A stretch of 39,929 bases of DNA from a virus. Within the stretch, counting starts at the first letter, position 1, and each line of letters starts with the position of its first letter. The translations under genes were made by a program, and so were the position numbers. Positions 1 through 39,929 of the stretch are shown here, piece by piece. The DNA lies in IMG/VR virus record IMGVR_UViG_3300013104_000046, positions 1 to 39,929 of that record; one strand, given 5' to 3'. The notes beneath the pieces were generated by a model, which did not search any database, was not told the DNA's origin, and saw only the letters and a program-made list of their open reading frames with translations.

Positions 1-229
1 CCGCACCCACCGCGATCACCGCCAGCACCACCGGCAGGCCCAGCACGTCCGCCAGCAGCGCAGTCGCCGCCGCCGGCGCGAGGACCGCGGCCAGGACGGC
101 CACAGTCCCGATGACCCATGCGACCCCTGCCAGGGCTAGCTTGGGCAGGAGCAGGAGCCAGGCCCAGGGGGACCAGCTCTCGCCCCGCGAGGGCCAGCGT
201 AGGTAGGCGCTCCAATCACCGGAGTCCAT
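1..229 (-). CDS. Membrane protein, N-terminal part (cut by window edge)
   Basis: I do not recognise the family. The reading frame opens at ATG (complement of 227-229) and runs off the left edge after 76 codons. The visible part starts with a polar stretch (MDSGDWSAYLRWPSRGE) and then two long hydrophobic segments, about residues 24-55 and 58-76, rich in Leu, Val and Ala, so it is very probably an integral membrane protein. It is the only leftward gene left of the control region. A 6-2-6 palindrome (261-274) sits about 30 bases before its start and could control it. No clear Shine-Dalgarno sequence is present. It may be a phage accessory (moron) gene or host flank; the cut prevents a choice. 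Confidence 0.5.
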   Translation of the reverse strand, partial: MDSGDWSAYLRWPSRGESWSPWAWLLLLPKLALAGVAWVIGTVAVLAAVLAPAAATALLADVLGLPVVLAVIAVGA

Positions 230-260
230 CGCCCGGCGACCGTACCAGTGGGCCCGGGGC

Positions 261-274
261 AGTGTGCCCACACT
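261..274. promoter_or_regulatory. Operator-like palindrome, copy 1
   Basis: AGTGTG-CC-CACACT is a perfect 6-2-6 inverted repeat. The same sequence recurs as a longer palindrome at 800-817. It lies upstream of the leftward membrane gene. A shared regulator for both directions is an inference. Confidence 0.45.
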
Positions 275-461
275 CCCGGCCCTTTGGGGCTGAACTTGTC
301 GACCCAGGGGGCGATATATATGGCGCAGCGCCACGGGATCAGCCCACTCCCCTCCCCCCCTGTACGTGTGAGCGCTTCACCGTCGTGCAAGTGGCTCTCG
401 CCATGCTAATTCGCTCTAGCAAGCGGAGCCCCACTGTCGAGAGCATCGTCCCTATGCCTGA

Positions 462-482
462 GCCCGAACGCCGCCCGAACAC
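462..482 (+). repeat. 21-bp direct repeat, distant copy of the attP-arm sequence
   Basis: These 21 bases (two GCCCGAAC units in tandem, 11 bases apart) are identical to 9007-9027, next to the integrase stop and attP. Apart from this stretch the two regions are not alike. It may be a remote integrase or excisionase arm site, or the target of another phage DNA-binding protein. Confidence 0.5.
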
Positions 483-510
483 GGGCGCGGCCTAGCGGCG
501 GGGCTGGCAC

Positions 511-527
511 GTCAAGGTCGGTTGACA
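511..527. promoter_or_regulatory. Inverted repeat with -35-like TTGACA
   Basis: GTCAA-N6-TTGAC is an inverted repeat. The 15 bases 513-527 (CAAGGTCGGTTGACA) match 788-802 at 14 of 15 positions. TTGACA is a consensus -35 hexamer, but no good -10 is seen 16-18 bases downstream, so promoter activity is uncertain. Confidence 0.35.
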
Positions 528-787
528 CCTCGCGCGCTTTTGGTGCGGACGCGCGTGCGCCCAGCGAGCCGCCTCCGGCTTCGCCTGCGGCTGAGCTCGC
601 TTGCCCCACAGCTCGCGCTTCGCGCTCGCTACCCCGTTGGCCCTCTGCTTCCTGTCCCTGTTCTCTCTCTGCCTTCCCGCTTGTCTAGCTGGCTTGTCAC
701 CGGCTACCTGGGCTGGGGGTTGGCTGGGGCGGGCTGGGCCTGCTGGGTAGGGCTGCGCTTGAGCGAGCCCGGACGTGGACGGATCGA
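528..787. other. Non-coding tract with polypyrimidine run and G-quadruplex-like cluster
   Basis: No convincing gene is seen here. Frames that stay open encode low-complexity Arg/Leu/Pro/Ser text and lack ribosome sites. The top strand is pyrimidine-rich from about 640 to 690, then becomes G-rich: at 710-752 there are seven runs of three to five G separated by 1-6 bases, enough for an intramolecular quadruplex. Strand asymmetry next to repeats and promoters would fit a replication origin or control region, but I see no AT-rich unwinding element. Confidence 0.35.
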
Positions 788-817
788 CAAGGTCGCTTGA
801 CAGTGTGCCCACACTGT
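788..817 (+). promoter_or_regulatory. Probable promoter with overlapping 8-2-8 operator palindrome
   Basis: TTGACA at 797-802 overlaps the perfect palindrome ACAGTGTG-CC-CACACTGT (800-817). A repressor bound there would cover the -35 region. The gene at 902 follows. The -10 region is weak (about 820-825, TTTCCT), so the start point is unclear. Copy 1 of the palindrome is at 261-274. Confidence 0.5.
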
Positions 818-901
818 GCTTTCCTGCCGCGCCAAGTAGCAAGACAAACGCGCCCCGCGCTGCGTCAACAGCCGGGCGCCCTAGACAAGGGAGTTAGCCC
901 T

Positions 902-1372
902 ATGTCCAGCACCACGAAGGATACCCGCGCAGGGTCGGCTGTCATGGCCGAGGCCGGCGCCATGAGCACCACGGACGGGCTCGGCGGTGACGACCGGGTA
1001 CACGGCGACGGGTTCTGCCCCGAGTGCGGCTCGGCGAACATCTGCGCGCAGATCGCCAGCGACGAGCGCACCCCCTGGGGCTGCCTCGATTGCGACGCGC
1101 AGTTCGAGGACCCGGAGCGGACGATGTACGCATTGGTTGTCGTCGTCGAAGGCAACGAGCCCGAGAGCGCTTGGCGCGGTATCGCCAAGCTGCTTGAGGG
1201 CGACGAGGCAACGCGCTACGTCGGCGCACCGTGGGAGTCGATCCCGGCGGGCACGACTGAGTTCAACACGGATGCGATCCGGCTCGGCATGACGATCCCG
1301 GCCGAAGTGCCGGAGTTGCGCGAGCGCGGCGAGTACGCGCACGTCACCCGCGACCTCACCCCGTGCGACTGA
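902..1372 (+). CDS. Zinc-ribbon-like hypothetical protein
   Basis: This 156-residue protein is of unknown function. The start ATG at 902 has a clear Shine-Dalgarno sequence AAGGGAG (887-893) 8 bases upstream; an open frame further upstream lacks one. After a Ser/Thr/Gly-rich N-terminus, residues about 38-66 carry two Cys pairs (CPEC and CLDC about 20 residues apart), a typical zinc ribbon. The remainder is acidic and globular-looking (YALVVVVEGNEPESAW onward). It is first in a two-gene rightward operon and shares TGATG with the next gene. The 800-817 palindrome upstream suggests tight repression. A nucleic-acid-binding or early accessory role is inference. Confidence 0.7.
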   Translation: MSSTTKDTRAGSAVMAEAGAMSTTDGLGGDDRVHGDGFCPECGSANICAQIASDERTPWGCLDCDAQFEDPERTMYALVVVVEGNEPESAWRGIAKLLEGDEATRYVGAPWESIPAGTTEFNTDAIRLGMTIPAEVPELRERGEYAHVTRDLTPCD

Positions 1373-1806
1373 TGGCGATTTCCTGGCAGTTGAAAGCGAA
1401 CCGCGACCGCAACAAGCCGATGACGAAGATGAACGCCGACCAGCTCCGCGCCGCGCTGGCCGCCCACGATCGCATACAGGCGATCAGCGACGAGATACGG
1501 GCGCGCCACGGGTTGCAGCCGGTTCCCGAGAACACGATCCGCCAAGCGGCGCGGGCACGGCTGGCGATGCTCGAAGCGAAAGCGGCGGCGAAGCCGACCA
1601 GGGCGAAGGCAGGGCCCACGCTGACGGCCGAGCAGCGGCTAGAGGCCATCGCGGCGCGGCGACGGAAACTGGCCCGCGACCGCGCCGAGTGTGACCAGGA
1701 ACTAGCCGAGCTGGCGCGCTCGCGGGCGGTCGGCGTCACGCGCATTGCCGAGCGCGTCGGCGTCACGCGCCAGGCGATCTACCAGCTGGCCGGCGCGACC
1801 GCCTAA
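1372..1806 (+). CDS. Small helical protein with C-terminal helix-turn-helix
   Basis: This 144-residue protein starts at ATG 1372, sharing one base with the stop of the previous gene (TGATG). A GTG at 1363 is possible but less likely. The body is basic and predicted helical (Ala, Arg and Lys rich, residues about 20-110). The last 30 residues contain a helix-turn-helix of the resolvase or sigma-4 type: GVTRIAERVGVTRQAIYQLA. It is probably a DNA-binding protein made together with the zinc-ribbon protein. The two may form a regulatory or accessory pair; nothing shows a toxin-antitoxin relation. A GC-rich hairpin follows the stop. Confidence 0.7.
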   Translation: MAISWQLKANRDRNKPMTKMNADQLRAALAAHDRIQAISDEIRARHGLQPVPENTIRQAARARLAMLEAKAAAKPTRAKAGPTLTAEQRLEAIAARRRKLARDRAECDQELAELARSRAVGVTRIAERVGVTRQAIYQLAGATA

Positions 1807-1816
1807 GCGGCGACCG

Positions 1817-1849
1817 CCTCGCCCGCCTTTCGCCAGGAGGCGGGCGAGG
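1817..1849 (+). terminator. Hairpin after the rightward operon
   Basis: CCTCGCCCGCC (1817-1827) pairs perfectly with GGCGGGCGAGG (1839-1849), an 11-bp stem with an 11-base loop, 10 bases past the stop codon at 1806. There is no T run, so termination would be of the U-poor kind seen in high-GC bacteria. Confidence 0.6.
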
Positions 1850-1862
1850 GCCAGGTCGTCCA

Positions 1863-1936
1863 TAGCGGGGGCGGGCTTCGATCCCGCGACCTTCCGGGTA
1901 TGAGCCGGACGCTCTGCCTGACTGAGCTACCCCGCG
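1863..1936 (-). tRNA. tRNA-Met (CAU anticodon)
   Basis: On the complement a full cloverleaf can be drawn: acceptor CGCGGGG/CCCCGCT, D arm GCTC..GAGC, anticodon arm TCCGG-CTCATAC-CCGGA, variable AGGTC, T arm GCGGG-ATCGAAG-CCCGC, discriminator A. CCA is not encoded. The anticodon is CAU. The 1-72 pair is an unpaired C-U, which recalls bacterial initiators (C-A), but the D stem has C11-G24 and the anticodon stem lacks the three G-C pairs of initiators, so an elongator Met is most likely. A tRNA-Ile2 whose anticodon C becomes lysidine is the alternative. It is leftward, past the end of the early operon. Confidence 0.85.
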
Positions 1937-2125
1937 GCGATGACGAGACACCTGTGTGGGGGGGCTCGCCGAGTTAACTGCCGGCCGGGACTTCCGATTT
2001 GTCACCCGGCGCCGCGAGTTGCCTGGTCCCTAGCTATCTCAGGCGGTTCTGGGATTGACTTCGTTCCCGCGTGCTGACTTGTGGATCGCCTCGTTACACC
2101 ACGGCAGCTATGCACATCGAAGGCT

Positions 2126-2171
2126 CCCGCCGCCGCTTTGATGGCCCCCAGGGAAGGGGCCGGGCGGCGGG
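2126..2171 (-). terminator. Compound hairpin ending the leftward early operon
   Basis: CCCGCCGCC (2126-2134) pairs with GGCGGCGGG (2163-2171), and nested GGCCCC (2143-2148) pairs with GGGGCC (2156-2161). A second small hairpin, GCCCGC-TGTCT-GCGGGC, lies at 2230-2246, closer to the stop codon at 2294. No T run follows. I see no gene in the rest of the 1937-2293 gap. The convergent rightward and leftward units meet here. Confidence 0.5.
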
Positions 2172-2293
2172 CACGCGAGGAGACGCGCGAGGCTCGTCGT
2201 GAACGCACTACGCCTATTGGCGAGTCGAGGCCCGCTGTCTGCGGGCGTGGTCCGACGAACCTGCGGGGAATTCTACCTGCTCCTGACGGACGC

Positions 2294-3115
2294 TTAAGCA
2301 GCCTCGTCGAGGTCGGAGCGCACGCGGCGCCAGCGGCCGACCGGCTGCTCCCCGTCCTCGTCGGCGTCCACGTAGTAGAAGACGCGACCTCGCTCACGGA
2401 GCTCCTGCAGCGCCGTGACGATCGCTCGGAGTTTGGTGGGCGGCCTGCCGAGGCGGACGGCGATGTCCCCAGCCGAGTCGTTGTCGCGCAGCGCACGGAT
2501 CACCGCGTCGGACGACAGAGGCGGCGGCTCGGGCTCGCTTGGCTCGCCTAGCGGGCGCTTCGGCGCGCTTTGACGCTGACTCGCTGCCGGGGAGTTGATC
2601 GCAGCCAGCCCACGCTCTGCTCGGTCGCGGCGCGCTTCGGCAAGCGCGGTAGGTTCGCCTTGCTCGACCGCGAAGGCAATGTCTCGCTCGGCGTCAGCGA
2701 CTCGCGCTTCCGCTCGGCCTCGAGCACCCATGACCGCCGTCTCCTGGCCGCCGCGGAGTGACAACCGCTCTTGATATTCCGGCGGGACACGCTCGGCCTC
2801 GTCGATCGCATCGGGGATGCTCTCGGTGTACTGCTGCGGGTGGGCGCGGCCCTGCTGGCGAGCGAGGTAGACGGACGGATCGACCACGCGGACGGTTGCG
2901 TAGAGCACGCCGCCTCGTCGCTCGATCGACTCGACGAAGAGCATGGGCCGAGCGAAGAGCCTGTCCGGGTCGAGGTGTCGCCGGCGCCGGGGGCGGTTGC
3001 CCTCGATCGCGTAGGTCTGCCACTTCCGACAACGCTCACCCTCGGGGATCTCGATCTCGACCGGCTTGCCCTTCGCCTCGTAGATCGCGAGCCGCGTGTC
3101 CTTGGGCAGCTTCAA
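2294..3115 (-). CDS. Hypothetical protein with C-terminal winged-helix-like region
   Basis: This is the last gene of the early operon, 273 residues. The TTG start overlaps the stop of the SSB-like gene by 4 bases (TTGA), the same coupling used by its neighbours. I do not recognise the N-terminal half (MKLPKDTRLAIYEAKGKPVE), which looks globular. A helical Arg/Ala/Glu linker spans about residues 125-185, followed by a Pro-rich hinge. Residues about 200-245 (SSDAVIRALRDNDSAGDIAV and after) look like a DNA-binding winged helix with an acidic tail. Position next to SSB suggests a role in replication or recombination, by inference only. Confidence 0.7.
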   Translation of the reverse strand: MKLPKDTRLAIYEAKGKPVEIEIPEGERCRKWQTYAIEGNRPRRRRHLDPDRLFARPMLFVESIERRGGVLYATVRVVDPSVYLARQQGRAHPQQYTESIPDAIDEAERVPPEYQERLSLRGGQETAVMGARGRAEARVADAERDIAFAVEQGEPTALAEARRDRAERGLAAINSPAASQRQSAPKRPLGEPSEPEPPPLSSDAVIRALRDNDSAGDIAVRLGRPPTKLRAIVTALQELRERGRVFYYVDADEDGEQPVGRWRRVRSDLDEAA

Positions 3116-3906
3116 AACGGGATGTCGTCGTCGGGGTTCTTCTCGACCGGCTCGCCTTCCGTTGACTCGAAGGCCGAGCAGAGCTGCCCCAGCGTGTCGG
3201 TCGTGTCCTTTTCGAGGCCCTGCTTGGCGCGCTGCTGCTGCTCGGCGTTGAGGCGCGCGCAGACGAAGCGCGAGAGCCGTTCGGCGGGGGCCTGCTCAAG
3301 ACCAGCGTGTTCACAGAGGTTCCGCATCGTCGTCACGTCCACTGGCTGCGGATCCGCTGGCGGCGTGGTCGGCGGCTCGGGCTCAGCCTGCGTGTCTGGC
3401 GCCGATGCCTTGGCCCTTTCGCCGGCGGCGTTCACATCAGCCTCGAACCAGTCGGTCCACTCGGTGATCGCAGCTTTCAGTTCCTCGGCCGAGCCGGTCT
3501 TGGCCTCCGACGAGCCGAGCTGCAGGGCCTCGAGCGCCATATCCTGCGCGTGCGCCCGGCCCATGCGGGCGACCTTCTCGGGGTCGAATTGCGACTCGGG
3601 CTTGAAGGACCGGCCGCCGCTGCGACTGCCGCCGCCAGCTCCCCCACCTCCGCCGCCGGGGGATTCCTTCTTGAAGATCGGGCCGTAATCCCCGTTGCTG
3701 ATCGTGCCGAAGTAAGTCTCACCGACCTCAACCGTCGCTGGCATTTTCCGGCGCCAGTACACATCGTCGCAGCCATCGAAATCGACGTAAAACTTCTTGA
3801 GCGTTCCCCCTTTCTGACCGGGTTCTTCCTTGCCCTCGCGGACGGAGAGGACTTTCCACTCCTGCTGTTTAGGGAGCCCGGGGACCGGCTCGCGCTGGCC
3901 GCTCAT
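3112..3906 (-). CDS. Single-stranded-DNA-binding-like protein with SSB-type tail
   Basis: This protein has 264 residues. The start ATG overlaps the upstream stop (ATGA at 3903-3906). The first 65 residues (EWKVLSVREGKEE, then LKKFYVDFDG and VGETYFGTISNG) have a strand-rich, OB-fold-like pattern. A Gly-rich segment follows, then a helical region. The protein ends exactly in NPDDDIPF. An acidic DDDIPF tip is the signature of bacterial SSB proteins, which use it to dock replication and repair partners. The N-terminal part is not obviously the classic SSB domain and the protein is longer than usual (SSB is about 160-180 residues), so it may be a phage-specific ssDNA-binding family that has adopted the tail. 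Confidence 0.65.
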   Translation of the reverse strand: MSGQREPVPGLPKQQEWKVLSVREGKEEPGQKGGTLKKFYVDFDGCDDVYWRRKMPATVEVGETYFGTISNGDYGPIFKKESPGGGGGGAGGGSRSGGRSFKPESQFDPEKVARMGRAHAQDMALEALQLGSSEAKTGSAEELKAAITEWTDWFEADVNAAGERAKASAPDTQAEPEPPTTPPADPQPVDVTTMRNLCEHAGLEQAPAERLSRFVCARLNAEQQQRAKQGLEKDTTDTLGQLCSAFESTEGEPVEKNPDDDIPF

Positions 3907-4601
3907 CGGACCTGCACCCGTTTGTCGCGGAACGGTTCGACGCCGGGGATCACAATCCCCTGCCGCACGTCGGCGAGGATCTTGCTGCGCCGCGGCACCC
4001 GTTCGACGTACTCGTCGGGCAACGCATCCTCGTCGGTAATCCGATACTTGAGTTCGGTCGTCGGCGAGGACTTTGCTCCGCTGGCGCCGCGTGCGCCGGT
4101 CGGTTCTTTCCGGGGTGGCGGGGCGGCAACGTGGTGGGCCTGCCGACCTTCGGACGCAGCGGCGGCGTTCTCCTCTTCTTGCTTCCGCCGTGCCTCGGCT
4201 TCCTCGCGCTCGCGCCGCTCGCACTCAGCTCGTTCTTTCTGCTCCTCGTAGGCGAGGAACCGGGCTTCGAGGGATTCCTTGCGGGCTTCGAGCGGTGAGG
4301 CCAGCTCCTTGAAGGCAGCCTGGACGCGCTTGCCAGCGTCGTCGAAGGGCTTTTTGAGGCCCTTGCGGGCCGTCTCCCCGTCTGCGATCGCGTTGCGCAG
4401 GGCGGCGAGGGCGTCGGTGGCTTCGCTGGCGGCCTCCTGGTCGTCGATGTCCCCGGTGATCCGGTCGGCCTGCTCGATTGCTTTGCGCGTTGCCTCGTCA
4501 ACCCGCTGGAAGTCCTCGTGCTCGCGAACGTCGATGTCGACGTCGAGCGGTGCCGGCCCTTCGGGCTCGGGCGTATCAATGTCCTGTCTGCGCAGCCTCA
4601 C
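3903..4601 (-). CDS. Coiled-coil protein, Gp157-like C-terminus
   Basis: This protein has 232 residues. The GTG start overlaps the upstream stop (GTGA) and is preceded by a strong ribosome site AGGAGGGG. Residues about 30-150 form a long charged coiled coil rich in Glu, Arg and Ala. The C-terminus (LPDEYVERVPRRSKILADVR, then IPGVEP..KRVQVR) resembles the end of phage Gp157 and related recombination-cluster proteins, where a Lys-rich helix is followed by a G-x-x-IPG-V hairpin. Such proteins usually sit beside SSB and recombinase genes, as here. The exact role is unknown. Confidence 0.6.
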   Translation of the reverse strand: MRLRRQDIDTPEPEGPAPLDVDIDVREHEDFQRVDEATRKAIEQADRITGDIDDQEAASEATDALAALRNAIADGETARKGLKKPFDDAGKRVQAAFKELASPLEARKESLEARFLAYEEQKERAECERREREEAEARRKQEEENAAAASEGRQAHHVAAPPPRKEPTGARGASGAKSSPTTELKYRITDEDALPDEYVERVPRRSKILADVRQGIVIPGVEPFRDKRVQVR

Positions 4602-4993
4602 TGTCCCCTCCTATGCTCGGTTGGTGTGTCCTCGTAGCCTTCGGCCAGCTCGCGGCGCATCGACCAGTCGGCGAAGCGCTGAGCGTCTTTGCGGTCGGCG
4701 TTCCGTCGCCAACACGCTTGATCGAGTGCGTCGCGGACGCCTACGGCGATGTCCCGCCTTCGGCGCAGCTCGGCAACCCTGGGGTCTCCGCGGGCGAGGT
4801 CGGGCGCGACCGTCCAGGCCACGCCGCTGTCGTGTTGACGGATGATCTCCTCGGCGAGAGCAAGGCGGTACTGCTCTTCGCCCTTAGCGGCGTCAGCCGC
4901 CGCCTGTTGAAAGCTGTCCTCGGCGTCTTTCTGCCGGCGCGAGGCTTCTTTGCACGCCTCGCTCGCCTCGTCGAACGTCCACGGTCCGCTCAC
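4598..4993 (-). CDS. Helical hypothetical protein of the replication/recombination cluster
   Basis: This protein has 131 residues. The GTG start lies in a GTGA overlap with the upstream stop. The sequence is nearly all helical with heptad-like spacing (EASRRQKDAEDSFQQAAADA), a short non-helical middle (GVAWTVAPDLARGDP), then a second helical hairpin. I believe proteins with a central APDLARGD-like motif recur next to phage SSB genes, but I cannot name a family. It is probably a structural partner of the SSB-like or Gp157-like protein. Confidence 0.65.
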   Translation of the reverse strand: MSGPWTFDEASEACKEASRRQKDAEDSFQQAAADAAKGEEQYRLALAEEIIRQHDSGVAWTVAPDLARGDPRVAELRRRRDIAVGVRDALDQACWRRNADRKDAQRFADWSMRRELAEGYEDTPTEHRRGQ

Positions 4994-5352
4994 TCGTCGA
5001 CCTCTCTTGTTGGGGGATTGCCCTCCGCGCAGCGCCGAGCCGTGAGGCGCATATCGGCGACCTGGCGGCGAAGGCCGGCGCGGACGATCGGGTCCTTGAT
5101 CGCCTCGACGAAGGGCGGCGAGTCGGCGGTGTAGTCCTGCGCTCGCGCATCCCACTCGTCCCCGTCGACCTTCCAGAACTTCTCCGGATCCTCGCCGTTG
5201 CCGATCACGAAGAAGGCCCCTTCGTCTTCGACGACGCGGAAGGCACCGCTGACCAGCTCCGCCTCGGGTTCGTGCTGGTAGCCAGGCCAGCCGCCTTCGG
5301 CCGGCTGAGCCGGGTAGGCGGCACCCGAGTAAGCGTGGGTGAGGACTGTCAT
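4990..5352 (-). CDS. Hypothetical early protein
   Basis: This protein has 120 residues. ATG 5350-5352 overlaps the upstream stop (ATGA). I recognise no family. The N-terminus is Tyr/Pro/Gly-rich (HAYSGAAYPAQPAEGGWPGY), the centre is a compact acidic domain (FRVVEDEGAFFVIGNGEDPE) and the end is a basic helix. It is part of the same NTGA-coupled chain, so it is probably made in fixed ratio with its neighbours. Confidence 0.6.
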   Translation of the reverse strand: MTVLTHAYSGAAYPAQPAEGGWPGYQHEPEAELVSGAFRVVEDEGAFFVIGNGEDPEKFWKVDGDEWDARAQDYTADSPPFVEAIKDPIVRAGLRRQVADMRLTARRCAEGNPPTREVDE

Positions 5353-5744
5353 ATGCGCAGCCCTCCCCCCTGCTGGCCGGGGTGGAAGCCGAAGCCGAGT
5401 TCGTGGCCCAGCGGGTAGACCCATACGTGCCAGAGGTCGTAGTTGTCGACGACGAACTGGCGGGGCGGGAAGACCTCGACCCCGAACCTCTCCATGCCAT
5501 CGGGCGCGAGCCGATCCTTGATCGCCTGTAGGTGCTTCCAGCCGGGGTGCTGCGCAGTCTCGTCTTGCCGCTTCACCGTCAGCAGATCGAAGCCGGGCAG
5601 CTCCCGGTACTGGCGACGGTGGACGATGTAGGTCAGGTTGCGGTGTGCGGCGACTACGGTGTCGTTGCCCTGGCGCCGGGCTAGGTCGATCGCCGGAACG
5701 GTGCAGTCTTGCCACGGGCTTTCGGTGCCGGTGCCGAGCTTCAC
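5349..5744 (-). CDS. DUF7694-like phage protein
   Basis: This protein has 131 residues. A GTG start at 5744 overlaps the upstream stop (GTGA); an open frame upstream of it is a shadow of the previous gene. The segment GWKHLQAIKDRLAPDG, followed by GVEVFPP and YDLWHVWVYPLG, has the layout of small phage proteins classed as DUF7694 (a W..LQ.IKN helix, then an E-x-FPP turn and an HLWV strand). No biochemical role is known for that family. It belongs to the early operon. Confidence 0.6.
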   Translation of the reverse strand: MKLGTGTESPWQDCTVPAIDLARRQGNDTVVAAHRNLTYIVHRRQYRELPGFDLLTVKRQDETAQHPGWKHLQAIKDRLAPDGMERFGVEVFPPRQFVVDNYDLWHVWVYPLGHELGFGFHPGQQGGGLRI

Positions 5745-5929
5745 GCGCCCGGCTCCATCATCGACCGGCCCCGGCACAGCCAGCACCGACCGCCGTAGAC
5801 GCTCGGCTCGACGCGGCATTCCGGGCAGAGCTTCGGACCCTCGGCGGTGCGGGCGGGTGGCTTACCGAGCTCGGCTTCAACCGCCGGGTCCGTGCCTTCG
5901 ATATCGGCGATCACGTCGTCAACCGTCAT
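5741..5929 (-). CDS. Zinc-ribbon microprotein
   Basis: This protein has 62 residues. I chose ATG 5927-5929 because it overlaps the upstream stop by 8 bases; a second ATG at 5978-5980 lies deep inside the upstream gene. Residues 35-52 contain CPEC and CWLC, a compact zinc ribbon, after an acidic N-terminus (TVDDVIADIEG). It may be an adaptor that binds nucleic acid or the host transcription or replication machinery, but that is inference. Confidence 0.55.
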   Translation of the reverse strand: MTVDDVIADIEGTDPAVEAELGKPPARTAEGPKLCPECRVEPSVYGGRCWLCRGRSMMEPGA

Positions 5930-6134
5930 TTGCACCCACGCCCCCCCCCTCAGATTCCGGGCATCGCTCGCGGCGGTCATGGTGAGTTCGACAGTCGGGA
6001 CACGCCATGTAGCTCGCCTTCACCGGGCCGCAGAGCGCTTTCCACCGACGCTCTTCGGTACGGCGTGCCCGGCGTAGCTGCTCGCGTCGCTCCGGCGAAA
6101 GATCGGTCGTGGTGGTTGGGCGCCCCTCGCTCAC
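5919..6134 (-). CDS. Small basic protein with Cys/His cluster
   Basis: This protein has 71 residues. The GTG start overlaps the DnaB stop (GTGA). A basic helix (LSPERREQLRRARRTEERRW) is followed by CPDCRTHHDRRERCPE, probably metal-binding. The C-terminal codons SEGGG are written by a run of nine G (complement of 5941-5949), which could be slippery. Function unknown. Confidence 0.55.
   Translation of the reverse strand: MSEGRPTTTTDLSPERREQLRRARRTEERRWKALCGPVKASYMACPDCRTHHDRRERCPESEGGGVGANDG
5941..5949 (-). repeat. Poly-G run (9) inside the small basic gene
   Basis: Nine C on the top strand. The coding strand reads GAATCTGAG and then G, giving residues SEGGG. A very similar context with ten G occurs at 10790-10799 in the sigma-like gene. 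Such runs are prone to polymerase slippage or assembly error. Confidence 0.7.
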
Positions 6135-7453
6135 GGGAAAAGTCCCTCGTCCTCGATGAGTGCGGAGCTGCCGACGTAGCCGGGTAGATCTTCGGCGCGG
6201 CCATCGACCATCGGCGTGAAGCGCAGCCGGTCTTCCTTGAAGTAGACCTCCATGCCGCCGGTCGGGCCGTTGCGGACCTTCGTGAAGTAGATCGCGCCCT
6301 GCGGTTCGCGGTCGCCCGTCTCGGAGTCCTGCTCGCGGTGGACGAAGCACACGATGTCGGCGTCGTTCTTGATCGACCCGGAGCCGCGCAGGTCGCCTTC
6401 GGTCGGCCGGGGGCGGACGACGCCCGTCACCCGCTTCTCGTTCAGGTGGGCAGTCGAGAGGACAACGCAGTTGGCCTGCACGGCGGTGCGAGCGAAGGTG
6501 GCGGTAATCGCCGACAGGTCCCGCTCGTCTTCGTACTCGATCAGGTGCATGATGTCCACGGCGGCGACGTCGTAGGCGTTGCGGCGAATGTGATGGGCAA
6601 TGTCCGTCGCCGACCAGCCGGCGGCGAGGGTGATCCCGAAGGGGAAGGTGTCGGCTTCGTTGAGCGCCCGGTTGGCGATGATCTGCTGCTCCTGAGTCAG
6701 CTCACCGCGGACGATCTTCGAGAACGGGATGCCCGTCTTCCGGGTCAGGGTGCGAGCGACCCGTTGCTGCGCAGACATCTCGTTCATGTAGAGGCGGGTT
6801 CGCAGACCGGCCTTGTGGAGCCCGATTAGCGACTGGTCAAGGAACTGCGACTTGCCGTGCGAGCTGTGGCCGCCGATCACGATGAACTCACCGCGGCGCA
6901 TTCCGCCGGAAGTCAGGTCGTTCAGCCGCTTGAAGGGCCAGGGGAATGCCTCGGCCCCCCCGTGTTCGAGCAGTTCGTGGGCGATGTCGCGGAGGTCGTC
7001 GGGCTCGAGGTCGGAAGCCTCGCGCGTGAAGTCGGCTTGCAGCATCGCCTCGGCGGCGGTCAGCGCGTCCTCGTCGCGCTCGGTGACCGCAAGCTGGATC
7101 TTCTGGCCGGCGGCGAGGCGATTAGCCCACAGAGCCTCGCGGACGATCGTCTGTGCGTAGGTCGGGGCGTTGCCAGGAGCCGGGCATGAGGCCAAGAGGT
7201 CGGCCGCCGTGTGCTCACCAACCTCCTCGAGCAGGTTGCGCTCGCGCAGCTCGGCGTTAATCGTCGTCGGGTCGATCGCCTTGTCGTCGTCGTGCAGCGC
7301 GACGATCGTGGCGAAGAGCTTGCCGTGGCGCTCGTAGTAGAAGTGCTCAGGCTTCAAGCCGGTGTCGACCAGGACCCCGGCGATGTAGCGCGGTCCGGCA
7401 ATCAGGGCGCCGAGCAGGTTGCGCTCCGCGTCGATGTCACAGGGCACGCTCAC
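6131..7453 (-). CDS. dnaB: Replicative DNA helicase, DnaB family
   Basis: This protein has 440 residues, close to the usual DnaB length. The GTG start overlaps the initiator stop (GTGA). The N-terminal domain begins with the typical DIDAERNLLGALIAGP. The RecA-like domain holds Walker A GGHSSHGKS (194-202), Walker B ending VAAVD300, sensor STAHLN (333-338) and the arginine-finger region DLRGSGSIKNDADIV (354-368). The usual Gln of the sensor motif is His336. It unwinds DNA at the phage replication fork. Position directly after the initiator-like gene fits helicase loading by that protein. Family assignment is certain; the symbol denotes the family. Confidence 0.95.
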   Translation of the reverse strand: MSVPCDIDAERNLLGALIAGPRYIAGVLVDTGLKPEHFYYERHGKLFATIVALHDDDKAIDPTTINAELRERNLLEEVGEHTAADLLASCPAPGNAPTYAQTIVREALWANRLAAGQKIQLAVTERDEDALTAAEAMLQADFTREASDLEPDDLRDIAHELLEHGGAEAFPWPFKRLNDLTSGGMRRGEFIVIGGHSSHGKSQFLDQSLIGLHKAGLRTRLYMNEMSAQQRVARTLTRKTGIPFSKIVRGELTQEQQIIANRALNEADTFPFGITLAAGWSATDIAHHIRRNAYDVAAVDIMHLIEYEDERDLSAITATFARTAVQANCVVLSTAHLNEKRVTGVVRPRPTEGDLRGSGSIKNDADIVCFVHREQDSETGDREPQGAIYFTKVRNGPTGGMEVYFKEDRLRFTPMVDGRAEDLPGYVGSSALIEDEGLFP

Positions 7454-8286
7454 GTCGTCACCGGCTTGTCGAGGAACGTCTTGAAGCCGCCGTTTTTGCC
7501 GGCGGCCTTCCGGGCCAGTTCGATGTAGCGCTCGAACTTCGAGGCACGCAGGATCGTCTCGGGTCGATCGAAGCTCTGTTCGCGCAGGCGCTCGTCGCCG
7601 TGGCAGCCGACCGTCGCTTCCATCAGTTCCTCAACTGTCCGGCCGTCCTCGCGGCGGGCTTTGAAGGCCCGCTTGGCCTCTTCGCTGCCTTCGACCGCCG
7701 TGCGACCCGTCGTCTCGTGGTAGTGGGCGAGCCAGCGGTCCCAATCGACGCGGAGCTGCGCTTTGGTCAGAGCCCCCTTCGTCTCTGTCTCTCCATGCCC
7801 TCCTGAGCCCTGGCCTTGGCCCTGTCCCTGGCCCTGCAACCCATCGGTGGGTTGAGCATAGGGTATGGATAGGGTTTCGATTTCGGCCTCGGCAAGCCAC
7901 TTGCTCACCCAGCTTTTGCCGAGGTACTCGGTCAAGAAAGCAGCCCGTAGCGGATGCTCGACCGGGACTCGTTCGACGTCGCGGACGACGCCCGTCGCCA
8001 TCTTCGAGCCCTTCGTGCGCAGGTGCTTGACCCGGCTGCGCACCCACAGCCAGCCGTCCACATAGCGCAGGTAGCCGGCCTCTTCCAGCTCCTTGATCGC
8101 GTCGGCCCGGCGCTTCGCCGTCATGCGCCCCTCGACGATCGATCGGCGTTTGACCCGGTAGATCCCCGACATGCCGCAGCGCGAGTTGGTGAAGCTCCAC
8201 AGGTAGATCAGCGCGGCGTCGTCGCCCAGGTCGTCGAAGTCCTCGTCCTCCCATAGAGCCGTGCTGACGTCCTCGAGCCTGCTCAC
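7450..8286 (-). CDS. Replication initiator / replisome organiser-like protein
   Basis: This protein has 278 residues. The GTG start overlaps the preceding micro-gene (GTGA). Residues about 20-100 look like a winged-helix DNA-binding domain (ALIYLWSFTNSRCGMSGIYR, then ADAIKELEEAGYLRYVDGWL), as in phage replisome organisers. A repetitive Gly-Gln linker (GQGQGQGQG, about 151-159) joins it to a C-terminal helical domain (RTAVEGSEEAKRAFKARRED onward) like the DnaD-type or phage C-terminal domains that load helicase. It lies directly before dnaB, the expected order. Its binding site (origin) is not identified; it may be inside this gene or in the 0.5-0.8 kb control region. Confidence 0.75.
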   Translation of the reverse strand: MSRLEDVSTALWEDEDFDDLGDDAALIYLWSFTNSRCGMSGIYRVKRRSIVEGRMTAKRRADAIKELEEAGYLRYVDGWLWVRSRVKHLRTKGSKMATGVVRDVERVPVEHPLRAAFLTEYLGKSWVSKWLAEAEIETLSIPYAQPTDGLQGQGQGQGQGSGGHGETETKGALTKAQLRVDWDRWLAHYHETTGRTAVEGSEEAKRAFKARREDGRTVEELMEATVGCHGDERLREQSFDRPETILRASKFERYIELARKAAGKNGGFKTFLDKPVTT

Positions 8287-8453
8287 CGCTGGACCCGGCG
8301 CATCGGCGCCTCCTCGATTGGCCGGCGGATCAGGTTGCAGGGCGTCCCGGCTCGCTGGCCGGTCTTCTCCTGGTCGAGTTCACGACGAGGAGGCTGCCGG
8401 TCGCTGCTGCTGTCGCTGCCGGTCCTCTTCGGGGTTGATCGGGACGCGCTCAC
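8283..8453 (-). CDS. Arg-rich microprotein (56 residues)
   Basis: This frame is short but is tied in at both ends: its GTG start overlaps the stop of the gene before it (GTGA at 8450-8453), and its TGA overlaps the GTG of the initiator gene (8283-8286). The product is polar and basic (SASRSTPKRTGSDSSSDRQP at its start) and ends PIEEAPMRRVQR. No family is recognised. The double NTGA coupling is the main support. Confidence 0.5.
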   Translation of the reverse strand: MSASRSTPKRTGSDSSSDRQPPRRELDQEKTGQRAGTPCNLIRRPIEEAPMRRVQR

Positions 8454-8671
8454 AGTTCACCTCTCCGCGCGCGGACCTGCCGCTCGCGCCGCGGCACGGG
8501 ATCGGCGACGTGGTACTTGCCGCAGTCCGCGCAGGTGTAGACGACGCCTCGGGGCAGCGCGGCGCGAGCTTCACCCGGCTGAGCGAAGCCGCGCTTGCCG
8601 CTCGGGCATTCCCGTTTCCGGTCGGTGCGCTTGACCCACTTGCGCGGGTGCTTCTTGCGACGCCGGCTCAC
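8450..8671 (-). CDS. Small basic zinc-binding-like protein
   Basis: This protein has 73 residues. The GTG start overlaps the stop of the 32-residue micro-gene. The N-terminus is a highly basic tail (SRRRKKHPRKWVKRTDRKRE) and the middle holds CADCGKYHV, a half zinc ribbon completed perhaps by the earlier Cys. A nucleic-acid-binding role is likely; partner unknown. Confidence 0.55.
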   Translation of the reverse strand: MSRRRKKHPRKWVKRTDRKRECPSGKRGFAQPGEARAALPRGVVYTCADCGKYHVADPVPRRERQVRARRGEL

Positions 8672-8766
8672 AGGATGCCCCCGGCGACGTGGATAACACC
8701 AGCCCAGAAGAGGACGTCGACCTCGAAGGCGAAGAGCAACCAGCACCATTCGCAGAAGCCGCTCAC
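8668..8766 (-). CDS. 32-residue hydrophobic micro-gene
   Basis: The GTG at 8764-8766 opens a frame of 32 codons whose TGA overlaps the next GTG (GTGA at 8668-8671). The product begins SGFCEWCWLLFAFEVDVLFW and is aromatic and hydrophobic to its end, as expected for a single membrane helix. It would be the first gene of the operon part left of attP. Coupling and hydrophobicity support it; there is no strong ribosome site. Confidence 0.4.
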   Translation of the reverse strand: MSGFCEWCWLLFAFEVDVLFWAGVIHVAGGIL

Positions 8767-8824
8767 CTGGCCGCGACTCCGAACAGATCCCGAACACCGA
8801 TCTGCGTAGTGGTGGCGACCCGCG

Positions 8825-8852
8825 GGCGGCGAGGGCCAGAAGGCCCCCGCCG
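8825..8852 (-). terminator. Hairpin between integrase and replication genes
   Basis: GGCGG..GGGCC-AGA-AGGCCC..CCGCC forms a strong interrupted stem on either strand. It lies downstream of integrase and attP in the leftward direction and might reduce read-through from the integrase side into the replication genes. There is no T run. Confidence 0.35.
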
Positions 8853-8911
8853 ATTCCCCGCATTGAAGCCGAATGCTTGGCCTACATTAGCCCTGGTTGC
8901 CGAGCACCCTA

Positions 8912-8955
8912 CATTCGTAATGAAGGGGTCCCCGGTTCGAGTCCGGGCGTCGGCT
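8912..8955 (+). other. attP core: 3' half of tRNA-Thr (CGT)
   Basis: From the anticodon loop TTCGTAA (8914-8920) the sequence follows a tRNA: stem TGAAG, variable GGGTC, T arm CCCGG-TTCGAGT-CCGGG, 3' acceptor strand CGTCGGC and discriminator T at 8955. The 5' half (acceptor GCCGACG and D arm) is missing, and the 5' anticodon stem is already imperfect (CTACA against TGAAG). A tRNA 3' half beside an integrase gene is the classic phage attachment site; integration would restore a whole host tRNA-Thr. CCTACATT occurs at 8881-8888 and again at 8908-8915, a direct repeat at the core boundary. Confidence 0.85.
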
Positions 8956-9006
8956 TCGCATTCCAGAGCGGTGCCCGAACAGGAGTCTTGCGCTACGCGC
9001 GCTCCG

Positions 9007-9027
9007 GCCCGAACGCCGCCCGAACAC
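9007..9027 (+). repeat. 21-bp direct repeat, copy beside the integrase stop
   Basis: Identical to 462-482. It ends 1 base before the stop codon complement of the integrase (9029-9031). Confidence 0.6.
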
Positions 9028-9028
9028 A

Positions 9029-10216
9029 TCACGCCGTCGCTACCTCCCTCGCCACCGGCGCGATGCCCCGCGCCTCGCGGATGTAGTCGTCGATCGACCG
9101 GCGTTCCTGCTCCGGCCTCGGTGCCGCGTCGATCATGTGGCGGTAGACGCCGTTCACTACATCGGTCCCGTTGCCGAGTTGGTGGGCGATCTCGTCCGCG
9201 GTCCAGCCAGCGTTCGCCGCAAGCGTGGCGAAGGTGTGCCGCAGGTCGTAGGGCTTCAAGTTGGCTCCGAGCCCCAGGTCTTCGGCGGCGCGCTTGAAGC
9301 AGCTCGGCCGACGCTTCGTCCCGTCTTTGCCCTTGCGCGGATGGCGCGACCGCCAGTTGTCGTAGTTCGATTTCGACCAGGGCTGGCCGTCGCCGACGCG
9401 GCCGAAGACGAAGACGCTGGCGCTGTGGGGGCGCCATAGCTCGAGGTCTTCGGCGGCAGCCTCAGCGACGAAGACCCGGCGGTTGTGGTGCTCGCCGGTC
9501 TTTGAGCCGGGCAGGATCTTCCCGTCCACGTTCTTCGTCGTCACTGATAGCTCATGAGCGAGCGCGACGCCGGCCGGGCGGGTGCTGAGGTCGGTCCAGA
9601 GCCGCGCGAGCGTGTCCTGTGGGCGGATCCCGACGTACGCCTGCATGGAGACCAGCGTCGCCGAGCCAATGTCGTCTCGTTCGAGGTACCACATGCGGAT
9701 CGCCTCGACCTCCTCGGCGATCAGCCAGCGGTGAGGCTTCTTCTTGTAGCCAGGCGGGTCGAGGAAGGCAACCGGGTTGTCGTCGAGGTATTCGTAGGGC
9801 AGCACGGCCTTCTTGAGGATCAGGCTGAGAACCACCTGGGTCTTGCCGATCGAGGACGGTCCGGCGCCGGCCTCGAGGCGTTCGGTCTGCCAGTCCTGCA
9901 GGCGAGACGGCCGCAGGTCGACGAGGGGTAGGTGGCCGATGAAGGGGAAGACCTGCGCTTCGAGCAGCTGGGCGTAGCCAGCCAGCGTCGTGTCTTCGAG
10001 GTGCGTCATCGCGGCGAGCCGTTCGATCGAGAAGGCCTCGAGGGTCGGGACGTCCTTGCGCCGCATGACCGGCTTGCCCTCGGCGAGGCGCCGGTCGATC
10101 CGTTCCTGCTCGCGTTCTGCCTCGCCTACCGTCTTCCGGGTCAGGGATTTCGGCCTGCCGTTCTCGCGCCACCGCAGTTCGTGGGTGCCGTAGCGCGTCT
10201 CGTGGATGGAGCTCAT
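9029..10216 (-). CDS. int: Tyrosine integrase
   Basis: This protein has 395 residues. ATG 10214-10216 has a GAGAGGAG ribosome site and overlaps the excisionase stop (ATGA). The N-terminal arm-binding region (residues 1-60) carries the TRYGTHELRWRENGR strand pattern, followed by a SAM-like core-binding domain (about 65-155). In the catalytic domain I see Arg198 (GIRPQD), Lys239, Arg326 (YDLRHTFATL), His345 and the nucleophile Tyr358 (VYRH). The box II His before xxR is Tyr323 and the usual LGH is LGN349; these variants occur in active phage integrases but deserve note. It catalyses integration at tRNA-Thr and, with the excisionase, excision. attP lies just past its stop. Confidence 0.95.
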   Translation of the reverse strand: MSSIHETRYGTHELRWRENGRPKSLTRKTVGEAEREQERIDRRLAEGKPVMRRKDVPTLEAFSIERLAAMTHLEDTTLAGYAQLLEAQVFPFIGHLPLVDLRPSRLQDWQTERLEAGAGPSSIGKTQVVLSLILKKAVLPYEYLDDNPVAFLDPPGYKKKPHRWLIAEEVEAIRMWYLERDDIGSATLVSMQAYVGIRPQDTLARLWTDLSTRPAGVALAHELSVTTKNVDGKILPGSKTGEHHNRRVFVAEAAAEDLELWRPHSASVFVFGRVGDGQPWSKSNYDNWRSRHPRKGKDGTKRRPSCFKRAAEDLGLGANLKPYDLRHTFATLAANAGWTADEIAHQLGNGTDVVNGVYRHMIDAAPRPEQERRSIDDYIREARGIAPVAREVATA

Positions 10217-10503
10217 ACGTGCGTCTCCTCTCGTAGTTGGTGAACTGCCGAGAGGACGCTACCCCGCCGCCGCGAAGCGCGCCGGGGCTTGGGCATCGGA
10301 TTGGCGGCGGGTTCCTGCTTCTTGGGGACGTGGCCGGCTCGAACCCACGCGGCCAGGTCCCTCCGCGTCGTCGCCCACCGCCCCCGGCGCTTGCGGAAGG
10401 GGCTGTCGCCCCCCTCCTGCGCGATCCGATAGAGCGAGGACGGCGACCAGGGCGTGATCGCTGCGGCCTCGGCGATGCTCAGGATCTCGTCGCCATCCTT
10501 CAC
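10213..10503 (-). CDS. xis: Excisionase / AlpA-like HTH protein
   Basis: This protein has 96 residues. The GTG start at 10503 overlaps the stop of the membrane gene (GTGA), and its stop overlaps the integrase ATG. Residues 4-58 form a MerR-like winged helix (ILSIAEAAAITPWSPSSLYR, then RWATTRRDLAAWVRAG), as in AlpA/HTH_17 excisionases. The C-terminal 35 residues are a basic tail. It most likely bends attP or attL/attR to direct excision. It could instead be a regulator of the same fold. Confidence 0.75.
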   Translation of the reverse strand: MKDGDEILSIAEAAAITPWSPSSLYRIAQEGGDSPFRKRRGRWATTRRDLAAWVRAGHVPKKQEPAANPMPKPRRASRRRGSVLSAVHQLREETHV

Positions 10504-10739
10504 TGCTCTTGCTCCTGGTCGTAGATGGTCGGCTTGTGTCGGTCCCGTCGGTCCCGCCGCACATGCGCCGCGAACCTGACGGCCATCACGGTGAAGTTCG
10601 CGACCACCAGCACCAACAATCCGAACTGATCGACGAGCACGCCGCCGAGTAGAGCGGCCGACGAAGACAGCGCTATGCGCTCGTCGTACCGCTCGAACCA
10701 CCGCTCGAAGCGACTGTGCTTTTCCGAGTGCTCGGTCAC
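10500..10739 (-). CDS. Small membrane protein
   Basis: This protein has 79 residues. The GTG start overlaps the sigma-like gene stop (GTGA). A charged N-terminal helix (about 1-23) precedes a hydrophobic stretch (about 24-56, ALLGGVLVDQFGLLVLVVAN) long enough for one or two membrane helices, and the end is basic. It is located between a regulator and the excisionase, away from the lysis genes, so a superinfection-exclusion or early membrane role is more likely than a holin. That is inference. Confidence 0.6.
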   Translation of the reverse strand: MTEHSEKHSRFERWFERYDERIALSSSAALLGGVLVDQFGLLVLVVANFTVMAVRFAAHVRRDRRDRHKPTIYDQEQEQ

Positions 10740-11761
10740 GCGCTCACCACGGCTCCGAGAGCGCCGGTACGGGGATCATGCTGGGAAAGCCCCCCCCCCT
10801 CTGATTTCAGGGCGCTGCGCAGCCGAGTCGTCAGCTTCGTCGGCTCGGGCTGCCTCACGTCGATTGGCCCGAGGATCGCTTCGCAACCCGCCTGGACCCG
10901 CTGCGGGGTTGCCCCGCCGAAGTAGCGGATCATCGTCTCGTAGGAAGGGAGCGATCCCGGTGGCAGGTCGATCGCGTCAGCGCGGCCGGGCCAGAACCCT
11001 TCCCTCCTGCGGAAGGCGTAACACGTCTCGGCCGCTTCGAGCGCGGTCCAGCGCTTGCGGTAGGTCGGCCGTTCGATCGGCACCCCCGCTTCGAGCAGGA
11101 GATCGTTCAGGTTCTCCCACCCGAGACGCTTCACCGTCTCCATCGTGGGCATCCCCTTCGCCGCCCTGAGGTCGGTGCTTGCGGGCGCTTTGCCCGTGTG
11201 GTCGCGCCACCGCTGAACGACGCCGATCACCTGCAACCGTTCCCACGGCTGGCCCGGGCCCGGGGGCGGGGTGAAGCGCGCGTCCTCGTCAACGCCCGCC
11301 CTGGTGTAGGCGACCACCGGCGAAATCTCGCCCTTCGTATCCGACCCTTCGCGCTCCGGGTCGGCATCGCTCTTGGGATCGACGCTCAGGTCGAGCGAGA
11401 GCATTTTCGGTCCGCGCTGGTCGCGGATCTTCATCAGCCGCTTTCGGGCGTAGTTGCTCACGATGCCGAGGATCGACCACGGATCCTCGGCGAAGAGCTC
11501 AGGGTGCTTCACCCATAGGACCGCGAAGGTGTCCTGAATAGCGTCTTCCGCCTCGTAGATGTTGGTGGCAGCGACGATGCCGACGAGCTGTTCGGCCATG
11601 CGTTGCAGCTCGGAGGCGGTGAAGCTGGCCCACGCCTGCCTCACTACCTCCGGCGTTGACCGATGCTGCGGGCGGGGCTTCTCAAGTCCAACCGCAAGGT
11701 CGAAGTCCACCCCCTCGACCTCGGCGACTTCCGAAAAGGCTGCGGAGAAGGTCTGTGCCAT
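10736..11761 (-). CDS. Sigma-region-2-like protein fused to homing-endonuclease-type repeats
   Basis: This protein has 341 residues. The start ATG directly abuts the stop of the gene before it. Residues 71-111 (AEDAIQDTFAVLWVKHPELF, then PWSILGIVSNYARKRL) match region 2 of sigma-70/ECF factors, which binds core RNA polymerase and the -10 element. There is no normal region 4. Instead residues about 176-227 and 240-300 look like two homing-endonuclease-associated repeats (G-x-x-P..D..MPTMETVKRLGWENLNDLL; LPSYETMIRYFGG), which bind DNA as small helical units. Ten consecutive G encode part of the C-terminal tail. It may redirect host polymerase to phage promoters. It could also be an inactive sigma homologue used as a DNA-binding adaptor. 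Confidence 0.6.
   Translation of the reverse strand: MAQTFSAAFSEVAEVEGVDFDLAVGLEKPRPQHRSTPEVVRQAWASFTASELQRMAEQLVGIVAATNIYEAEDAIQDTFAVLWVKHPELFAEDPWSILGIVSNYARKRLMKIRDQRGPKMLSLDLSVDPKSDADPEREGSDTKGEISPVVAYTRAGVDEDARFTPPPGPGQPWERLQVIGVVQRWRDHTGKAPASTDLRAAKGMPTMETVKRLGWENLNDLLLEAGVPIERPTYRKRWTALEAAETCYAFRRREGFWPGRADAIDLPPGSLPSYETMIRYFGGATPQRVQAGCEAILGPIDVRQPEPTKLTTRLRSALKSEGGGLSQHDPRTGALGAVVSA
10790..10799 (-). repeat. Poly-G run (10) inside the sigma-like gene
   Basis: Ten C on the top strand, read as SEGGGL near the C-terminus of the sigma-like protein. The flank on the coding strand (GAAATCAGAG) resembles that of the run at 5941-5949 (GGAATCTGAG). Confidence 0.7.
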
Positions 11762-12394
11762 CTAGACCCCCGCCCCGCTCAGCACGTACCCGACGCGGCC
11801 GTTGCGCCGTTCCATGCGGATCTCTTCCTCGCGGATCAACGATCCCGCCTGGCTCTCGATGAGAGCCGGGTCCTCGTCAAGCAGGTCAGCAAGCTCGTCG
11901 ACAGTGGCGAACTCGCAGGATTGAATCGTTGCCAGCACCCGGCCCACCAACGTCCCCTGTGGGGGCGCGCTCGGCGGCGGGGCAGTCGGAGACTCCTCCG
12001 CATCGCCGGTCGGCGACTTGATGGATTCGTAGCGCGTGAACTGCCGGTCGCCCTCGCGCCGCAGCTTCCCCGCTTCGACCAACCTGCTCGCCGCCGTCCG
12101 AAACGTGTTCTCGGAGAGTCCGGTCGCGGCACGGATGTCCTTCGGCGCGACGAGTCCACCCTGCTCGGCGATGAAGCGGTGTACTTTGGCCTGTCGCGCC
12201 AATGCCTCGGCCGGCGACGTCGTCGCACCCTTGCCTTTCCGCTTTTGCCTCGGCGGGGGGCCAGCAATTGGCTTGGGCGGGGCTGCGAGGCTGCGGCCCT
12301 TGATCGCCGCCTCGGCAGCGTCTAGACGCTTGAGCCAGCCCCGAGCTTCTTGCCGCTCGGCGGCGATTGCCTCGAGCACAGCTTCCCCGGCCAT
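11762..12394 (-). CDS. Double winged-helix regulator-like protein
   Basis: This protein has 210 residues. ATG 12392-12394 shares one base with the upstream TGA (TGATG). Two helix-turn-helix domains are visible: residues about 66-120 (VHRFIAEQGGLVAPKDIRAA, TGLSENTFRTAASRL) and about 148-208 (LVGRVLATIQSCEFATVDEL, ending GRVGYVL). A Pro-rich linker separates them. This looks like a DNA-binding transcription or replication regulator. It sits directly upstream of the sigma-like gene, so the pair may act together on phage promoters. Confidence 0.65.
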   Translation of the reverse strand: MAGEAVLEAIAAERQEARGWLKRLDAAEAAIKGRSLAAPPKPIAGPPPRQKRKGKGATTSPAEALARQAKVHRFIAEQGGLVAPKDIRAATGLSENTFRTAASRLVEAGKLRREGDRQFTRYESIKSPTGDAEESPTAPPPSAPPQGTLVGRVLATIQSCEFATVDELADLLDEDPALIESQAGSLIREEEIRMERRNGRVGYVLSGAGV

Positions 12395-12933
12395 CAGGAC
12401 CCACTCCGGCCGATCGGCGCCCTGACATCAGCGGCGGCCGCGGGGTCGATGGGCGCGAAGATCTCGGTGGGCTTGGCGAGACCCGCGTTGCGGCGGCGAT
12501 CATCGGCGCGGGCGTTCAGGCGACGGAGCAGACGACAGGTGACGCTGTAGTTGGTCAGCGCCCCCTCAAGGTCGTCCCACAGGCCGCGTACGGCGTCGTC
12601 GACCACTCCCAGGTCTTCGGCCCGGAAGCGCTCTGACACCCACACCCTGACTTGTTCGATCGGCAGCAGTTCCTCCCGCAGCGTGTACGTGCCGGGGATC
12701 GACCGCGCCGTCGACCAGCCCAACTGGTCGAGCAGGGCCACCATGACAGCGGTGTGCTTCGCGGCTCCCTCGACCCTTCTTGGGTGGGCCGGGTCGCGCT
12801 CGGACGCTTCTTCGCCGGCGGTGCCGATAACCGAAAGCGCGTGGCGGACGAGACTGTCTCGCTCGTCGTTCCTGATCTCAAAAGTGCCTGGCTCGCCGCT
12901 ACTGCCCGGCGGAGCCACCTGTGGCTTGTCCAT
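12394..12933 (-). CDS. First gene of the leftward early operon, function unknown
   Basis: This protein has 179 residues. ATG 12931-12933 has a good GAGGAG ribosome site 5-6 bases upstream; longer open frames reach into the control region and are unlikely. The protein is acidic and helical (DERDSLVRHALSVIGTAGEE, then RVEGAAKHTAVMVALLDQLG). I recognise no family. As the gene next to the divergent repressor it holds the place of Cro- or N-like functions in other temperate phages, but no helix-turn-helix is evident. Confidence 0.65.
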   Translation of the reverse strand: MDKPQVAPPGSSGEPGTFEIRNDERDSLVRHALSVIGTAGEEASERDPAHPRRVEGAAKHTAVMVALLDQLGWSTARSIPGTYTLREELLPIEQVRVWVSERFRAEDLGVVDDAVRGLWDDLEGALTNYSVTCRLLRRLNARADDRRRNAGLAKPTEIFAPIDPAAAADVRAPIGRSGS

Positions 12934-13101
12934 CGTGTCTCCTCGCTTTGCACGAACGCTCCCTAAGCGCCGTGGGGATTTTCCCCGTTTCGTGGGCATT
13001 GACACCCATTGATGGGGAATATAGCGCAGCTCTGCACGGAATTTCCCACCCGCAGGGAAAAGGGGGTCCCTGCTGGGGGAAATCTGTGTAAGGCTCGGGC
13101 A
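12934..13101. promoter_or_regulatory. Divergent immunity control region with operator-like repeats
   Basis: This 168-base gap parts the leftward early operon and the rightward repressor. It contains the palindrome GGGGA-TTT-TCCCC (12974-12986), the palindrome TTTCCC-N7-GGGAAA (13042-13060) and single GGGGAA-type half-sites at about 13014-13019 and 13075-13081. A rightward -35 TTGACA lies at 12999-13004 with TATAGC at 13020-13025, though the 15-base spacing is short. The repeats are likely binding sites of the XRE repressor. Confidence 0.55.
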
Positions 13102-13605
13102 ATGAGACGACTGGACGCGAAGGAGGTAGCCGGCCGCATCCGGGCCTGCAGGGCCTACGCCGGCCTGACCCGGCAAGAGCTGGCCGAAAAGATGGAGACG
13201 TCTTCCTCGACGGTCGAGCGTTGGGAGAAGGCGCACCCGGGCTCCCTCGGCGGCAATGACGGAGCCCGGCGGCAGTCGATCTTGTGGGAGGTCGCCAAAG
13301 CCTGCGACCTCGACCCGGCCTGGGCGATCGGCGATTGGGACGTGCCGCCGATCTACCGGGTGCAGGAAAGGGATGTCCGGGGGATCGTCGGCCGTCTGCA
13401 GCGGATCGAACAAGCGCTGGGGCTCGAGCAGGTTCCCCAGCTTGCCGACGCCCCTACCGGCCCAATGGGGCCGCGCCCTGGCGAGCGACCGGAGGACGTT
13501 GTTGACGAGATTGAGCGGCTAACGAGTGACCCAGCCGCGCGCAAATCGCCTGCCAGCGACTCCCGGAGGGCAGGCGGTTCGCGTGGTAGAGGGCAGTCGC
13601 GGTGA
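13102..13605 (+). CDS. XRE-family repressor, probable immunity repressor
   Basis: This protein has 167 residues. I chose ATG 13102; the frame is open upstream to 13009 but that part overlaps the promoter and operators. Residues about 8-62 form a lambda-type helix-turn-helix (VAGRIRACRAYAGLTRQELA, EKMETSSSTVERWEKAHPG). Residues 75-110 look like a dimerisation helix (RVQERDVRGIVGRLQRIEQA), and the tail is Pro/Arg-rich and probably disordered. There is no peptidase (LexA-like) domain, so induction would not be by self-cleavage. Divergence from the early operon and the nearby operator repeats support the immunity role. Confidence 0.75.
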   Translation: MRRLDAKEVAGRIRACRAYAGLTRQELAEKMETSSSTVERWEKAHPGSLGGNDGARRQSILWEVAKACDLDPAWAIGDWDVPPIYRVQERDVRGIVGRLQRIEQALGLEQVPQLADAPTGPMGPRPGERPEDVVDEIERLTSDPAARKSPASDSRRAGGSRGRGQSR

Positions 13606-13666
13606 GGTCATCGAGCGCCGCTTGCTCCCGGCGTCTGACCTCTTCCTCCGTCTCTACGTGTGGCAT
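13454..13666 (-). CDS. Possible antisense small protein overlapping the repressor 3' end
   Basis: A leftward frame of 70 residues from ATG 13664-13666 (or 13681) reads like a protein: PHVETEEEVRRREQAALDDL, then LYHANRLPSGSRWQAICARL. About 150 bases overlap the disordered tail of the repressor on the other strand. There is no clear ribosome site. Both frames cannot be optimal, so this call is weak; the alternative is that it is a GC-driven shadow. Confidence 0.3.
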   Translation of the reverse strand: MPHVETEEEVRRREQAALDDLTATALYHANRLPSGSRWQAICARLGHSLAAQSRQQRPPVARQGAAPLGR

Positions 13667-13681
13667 TTCGTCTGCGAACAT

Positions 13682-13972
13682 ACGTTCGGTAGCGGGAGCG
13701 AGACTCTAGCACCGCAGTCCCAACTCGCCCTACCTAGTTTTGACGATACACAGGTTCGCTGGTCCCGCAGGCAAGTTCTTCCCGGTGGGCAGTAAGCCGG
13801 TTCCGGCGACGCCACAGCGGCGCACTCCACCGGCGGAGTCGGCGGTGAGGACCCTGCCATTTGGGTGTGCGCCAGATCGTCGGCCCGGACGCAATGGTCA
13901 GTTAGGTTTCCGGCGCTCAAGGAATGCTGTGTCGTCATGCGGGTACCCAATCACAAGCGCCGCTGTCCGTCC
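13682..13972. other. Gap with no supported gene
   Basis: I see no convincing coding frame here. Open frames contain many Cys, Pro and Thr and no ribosome sites. A TTGACG at about 13739-13744 has no partner -10. Confidence 0.4.
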
Positions 13973-14185
13973 CTAAGAATCCGCCCGGTCACCGGGCGCT
14001 ATTTCCGCCACCGTTGTCTTGGAGAGGCCGGAGTCGACGACGAGATCGCGCTGGGAGGCGCCTTCCTTTCTGGCTTGGCGAATCAGCCGATCGCGCTCAG
14101 AGTCCAGTTCCCGAGCCAAATCCTGCATGGCGAGCTTCAAGTCGCGTATCTGTCGCAGCCGGGCTCGAGGGCTTTGGGAAGGCAT
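13973..14185 (-). CDS. Small coiled-coil/HTH regulator
   Basis: This protein has 70 residues from ATG 14183-14185; a TTG start at 14233 is possible. A charged helix (RLRQIRDLKLAMQDLARELD, SERDRLIRQARK) is followed by a helix-turn-helix at the end (EGASQRDLVVDSGLSKTTVA). Such proteins are common as small DNA-binding regulators in actinobacteria and their phages. It is divergent from the XRE gene at 14390, so the two may share the control region with the 14342-14354 palindrome. Confidence 0.55.
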   Translation of the reverse strand: MPSQSPRARLRQIRDLKLAMQDLARELDSERDRLIRQARKEGASQRDLVVDSGLSKTTVAEIAPGDRADS

Positions 14186-14341
14186 CGTCGTTTGAACGCA
14201 ACACGTAGACGCCCCCGGTGGCAAGAGCTGCAACCCCTCTACCTGCTTAGCAGCAGATCGACACTCAAAGTCGTCGGACTGCCTCTGCGGGTAGACCTAC
14301 GGGTACCAAAGGACGAGGGGGCCAACGCCCTTTCCCCCTTG

Positions 14342-14354
14342 TACCGCAGCGGTA
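14342..14354. promoter_or_regulatory. Operator-like palindrome TACCGC-A-GCGGTA
   Basis: A perfect 6-1-6 inverted repeat 35 bases upstream of the small XRE gene. The 10 bases CCCCCTTGTA before and within it are partly shared with the second site at 14644-14656. It is a likely autoregulatory site of the XRE protein. Confidence 0.55.
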
Positions 14355-14389
14355 AGCGAGGCCCTTCTGTGCGGCATAGGTTCCGCCCG

Positions 14390-14629
14390 ATGCTCGACCA
14401 GCTCGGCCGGGTCGCCCGCGAAGCGAGGCTTGGGGCCGGCCGCACGCAGATTGCCGTCGCCACTGCGGCGGGGGTGAGTCACGCCGTGATCTCTCGGTTG
14501 GAGAACGGAAGGCGATGGCCGCAAGATCCCGATCAGATCGTCGCCGCATACGAGAACGAGTGCGGGCTAGAGACAGACGAGCTGTGGCGGCGGGCGATTG
14601 GGCAAGCAAAGCCGAGCGGTCGCCGCTAA
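14390..14629 (+). CDS. Small XRE-family (Cro-like) protein
   Basis: This protein has 79 residues from ATG 14390. The long open frame upstream has no protein-like features. It is essentially one lambda-type helix-turn-helix (LGRVAREARLGAGRTQIAVA, TAAGVSHAVISRLENGRRWP) plus a short helical end. It has no effector domain, so it is probably a Cro-like repressor or a partner of the other small regulators. Palindromes TACCG..CGGTA lie before and after it. No strong ribosome site is present, so leaderless or weak translation is possible. Confidence 0.65.
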   Translation: MLDQLGRVAREARLGAGRTQIAVATAAGVSHAVISRLENGRRWPQDPDQIVAAYENECGLETDELWRRAIGQAKPSGRR

Positions 14630-14643
14630 GATGCCCCGCCTTG

Positions 14644-14656
14644 TACCGTAGCGGTA
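14644..14656. promoter_or_regulatory. Operator-like palindrome TACCG-TAG-CGGTA
   Basis: A 5-3-5 inverted repeat, a near copy of 14342-14354 with the same CTTG before it. It lies 23 bases upstream of the winged-helix gene at 14679, so the same regulator may control both genes. Confidence 0.55.
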
Positions 14657-14678
14657 AATCGAAAGAGGAGAAGACAGC

Positions 14679-14894
14679 GTGCCGCGCACACGACGACGAG
14701 TAGCCCGTGCCCTCTGCCACCCGCTTCGGGCAACACTCAGCAAGCGGATCAATGCCGCAGCCCGGCCGCTCCCCCTCGAAGACCTGGCGCGAGCGCTCGA
14801 CCTGGCGGTCGGCCACGCCCGCTACCACGTCCGCGTCCTCGCTGCCTGTGGGCTGGCGAAGATCGACGACGACGATTGCACCCAGCCGGCCTGA
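14679..14894 (+). CDS. ArsR-like winged-helix protein
   Basis: This protein has 71 residues. The GTG start has AGAGGAG 8 bases upstream. After a basic N-terminus, residues about 12-62 form a winged helix of the ArsR/HTH_20 type (CHPLRATLSKRINAAARPLP, LEDLARALDLAVGHARYHV). It lacks the Cys metal ligands of metal-sensing ArsR proteins. It is probably a DNA-binding regulator. It ends 21 bases before the bidirectional terminator. Confidence 0.65.
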   Translation: MPRTRRRVARALCHPLRATLSKRINAAARPLPLEDLARALDLAVGHARYHVRVLAACGLAKIDDDDCTQPA

Positions 14895-14914
14895 GCGCCG
14901 GCCCTCCCAAAACG

Positions 14915-14955
14915 AAGAAGCCCCCCGGGCCTTCCAACGGCTCGGGGGGCTTCTT
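14915..14955. terminator. Strong bidirectional intrinsic terminator
   Basis: AAGAAGCCCCCCG (14915-14927) pairs with CGGGGGGCTTCTT (14943-14955), 13 bp, and extra GCC/GGC pairing is possible in the loop. TTTT follows on the top strand and TTTT on the bottom strand beyond CG. It separates the rightward regulator genes from the leftward late operon. Confidence 0.9.
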
Positions 14956-15282
14956 TTAGGGCCAGTCGTCTTCGTGGACCCACTCGATCGAGCGGGTGTC
15001 CTTCGGCCCGCGTTTGGCACCCCGCACGTTGGCAAGCCAGCGGGTGCCGCCGGGGGGCAGGGGCGTCTCGCGCATCTCTTGGCGGGCGTCGGGGCGAAAG
15101 CCGTCATAGGGACGCTTGCGGCACTTGACCTCGATCAGGCGCGTCTCACCCGTCTCGGGGTGGACGGAGAGCAGGTCGCCGGCGCCGCCGATATGGCGGC
15201 GGGACGCGACTACCCACCCCTCCGCTTCGAGACACTCAGCGACGTAGAGCTCCGCGCCGTTGCCTTTGCGGCTCGTGTTCAA
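14956..15282 (-). CDS. PD-(D/E)XK nuclease, Hjc/YraN-like
   Basis: This protein has 108 residues. The TTG start lies in a TTGA overlap with the upstream stop. The catalytic pattern is clear: Glu11 (GNGAELYVAECL), Asp36 (GGAGDLL), Glu51 and Lys53 (LIEVK). This is the core of archaeal-type Holliday-junction resolvases and related small nucleases. It probably resolves branched DNA before packaging. It is the last gene of the leftward late region; the stop lies inside the terminator. Exact substrate (four-way junction or other branched DNA) is not shown by the sequence. Confidence 0.75.
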   Translation of the reverse strand: MNTSRKGNGAELYVAECLEAEGWVVASRRHIGGAGDLLSVHPETGETRLIEVKCRKRPYDGFRPDARQEMRETPLPPGGTRWLANVRGAKRGPKDTRSIEWVHEDDWP

Positions 15283-15443
15283 GCGGCCCGCCGCATCAGC
15301 TCAGCGCGAGCGTCGTGCTCGCGCATTGCCCGCGCGCGCAGGATGTTCTCGGGCAGGCAGGTCAACGCGGCGTCGACCTTGCGCTTGGATCCTCTCTCTC
15401 TCTCTCTCTCTCTCGGCGCCCGGCCGCCGAAGGTGGCGGCCAC
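15279..15443 (-). CDS. 54-residue protein with a (CT)n microsatellite
   Basis: The GTG start at 15441-15443 follows the holin stop without a gap, and its TGA overlaps the nuclease TTG start. The product begins VAATFGGRAPRERERERG and continues with a helical part (RKVDAALTCLPENILRARAM). The Arg-Glu repeat is written by GA dinucleotides (complement of 15392-15414). Gain or loss of one 2-base unit would shift the frame. No family is recognised. Confidence 0.5.
   Translation of the reverse strand: MAATFGGRAPRERERERGSKRKVDAALTCLPENILRARAMREHDARAELMRRAA
15392..15414 (+). repeat. (CT)11 dinucleotide microsatellite
   Basis: 23 bases of uninterrupted alternating C and T, inside a short reading frame on the opposite strand. 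This is rare in a compact phage genome. Confidence 0.9.
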
Positions 15444-15962
15444 TCACTGAGCCGCCGCCGGCGAGGGCGCGGGCGCGGCGGCCTGGGGCGCCATGTGCTC
15501 GGCGCCGATGTCGTGGAGGAACTGCGAAAGCGTGTCGCCAAGGTGACCGAGGTCGGCGGCGATTGCCGCAGGCTGCAGCGTCCCCGCTTCCACCTGCGTC
15601 CGTAGGTCCGCGATTACGTGCGCGACCTGCTCGACGGTGCCGATGTTGGCGAGGATGTGCTGCACCGCCGGGTCGTCAGCGAGTTCGTCCAGCGCCGCCT
15701 CAAGGTCGGCCTGGTAGTTGACGGGCTCCTGGCGCTGCCACTGGTCGATCCAGCGGTCGAGCAGCCGGATCGTGATGAGCGCTGCGGCGGCGAGCACCCC
15801 GGCAACTTCCGGCGCGCCAAGGTTGAGGCCGGGGAAGTGCGCGGCGAGCCACGCGCTGATCGTCGCCGAGGCGGCAGTCAGCAGGCCCCCGAGCAAGACG
15901 ACGAGTCGGTTGGGTGGGAACTGCGCCTGTAGGAAGTCGATGGCGCGGTTGACGAAATTCAC
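15444..15962 (-). CDS. Holin-like membrane protein
   Basis: This protein has 172 residues. The GTG start has GGAGGAG upstream and overlaps the stop of the 40-residue gene (GTGA). Two membrane helices are predicted at about 19-41 (LVVLLGGLLTAASATISAWL) and 50-68 (LGAPEVAGVLAAAALITIRL), followed by a soluble helical domain and an Ala/Pro-rich tail. Location beside the lysozyme and peptidase supports a holin. The long soluble end is larger than in most two-helix holins. Confidence 0.7.
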   Translation of the reverse strand: MNFVNRAIDFLQAQFPPNRLVVLLGGLLTAASATISAWLAAHFPGLNLGAPEVAGVLAAAALITIRLLDRWIDQWQRQEPVNYQADLEAALDELADDPAVQHILANIGTVEQVAHVIADLRTQVEAGTLQPAAIAADLGHLGDTLSQFLHDIGAEHMAPQAAAPAPSPAAAQ

Positions 15963-16081
15963 TTGGATCTCCTCCTCTTGCGGGATGTGTATTGCTGCGA
16001 GGCGAACTGGCCTCGACGGCCCCCCGGCCGGTAGGGCCGACCGAGGAACTTGGCGACGAGACGGACGAAGGACTCAGGCAT
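15959..16081 (-). CDS. 40-residue basic protein of the lysis cassette
   Basis: The start ATG 16079-16081 overlaps the lysozyme stop by 8 bases, and the TGA overlaps the holin GTG (GTGA). The product (PESFVRLVAKFLGRPYRPGG, ending SRKRRRSK) is an amphipathic basic peptide. Function unknown; a modifier of the membrane or of holin timing is possible. Confidence 0.45.
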   Translation of the reverse strand: MPESFVRLVAKFLGRPYRPGGRRGQFASQQYTSRKRRRSK

Positions 16082-16595
16082 CGCCGGAAAGCCAGGCCCG
16101 CCACTTTTCGGCGCGGGCCGCGACTTCGCGGGCGTAGACGTAGTTCGGGTTTCCCTCACCGCCGTTGTAGGCGCCGATGCCCCGGACTTCGCCGAGGCGG
16201 TGGACGAGGTCGGCAAGGATCGACGTGGCGAGGAAGACCTCGACGCGGGGCTTCCAGAGCCCGATGTGGTCGCGTATGTACGTCCAGAAGGTGATCTGCC
16301 CGAGCCCGACTCCGTTGGCCCCGCCGCCGTGGCGACGGATCAGCTCGTCGCGGAAGCGCTTGTAGTTCGCCTTCGTCACCTTCTCGCCAGCGAGAAGGCC
16401 GCCGGCGTCGTGGCCGTAAATCAGCTTGAAGTCGGACTCCTGCTCGAACATGCCGAAGGCGAGCGAATAGCGCAGCCGGTATTTGCGGCAGGCGAAGGCG
16501 ATGTCCTTGGCGATCGCCTTCGGGACGCCGTGGAGGGCCGCGCGCTCCGCAATCCGCTTGGCCGCCCGACGTGAGTAGAGCTTGCGCCGCTTCAT
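16074..16595 (-). CDS. Lysozyme, SLT/goose-type-like endolysin
   Basis: This protein has 173 residues. The ATG overlaps the peptidase stop (ATGA). A basic N-terminus (KRRKLYSRRAAKRIAERAAL) precedes the lysozyme fold: FGMFEQESDF (residues 47-56, catalytic Glu probably 53), GVGLGQITFW (95-104) and GIGAYNGGEGNPNYVYAREV (about 139-158). These are the EqES, GLGQIT and AYNGG boxes of lytic transglycosylases and goose-type lysozymes. It cuts the glycan strands of the host wall. There is no signal peptide, so it needs the holin. Confidence 0.85.
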   Translation of the reverse strand: MKRRKLYSRRAAKRIAERAALHGVPKAIAKDIAFACRKYRLRYSLAFGMFEQESDFKLIYGHDAGGLLAGEKVTKANYKRFRDELIRRHGGGANGVGLGQITFWTYIRDHIGLWKPRVEVFLATSILADLVHRLGEVRGIGAYNGGEGNPNYVYAREVAARAEKWRAWLSGDA

Positions 16596-17143
16596 CGCCG
16601 GTACCCGTCCCTCGGCGCGATGTGGTCGTGATCGCCGTGGTCGGGAAAGTGCGCGTCGACCACAGCCCCCTCCTTGACGTAGAAGCCCGCGGGGCCAAAC
16701 AGCTCGTGGAAGTCATCAGCCTCGCCCGGCGTGTGACTGAGGCAGAAGTGCTGGAACTCTTCCATCTGCGCGACCGTCGCGAAGATCAGGTCGATCGCGT
16801 GGCCTAGCGGCGTCGGGTTGTGCCAGCTGCCCGGCGCGTGGGTGCCGTCCGTCGTCGCGGTGACGGTGCAGACGTAGCCCCGCTCGCGGGCGAACTTGTA
16901 GGCGACGGCGACCAGGCGCTTGCAGGCGTCGTCGATATTGGCCGGGTGCCCGTCGAGCATCCCGACGTTGAAGTCGCCGACGCGACGCTTGTGGATCGAC
17001 AGCGCCTTCTGTTTGAAGCGCCGGGCCTTGAGCCCGAGGCGAGCCGCAAAGGGAAAGTGCTTCTTCTCGAGCTGGCGCCGCCGCTGGCGGAGCAGCTTTC
17101 GGTGTTCGGCGCGCAGCGCGCGCTCTTCGGATCGCAGGCTCAA
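16592..17143 (-). CDS. M15-like zinc peptidase endolysin
   Basis: This protein has 183 residues. The TTG start is set by a perfect AAAGGAGG five bases upstream. The first 60 residues are highly basic and helical. The peptidase part shows SWHNPTPLGHAIDL (His108 and Asp118) and GDHDHI (His172/His174), the zinc ligands of M15 D,D-carboxypeptidases, with three extra residues inside the first motif. It should cleave peptidoglycan peptides and act with the adjacent lysozyme, so the two activities are split over two genes and not fused in one endolysin. Confidence 0.8.
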   Translation of the reverse strand: MSLRSEERALRAEHRKLLRQRRRQLEKKHFPFAARLGLKARRFKQKALSIHKRRVGDFNVGMLDGHPANIDDACKRLVAVAYKFARERGYVCTVTATTDGTHAPGSWHNPTPLGHAIDLIFATVAQMEEFQHFCLSHTPGEADDFHELFGPAGFYVKEGAVVDAHFPDHGDHDHIAPRDGYRR

Positions 17144-17194
17144 CGGAGCCTCCTTTCACGTCGCTATTGGGAGCCGCACTCAGGCGGCGAGGAT

Positions 17195-17887
17195 TTAGCG
17201 GCCTACGCCGACTTCGGCGCAGACCGCCAGCGCGCAGGCTTCAAGTTCGACGCCGCTTTTGCCGGCGCCAGGCGGCGGTTTGCTTTCGCTTTGGCCGGGC
17301 CCGCCTTCGCCGCCCTGCCCGGGGGGACCAGCGGGGCTGCCGGTGTCCGGTCCGGTGTCCGGCGGTCCGGGCGCAGGTTCGGCTCCGGGAGTGGGCGCGA
17401 GCGATTTCGGCCCCGGTTTATGTCCCTGGCCGTGTCCCTCTCCGTGTCCACCGCCGGGCGAACCCGGCGTGGGTTGCTGGCCCGCCGTGGACGGGTTCTG
17501 AGCACCACCCCCTTCCGGCGACGTCGCGTCCGGTGACGACGACACTTCCGTCGCGCCTCGAGTGGGCGGCGGGTAGGTGATCGCGGCGATCAGGGCGGCG
17601 CGGCAGCGCTCGACCTTCCGGCAGTTGACGAGGCCGATGCGGATCCGCTCAGCGCAGCGGGCGGCGCGGTCGGGGTGCTTGAGCGACTCGCTGTCGCAGA
17701 TCGCCCGGCTGACCTTCGTTACCTGCGGGCGGAGCACGTTGACCTGATTCTGCGTGTCCTGTTGCCCCAGGAAGACGACGAAAATCGCAACGGCGCCTGC
17801 GACGATCGCCACGGCCACCGCCGCGAAGACCGGCAGGGCATGGTCGGCGATCCAGATCTCCACCCGGTTGAGCCTGACTTGCTTCAT
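17195..17887 (-). CDS. Membrane-anchored protein with Gly/Pro-rich tail
   Basis: This protein has 230 residues. The ATG start overlaps the upstream stop (ATGA). One membrane helix lies at about 17-41 (LPVFAAVAVAIVAGAVAIFV), then a compact part with four Cys (residues about 60-95, ICDSESLKHPDRAARCAERI) that could form disulfides outside the membrane, then about 110 residues of low-complexity Gly/Pro/Ser sequence. The layout, an anchor plus a long flexible outer part in a lysis cassette, could suit a spanin-like or wall-spanning role, but no family match is visible. Confidence 0.6.
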   Translation of the reverse strand: MKQVRLNRVEIWIADHALPVFAAVAVAIVAGAVAIFVVFLGQQDTQNQVNVLRPQVTKVSRAICDSESLKHPDRAARCAERIRIGLVNCRKVERCRAALIAAITYPPPTRGATEVSSSPDATSPEGGGAQNPSTAGQQPTPGSPGGGHGEGHGQGHKPGPKSLAPTPGAEPAPGPPDTGPDTGSPAGPPGQGGEGGPGQSESKPPPGAGKSGVELEACALAVCAEVGVGR

Positions 17888-18129
17888 CCCGTCACCACCA
17901 GTCCGATTAGGGTCACGATCACCGCGAGCAAGCCGACTACCGCCGAGCCGAGCGCAATCACCATCGCTCGAGCCGCCAGTTCCCGCCGGTCGCGGTCTTC
18001 CTTGCGCCACCCCTTGAAGTCGTCGCGGAGGCCGGCGAGCTGGTCGCCGAGGCCGCCCTCACCACGGATGCCGAAGACCATCGCCTCGAGGTCCCGTAGG
18101 CGTTCTTCGACCCGATCTGCCGGGCTCAC
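17884..18129 (-). CDS. XhlA-like coiled-coil membrane protein
   Basis: This protein has 81 residues. GTG 18127-18129 overlaps the stop of the giant gene (GTGA). A charged coiled coil (ADRVEERLRDLEAMVFGIRG, then LAGLRDDFKGWRKEDRDRRE) is followed by a C-terminal membrane helix (ALGSAVVGLLAVIVTLIGLV). This is the layout of XhlA-type lysis partners of holins. It is the first gene of the lysis cassette. Confidence 0.65.
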   Translation of the reverse strand: MSPADRVEERLRDLEAMVFGIRGEGGLGDQLAGLRDDFKGWRKEDRDRRELAARAMVIALGSAVVGLLAVIVTLIGLVVTG

Positions 18130-21100
18130 TTCGAGCTCCACGGATTGCTTTCTCCCCCACCGCTTGACCCCCCCGACGACCACGGGTTCGATCCGCCGCC
18201 GAAGGTCGAGCTCCAAGGGTTGCTCGAGTCGCCAGTCCCGTATTTGCCTTCGCCGTAGAACTGCAAGAAGAGGCGGTCTTCTTTCGCGTGGGGGATCTTG
18301 TATTTGGTGAAGAGTTTGTCGAGCACCCGATTGGCTTCGTCGTATTCAGCTTCCATCGACGCGAGCCGACCATCTCGCTCTTTTTTGAGCGCCGGCAGGG
18401 TGTGTCGCTTGCCTTCTTCGACAGCATTCTTCATCCGGGTCGCGTAGGTGGCCGAGAGGTCGTCGCGAGCGCTCGAGCTGTTCTTCGAGAACGCCTTGAG
18501 CACCCGGCCGAGAAGGGCCGAGTCGTGCTCTTTGCCGACGTCTTTCGGATACGGCGGGGCGATCAAGGTGCGGGCGTAGCGCTCGGCAGAGCCATAGCCG
18601 CGCAGCTTTCCCGAGAGCTTGTCGAGGGCCTCCTGCCGTTCGGTCGAGAAGGAGCCGACGATCGGAAGCTGGCCGATCCCCTCCCCCCGCTTCCTACCGG
18701 CCGGAAGGCTCGCCTCCCCGGCCACCCTTGCGAGCGGAGAGAGCGAGAGCAGCTGACCCAAGGCATTCCACCCCGAGCCGCCTTCCTGCTTGCCGGAGAG
18801 CGGCGAGACGCCGTAGATGGCCGTCCCCAGGGCCGCGAGGGCGGGCTGAGCGAGCTTCGCCGCCGCGATCCCCTTCGGGCCTTCGCTCGAGCCGCCGAGG
18901 GCCTCTACGAGCGCGTTGGAGCCCGGCGCGATACGGGAGAGGTCGATGAACTTCTTTTCGCCGCCGAGGTCGACCGGCACCATCGCCCACTGCGTGAAGT
19001 AGGAGGGGTCGCCACCGAGGAGTTTGTGCACCTCCTGTGCGTTCTGCTGGCCGAGCCCGTAGAGCATCGCCGCCTTGATCGGGTGGCGCTTGGGGAAGGC
19101 ATAGAACGTCCAGCGGAGGCTCATGCGGACGAAGGGGTAGAAGATCATCGCCTGGGCGGCGACGCGCTCGTTCTTCGTCAGCGCCGACCAATTACCCATG
19201 ACGTCGTCGAGGTAGGACTGGTAGCGGCGCGACCACTTCGGATGCTCACTCACCCACTCGGCCTGCTGGGTGAGTGACTTGCCCTTCATCTCTTTGAGCG
19301 CCGTCCCCATCTCCCGATGCAGACCGCCGATCCCCCGCAGGAAGTAGTTGGTGCGGCCATTGAGATCCTTGTCGATCTTCGCCAGGGTCGTCAGCGCCCG
19401 GATGCGGCCACCCTTCCACTGGTCGATCCGCGCGATCGACGTTGGGATCCCCCGTAGGAAGCGACCGTAGGGCGTCGCCTCGAGTGCACCGTAGGCCTTC
19501 GCGGCGGCGTCCATGTCGCCAGCTTTCAGGTCGAGCTTGAGATCCTCGGCCTTTTCGATGGTGCGCGTGGTGACGCCCACCCAAGAGTCGAACGCCTGCC
19601 GCTTGTCCGGCTTCATCGCTTTGTAGGAGGCGATCGCCTTTTTGACGAAGGCGGGGTTCAAGAGCCTCGGTTGCGCGACCGCCGCCTGTCCGTACTCGGC
19701 GACAACCTGCATTGCGGCCCAGGCCGGCGACGTGCCGAGGATCAGGTAGGAGGTCGCCCGGTTGACCTTGGCAACCTTCGGCGCGACGAGGGTGTTGGAG
19801 AGCTGGGAGACCAGCTCGTCCATCGCCGCCTTGCGGACGATCTTGTAGTGGCTGCCGGCGGGGCCTTTGCCCTGGCGCAGCGCGTCGAGCTGGCCGACGA
19901 GCTCGAAGTCCTGAGCGGAGATCCCCTTGCCTTTGCCCTTCCCCTCGAGCACGTCGTAGATCCGCTTATAGAACTGGCGCGGCACCTTCATCCACTGCTG
20001 CGAGCTCAACACCGGGTCGGGGCCGCGGAAGAGTTCGTCGGCGTCGCGGGCGTTCCACTCGCGCTTGCCGCCGGGAGCAAATTCGTTGCGCTCGATTACC
20101 TCACGGGCGGCCTTGTAGCTCTCCCGACGCGCGATCGGCCGCGCGATCGACTCCCGGATCATCGGCCGCAGCCCCTCCTCGACCATGCCGAATTCCTCGG
20201 CGGTGCCTTTGCGCCGCTTCGAGCGGCCGGGGAACTGCGTCAGTTTCGACCCACTCGAGCCATAGACGGGCGCCCCGTGCTCGCGGCCGGGACCGGCGTG
20301 CTGGTACTCGGGGAAGGCGCTTTCGGGGATGCCCTCGGCACGAAGGCGCTGCTTGACCGCTTCGGCGAACTCCGGGGTCAGCGTCATGTCGACCTCGCGG
20401 GACGCCTTGTGCTTGGCGACCGCCATCGCCTCGGCCTGGGCCGCTTTCTCGCGCAGGGTGGCCGCGCGAGTGTCGAGCTTGTCGATCCGACCACGCAGTC
20501 GGTCGTGCAGCGTCGGCAGCGGCTTGGCCGAACGGACTGCATTGCCCTCCCTCGGCGTGACGAGCGTCAGCTTGCCGCCGACCGGTTGCAGCTCTTTCGG
20601 AATCAGCCCGCGCCGTTCCATCGCCCTGACCGCCGCCAGCTCGCGCTTCTGCCATTTGCCCGGCGGCAGGTCGAGGTTGCTCTTGTTGAGCTTCTCCCGC
20701 GTTTCGAGCTCGCGGCGCATGATCGCCGCTTTGCGCTCGGCCGTCGCGGCCTTCTTCTTCAACGCTCGTGCGCGGGAACGATCGCGCCGGGCCTCGCGGC
20801 GAAGGACATCTTTGGAGAGCCGACCGCGGGTCGGCTGCGCGCGGACGATGTCGCGCACCGACCGCGGGTGCATCTCCTCGGGAAAGGGGATGTCGCGCGT
20901 CGTCGCGGCCGAGAGGAAGCGGGCGCGTTCTGAGTGCTCGGGCGCCAGTGCGCGGTCCTGGCGCGCGTGGCGCCCCTGCTTGCGGTACTCGCTGACGATC
21001 TTCAGTACCGCCGGGTTGGCGAGCACGTCGGGGTGCTTGACGATGTGCTCGATCACGTCGCGGGTGTAGAGCTTGTCCGGCGAGACGACCATGCCATCTG

Positions 21101-22730
21101 GGATCGGTTTGAGCCGGGCCTGAATCCGCTTGACCTCGGCGAGCATCGCAATCGGATCGCTCGTCTTCATCGGGTGCCGCTGCAAGAAGCTGGCGACATC
21201 GGCGTCGCGGATCTTGAGGTCGATCTTCTTGCCGCGTTTCCCACGCGCGGCGCCCTTGCGAACGACCTCTGAGCGAGTTGCGCCGCGGGCCGCCTCGAGC
21301 ATCGGCTGCTGGCGGTCATGGAGCTCGGCACGAAGGCGCGTCCGTCCCTTGGCCGCGATGCTGGCGGCCTCTTTGCGCTGGCCGGTGCCCTCGAGCACTC
21401 GCGGGGCCTTGCCGCCCCGGTAGCCGTGCTGCTTGCCGTGGCGCTCGCGCGTGCGCTCGGCGACCCGGCGCACGGCCTCGGTGATCCGGCCCTTGCTCAG
21501 CTTCTCGCCGACCGCCTTGGAGCCGAGCCCGAGCATGATCGGCAGCATCAGGCCGAGGTTGTCTTCGACTTCCTTCTGCACCATCTTCGAGTCCGAGGCG
21601 GTGACGACCTTGGCGACCTGCTTGGCGAAGGCAAGCTGTTCGGCGGGGATGTGACTGACCGGCGCGAGGATCTCCTTGCCCGAGTAGCCGGCCGCACCGG
21701 GGACGCCGACGTCGTGCGCGGCCGTTGACGCCGCCCTGCCCGCGGTGATCCCGACGTCGGCGGCCATCGCCACCGGCACCGTGACGAGGCCGGGAAGGGC
21801 GCGAGCGGTCGTTTTCAGCGTCTTCTTCGGGTTCTCGACGAGGGCCTGCTCGTGGCCGCGAACGACGGGAAGTGCTTGGCCGCCAGCCACCTTGCCGAGC
21901 TTGGCGCCGGGGAGCGACACCTGGGCGAAGCGCGACTCGGCCGCTTTGGACGCCTCCTTGCGTACCGCCTCCTTACCCACGGCGCGGCGAGCGACGTTGC
22001 CGGCGAGACGCCCGGCGGCTTTCACCCCCGAGCCCGACTTGAGCGCCTTCGCAGCCGTCGCCTCGATCTTGCCGGCGGCGGCCTCTCCGATGTCCTTGGC
22101 GACCTGTTTGCCGCCGACCTCGAGCGCGCGCTTGCCGAGGGCGCCGACGAAACCCCCGCCGGGAGCGAGGACGGTGATCGCCGTGGTCAGGTCTTCGGGT
22201 TCGCCGAGACCGCGAGAGGAACCGTGACCGCCAGCCCGCGCCGCTCGAATAGCTTTGCGGTAGGCCCGCGGAGCGACCCCCTTGAGCTCCTCTTTGGGGA
22301 AGTTCGCTTTGACCGCAGTGCCTTCCGCCGTCCGTCTGCTGGCCTTGGCGAGGGCTTCCGCGGCGAGGGCATGGCGAAGCCTCCGCGCAGCCTCGCGGAG
22401 TTTCGGATCAGGCTCGTTGGCGAGCTTCTTTTCAGCCCGCTGCAGCGCCTCTACGGGGCGTGAAGAGGGGGTCGTCTTCTTCTCGACCGGCCTGCCGGCA
22501 CGTGCAGCGTCACTCTTCGCCTTGGCCGCTTCTGCGCGGTCTTTGCGTGCAAGCCGCCGCACTCGTTGCGCGGTACGACCTTTCCCGCGCGAGAGACCCC
22601 GAGTTTCGGCCGGGGTGGCTTTCGAGCGGATCGACTTGTTCCCCGACTCGGCCCGGTAGGGACCCATCGGGGGGACGCCCCCAACCTTCCCGCGGCCGCG
22701 TTTCTTCTTCGTGCGGGCAGGCATCGTCAC
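18126..22730 (-). CDS. Giant internal-virion-like protein (1534 residues)
   Basis: The GTG start overlaps the upstream stop (GTGA); ATG 22722-22724 is two codons inside. The N-terminus is very basic (PARTKKKRGRGKVGG). Residues about 30-500 are Ala/Lys/Arg-rich helices with hydrophobic patches, residues about 600-850 are charged coiled coil, and about 1010-1310 form a more globular part with aromatic segments (AQAMIFYPFVRMSLRWTFYA). The end carries three NPWSS motifs at 1504, 1515 and 1529. In short-tailed phages giant proteins after the tail genes are carried in the capsid and ejected into the cell to build a DNA channel, and that is the best guess. I see no transglycosylase or polymerase motif. 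Confidence 0.6.
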   Translation of the reverse strand: MTMPARTKKKRGRGKVGGVPPMGPYRAESGNKSIRSKATPAETRGLSRGKGRTAQRVRRLARKDRAEAAKAKSDAARAGRPVEKKTTPSSRPVEALQRAEKKLANEPDPKLREAARRLRHALAAEALAKASRRTAEGTAVKANFPKEELKGVAPRAYRKAIRAARAGGHGSSRGLGEPEDLTTAITVLAPGGGFVGALGKRALEVGGKQVAKDIGEAAAGKIEATAAKALKSGSGVKAAGRLAGNVARRAVGKEAVRKEASKAAESRFAQVSLPGAKLGKVAGGQALPVVRGHEQALVENPKKTLKTTARALPGLVTVPVAMAADVGITAGRAASTAAHDVGVPGAAGYSGKEILAPVSHIPAEQLAFAKQVAKVVTASDSKMVQKEVEDNLGLMLPIMLGLGSKAVGEKLSKGRITEAVRRVAERTRERHGKQHGYRGGKAPRVLEGTGQRKEAASIAAKGRTRLRAELHDRQQPMLEAARGATRSEVVRKGAARGKRGKKIDLKIRDADVASFLQRHPMKTSDPIAMLAEVKRIQARLKPIPDGMVVSPDKLYTRDVIEHIVKHPDVLANPAVLKIVSEYRKQGRHARQDRALAPEHSERARFLSAATTRDIPFPEEMHPRSVRDIVRAQPTRGRLSKDVLRREARRDRSRARALKKKAATAERKAAIMRRELETREKLNKSNLDLPPGKWQKRELAAVRAMERRGLIPKELQPVGGKLTLVTPREGNAVRSAKPLPTLHDRLRGRIDKLDTRAATLREKAAQAEAMAVAKHKASREVDMTLTPEFAEAVKQRLRAEGIPESAFPEYQHAGPGREHGAPVYGSSGSKLTQFPGRSKRRKGTAEEFGMVEEGLRPMIRESIARPIARRESYKAAREVIERNEFAPGGKREWNARDADELFRGPDPVLSSQQWMKVPRQFYKRIYDVLEGKGKGKGISAQDFELVGQLDALRQGKGPAGSHYKIVRKAAMDELVSQLSNTLVAPKVAKVNRATSYLILGTSPAWAAMQVVAEYGQAAVAQPRLLNPAFVKKAIASYKAMKPDKRQAFDSWVGVTTRTIEKAEDLKLDLKAGDMDAAAKAYGALEATPYGRFLRGIPTSIARIDQWKGGRIRALTTLAKIDKDLNGRTNYFLRGIGGLHREMGTALKEMKGKSLTQQAEWVSEHPKWSRRYQSYLDDVMGNWSALTKNERVAAQAMIFYPFVRMSLRWTFYAFPKRHPIKAAMLYGLGQQNAQEVHKLLGGDPSYFTQWAMVPVDLGGEKKFIDLSRIAPGSNALVEALGGSSEGPKGIAAAKLAQPALAALGTAIYGVSPLSGKQEGGSGWNALGQLLSLSPLARVAGEASLPAGRKRGEGIGQLPIVGSFSTERQEALDKLSGKLRGYGSAERYARTLIAPPYPKDVGKEHDSALLGRVLKAFSKNSSSARDDLSATYATRMKNAVEEGKRHTLPALKKERDGRLASMEAEYDEANRVLDKLFTKYKIPHAKEDRLFLQFYGEGKYGTGDSSNPWSSTFGGGSNPWSSGGSSGGGESNPWSSK

Positions 22731-23875
22731 CTACCGGCCTGCTGAGCCGCCTTGCGCCCCTTCTTCGTCGGCGCGTAGGGCACGGGTGGCATCGACTGCA
22801 GCTTGCGCAGCTTGGCGACGGCGCGGGCTGCCTCGGCGCCGTAGCTCGATCCGAGTTTTTCAATCAGCGCCGCTTCAAACTGCGCCCACTGCTTCGCGTT
22901 CTTGGGGACCTTGATCCCGAGCAACGCCTTGGCCGCCGACATCGCGTCAGCCTTGTGTTCGCCTCGAGCCCGCCTTTCGGAAGTCGAAAGGCCACCCTTG
23001 CTCTCGTGGCGGTAGTGGCGCGCGGTGGTCCGCTGGGAGCGAGCGGCGGTCTGCGCGTTCTTGCGCGAGATCCCAACCCGTTCCTGGGCCTGGCGATTGG
23101 AGATCGAGTCCTGCCGGGCTTCGTGGGCGGCTTTGATCCGGGCGAGCGCCTGCTCGGCCGCCGCCGTCTGTTCGGCCGTCCGGGCTTCGCGCCCGGCGAG
23201 CCCCAGCTTCTTGAGTTCGGTCGCGTAATCGCGGCCGGCTTCGCTGAGCTTCTCCATCGCGACGACGCGGGCGGCACCCTTTTCTTTGCGCATCCTGCCC
23301 ACGTCAGAGAGGAGCTTGTCGCGGCGGTTGGCCTCTTCCTTGCGCGCCTCGATCCCCCGCATCTGGGCCGACGTGCGCCTGCCGCCGAGGCTGGCGAGGT
23401 AGTTCGCCTCCGTCTGGGCTACCGGAGCGTTGAGGGCGACGCGAGAGCGTTCCGCCGCCGCCCCGGCTTGGGCGATCTTCGTGAGCCCGGCCGTGTCGGT
23501 CGGACCGCCTACGGTCCTGGCGAATTCTTCGTCTTGCTTGGAGAGTTCACTCCGCTCGCCCTTGCCGCGTTGGGCGGCTTCGGCGAGCTGCTTGGAAGTT
23601 GCGTCCTGGGCGGTTTCAAAGGCCCTCTGTCCGGCCTCCTGGCTCTGCGCGTAATCCTGGGAGAGCTGGTCGTACCAGCTCCCGATGTCCTTTTCGCGCT
23701 TGCGTGAGCCTCTCGCCTGTTGGCGCCCTTCCTCGATGCCGGGGTTGAATTCCAGCCCAGCCTCGGTGTTCGCCGTTTTCGCTGCCTGCGACCCGGCGCC
23801 GGGGGAACCGCTGCCGACGCGACCCCGGCCTCGTCCCCGGCCGCGACCGTGTGCACCCATTCGTCCTCTAGCCAC
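22727..23875 (-). CDS. Arg/Gly-tagged helical virion protein candidate (382 residues)
   Basis: GTG 23873-23875 shares a base with the upstream TAG and has AAGGGGG 7 bases before it; ATG 23858-23860 is an alternative. The N-terminus is MARGRMGAHGRGRGRGRGRV. The rest is long charged helix with many Ala, Glu and Gln (QAFETAQDATSKQLAEAAQR), as in internal virion proteins of short-tailed phages. It lies between the other RGRG-tagged genes and is probably ejected with them or lines the portal. Confidence 0.6.
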   Translation of the reverse strand: MARGRMGAHGRGRGRGRGRVGSGSPGAGSQAAKTANTEAGLEFNPGIEEGRQQARGSRKREKDIGSWYDQLSQDYAQSQEAGQRAFETAQDATSKQLAEAAQRGKGERSELSKQDEEFARTVGGPTDTAGLTKIAQAGAAAERSRVALNAPVAQTEANYLASLGGRRTSAQMRGIEARKEEANRRDKLLSDVGRMRKEKGAARVVAMEKLSEAGRDYATELKKLGLAGREARTAEQTAAAEQALARIKAAHEARQDSISNRQAQERVGISRKNAQTAARSQRTTARHYRHESKGGLSTSERRARGEHKADAMSAAKALLGIKVPKNAKQWAQFEAALIEKLGSSYGAEAARAVAKLRKLQSMPPVPYAPTKKGRKAAQQAGR

Positions 23876-24483
23876 TACAACCGCCCCCTTCTGCGCCCAC
23901 GGCGCCTACTGCGGCCACGCACCCCGCGTCCCGCTCCGGGAACCGCGAGAGGCTGTGGTTCGGAAGCGACCGCTCGGTTGAGCGCGCCTTCTTTTATGCC
24001 GCCAAGGCCAAGCTGTTCGTCTCGCTGGATGCGGCCGACGCCCGTGTTGTAGGCGGCCTGGTCGCGTGCGAGGCTGTCTTGGAGCTGCTGGTAGCCGATG
24101 TCGTACTGGCGCTGCGTGCCGCGCTGTGCGTTGACGGTCGACCCGGCGTAGAGCTGATTGCCGACAGTGGACATGATCCCTCGCCGGGTCGCTTCGCGCC
24201 GGTCTTTCAGGAGCGCAGCTTGGCTGTAGGGAGTGTCCGCCCCGGCACCGAAGCCGAGTTCTTCCTGGGAGCGCTGATAGTCGCTCGCCAGTTGGGTTCG
24301 GGTGTCGCCGGCTTCGTTGCCGAGTTCGGCGTTTTCCCGTTCGGCCTGGGAGTCCCAGGGCATCGGCGCGGGCGCGCCAAGACCACGACCGCCACCGCGA
24401 CCTCGACCGGCACCGCCTCGTTTACGAGGCTGCTGCTGTTGCTGCTGGCCCTGGGGGAGCCTGCCACGTCCGCGCCCGCGCAT
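23875..24483 (-). CDS. Arg/Gly-tagged virion protein candidate (202 residues)
   Basis: ATG starts directly after the stop of the previous gene. The N-terminus has two RGRG blocks (MRGRGRGRLPQG and GAGRGRGGGRG) with a six-Gln run between them. The middle is helical and polar (ERENAELGNEAGDTRTQLAS, then RQYDIGYQQLQDSLARDQAA) and the end is again Arg/Gly-rich (GRSRRRGRRRGRL). Two basic ends suggest DNA binding in the capsid. No family is recognised. Confidence 0.6.
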   Translation of the reverse strand: MRGRGRGRLPQGQQQQQQPRKRGGAGRGRGGGRGLGAPAPMPWDSQAERENAELGNEAGDTRTQLASDYQRSQEELGFGAGADTPYSQAALLKDRREATRRGIMSTVGNQLYAGSTVNAQRGTQRQYDIGYQQLQDSLARDQAAYNTGVGRIQRDEQLGLGGIKEGALNRAVASEPQPLAVPGAGRGVRGRSRRRGRRRGRL

Positions 24484-24951
24484 CTATTCCCCCCCTCCCC
24501 CTTCACCCGCGTTCTTTTTCCGGGCGGCCTCGAGCATCTTCGAGCGCCGTTCCATGAGTTTTTTGTTGAGCGCGGCGAGGCGAGCGCTGTCAGGGTTCTT
24601 GGCGAGCGCCGAACGGGTCCGCTGCGCGTAGCCGCGATCGCCATAGACCTTCGTGCGCCAGTCTTTGCCGAAGGCTTTTTGGAGCGTCTGACGCTGCTGC
24701 ATCGTCTTCTGCGCCTGCTCCTGCGTGATCGCCCCCGCCTGCACCCGACGCTCGAGCTGGGCACCTCCGGGACCGGGCATCGCCTGGCCGCTGAGCCCGG
24801 CGTTGCCGCCACGCGGCGCGCCCTGGCCGGCACGCATCCCCGGCGGCGTCTGACCCTGCCTGGGCAGGTTGCCGCCCGGCAGGCGTTCGACTCCACCGCG
24901 ACCGCGGCCTCGCTTGCGACCTACCCTCGTGTTGCCTTGCATCTGTGCCAT
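24484..24951 (-). CDS. Arg/Gly-tagged small virion protein candidate (155 residues)
   Basis: ATG 24949-24951 has AAAGGAG 7 bases upstream. Residues 9-19 read RVGRKRGRGRG, followed by a Gly/Pro/Gln-rich linker and a C-terminal helical domain with short motifs (QAGAITQEQAQKTMQQRQTL, FGKDWRTKVYG). A helical hairpin with a flexible basic arm is typical of internal or minor virion proteins. Its gene follows the fibre gene after a 27-base gap. Confidence 0.6.
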   Translation of the reverse strand: MAQMQGNTRVGRKRGRGRGGVERLPGGNLPRQGQTPPGMRAGQGAPRGGNAGLSGQAMPGPGGAQLERRVQAGAITQEQAQKTMQQRQTLQKAFGKDWRTKVYGDRGYAQRTRSALAKNPDSARLAALNKKLMERRSKMLEAARKKNAGEGGGGE

Positions 24952-24978
24952 CGGTGTCTCCTTTGGTTGAGTGCCGCG

Positions 24979-27900
24979 TCAGCTAACTCGGATGATCCAG
25001 TTGGTCACTCCGAAAGATCCGCCGGAGGATCCCGTAGCGCCGGTCCCCCCGGCGCCGGTGTTGCCTTCGACTTTGTGAGTGTGGTTGCGGTCGGCAGGTT
25101 CGTTGAAGCCACCGGTGCCGTTTTGGACTACGACGTTGGCCGAGTTCACGCCGCTCGTGATCGACACAGGGTGCGTATGGCTCGGGCCGGTGTGAGTGTG
25201 GTTCGGGGTCCGGGAGCCGACCGCCAGGCCGTCGCTGTCGCTGAGAGAGTTGACATCGGCGTGGGTTCCCGCACCGACGAGGGGGCGACCGCGCCGGTCG
25301 GGCAAGTTGAAGGTGGTCGAGCCATCCCCCACCCCGAAGGGAGCGACGACGAGCCCGCCTTTTTCCCCGGACGATTCCGCCGTCTGACTCATCGTGATTT
25401 CGTTGATCGAGTTGACCGTTTCGATCGTGGTCCCCGCTTTGATCCCGGTGCCGCTGATCGGCATCCCCGCCACCATGCCGGCGGTGGTCGGGATCGCTTT
25501 CAGAGCTTTGGAGCCGCTCGTCCGGGTGGCAGTCGTCGATATGCACAACCGTTCAAAGAGCGTTTTGAAGGTCGTCCTTGAGACAGCCGTACCGTCGCAG
25601 GTTTTGTATTCCTGCCCTTCGACTACCGGGAGGTTGATACCGGGCCACGACTTCTCCTCACCGATCAAACTGCCTTCGAGACCTTTTTCGCCTTTTTCAC
25701 CCGTCGCGCCTTTTTCTCCGGTGGCACCTTTTTCGCCTTGATCGCCCTTGTCGCCGGTCCGGTAGAACTCAACGCTGATCGGATCTTCGTTGGCGAAGAC
25801 CCCGGCAGAGGAGAGGAGTTCGACCGGCAACGTGTCCCAGGCGCCTTTGTCTACGAGAGCGCCAGTCACCTTGTAGATCGCGAAGGTAGCCGGGGTGCCA
25901 ACCTTGCGAATCACGATGGTGCCCCGCGCGCCCGAGGTAGTCGAGTCGTCCCAAGCGGCCAGGAAGGCAGAGATCCCCCCGGCGTCGGCATCGGTCTCGG
26001 AGATCCGCAGGCTCGTCTTGCCGGCATTGAATTTGAGACCACCCGCCGCCGGTTCGGTTTCTTCGGTGTTGGTCAGGTAGCGATAGCGCAACGAGGCCCA
26101 GCGCCCTTCGGCCCCCGTCGACCCGGTTTCGCCTTTGTCCCCTTTTTCACCTTTGGCGCCAGTTTCTCCGGTGGCACCTTTTTCGCCTTGATCGCCCTTG
26201 TCCCCCTTCGGACGAAACTCAACCTTCACCACGTCGTTATTGGCAAAGGCACCGTTGCTGGCGACGAGAGCGACGGTGAAGGTGTCCCAGGTGCCTTTAT
26301 CGGTCAGCGACCCCGAGAGGGAGAAGACTGCAAAGGTGGCGGGGTCAGAGTCCTTCCGTATCGTCAGGTGGCCGCGAATGGTCGAAGTCGGGTCGTCCCA
26401 GGTGGCAATGTAGGCGGCGAGTGCGTTGCCGTCGCCGTCCGTCTCGCTAATGCGCAGCGAAGTCACGCCAGCGTTGAACTTCAATTTGCCCGAGCCGGGG
26501 TCCGTTTCTTCGGTGTTCGTCAGGTAGGTGTACTTGAGCCCGGCGTTGCGACCAGCTGCCCCAGCTGCGCCTTCTGCGCCTTTTTCCCCCGTTTCGCCTT
26601 TCGGTCCTTCTGGCCCCGTCGCACCTTTAGGCCCTTCGGGACCCGTGGCTCCGGTCGCACCTTTTTCCCCTTTTTCCCCGGTGGCTCCTTTTGGACCTTC
26701 GGGACCGGTAGCGCCGGTTTCTCCCGTCGCACCTTTAGGGCCTTCTTTCCCTTCTGGGCCGGTGGCTCCGGGTTCACCTTTAGGCCCAGCCGGACCTTCG
26801 GGTCCTTCTGCCCCCGTTTCGCCCTGGGGACCTTCGGCTCCCGTTTCACCTTTCGGACCCGCGGGACCTTCCGGCCCCGTCGCCCCTTTTTCACCCTGGG
26901 CTCCGGTTTCGCCGGTGGGGCCTTCTGGTCCTGCTGGCCCTTCGGCGCCGGTTTCGCCTTTCGCTCCGGGGGGACCTGCTGGGCCGGCTTCCCCCGCGTC
27001 TCCCGTACGGAAGAATTCGAGGGTGCAGGGATCGTTGTTGGCGAGCCCGTTGCTCGCCAAGTGGGCGACGGGCAAGCTGTCCCAACCGCCTTCGTCGCTG
27101 AGCGCGCCCGAGACCTCGAAGATCGCGTAGGCGGTCGGGGCGGCGATCTTGCGGAAGACGAGCACACCCCTGGCGGTGCTGGTCGAATCGTCGATCGCGG
27201 CCAGGAACGCCGCGATCGCGTTGGCATCGCCGTCCGTCTCGGAGATCCGCAGGAGAGTCGCTTCGGCGAGGGTCGCTTTGTTGAGCTTGAACTTGCCGGC
27301 GCCGGGGTCGCTCGCTTCGACGTTGGTGGAGTAGGTGTACTTCAACCCGGCGCTGCGGCCTTCCGGGCCGGTGGGACCGGGTTCTCCGGTCCCACCTTTT
27401 TCTCCGGTCGCACCTTTTTCGCCAGTAGCGCCTTTTTCCCCCGTTGCGCCTTTTTCGCCTTTTTCCCCTTTGAGCGAGACACCGCTCCCCCAACCGCTTT
27501 CTTCGGTCTTCGGACCGTAGAGCGTGTCGGTTTCCGTGTCGATGTAGAAGTCGCCGATGCCGCCCAGGGTCGATTCCGGTTTCCCTTTGCCGTGCAGGAT
27601 CGTGTTGAACGAAAAGCCGCCGCCGCTACCGCCCGTCCCGACGATCGACGCTCGCCAGTGGATGAAGCCTTTCGACGTCGTGACGGTGCGGGTGAACTGG
27701 ATCTGGGAGAGCGCCAAGGCGTTCGCTCGAAGGACCGAGGCTTCGGAGCCTTGGAAGAGGGCGAGCACGTGGAGTTCGGACGTGCTTTTGATCGAGAGGC
27801 CGTGGTTGATCGTTTTCGTCGCCACGCCGGCCCCGATTTCCGCGACCCCGAAGGTTTCCTTCCCCTTGTACTGGCCCATCGCTATGTAGACGGTGACTTC

Positions 27901-28491
27901 TTCGCCGTCTTCAAAGAGCAGGGTTTCGGGCGGCGGTTCCCCCGCGCTCGAGGAGTGCAGGGGTTCGATGCTCAGGTGGACAGCTTCTTTTTCACCTTCG
28001 GACACTTCGCTCGTCACCTTGAAGGAGAGGTAGGAGCCGTTCTCGCCGATCATCATCAAGACCGCCGGGAAGAGGCCGCGCGCGCCCTGGATCATTTCCT
28101 GAAATACCTGCGTGCCGAAGCCCTGGGCGTCAGTCCTACTGATCCGCCATTTGGTCGCTTTGTTGACCAGTTCGGCGCCTTCCTTATCGAACTGCGTCAC
28201 CCCCGGTTCGGAGTCGTAGCCGAAGCCGGTGCGGAAAATGAAGCGGGTCAGCATCGGGGTGGAGGCCGCGGCACCCCCGGCGATGTCCTGGGGCTGTACG
28301 GGGAACCACTGCCGGATCTCGTCGAAGTTGTCCTGCGCAGCGCGGGTGGCCAGGAAGATCTCGCCGAGGATCTTGCGCGTCGCCTCGTCGGGGATCGAGG
28401 CGAGGGCCTCGCGCTCGGGAGTGGTCAGCCTCGGCGGCCCTTGCCGCTGAGGGTTCACCCCGATCTCGGGCTGAGGGAGTGGTTTGGTCAT
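24979..28491 (-). CDS. Collagen-like tail fibre with repeated modules and C-terminal collar domain
   Basis: This protein has 1170 residues; the ATG overlaps the nozzle stop (ATGA). Residues 1-340 form a head-proximal part. Then four Gly-x-y collagen-like blocks (about 345-384, 500-650, 760-797 and 914-937, mostly [10 protein letters not shown] and [11 protein letters not shown]) alternate with three related globular modules of about 113 residues (384-497, 650-760, 797-914), each with the markers [14 protein letters not shown]-like and [11 protein letters not shown]-like. The C-terminus has a phage tail-collar motif ([20 protein letters not shown], about 1055-1075) and a His-rich [12 protein letters not shown] segment. 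It should trimerise and bind the host receptor. Confidence 0.85.
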
Positions 28492-30059
28492 TGCTTCTGC
28501 GTAGCCGGGACACGGGTCTCGCGCAGGTAGCGGCTGAGGCGCTGCACTGACCACGGCGCCGCGCCAGAGAGGCGGTGGCTGAAAAGGGTCGCCGTCTGCC
28601 CCTTCTGTTTTTGCTGCTGGGCGATCGCCGCGCCTTCCCCGAGTTTGAAGGTGGTCCCGTCGCCGAGTGGTCCGAAGTCCTCAGCGACCTTGACTTCCAC
28701 TTCGCCCGAGCCCCAGACCTTCGTGTTGGTCAGCGTCTTTTCGTCGACATCGGCGAGGTCGTAAGCGCCCGACTGCCAGCGGGGGTCCATTTCGACGGTC
28801 GGGTCCTCGTCTTTGTCGGGCGTGTAGAGGTAGATCTTCTCTTCCCCTTCGGCCGCAGACAGGTACATGCGCGGCACGTTGTCGAAGAGCGCGACCTGTT
28901 CGACCCAGGGGGTGATGTTGTTGGCGGCGGCGCTCCACACCATCCAGCGCATCGTCTCCAGGTCGAGCTTGAGCAATCGCCCCGGCATCAACACATAGAG
29001 CGAGTCGCCTAAGAACTCGATCTGCCAGGCGTAGCGCCAGCGGGCGGTTTCTGCGGGCAGCGTTTCCTCTGCCGGGCCGTTGAGAGCGCGTGATTCGCCC
29101 AGCGGCCTGAGCGCGCTTGAGAGGCAGGTCGGTTCGCCTCCGGTCGTCACGAAGACCCCGTCGTTCGTGACGAAGTAGACACCCTCGCGGCCGGCGGCGA
29201 CCCTCTGCACCTTCTTGGAGTTGGCGATCCCTCGGTGGGAGAGCATCCGGGTCCCAAGGTCGACCTCTTTGAAGTTGAAGATCGGGTTCCCTTCGCCATC
29301 GGCGGACACCCCCCAGAAGACGAAGAGGCAGGTCTCCTTGAATACGAAGACTTGGTTGTTCCAAACGCAGCAACCGGTTATGTCCTCGTCTTCCCCCGGC
29401 CCCAGGGCGACATAGGAAGTCGACGAGAAGGACTCCGGCTGCCCCGGCTCAGAGAACCAGACGTGCGAGGGGCTCGACAGCGCCCCGCCGGGCCCGCCTT
29501 CTTCTGCTTCGGGAGCGGTGCCCGCCACGACGAGCCGGTTTCCCTGCCCTTTCCAATTCGCCAGGTACCAACCCTTGGGCATCGCTTTCCCCGCCACGCC
29601 GTCGACGGTCGCGGTGGGACTCGAGAATTCACATGCAGCCGGGACGTTCCCGGCGAACTTCTTGATCGATGCCCCGTCAGCGATGTAGGTGACGGGGATG
29701 AAAAACCCTCCGCTCGGGATGCCGAATCTCGTAAAAGAGAGGAGGTCTTCGGAGACCGCGATGCTTTTCCCGGCGATCTCTTTCCCGTCGCTCGCGCTGA
29801 ACGCGACGAGCGTTTTCCCCCGACGGCCGATCAGGATGGCGGTTTCACGACCGCCCGTCGTCGGGCCGAACATGCGGTCGTAGTGACTCGCCCCTGCTCC
29901 GGGGGTGAACGCCTTTGCCCCTTCGCGGGAGCCCAACACGCCTTGGTGCCAATCGACGTCGAGCAGGTCAACTGCCTCGCCGATATCGACCTCGGCCAGG
30001 GGAAGGTCAAGGCGCAAGCCGCCGTGTCGATCGACAGTGGCCCTGGTCGGATCGAGCAT
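28488..30059 (-). CDS. Tail nozzle-like beta-propeller protein
   Basis: This protein has 523 residues. The ATG shares one base with the adaptor stop (TGATG). The sequence is strand-rich throughout, with repeated motifs of a propeller ([57 protein letters not shown]). Proteins of this size and pattern after the adaptor gene form the tail nozzle of short-tailed phages (gp10 of P22 and gp12 of T7 serve the same role). It probably seals the tail and carries the fibre encoded next. Homology is inferred from pattern and position. Confidence 0.7.
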
Positions 30060-30679
30060 CAGAGGTAGTCCGCGCTGCCGCCGGTACGAGTGAGCCGGCG
30101 CTCGCCGTCGTAGTTCGGTTTCCGCAGGGCGCGCACCATGCCGTCCAGACGACGTTCGTAGTCCTTGAGCACTTCCGCCGCGGCCTCGAAGTTGTCGGTC
30201 GACTTGTAGACCTTGACCATGACGCCGTCCACGATCAGGTCGTGGTAGGCGGCCGGGATCACCGGCGATTTACCGTCTTCGGTGAGGTCGGCCGGGATCT
30301 TGCGGTACGTGAACTTGAAGGTCGCCGACCCGCTGGCGGGGAAGACCTTGACCGTTTCGTTGTCTTCCGTGTACCAGTATTCGGCGTTGCCTTTCGAGGA
30401 GAGGTCGGGGTCGCCCTGCGTCAGCTGGCCGATCGTCGCGAACCGGAGCTTGTTGTCGTTGGTCGCGTCGATCGCAACCTCCACGTGCCCCAAGTCTTCG
30501 ATTTTCAGAGGCGCCGCGCCTTCTTTGCTGGTCAGCAGGAAGGGCCAGGGTTTGAAGTCGCAGATGTCGCGGATCGCCTGGTTGATCCAACGGTTGATCC
30601 GAGTTTCGCCGCTGGCGTCGCTGAGGATGTTCTGAGCCCCGCGGGCGACCACCTCTTCTCGGAGTTCTTTTAGAGTCAC
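30059..30679 (-). CDS. Head-tail adaptor protein
   Basis: This protein has 206 residues. The GTG overlaps the upstream stop (GTGA). The N-terminal half is helical (LKELREEVVARGAQNILSDA, RINRWINQAIRDICDFKPWP) and then strand-rich (GHVEVAIDATNDNKLRFATI, AEYWYTEDNETVKVF). The motif of a helix ending in RxNRWINxAxRDIC..WPFL occurs in adaptor proteins of short-tailed phages, such as the SU10-type family, which join portal and nozzle. Its place before the nozzle gene supports this. Confidence 0.75.
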   Translation of the reverse strand: MTLKELREEVVARGAQNILSDASGETRINRWINQAIRDICDFKPWPFLLTSKEGAAPLKIEDLGHVEVAIDATNDNKLRFATIGQLTQGDPDLSSKGNAEYWYTEDNETVKVFPASGSATFKFTYRKIPADLTEDGKSPVIPAAYHDLIVDGVMVKVYKSTDNFEAAAEVLKDYERRLDGMVRALRKPNYDGERRLTRTGGSADYL

Positions 30680-31266
30680 GCCTTACTCCCTGCCGGCAAG
30701 AGGACGCCGCCCGCGTAGGGGCGCACGCCCTCTTCCTTCTCAGGCCTCCCCATGCGGTCGAAGCGCCGCGTCTCGCCGCCGTCGCCTTTCACCCGCTTCG
30801 CCGCCCGGTAGGCCGCGGCGACCTGCTCGATTCGCCCTTCCCCTTCGGTGATTTCCTGCTGGCGCAGCCGCGACGCCTCTTTCTCCCACTCGTTCACGAG
30901 CTTGTCGAAGATGCGCGGCTTCCAGAGGTCCCGCGCCTTCATCTCCTCGACGACGGACAGTTCGGGATCCCGGTAGGCCATCTTCTCGCCGACGATCGGG
31001 AAGTAGTGATCGTCGGCTCCCGGCCCAGTGCGGACGATGATGTGCCAGCGGCCGGGGACGAGGCCGGGTGCCCTCTGCTCGAGCGGCACCTTGGCCGCCT
31101 CGGGGTCGACGAAGTCGACTTCGATCCTGTCGTCGAGCTGCTTGAGCTCCTTCTCGAGCCGCCTCGCCAGCGGGTCGTGCGCCGTCCGCCACGCGCGCAT
31201 CCGTTCCCGCCGCGCATTGCGGCTCTCGACAGCGACCAGACCCGACTTCGTCTCCCGAGCTCGCAT
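30676..31266 (-). CDS. Hypothetical structural-region protein
   Basis: This protein has 196 residues. ATG 31264-31266 lies 3 bases after the previous stop. A basic N-terminal helix (ESRNARRERMRAWRTAHDPL) leads to a compact alpha/beta part (RIEVDFVDPEAAKVPLEQRA, PGRWHIIVRTGPGADDHYFP) and a long C-terminal helix. It lies between decoration-like and adaptor genes, so a minor virion or assembly role is likely. No family is recognised. Confidence 0.6.
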   Translation of the reverse strand: MRARETKSGLVAVESRNARRERMRAWRTAHDPLARRLEKELKQLDDRIEVDFVDPEAAKVPLEQRAPGLVPGRWHIIVRTGPGADDHYFPIVGEKMAYRDPELSVVEEMKARDLWKPRIFDKLVNEWEKEASRLRQQEITEGEGRIEQVAAAYRAAKRVKGDGGETRRFDRMGRPEKEEGVRPYAGGVLLPAGSKA

Positions 31267-31269
31267 GGG

Positions 31270-31629
31270 CTACGACCCGTAAGCGAAGACCAACGCGGTC
31301 GGTTTTTTGACTTCGGCTTCTGCTGCGATCTGTGCCGGCGTCTCGTCGAAGAGCCGGATCACATCGTTTTCAAAGTCGTAGACGACGTTGGCGATGTTGA
31401 CCGTGCCGGTGCCGATCCCGGTCAGAACGGCGTAGCCGTACTCGACTCGGTTGAGCCCGAAATCGGCCGGAGTCAGTGGCTCGTTCTGGACATATTTGGT
31501 CGGGAAGGTCAGCGGCAGAACCGCCAGCTTGAGGTTTCCCGGGGGGGCGTTCTTGCGAGGGCGCTCACCCAGCGCCAGCGCCGCCAGGGCGACGAGGGCG
31601 AGGAATGGCGCGAGGAGAAGGCGTTTCAC
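31270..31629 (-). CDS. Decoration-like protein with a signal-peptide-like N-terminus
   Basis: This protein has 119 residues. The GTG start has AAAGGAG 7 bases before it, so the N-terminus is well supported. That N-terminus is KRLLLAPFLALVALAALALG, a textbook signal or anchor sequence. The following part (NEPLTPADFGLNRVEYGYAV, then ANVVYDFENDVIRLFDE) resembles the small strand-rich proteins that follow coat genes in many phages (PLTPADLGL motif) and decorate capsids. A hydrophobic leader on such a protein is odd: it may anchor in the membrane, be cleaved, or be buried in the capsid. Confidence 0.6.
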   Translation of the reverse strand: MKRLLLAPFLALVALAALALGERPRKNAPPGNLKLAVLPLTFPTKYVQNEPLTPADFGLNRVEYGYAVLTGIGTGTVNIANVVYDFENDVIRLFDETPAQIAAEAEVKKPTALVFAYGS

Positions 31630-31682
31630 TATGTGCTCCTTTGGTCGGGTGGTGACGGTGGAGGAAGTTCGTTAACGCAGAA

Positions 31683-31714
31683 GAGCCCCGCCCCCGGCAA
31701 TGGGGACGGGGCTC
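31683..31714 (-). terminator. Hairpin after the coat gene
   Basis: GAGCCCCG (31683-31690) pairs with CGGGGCTC (31707-31714), with CCCC/GGGG inside and a short loop. TTCT follows in the leftward direction. It lies just past the coat stop and could partly stop transcription, giving more coat than tail mRNA. Confidence 0.65.
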
Positions 31715-31720
31715 GTGCCG

Positions 31721-32929
31721 CTAGTTGAGTTTGGTCGCCGCGGCGTGCGTGTTGCGACGCAGCAACGCCGTGTTCAACCGCCAGACGAGGTCGCCCCGGA
31801 ACCGGGTCGTCCCCTCCTGGTGCCGGATCATCTCCGGCGAGGCCCACTGCGGGCCTGCGTTGTGGCGGACGGACCCGAGGTCCTTTTTCCGCAACATGAA
31901 CAGGCAGCGGTCGGGGCAGTCGAAGTGACGCTCGACCACCGTGCCGTTCGGCGTGGTGAGTCCCTTCCGCTTGCCGGTGTTGTAGTTGTCATCGGCGTTC
32001 CAGCGGACCTGCGCCTGAAGTTCCTCACTCAGGACACGGATCTGCTTCGCGGAGGAGATGCACCAATCCACTTCCTCGCCGGAGCTCTGGAAGACTTCGT
32101 CTTCGAGCTCGTAGACGAGTGAGGTGGAGACGTCCTGCGCCGTCGAATCGACGTGGGCCGCCCAGCTCGGCACTTCGGCGGGGTCGATCCCTCCGTATTT
32201 CGTCGTGTCGCTGAGCATCGCCAGCAACCCGTCGATCTCGAAGGAGGTTTCCCCGTCGCGGGCGTTTGCGATCGACACGAAGAATTTGCCGTCTTCTTCG
32301 GTGTCGACCCCCGCTCCGGAGATCGTGATCGTCCCGTTTTTCACCGACACGGCCGTGATTTCCCGCCCTGCTGCGAGCGAGTCCTCGGCAGCGACCGAGC
32401 CGATGTCGACCTTGAGTCCGGGGTACAGGTGCCCACGCTTGAGGGCGTTGGCGCCGTCCCCGGCGACCGTGAGGGTGGTTTTGGCACCTTCGCTGTCTTC
32501 CAGCGAGCAGATGATCCCGGTGCCATCCGAGAACAGCCCCCGCTGGAGCTGACGCTTGATGCCGTCGACCGCGCCTTCACGCTCGACCTCCACCGCCTTC
32601 GCGACCGCCAAGGCACTCGTGGCGGATTCGTCGATGACGGCGGACTCGATGATGACGTCGAACCAGTTGTGGGCGTACGTGTAGTCCGCCCGCTTGGTTA
32701 CGACGTTGGTGCCTTCGTTGAGTTCGGACGAACCGTCTCGGGGCACCGCCGAGAAGCCACCGGAGAGTCCGGTACGGACGGTGACGCGAACCGTGTCACC
32801 GTGTTCACCCGTGGGCGTGAGCTTCGTGAACTCATCGAGCGCCGGAGAACCGACGAAGACGCTGTTCTCGATCGAGTTACTCAGCCACGTCTCTTTCATC
32901 GCGGCCAAGAAGGCCGTGGCGTTTTGCAT
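31721..32929 (-). CDS. Major capsid protein (HK97-type)
   Basis: This protein has 402 residues. ATG 32927-32929 has AGGAG upstream, overlapping the scaffold stop region. Features fit phage coat proteins: N-terminal helix (TAFLAAMKETWLSNSIENSV), an E-loop-like part (GLSGGFSAVPRDGSSELNEG), a spine-like helix (ALAVAKAVEVEREGAVDGIK), a strand-rich insertion about 150-230 and a P-domain end (WASPEMIRHQEGTTRFRGDL). Its place directly after portal and scaffold and its size make it the coat. No protease domain is nearby. Confidence 0.85.
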   Translation of the reverse strand: MQNATAFLAAMKETWLSNSIENSVFVGSPALDEFTKLTPTGEHGDTVRVTVRTGLSGGFSAVPRDGSSELNEGTNVVTKRADYTYAHNWFDVIIESAVIDESATSALAVAKAVEVEREGAVDGIKRQLQRGLFSDGTGIICSLEDSEGAKTTLTVAGDGANALKRGHLYPGLKVDIGSVAAEDSLAAGREITAVSVKNGTITISGAGVDTEEDGKFFVSIANARDGETSFEIDGLLAMLSDTTKYGGIDPAEVPSWAAHVDSTAQDVSTSLVYELEDEVFQSSGEEVDWCISSAKQIRVLSEELQAQVRWNADDNYNTGKRKGLTTPNGTVVERHFDCPDRCLFMLRKKDLGSVRHNAGPQWASPEMIRHQEGTTRFRGDLVWRLNTALLRRNTHAAATKLN

Positions 32930-32937
32930 TGCTTCTC

Positions 32938-33918
32938 CTACTGTTGCGAGGCCATCGCCCTTTCGGCTGCCGCAGCGCCAAGGGCGAGACGGTCCTCATC
33001 TTTGGTCGGGTCGAGCGCCTTGCCGCCGGGCTTACCCCCCGGTGCACCCCTTCCCGGTTCCGAGCGACGCTGGGCGAATTCCTGCTCGCGGCGGCCCAGC
33101 CAGCCTTTGAGAACTGCTGCGGCTGACTCGTAGTCGGGTAGCCCGTCCGGGCCGGGGTTCGCTTCCGCCCTGTGGCGAACGAAAGCGTCCTCGTCCTCGT
33201 CGAGCTCACGTCCCCATGCCGCTTCGATTCTCTCGAGCTCCTGATCCGCCAGGTTGTCGAGAGCCTGCTCAACTTCGGCAGCTTCCCGTTCCTGTTTTTC
33301 AGTCGCTCGCTCTTTTTCGAGTTGTCCGACTCGGTCCTCGAGCTCGGGCTCGTCATCGAGCAAATCGAGCAGCTCCTGGTCCGGCCCGCCGGCGCCAGGA
33401 GCGCCGAGAAGCTCGGCCGTCTCCGGGTCCGCCAGGTCGATGCCCATGAGCCGCAGGTAGTGGGGCATGGTTGAGGGGTCGCGCAGGCCCTCGATAAGCG
33501 CCTGCGACTGTTCGGCTTCGCGCCGGGCCTCTTCAACCTCTTGCCGGTCAGCTTGTCGCCGTTTCGTGTACTGGCCCTGCCAATCACGCTGCAGGGCCTC
33601 CACGGCCGGGCGGGCCGCCGGGTCGACGCTGTCGAGGTCGAAGGAGTCGATGAAGGACTCCTCCTCACCCGAGGGCTCGCCACCTGGCTCACCTCCGGGC
33701 TCTGCCTCCCCTCCCGGCTCTTCGCCGCCGGGCTCGGCTGCTGCCGGACCAGCCCCCGGCTCGGCTCGGTTCACGAGCGTCCCCGGCGGGATGGCCGCGG
33801 CTTCTGCCGGCCAGTTGGCTTCGAGTGCCGGCGCGAGGTCGAGAACCTCGTCCAGCATCGGGAGGGTGTCGGATACGGCCTTGTTCCGCTCGGGGGCGGA
33901 GGGCACGATGTCCTTCAT
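32938..33918 (-). CDS. Capsid scaffold protein
   Basis: This protein has 326 residues from ATG 33916-33918, which has AAAGGAG 8 bases upstream; the open frame before it is a shadow. It is acidic, with a repetitive EPGGE segment (about residues 60-90) and then long coiled coil (RQADRQEVEEARREAEQSQA, DRVGQLEKERATEKQEREAA). Such acidic coiled-coil proteins just before the coat gene are scaffolds that shape the procapsid and then leave. Family not identified by sequence. Confidence 0.75.
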   Translation of the reverse strand: MKDIVPSAPERNKAVSDTLPMLDEVLDLAPALEANWPAEAAAIPPGTLVNRAEPGAGPAAAEPGGEEPGGEAEPGGEPGGEPSGEEESFIDSFDLDSVDPAARPAVEALQRDWQGQYTKRRQADRQEVEEARREAEQSQALIEGLRDPSTMPHYLRLMGIDLADPETAELLGAPGAGGPDQELLDLLDDEPELEDRVGQLEKERATEKQEREAAEVEQALDNLADQELERIEAAWGRELDEDEDAFVRHRAEANPGPDGLPDYESAAAVLKGWLGRREQEFAQRRSEPGRGAPGGKPGGKALDPTKDEDRLALGAAAAERAMASQQ

Positions 33919-33980
33919 CGGTGTTGCTCCTTTACTTGGCGCGGGGCTCGGAAAGAGCTTGTCCGCTGGTTTGGGTCGGG

Positions 33981-33994
33981 GGGCCTTGCGGCCC
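33981..33994 (-). terminator. Small hairpin between portal and scaffold
   Basis: GGGCC-TTGC-GGCCC lies in the 91-base gap between portal stop and scaffold start. It may tune transcription or protect mRNA ends; there is no T run on the transcribed strand. Confidence 0.35.
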
Positions 33995-34009
33995 TTGTCC
34001 GGGTAAGAG

Positions 34010-36151
34010 CTATTCGCCGGGTTCGTTTGCGGTCGGCGGTTCTTCGCCGTTCCCGCCGCCGGGCTGGGGGGAGCCGCCAGGCAGGGAGGGCATCGGCTTT
34101 GGCGGCTGTTCCTTCGCCGCGTTGGCCTGTCCCTGTTCTTCGGCGAGCTGGTTCTGCACTTCTTCTTCGCGCACCTGGGCCTGCGTTTCGAGGTCAAGGA
34201 GCTTTTGGTAGAAGAAGAGCGAGGCATTCTTCATTCGCAGGTCGCCGCGGTCCCAATCGTCGGTTTTCATCCAGTTCTCGAGCGCGGCTTTCAGCACCGG
34301 CAGCGAGTCGAAGGGCCGCGGCAGCCAACCCGGCACCATCGGCCGATCGTTGACCACTTTGAGCACTTCCTCGCCGGGCAGCGCCGGCCGATCAGGCTGG
34401 TGCCAGAAGGACCCGTCGCGGAGCTGCTCGATCACGCGGTGAGCGCGGCCGATGTCCTCTTCATAGCCCTGAATCAGTTTCTCGGGGTTGGCCGAGTTGA
34501 GGGCCTCGATCACGACCTCGGGCTTGAACACGTTGGGGAAGGTCTGGACGAGCTGCATGATCCGCTGTTCGATCTGCGGGCGCGTCTGCATTGCCGTCCC
34601 GGTCTGTTTCACGGCGACGTCGGTTTGATCGCGCAGATCCGCTCCCTCGAAATCGCCGACCGGCTCCCAACCCGTCGTGCCTCGGAACTTCATCACCCGG
34701 TCGGCGCCGTACTTGCGCTGAGCGATCACGAGACAGTCGGACATGAGGTCTGAGCGGAAGCGATCGAAGTCGTCGACAAACTTCTGCCAGGAAGCACGGT
34801 TGAGTTCCATCACCTGACCGATCGCCACCCCCGATTCAACCTGGGGCGGGATGTCCTGATCGAAGCTGATGTCGGTGAAGCGGGCCTTGGCACGTTCTTC
34901 CATCTCGAAGAGCTCGGCGGGGAAGTCGATGTTGTCGCGCCATTCAGGCTTTTCGCCGCTGGCAAGGGTGCGGTCGTACTCGATCACGAGGCCGGGCTCG
35001 TCAGTCGGGTCGGTGAGCAACACCCCCTCGGCCGCGAGGAGCTGGGCGACGAGGCCGATCTGGCTGTACTCCGACTGCTTGTTGATTGCCTGGTCGTATG
35101 AGCGGACGACGTCGACCACCTTCTGCACGAGGCCCTTGGCGCGATCATTGGCGCCGTCGACGTCGTAGATCAGCCGGCGAAGGCAGGGGCGGTCGACGAC
35201 CTGGCCCTTGCCATCAACGAGCGGATACGTCTCGTCCTTGAAGATCTTGCGCCCGTTCGCGTAGGTGCCCCAGCGCCCCTGCGGGTATTTGGGACAGGGC
35301 CGCTCGAAGTATTCGGTGACGAGGCAGAGCTTGGAACCCTTCTTCTCGCGGGCGGTGGCGCGCCCCGTCGTCGAGGTCGAGGCGTCGGCTTGGAGCTTCT
35401 CGCCAGGGACCTTGAGGAAGCCCGGTTCGTCTTCGATCTCCTCGATCGAACGGGCGTGCTCGACGGCGTACCAACGTGACTTCTCGAAGTCGACTCCGGG
35501 CTCCCAGAGAACCTCGAGACCGGAGTAGACCGTGATCGCGATCTCGCCGCGGCCGCGGAAGACAGGGTTTTCTGGATCGCGCTGACCGGCGTAGGGCTTT
35601 TCGCCCGTCTCGGGATCTTCATAGTCGGCTTCGGGGTGGATCGAGACGTCCTCGAAGGGGCCGACGTTCGCGTTCCAACTCGCGCGGCCGAAGGCTTCCT
35701 CGGTGACCATCGCCCACCACAGCGCCTTCGGCTCGGCCTCGGGGAAGCCCCAGATCGGGTAACCGGCGCGGGCGAGGCGCATGGCGATCCTCGAGGCGGC
35801 GTAGTCCTCGGGATCTGAGGTCACTGCCGTCGATTCCCATTCGGGTTCCCGCTGCGTCGCGGAAGAGATCTTCCGCTGCAACATCGGCGAGATGATGTCG
35901 TGCGATCGACGCACCCGGTGATCGGGCTTTTCGCCGCCCTGGGCGACCGTCGACGTCGAGAGGTCCGTGATTTTGGTGCCGTCGCCGTTGAGCTCAGAGA
36001 AGTGGTTGCCGTTGGCGAATTTGATCCCGAGCTGGCGCCGAGCCTGCACTTCGGCGAGGCCGTCTCGACCGCGCTTGAGCTTCTGATCGACGTCGGCCGG
36101 ACAGTTCTCCCGCCCCTTCGCCTCTTCCTGAGTTTCGGCGACGTCAGCCAC
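34010..36151 (-). CDS. Portal protein
   Basis: This protein has 713 residues. The GTG has a perfect AAGGAGGT five bases upstream and overlaps the stop of the previous gene by 8 bases. The sequence has the features of large portals of short-tailed phages: an early helical clip (RRSHDIISPMLQRKISSATQ), a strand-rich wing (GRGEIAITVYSGLEVLWEPG), a central stem-like part (VVRSYDQAINKQSEYSQIGL) and a long charged C-terminus (DLETQAQVREEEVQNQLAEE), possibly a barrel. It forms the dodecameric ring through which DNA enters. Position after the terminase cluster and before the scaffold confirms it. Confidence 0.85.
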   Translation of the reverse strand: MADVAETQEEAKGRENCPADVDQKLKRGRDGLAEVQARRQLGIKFANGNHFSELNGDGTKITDLSTSTVAQGGEKPDHRVRRSHDIISPMLQRKISSATQREPEWESTAVTSDPEDYAASRIAMRLARAGYPIWGFPEAEPKALWWAMVTEEAFGRASWNANVGPFEDVSIHPEADYEDPETGEKPYAGQRDPENPVFRGRGEIAITVYSGLEVLWEPGVDFEKSRWYAVEHARSIEEIEDEPGFLKVPGEKLQADASTSTTGRATAREKKGSKLCLVTEYFERPCPKYPQGRWGTYANGRKIFKDETYPLVDGKGQVVDRPCLRRLIYDVDGANDRAKGLVQKVVDVVRSYDQAINKQSEYSQIGLVAQLLAAEGVLLTDPTDEPGLVIEYDRTLASGEKPEWRDNIDFPAELFEMEERAKARFTDISFDQDIPPQVESGVAIGQVMELNRASWQKFVDDFDRFRSDLMSDCLVIAQRKYGADRVMKFRGTTGWEPVGDFEGADLRDQTDVAVKQTGTAMQTRPQIEQRIMQLVQTFPNVFKPEVVIEALNSANPEKLIQGYEEDIGRAHRVIEQLRDGSFWHQPDRPALPGEEVLKVVNDRPMVPGWLPRPFDSLPVLKAALENWMKTDDWDRGDLRMKNASLFFYQKLLDLETQAQVREEEVQNQLAEEQGQANAAKEQPPKPMPSLPGGSPQPGGGNGEEPPTANEPGE

Positions 36152-36392
36152 CGGCTACCTCCTTGCGCTTCTCCATGAAGGCAGCGTCGTCGTCGGCCGC
36201 GATTGGCCGAGGCTTGCGCCGCTCAGGCCGCTCGGAGCGCACGTGCTCAAGCACCGCCGTCTCCGGCGCCTGTATGCGCTGGTAGAGCTCGCGGCGCTCC
36301 GTGGCGGCCTCGCGTCGATCGCGGGCAGCACTGAACTCGCGGTAAGCGAGCAAGGCGACGAGGGCGAGGCAGACGAGGGCGAGTTCCGTCAT
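36144..36392 (-). CDS. Small membrane-anchored coiled-coil protein
   Basis: This protein has 82 residues from ATG 36390-36392, which overlaps the upstream stop (ATGA). An N-terminal hydrophobic helix (TELALVCLALVALLAYREFS) is followed by a charged coiled coil (AARDRREAATERRELYQRIQ). It lies directly before the portal gene. Function unknown; Rz-like and membrane-assembly roles are possible. Confidence 0.55.
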   Translation of the reverse strand: MTELALVCLALVALLAYREFSAARDRREAATERRELYQRIQAPETAVLEHVRSERPERRKPRPIAADDDAAFMEKRKEVAGG

Positions 36393-36850
36393 CGCAGCGC
36401 CGCAGCCCCGAGGGTGTACGTCCATTTGCCGCCGGCTGAGTGAGTCACCTTTGCACGCCAGCTCGAGGGCAGCGCCAGGGCCATGACTTCATGGCCTCCT
36501 AGCGCCGATGTCTCAAGCGCGCCGGGGTAGAGCGTGTAGGCGAGGGTGACGCCGGCTTCGAGTTCCTTCGCTTTTTTGGTGACGGCGAAGACGGTGAGAG
36601 GGACGTACTTACCGGAGGCCGGATCCCTGGCCTCGATCGAGACGGTCAACGTCCCTTCTTCGGCGGCTTTTTCGGCGGCGAGTTCTTCTTTTTCTTTCGC
36701 CGATTCGCCTTCTTTTTCGGCCCTGGCTTTTGGCGGGGCTTTGGTGACGTCGAGCGTCAGCAGGGCGCCGCGCTGGCCAGCTGAGGAGGTCTGATCCTCG
36801 GTGGCCGTGGTCGCCGTGCGCTCTTCCGGCTTGAGCAGAGTCGAGTTCAT
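36389..36850 (-). CDS. Small structural protein, decoration-like
   Basis: This protein has 153 residues. The ATG overlaps the upstream stop (ATGA). The pattern NSTLLKPEERTATTATEDQT, ALLTLDVTKAP, then LTVSIEARDPASGKYVPLTV and HEVMALALPSSWRAKVTHSA resembles a widespread beta-sandwich phage protein of unknown function, here with a Lys/Glu helical insert (about 42-63). It may bind the capsid or tail surface. Confidence 0.6.
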   Translation of the reverse strand: MNSTLLKPEERTATTATEDQTSSAGQRGALLTLDVTKAPPKARAEKEGESAKEKEELAAEKAAEEGTLTVSIEARDPASGKYVPLTVFAVTKKAKELEAGVTLAYTLYPGALETSALGGHEVMALALPSSWRAKVTHSAGGKWTYTLGAAALR

Positions 36851-37203
36851 CGGGTTCCCTCCGGGTCGGGCGCGGGGCCAAGGGACTCGCGCAGTCGTTC
36901 TTCCGCGGCGACCAAGTCCTGGCCGGCGGAGACGATGGCGCGCAGCCGCCCAGCCTCGGCGTTGGCACTCTCGAGTTCTTTGCGAAGCTCGTCTACGTCG
37001 GCCTGGGGCACCATGCCGAGCAGGTCCCGCGCCGCCTCTTCGACGACGAAGCTGCGCAGGTAGATTCGGGGGTCATGCGGCCCGCACGCCTTTTTCGTTG
37101 GGTCGCCGAAGTCGATCACCGGGCCGTCGCGGCGACCAGAGACAACGCAGCAGTGGGGGGGTGAGCTCTTGTGGGAAGGGAGCTCGACGACTCGTGCTTT
37201 CAC
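36847..37203 (-). CDS. Cys-rich small phage protein
   Basis: This protein has 118 residues. The GTG has GGAAGGA upstream. The front half has PPHCCVVSGRRDGPVIDFGD and ACGPHDPRIYL, a Cys/His cluster that could bind metal, and the rear half is a coiled coil (ADVDELRKELESANAEAGRL). Similar small Cys-containing proteins occur near terminase genes of many phages. Function unknown. Confidence 0.55.
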   Translation of the reverse strand: MKARVVELPSHKSSPPHCCVVSGRRDGPVIDFGDPTKKACGPHDPRIYLRSFVVEEAARDLLGMVPQADVDELRKELESANAEAGRLRAIVSAGQDLVAAEERLRESLGPAPDPEGTR

Positions 37204-37215
37204 GGTTTCCTTCCG

Positions 37216-38844
37216 TTAGGTGTACTTGCCCATGACCGTGCCCTGACGGCGCGGGCTGGGCTTGAAGGGTGGTGCGGTGCCCGGGGTCCACGATTGGCCC
37301 CGGCGACGCCGTTTGCGCCTGACCGGGACGCGCCGCTCCATGCAGAGGTAGCGGAGCGCGTCGCAGGCGTGGTCGTCCTTCTTGACCACGCCGAAGCTGC
37401 CGTCCTCCTTGGGCTTCTTGCGGTATTTCCGCATCTGCCGGATGAGGTTCTTGCAGCGGGAAGAGATCACGATCAGCGGGTAGGGCTTCTTGCCGCCCTC
37501 GCCGTCATCGACGTGGTGGATCAGTCGGCGTTCGACCTCCATGCAGCCAGCCTCGACGTCGTGCTTGCCGTAGGTGATCGGGATGCCGGCGGCGATCCAC
37601 GCCTCGCCGATTTTCTCCCCGCTCGCCAGGTCGCGGGACCGGGCGGCCGGGTCGATGATCGAGTATTTGCAGACCTCCGAGAGGCCCCAGCCTTCGCGCA
37701 GGCTGGCGATGCTTTCGGCCGCCTGCTCGGGGACCGCCGAGCGCCCCGACAGGGCCAGCTCGTCGTAGATCACGACGCGGCCGTGCTTGTCGACGCCGCC
37801 GAAGAGGATCGCCGTCTGCACCTGCCCGGGGTCGATCGTGTCGAGATGTTCGAGCCCCTGCACCAGCTCCTTGTCGAGCCACTCTTCGGGGACGACGTGG
37901 ATGCCCTCGGGAGCCGGCGTCGCCTCGAACGCCTCCCACACCAACCCTTTCGCGTTGGTGAAGGCGCCTTCGGTGACGGCCGAGCGCTGGTCGCCGCGGA
38001 TGCCAGCGATCGCGTCTTCGCGGCCTTCCTCGGAAAGGTGCGGGTTCTCGTAGATCGTCGCCTGGACGAGCAGCAGCCCTTCGGACTCGTTGAGCCACAC
38101 GCGCTCGCTCAGCTCTTCGCCGTCTTCAACCGCCTGCTCGTGGATCTCGTCGAAGACCCAGCCGAGCTTTTCGCTGATCGGGGTGAAGCCCCACAGCATG
38201 TCGCCGTGGTAGTCGGCGATCCGCATCCGGGCCTGCGTGTAGATCCGTTCCCCGTCTTCGGTGTCGGGCGGCTCCTCGTCCCACACGATGCGGTGACGCG
38301 CCGAGCCGCCGTGCTTGGAGGGCGGCTGTTCGGTGGTCATGAAGTCGAAGACCGAGCCGTTGGCGAAGCGCACAACGTGGTCTTTGTCCTTGTAGGCCGT
38401 CTCCCACGAGCCGCCTTTGAGCTGGGAAGGCGGCACCCACAACTGGATCGTCTCGAGCAACGACTGGTAGGGCTTGCCGTAGTCCGGCGTGATGAAGCGG
38501 CATTTGAACTTCGTCCCCTTCGGCCAGATCCGATAGCCCCGCAGGTGCTCGGGGATCATCTCTTCGTCGATCGCCTGGATCAGGCAGTCGATCACCGTCG
38601 CCGTCGACTTCCCCGAGCGGTTGCCGCCGACGAACGCTTTCGTCTTCACGCGGTGCTCGTGGAAGATCCGCTGCCGCGTGTGCGGCACGTAGCGGTGCAG
38701 CGGATTTTCCTCGATCGACTCGTTCGCTTTCGCGAGCAGGTCGAGAACCTCGGGGTCCTTGAGCAGCGCCGGGTCGTCTACCTCCAGCTCGAAGCCGGGG
38801 GGGACGGCGCCGCCAAGGCCGTCCTCGCGGACGTGCTCAACCAT
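37216..38844 (-). CDS. terL: Terminase large subunit
   Basis: This protein has 542 residues. The ATG overlaps the small-subunit stop by 8 bases. The ATPase domain shows Walker A GGNRSGKST (73-81) and Walker B RIVWDE (185-190, Asp189/Glu190). The nuclease domain shows Asp338 (TIDPGQVQT), Asp398 (SIIDPAARSR) and the DDHACDALRY box (490-499, Asp491/Asp495). It pumps DNA into the procapsid through the portal and cuts the concatemer. Its C-terminus is strongly basic (RRKRRRRGQSW). Confidence 0.95.
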   Translation of the reverse strand: MVEHVREDGLGGAVPPGFELEVDDPALLKDPEVLDLLAKANESIEENPLHRYVPHTRQRIFHEHRVKTKAFVGGNRSGKSTATVIDCLIQAIDEEMIPEHLRGYRIWPKGTKFKCRFITPDYGKPYQSLLETIQLWVPPSQLKGGSWETAYKDKDHVVRFANGSVFDFMTTEQPPSKHGGSARHRIVWDEEPPDTEDGERIYTQARMRIADYHGDMLWGFTPISEKLGWVFDEIHEQAVEDGEELSERVWLNESEGLLLVQATIYENPHLSEEGREDAIAGIRGDQRSAVTEGAFTNAKGLVWEAFEATPAPEGIHVVPEEWLDKELVQGLEHLDTIDPGQVQTAILFGGVDKHGRVVIYDELALSGRSAVPEQAAESIASLREGWGLSEVCKYSIIDPAARSRDLASGEKIGEAWIAAGIPITYGKHDVEAGCMEVERRLIHHVDDGEGGKKPYPLIVISSRCKNLIRQMRKYRKKPKEDGSFGVVKKDDHACDALRYLCMERRVPVRRKRRRRGQSWTPGTAPPFKPSPRRQGTVMGKYT

Positions 38845-39490
38845 CGGCCGCGGCCGGGAGCGCCGGCACGGGCTTGGGGGGCCGCGGCGGGGCCGCGGGG
38901 CCCTGCCCGACGACCAGGCGGATGCCCTTCGCGTCGAGCGCGCGCTGCAGCTCGGGGAAGCTGTGCTCGACGAGCTGCGTGGGCTGGCCCGTCAGCAGTT
39001 GCAGTTTTTCGGTGGCAATGCCGCCCATCACGCCCGACTCGTGCAGCAGCTTCGTCAGATCCTTGAAGTCGACCCGCAGGCGGTCGCGCCGTTCCCACAG
39101 CTCCTTGCGCATCCGCAGGGTCTCTTTGTCGTCCTCGCCGATTTCGCCAAGCCGCTCGATCGCGACCTCGACTTCGAGCAGTTCCGAGTCCCGCGCCGTC
39201 AGCTCGTCGTTGATCCGGTGCAGGATGTCCTCGCTGAGCTCGTGGCTCATGCGCAGGAGGCTGTGCCACTGGTCGCGCAGGCGTTCGCGTAGCTGTTTCT
39301 CGACTTCGGTGGCGATCCGTTCGTAGCGCTCGTGGTGGGTGTCGTAGGCCCATCCGCGCAGCGTCGAGAAGGGGATCTCCAGGCCGGCGGCGGCGAGCAG
39401 GTTTTCGACGGGCCGCTTGCGCCCCGCCTCCATGCAGTAGGCGGTCAGGCCGAGGTCGATTTCCTCGAAGCTGTAGTCCTGCTTCGCCAC
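38837..39490 (-). CDS. Probable terminase small subunit
   Basis: This protein has 217 residues. GTG 39488-39490 overlaps the TAG of the gene before it by one base. An N-terminal helix-turn-helix-like part (EIDLGLTAYCMEAGRKRPVE, FSTLRGWAYDTHHERYERIA) is followed by long helices (QLRERLRDQWHSLLRMSHEL) and a Pro-rich end. The order DNA-binding domain, oligomerisation helices and flexible tail, and its place before terL, fit the small terminase that recognises the packaging site. No family match is certain. Confidence 0.65.
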   Translation of the reverse strand: MAKQDYSFEEIDLGLTAYCMEAGRKRPVENLLAAAGLEIPFSTLRGWAYDTHHERYERIATEVEKQLRERLRDQWHSLLRMSHELSEDILHRINDELTARDSELLEVEVAIERLGEIGEDDKETLRMRKELWERRDRLRVDFKDLTKLLHESGVMGGIATEKLQLLTGQPTQLVEHSFPELQRALDAKGIRLVVGQGPAAPPRPPKPVPALPAAADG

Positions 39491-39684
39491 TACACCCGGT
39501 GCCGGCGGCCAGCCGCGCCGAGCTGAGCGAAGCCGCGCTTGCCGTACTTCTGGCGGCCGATGTAGGCGGCAAGCGCGGCAGGGTTGCGGGCGCCGCCCTT
39601 GGCGAGCTGCCCCTGAAGCTGTGAAAAGCGCTGGCCGGAGCCCGGCGGGGGCTTCCGGCCGCGACCGCGTGCAGTCCTGCTCAT
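39490..39684 (-). CDS. Small basic protein with NPAALAAYIGR motif
   Basis: This protein has 64 residues. ATG 39682-39684 has GAGGAGG 8 bases upstream and overlaps the upstream stop (ATGA). It starts SRTARGRGRKPPPGSG and contains GARNPAALAAYIGRQKYGKR, a short motif I associate with small proteins near actinophage terminase and structural genes. It is very basic. The RGRG start recalls the internal-virion candidates at 18-25 kb. Confidence 0.55.
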   Translation of the reverse strand: MSRTARGRGRKPPPGSGQRFSQLQGQLAKGGARNPAALAAYIGRQKYGKRGFAQLGAAGRRHRV

Positions 39685-39929
39685 GCTCCGTTCCTCCTCT
39701 CTTGGATTCGTCGCGCCAACTCGGACACGGCTGCGACGCCTGGTTCCTCACCCTCGCCAGTGGGCGGCGGTTTAGGTGTCGGCGACGGCGGTGACTCGGC
39801 GGGGGGGCGGATCAGACCCTCGGGCTCCCAGCCCATCGCCTCGCGGATCACGTCCGCTTTCGCGATCCCCTCGGTCGCCGCGCGAGCGGCGAGGTCGGCG
39901 CGTTCGTCGTCGCCGAGCCGGAGCCTGTA
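39681..39929 (-). CDS. Ribbon-helix-helix-like protein, C-terminal part (cut by window edge)
   Basis: The frame enters from the right edge and ends at TGA 39681-39683, which overlaps the next ATG. 82 codons are visible. The first visible residues YRLRLGDDERADLAARAATE, then GIAKADVIREAMG, look like a strand followed by two helices, the ribbon-helix-helix DNA-binding fold. A Pro/Glu linker and a short basic helix (ELARRIQERRNGA) follow. The start lies outside the window. It may be a DNA-binding regulator of the late genes or a packaging helper. Confidence 0.55.
   Translation of the reverse strand, partial: YRLRLGDDERADLAARAATEGIAKADVIREAMGWEPEGLIRPPAESPPSPTPKPPPTGEGEEPGVAAVSELARRIQERRNGA

What the first reader, a model, noticed from the sequence alone, without database searches (positions are those of the whole stretch)
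8668..10216. attP lies inside the early operon, between integrase and replication genes
The leftward chain of coupled genes runs from 12.93 kb through the regulators, excisionase and integrase, then meets attP (8912-8955), then goes on with the micro-genes, initiator and dnaB. Integration by recombination at 8912-8955 would place integrase next to the rebuilt tRNA-Thr at one prophage end and the replication genes at the other end, cut off from the promoter near 12.95 kb. So integration itself could switch off replication genes, and excision would rejoin the operon. Integration-dependent control is known where attP lies inside a repressor gene; here it would act on replication and not immunity.
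Basis: partly seen in the sequence, partly recalled or inferred. Interest (0 to 1): 0.72.

Follow-up and report, generated by a model that had tools for sequence, protein, structure and literature searches.

The report
attP splits integrase from replication genes
In this uncultured phage of soil-type actinobacteria the spot where it inserts into the host chromosome lies exactly between its integrase genes and its DNA-replication genes, so inserting must separate the two; whether that also switches replication off is plausible, has a precedent in the mobile element Tn916, but is not shown.

Summary
The only gap in an eleven-gene leftward chain (12933 to 6131) is 262 nt between the integrase stop (9029) and the first micro-gene (8766). 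It is a lambda-type attP: a 41-bp core (8915-8955) identical to the 3' part of Thermoleophilia tRNA-Thr(CGT), flanked by paired arm sites at 8779/8790 and 9009/9020. Five viral relatives carry the same paired sites on both sides of their attP; in two prophages only the integrase-side pair is left beside int, so integration does separate what lies beyond attP. A prophage using the same tRNA-Thr shows int facing the rebuilt tRNA, as predicted.

The regulatory claim is open. For: a CI-type divergent promoter region at about 13.0 kb, no good promoter between core and 8766, and a very stable hairpin (8824-8858) on the replication side, as in Tn916's insulator terminator. Against: the same hairpin could block lytic read-through; close relatives G406/G407/G411 give their replication unit its own promoter plus hairpin; integrase relatives whose replication genes I could place (G001, L137, L142, L143) have them upstream of int. 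The window looks like an integrase-attP cassette set where its relatives keep another recombinase. New variant of a known kind; interest moderate.

The parts
13102..13605 (+). CI-like HTH regulator, divergent from the leftward early operon
   Evidence: Pfam HTH_31/HTH_3 above cut-off, PHROG transcriptional repressor
12971..13085 (.). divergent promoter/operator region: G4-ATTTT-C4 palindrome and related repeats; leftward -10 TATATT at 13023-13018, rightward TTGACA-17-TAGCGC
   Evidence: repeats; home-made promoter scan (consensus from general knowledge)
12394..12933 (-). early gene 1, unknown
   Evidence: no family
11762..12394 (-). early gene 2, winged-helix/HTH-like, unknown
   Evidence: weak Pfam AbiEi_4/PaaX
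10736..11761 (-). early gene 3, unknown
   Evidence: no family
10500..10739 (-). small early gene 4
10213..10503 (-). Xis-like HTH_17 protein
   Evidence: Pfam HTH_17 1e-5, just below cut-off; phrog_66 excisionase and regulator
9029..10216 (-). tyrosine integrase, 395 aa
   Evidence: phrog_1 4e-35; alignment with relatives, active-site motifs kept
9009..9026 (+). proximal pair of arm-type sites (CCGAACG / CCGAACA, 11 nt apart), with a single further site at 8975-8981
8915..8955 (+). attP core, 41 bp identical to the 3' part of tRNA-Thr(CGT)
8824..8858 (-). strong hairpin CGGCGGGGGCC-TTCT-GGCCCTCGCCG between core and distal arm; perfect only on the minus strand, no T run
   Evidence: third most stable hairpin of the minus strand; fold
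8779..8796 (+). distal pair of arm-type sites (CCGAACA x2, 11 nt apart)
8668..8766 (-). micro-gene 1, 32 aa
   Evidence: 4-nt overlap with the next gene
8450..8671 (-). micro-gene 2, 73 aa with Cys pairs; the homologue in G001 (54%) also follows attP
8283..8453 (-). micro-gene 3
7450..8286 (-). replication initiator / DnaD-like loader
   Evidence: phrog_1701, phrog_428; C-terminal part 49% to the G001 initiator
6131..7453 (-). DnaB-like helicase
   Evidence: Pfam DnaB and DnaB_C, phrog_19
3903..4601 (-). exonuclease, further along the same strand
   Evidence: phrog_10477 3e-11

Best explanation
An Xis-Int-attP cassette of the lambda type sits at the seam between the integration half and the replication half of one leftward early transcription unit that starts at a CI-controlled promoter near 13.0 kb. 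Integration at 8915-8955 puts int at one prophage end against the rebuilt tRNA-Thr and moves the replication genes to the other end, away from that promoter and behind a strong hairpin that would blunt transcripts coming from the host. After induction the early promoter makes Xis and Int first; excision rejoins the unit and only then is replication fully expressed. Shown: attP anatomy, physical separation by integration in relatives, the hairpin. Inferred: the promoter at 13.0 kb, read-through across attP in the circle, and silence of the replication genes in the prophage.
For: Unbroken, overlapping minus-strand chain with attP as its only gap. attP core and both arm pairs. Integrated relatives: L080 int facing complete tRNA-Thr(CGT); L078 and L139 keep only the int-side arm pair. 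Leftward promoter-like site at 13023 among the best of the minus strand, with operator-like repeats and a divergent CI-type gene; no promoter of that quality between core and 8766. Hairpin 8824-8858 is the third strongest of the strand, and the attPs of L137, L138, L140, L141 and L142 (no replication genes recognised directly behind them) have nothing like it, -14 to -17 against -28 kcal/mol. Working precedent: Tn916, where Porf7 reaches the replication genes only in the circle and terminator T1 insulates them when integrated (PMC11658703).
Against: The hairpin lies in the path of the proposed read-through; without partial termination or antitermination it would block lytic expression too. In close relatives G406/G407/G411 the replication unit has its own promoter just upstream of a hairpin, and the window has a weak TAATGT -10 at 8889 in similar geometry; 8% of random 145-nt stretches score as well. 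Repression by the CI-like protein alone could keep replication off. Only this phage has the arrangement among the integrase relatives mapped. Promoter calls rest on a home-made consensus.
Confidence: 0.43

Rival explanations
1. The replication unit is autonomous. As in G406/G407/G411 it starts with its own promoter and a hairpin leader, here folded into the distal arm of attP, and this travels with it on integration. attP sits at the border of two transcription units because an integrase cassette replaced the recombinase found at this spot in relatives; integration has no regulatory effect of its own.
For: In G406, G407 and G411 the only TTGACN-N16-19-TAnnnT of each genome sits directly upstream of a strong hairpin and the initiator. 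Backbone genes of the window are about 80% identical to theirs and they keep a tyrosine recombinase upstream of initiator and DnaB in the same orientation. Window: -10-like TAATGT at 8889, about 30 nt, hairpin, 58 nt, gene start: similar geometry.
Against: No -35 fits the window's TAATGT; no TAnnnT follows the hairpin; the distal arm pair lies between hairpin and genes, unlike in the relatives.
Confidence: 0.35
2. The hairpin is a lambda sib-like element. Transcripts that run through int and attP carry it at their 3' side and are processed, lowering Int in the circle; integration removes it from int and allows Int to be made on induction. The regulated gene is int, not replication.
For: Position: hairpin 170-205 nt past the int stop, across the core, much like sib as I recall it; hairpin perfect only in the sense of int transcription.
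Against: No such hairpin in the attPs of five relatives with the same integrase family; no evidence of RNase III processing in this host class.
Confidence: 0.12
3. Integration does separate the replication genes but nothing is regulated by it, because CI-type repression alone controls the early region and the replication genes are also served by host read-through or by promoters inside int in either state.
For: CI-like gene and operator-like repeats; in 16 of 26 host sites examined the nearest downstream gene points at the tRNA and would read into the replication side of the prophage.
Against: The hairpin stands exactly where such read-through would enter.
Confidence: 0.1

Closest known systems
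Tn916 circularisation-dependent expression with insulator T1 and antiterminator canT (PMC11658703)
   Same: Regulatory and int genes at one end, replication genes at the other, one orientation; the circle puts the main promoter upstream of the replication genes; a terminator-like hairpin between att and the replication genes.
   Different: A phage with DnaB-type helicase genes, not a conjugative element; no antiterminator identified; the hairpin has no T run; no expression data.
Integration-dependent immunity of mycobacteriophages such as BPs (PMC9262239)
   Same: Tyrosine integrase, tRNA att site, attP inside a co-directional transcription unit, integration changes what is joined to what.
   Different: There attP lies inside the repressor gene and changes the repressor protein; here attP is intergenic, the repressor-like gene is elsewhere and an Xis-like gene is present.
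Lambda pL-int-attP-sib retroregulation (from memory)
   Same: Leftward early operon running through xis, int and attP, with a hairpin just beyond attP.
   Different: In lambda the target is int mRNA and no replication genes lie beyond attP.
State-dependent promoter switching of ICEKp1/ICEclc (PMC13023037)
   Same: Expression of a gene next to att depends on whether the element is a circle or integrated; a hairpin in the leader attenuates.
   Different: The regulated gene is int; the host tRNA promoter is used.
Phage group G406/G407/G411 (uncultured IMG/VR circular genomes)
   Same: About 80% identical terminase, capsid and portal; tyrosine recombinase upstream of initiator and DnaB in one orientation; strong hairpin ahead of the initiator.
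   Different: Different recombinase, no tRNA-type attP found, canonical promoter ahead of the hairpin.

Membership tests
Lambda-type tyrosine-integrase attP | core identical to part of a host tRNA gene | tested here: met
   41 bp, 8915-8955
Lambda-type tyrosine-integrase attP | arm-type repeats on both sides of the core, near int | tested here: met
   pairs 230 nt apart; same pairs 209-218 nt apart in L137, L138, L140, L141, L142
Lambda-type tyrosine-integrase attP | prophage relative with the predicted junction | tested here: met
   L080 int convergent with complete tRNA-Thr(CGT); L078 and L139 at other tRNAs
Tn916-type excision-dependent expression | main promoter and int on one side of att, replication genes on the other, same orientation | tested here: met
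   the promoter is predicted only
Tn916-type excision-dependent expression | terminator between att and the replication genes | tested here: inconclusive
   very stable hairpin, no T run
Tn916-type excision-dependent expression | antiterminator in the upstream part | not tested
   no search made; not recognisable by sequence alone
Tn916-type excision-dependent expression | replication genes silent when integrated, on after excision | not testable with these tools
   needs RNA data
Integration-dependent immunity (BPs type) | attP inside the repressor gene | tested here: not met
   attP intergenic; repressor-like gene at 13102-13605
Lambda sib retroregulation | RNase III-sensitive hairpin across attP acting on int mRNA | tested here: inconclusive
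   hairpin present, function unknown

The most novel reading that the evidence does not exclude
A temperate phage that makes excision a precondition of replication: attP, with an insulating hairpin nested in its own arm, cuts the early operon so that an integrated genome cannot express its initiator and helicase. Such a phage could not replicate in situ and so should not do lateral transduction.
Probability: 0.38. Interest if true: 0.75.

Novelty: new variant of a known kind. Interest (0 to 1): 0.5.

Why it matters
P22 and some staphylococcal phages replicate and package before they excise, which drives lateral transduction (PMC8575938). A genome layout that forces excision before replication would be the opposite solution, readable from sequence, and would extend the Tn916 principle from conjugative elements to phages. 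It can be tested by asking whether host DNA beside the prophage is amplified on induction.

Tried and rejected
Integrase in genome contigs with two sequences: no hit. DnaB in viral contigs: no hit. The tool's sigma-70 scan finds nothing even where a promoter must be, so its silence means nothing; I used a relaxed actinobacterial consensus instead. Rejected: a real phage tRNA-Thr gene at 8879-8957 (5' side does not pair properly); a prophage junction in the window (phage genes on both sides). tRNA-like calls in G406 and G408 were looked at as att sites and set aside: degenerate and far from the recombinase. A host read-through survey is only suggestive. Literature searches for a phage with attP between int and replication genes gave no clear precedent; the library lacks most subscription papers, so absence there is weak evidence.

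Full report
What is there. The window is a 39,929-base virus record without an end repeat, close in length to three circular relatives (G406, G407, G411; about 41-42 kb, 127-base end overlaps) whose capsid, portal and terminase are about 80-86% identical. Leftward genes run from 12933 to 9029 (six genes, the last two an Xis-like HTH protein and a tyrosine integrase) and from 8766 to 6131 (three micro-genes, a replication initiator, a DnaB helicase). Every junction inside each block is an overlap or abutment; the single gap is 262 nt (families).

The gap is attP. Bases 8915-8955 are identical to the 3' part of tRNA-Thr(CGT) of Thermoleophilia; the exact 41-mer occurs in 57 contig stretches, most of them in complete tRNA genes, and in about 17 clear cases in a partial copy without the tRNA 5' half. 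So this tRNA is an integration hot spot and the host is very probably a member of that class. The gap also holds five CCGAAC[A/G] sites, four of them as two pairs with 11-nt spacing, one pair at each edge. The motif was found in the window first and then checked in others. Viral relatives L137, L138, L140, L141 and L142, with integrases 45-58% identical, each carry GTTCGG-N5-GTTCGG (the same site on the other strand) on both sides of their attP, 209-218 nt apart, and, except for one further copy in L138, nowhere else in the stretch held. These are arm-type sites.

What integration does. In two relatives found next to host DNA (L139 in a viral contig, L078 in a bacterial genome) only one arm pair remains, beside int, and a complete tRNA follows; in L078 the DNA beyond the tRNA carries what read as host ribosomal-protein and translation-factor genes (my reading of the protein starts, not a family search). 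In L080, another bacterial genome, int is convergent with a complete tRNA-Thr(CGT), the same tRNA as in the window. So integration of this family separates int from whatever follows the distal arm. For the window that means the micro-genes, initiator and DnaB. The replication-side end of a prophage was not seen directly.

Is the arrangement typical? No. In the integrase relatives whose initiator I could place (G001, L137, L142, L143) the replication genes lie upstream of int; behind attP come small genes and then the protein that sits next to the large terminase in the window. None of seven viral relatives tested gives a DnaB match. The DnaB-bearing module belongs to the G406 group, which has another tyrosine recombinase in the same place, upstream of initiator and DnaB. 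The window looks like that backbone with the recombinase exchanged for an Xis-Int-attP cassette. A co-directional gene starting just behind the distal arm is, however, usual in this integrase family.

Regulation. A relaxed promoter scan finds a leftward site at 13023 among the best of the minus strand, in a divergent region with operator-like repeats next to a CI-type HTH gene. Between core and 8766 only a weak TAATGT (8889) appears; 8% of random stretches do as well. On the replication side of the core stands a hairpin, 8824-8858, third most stable on the minus strand; several of the other top hairpins lie between genes or at operon ends. It has no T run, so terminator activity is uncertain. 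The attPs of L137, L138, L140, L141 and L142 lack such a hairpin. In G406/G407/G411 the replication unit has a conserved TTGAC-18-TAGGnT promoter, the only match to that pattern in each genome, followed by a hairpin (in G407 with a T run), then the initiator.

Reading. That makes the proposal sensible. The relatives with their own replication promoter make autonomy nearly as likely. I put excision-gated expression at 0.43 and autonomy at 0.35. The topology is established; the switch is a hypothesis with a clear test.

Noticed in passing
L137, L138, L140, L141, L142, L143 (viral), L139 (prophage end): These relatives carry the 5' half of a tRNA (Gly-CCC in four, others in L142 and L143) behind int, so integration would replace the promoter side of the host tRNA, and the host tRNA promoter would read into the phage genes at the other end: the opposite polarity to the window.
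   Followed up: partly
L005-L061: tRNA-Thr(CGT) of Thermoleophilia is an integration hot spot: about 17 of 59 exact core copies are partial (att scars) that share the core from TCGTAA on; a Gaiella genome (G009) has a stretch of about 8 kb between a complete tRNA beside an integrase and a partial core copy.
   Followed up: partly
G406 33038, G407 17304, G411 17974: Conserved promoter plus hairpin leader ahead of the replication initiator; looks like attenuation or antitermination control of phage replication.
   Followed up: partly
1863-1936: Phage-borne tRNA-Met (CAT) on the minus strand.
   Followed up: no
8450-8671: Small Cys-pair protein conserved (54%) directly behind attP in both the window and G001, although the rest of the neighbourhood differs.
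   Followed up: no
1816-1851, 14917-14953, 31680-31718: Very strong hairpins between genes, mostly without long T runs: probably the terminators of this phage.
   Followed up: no
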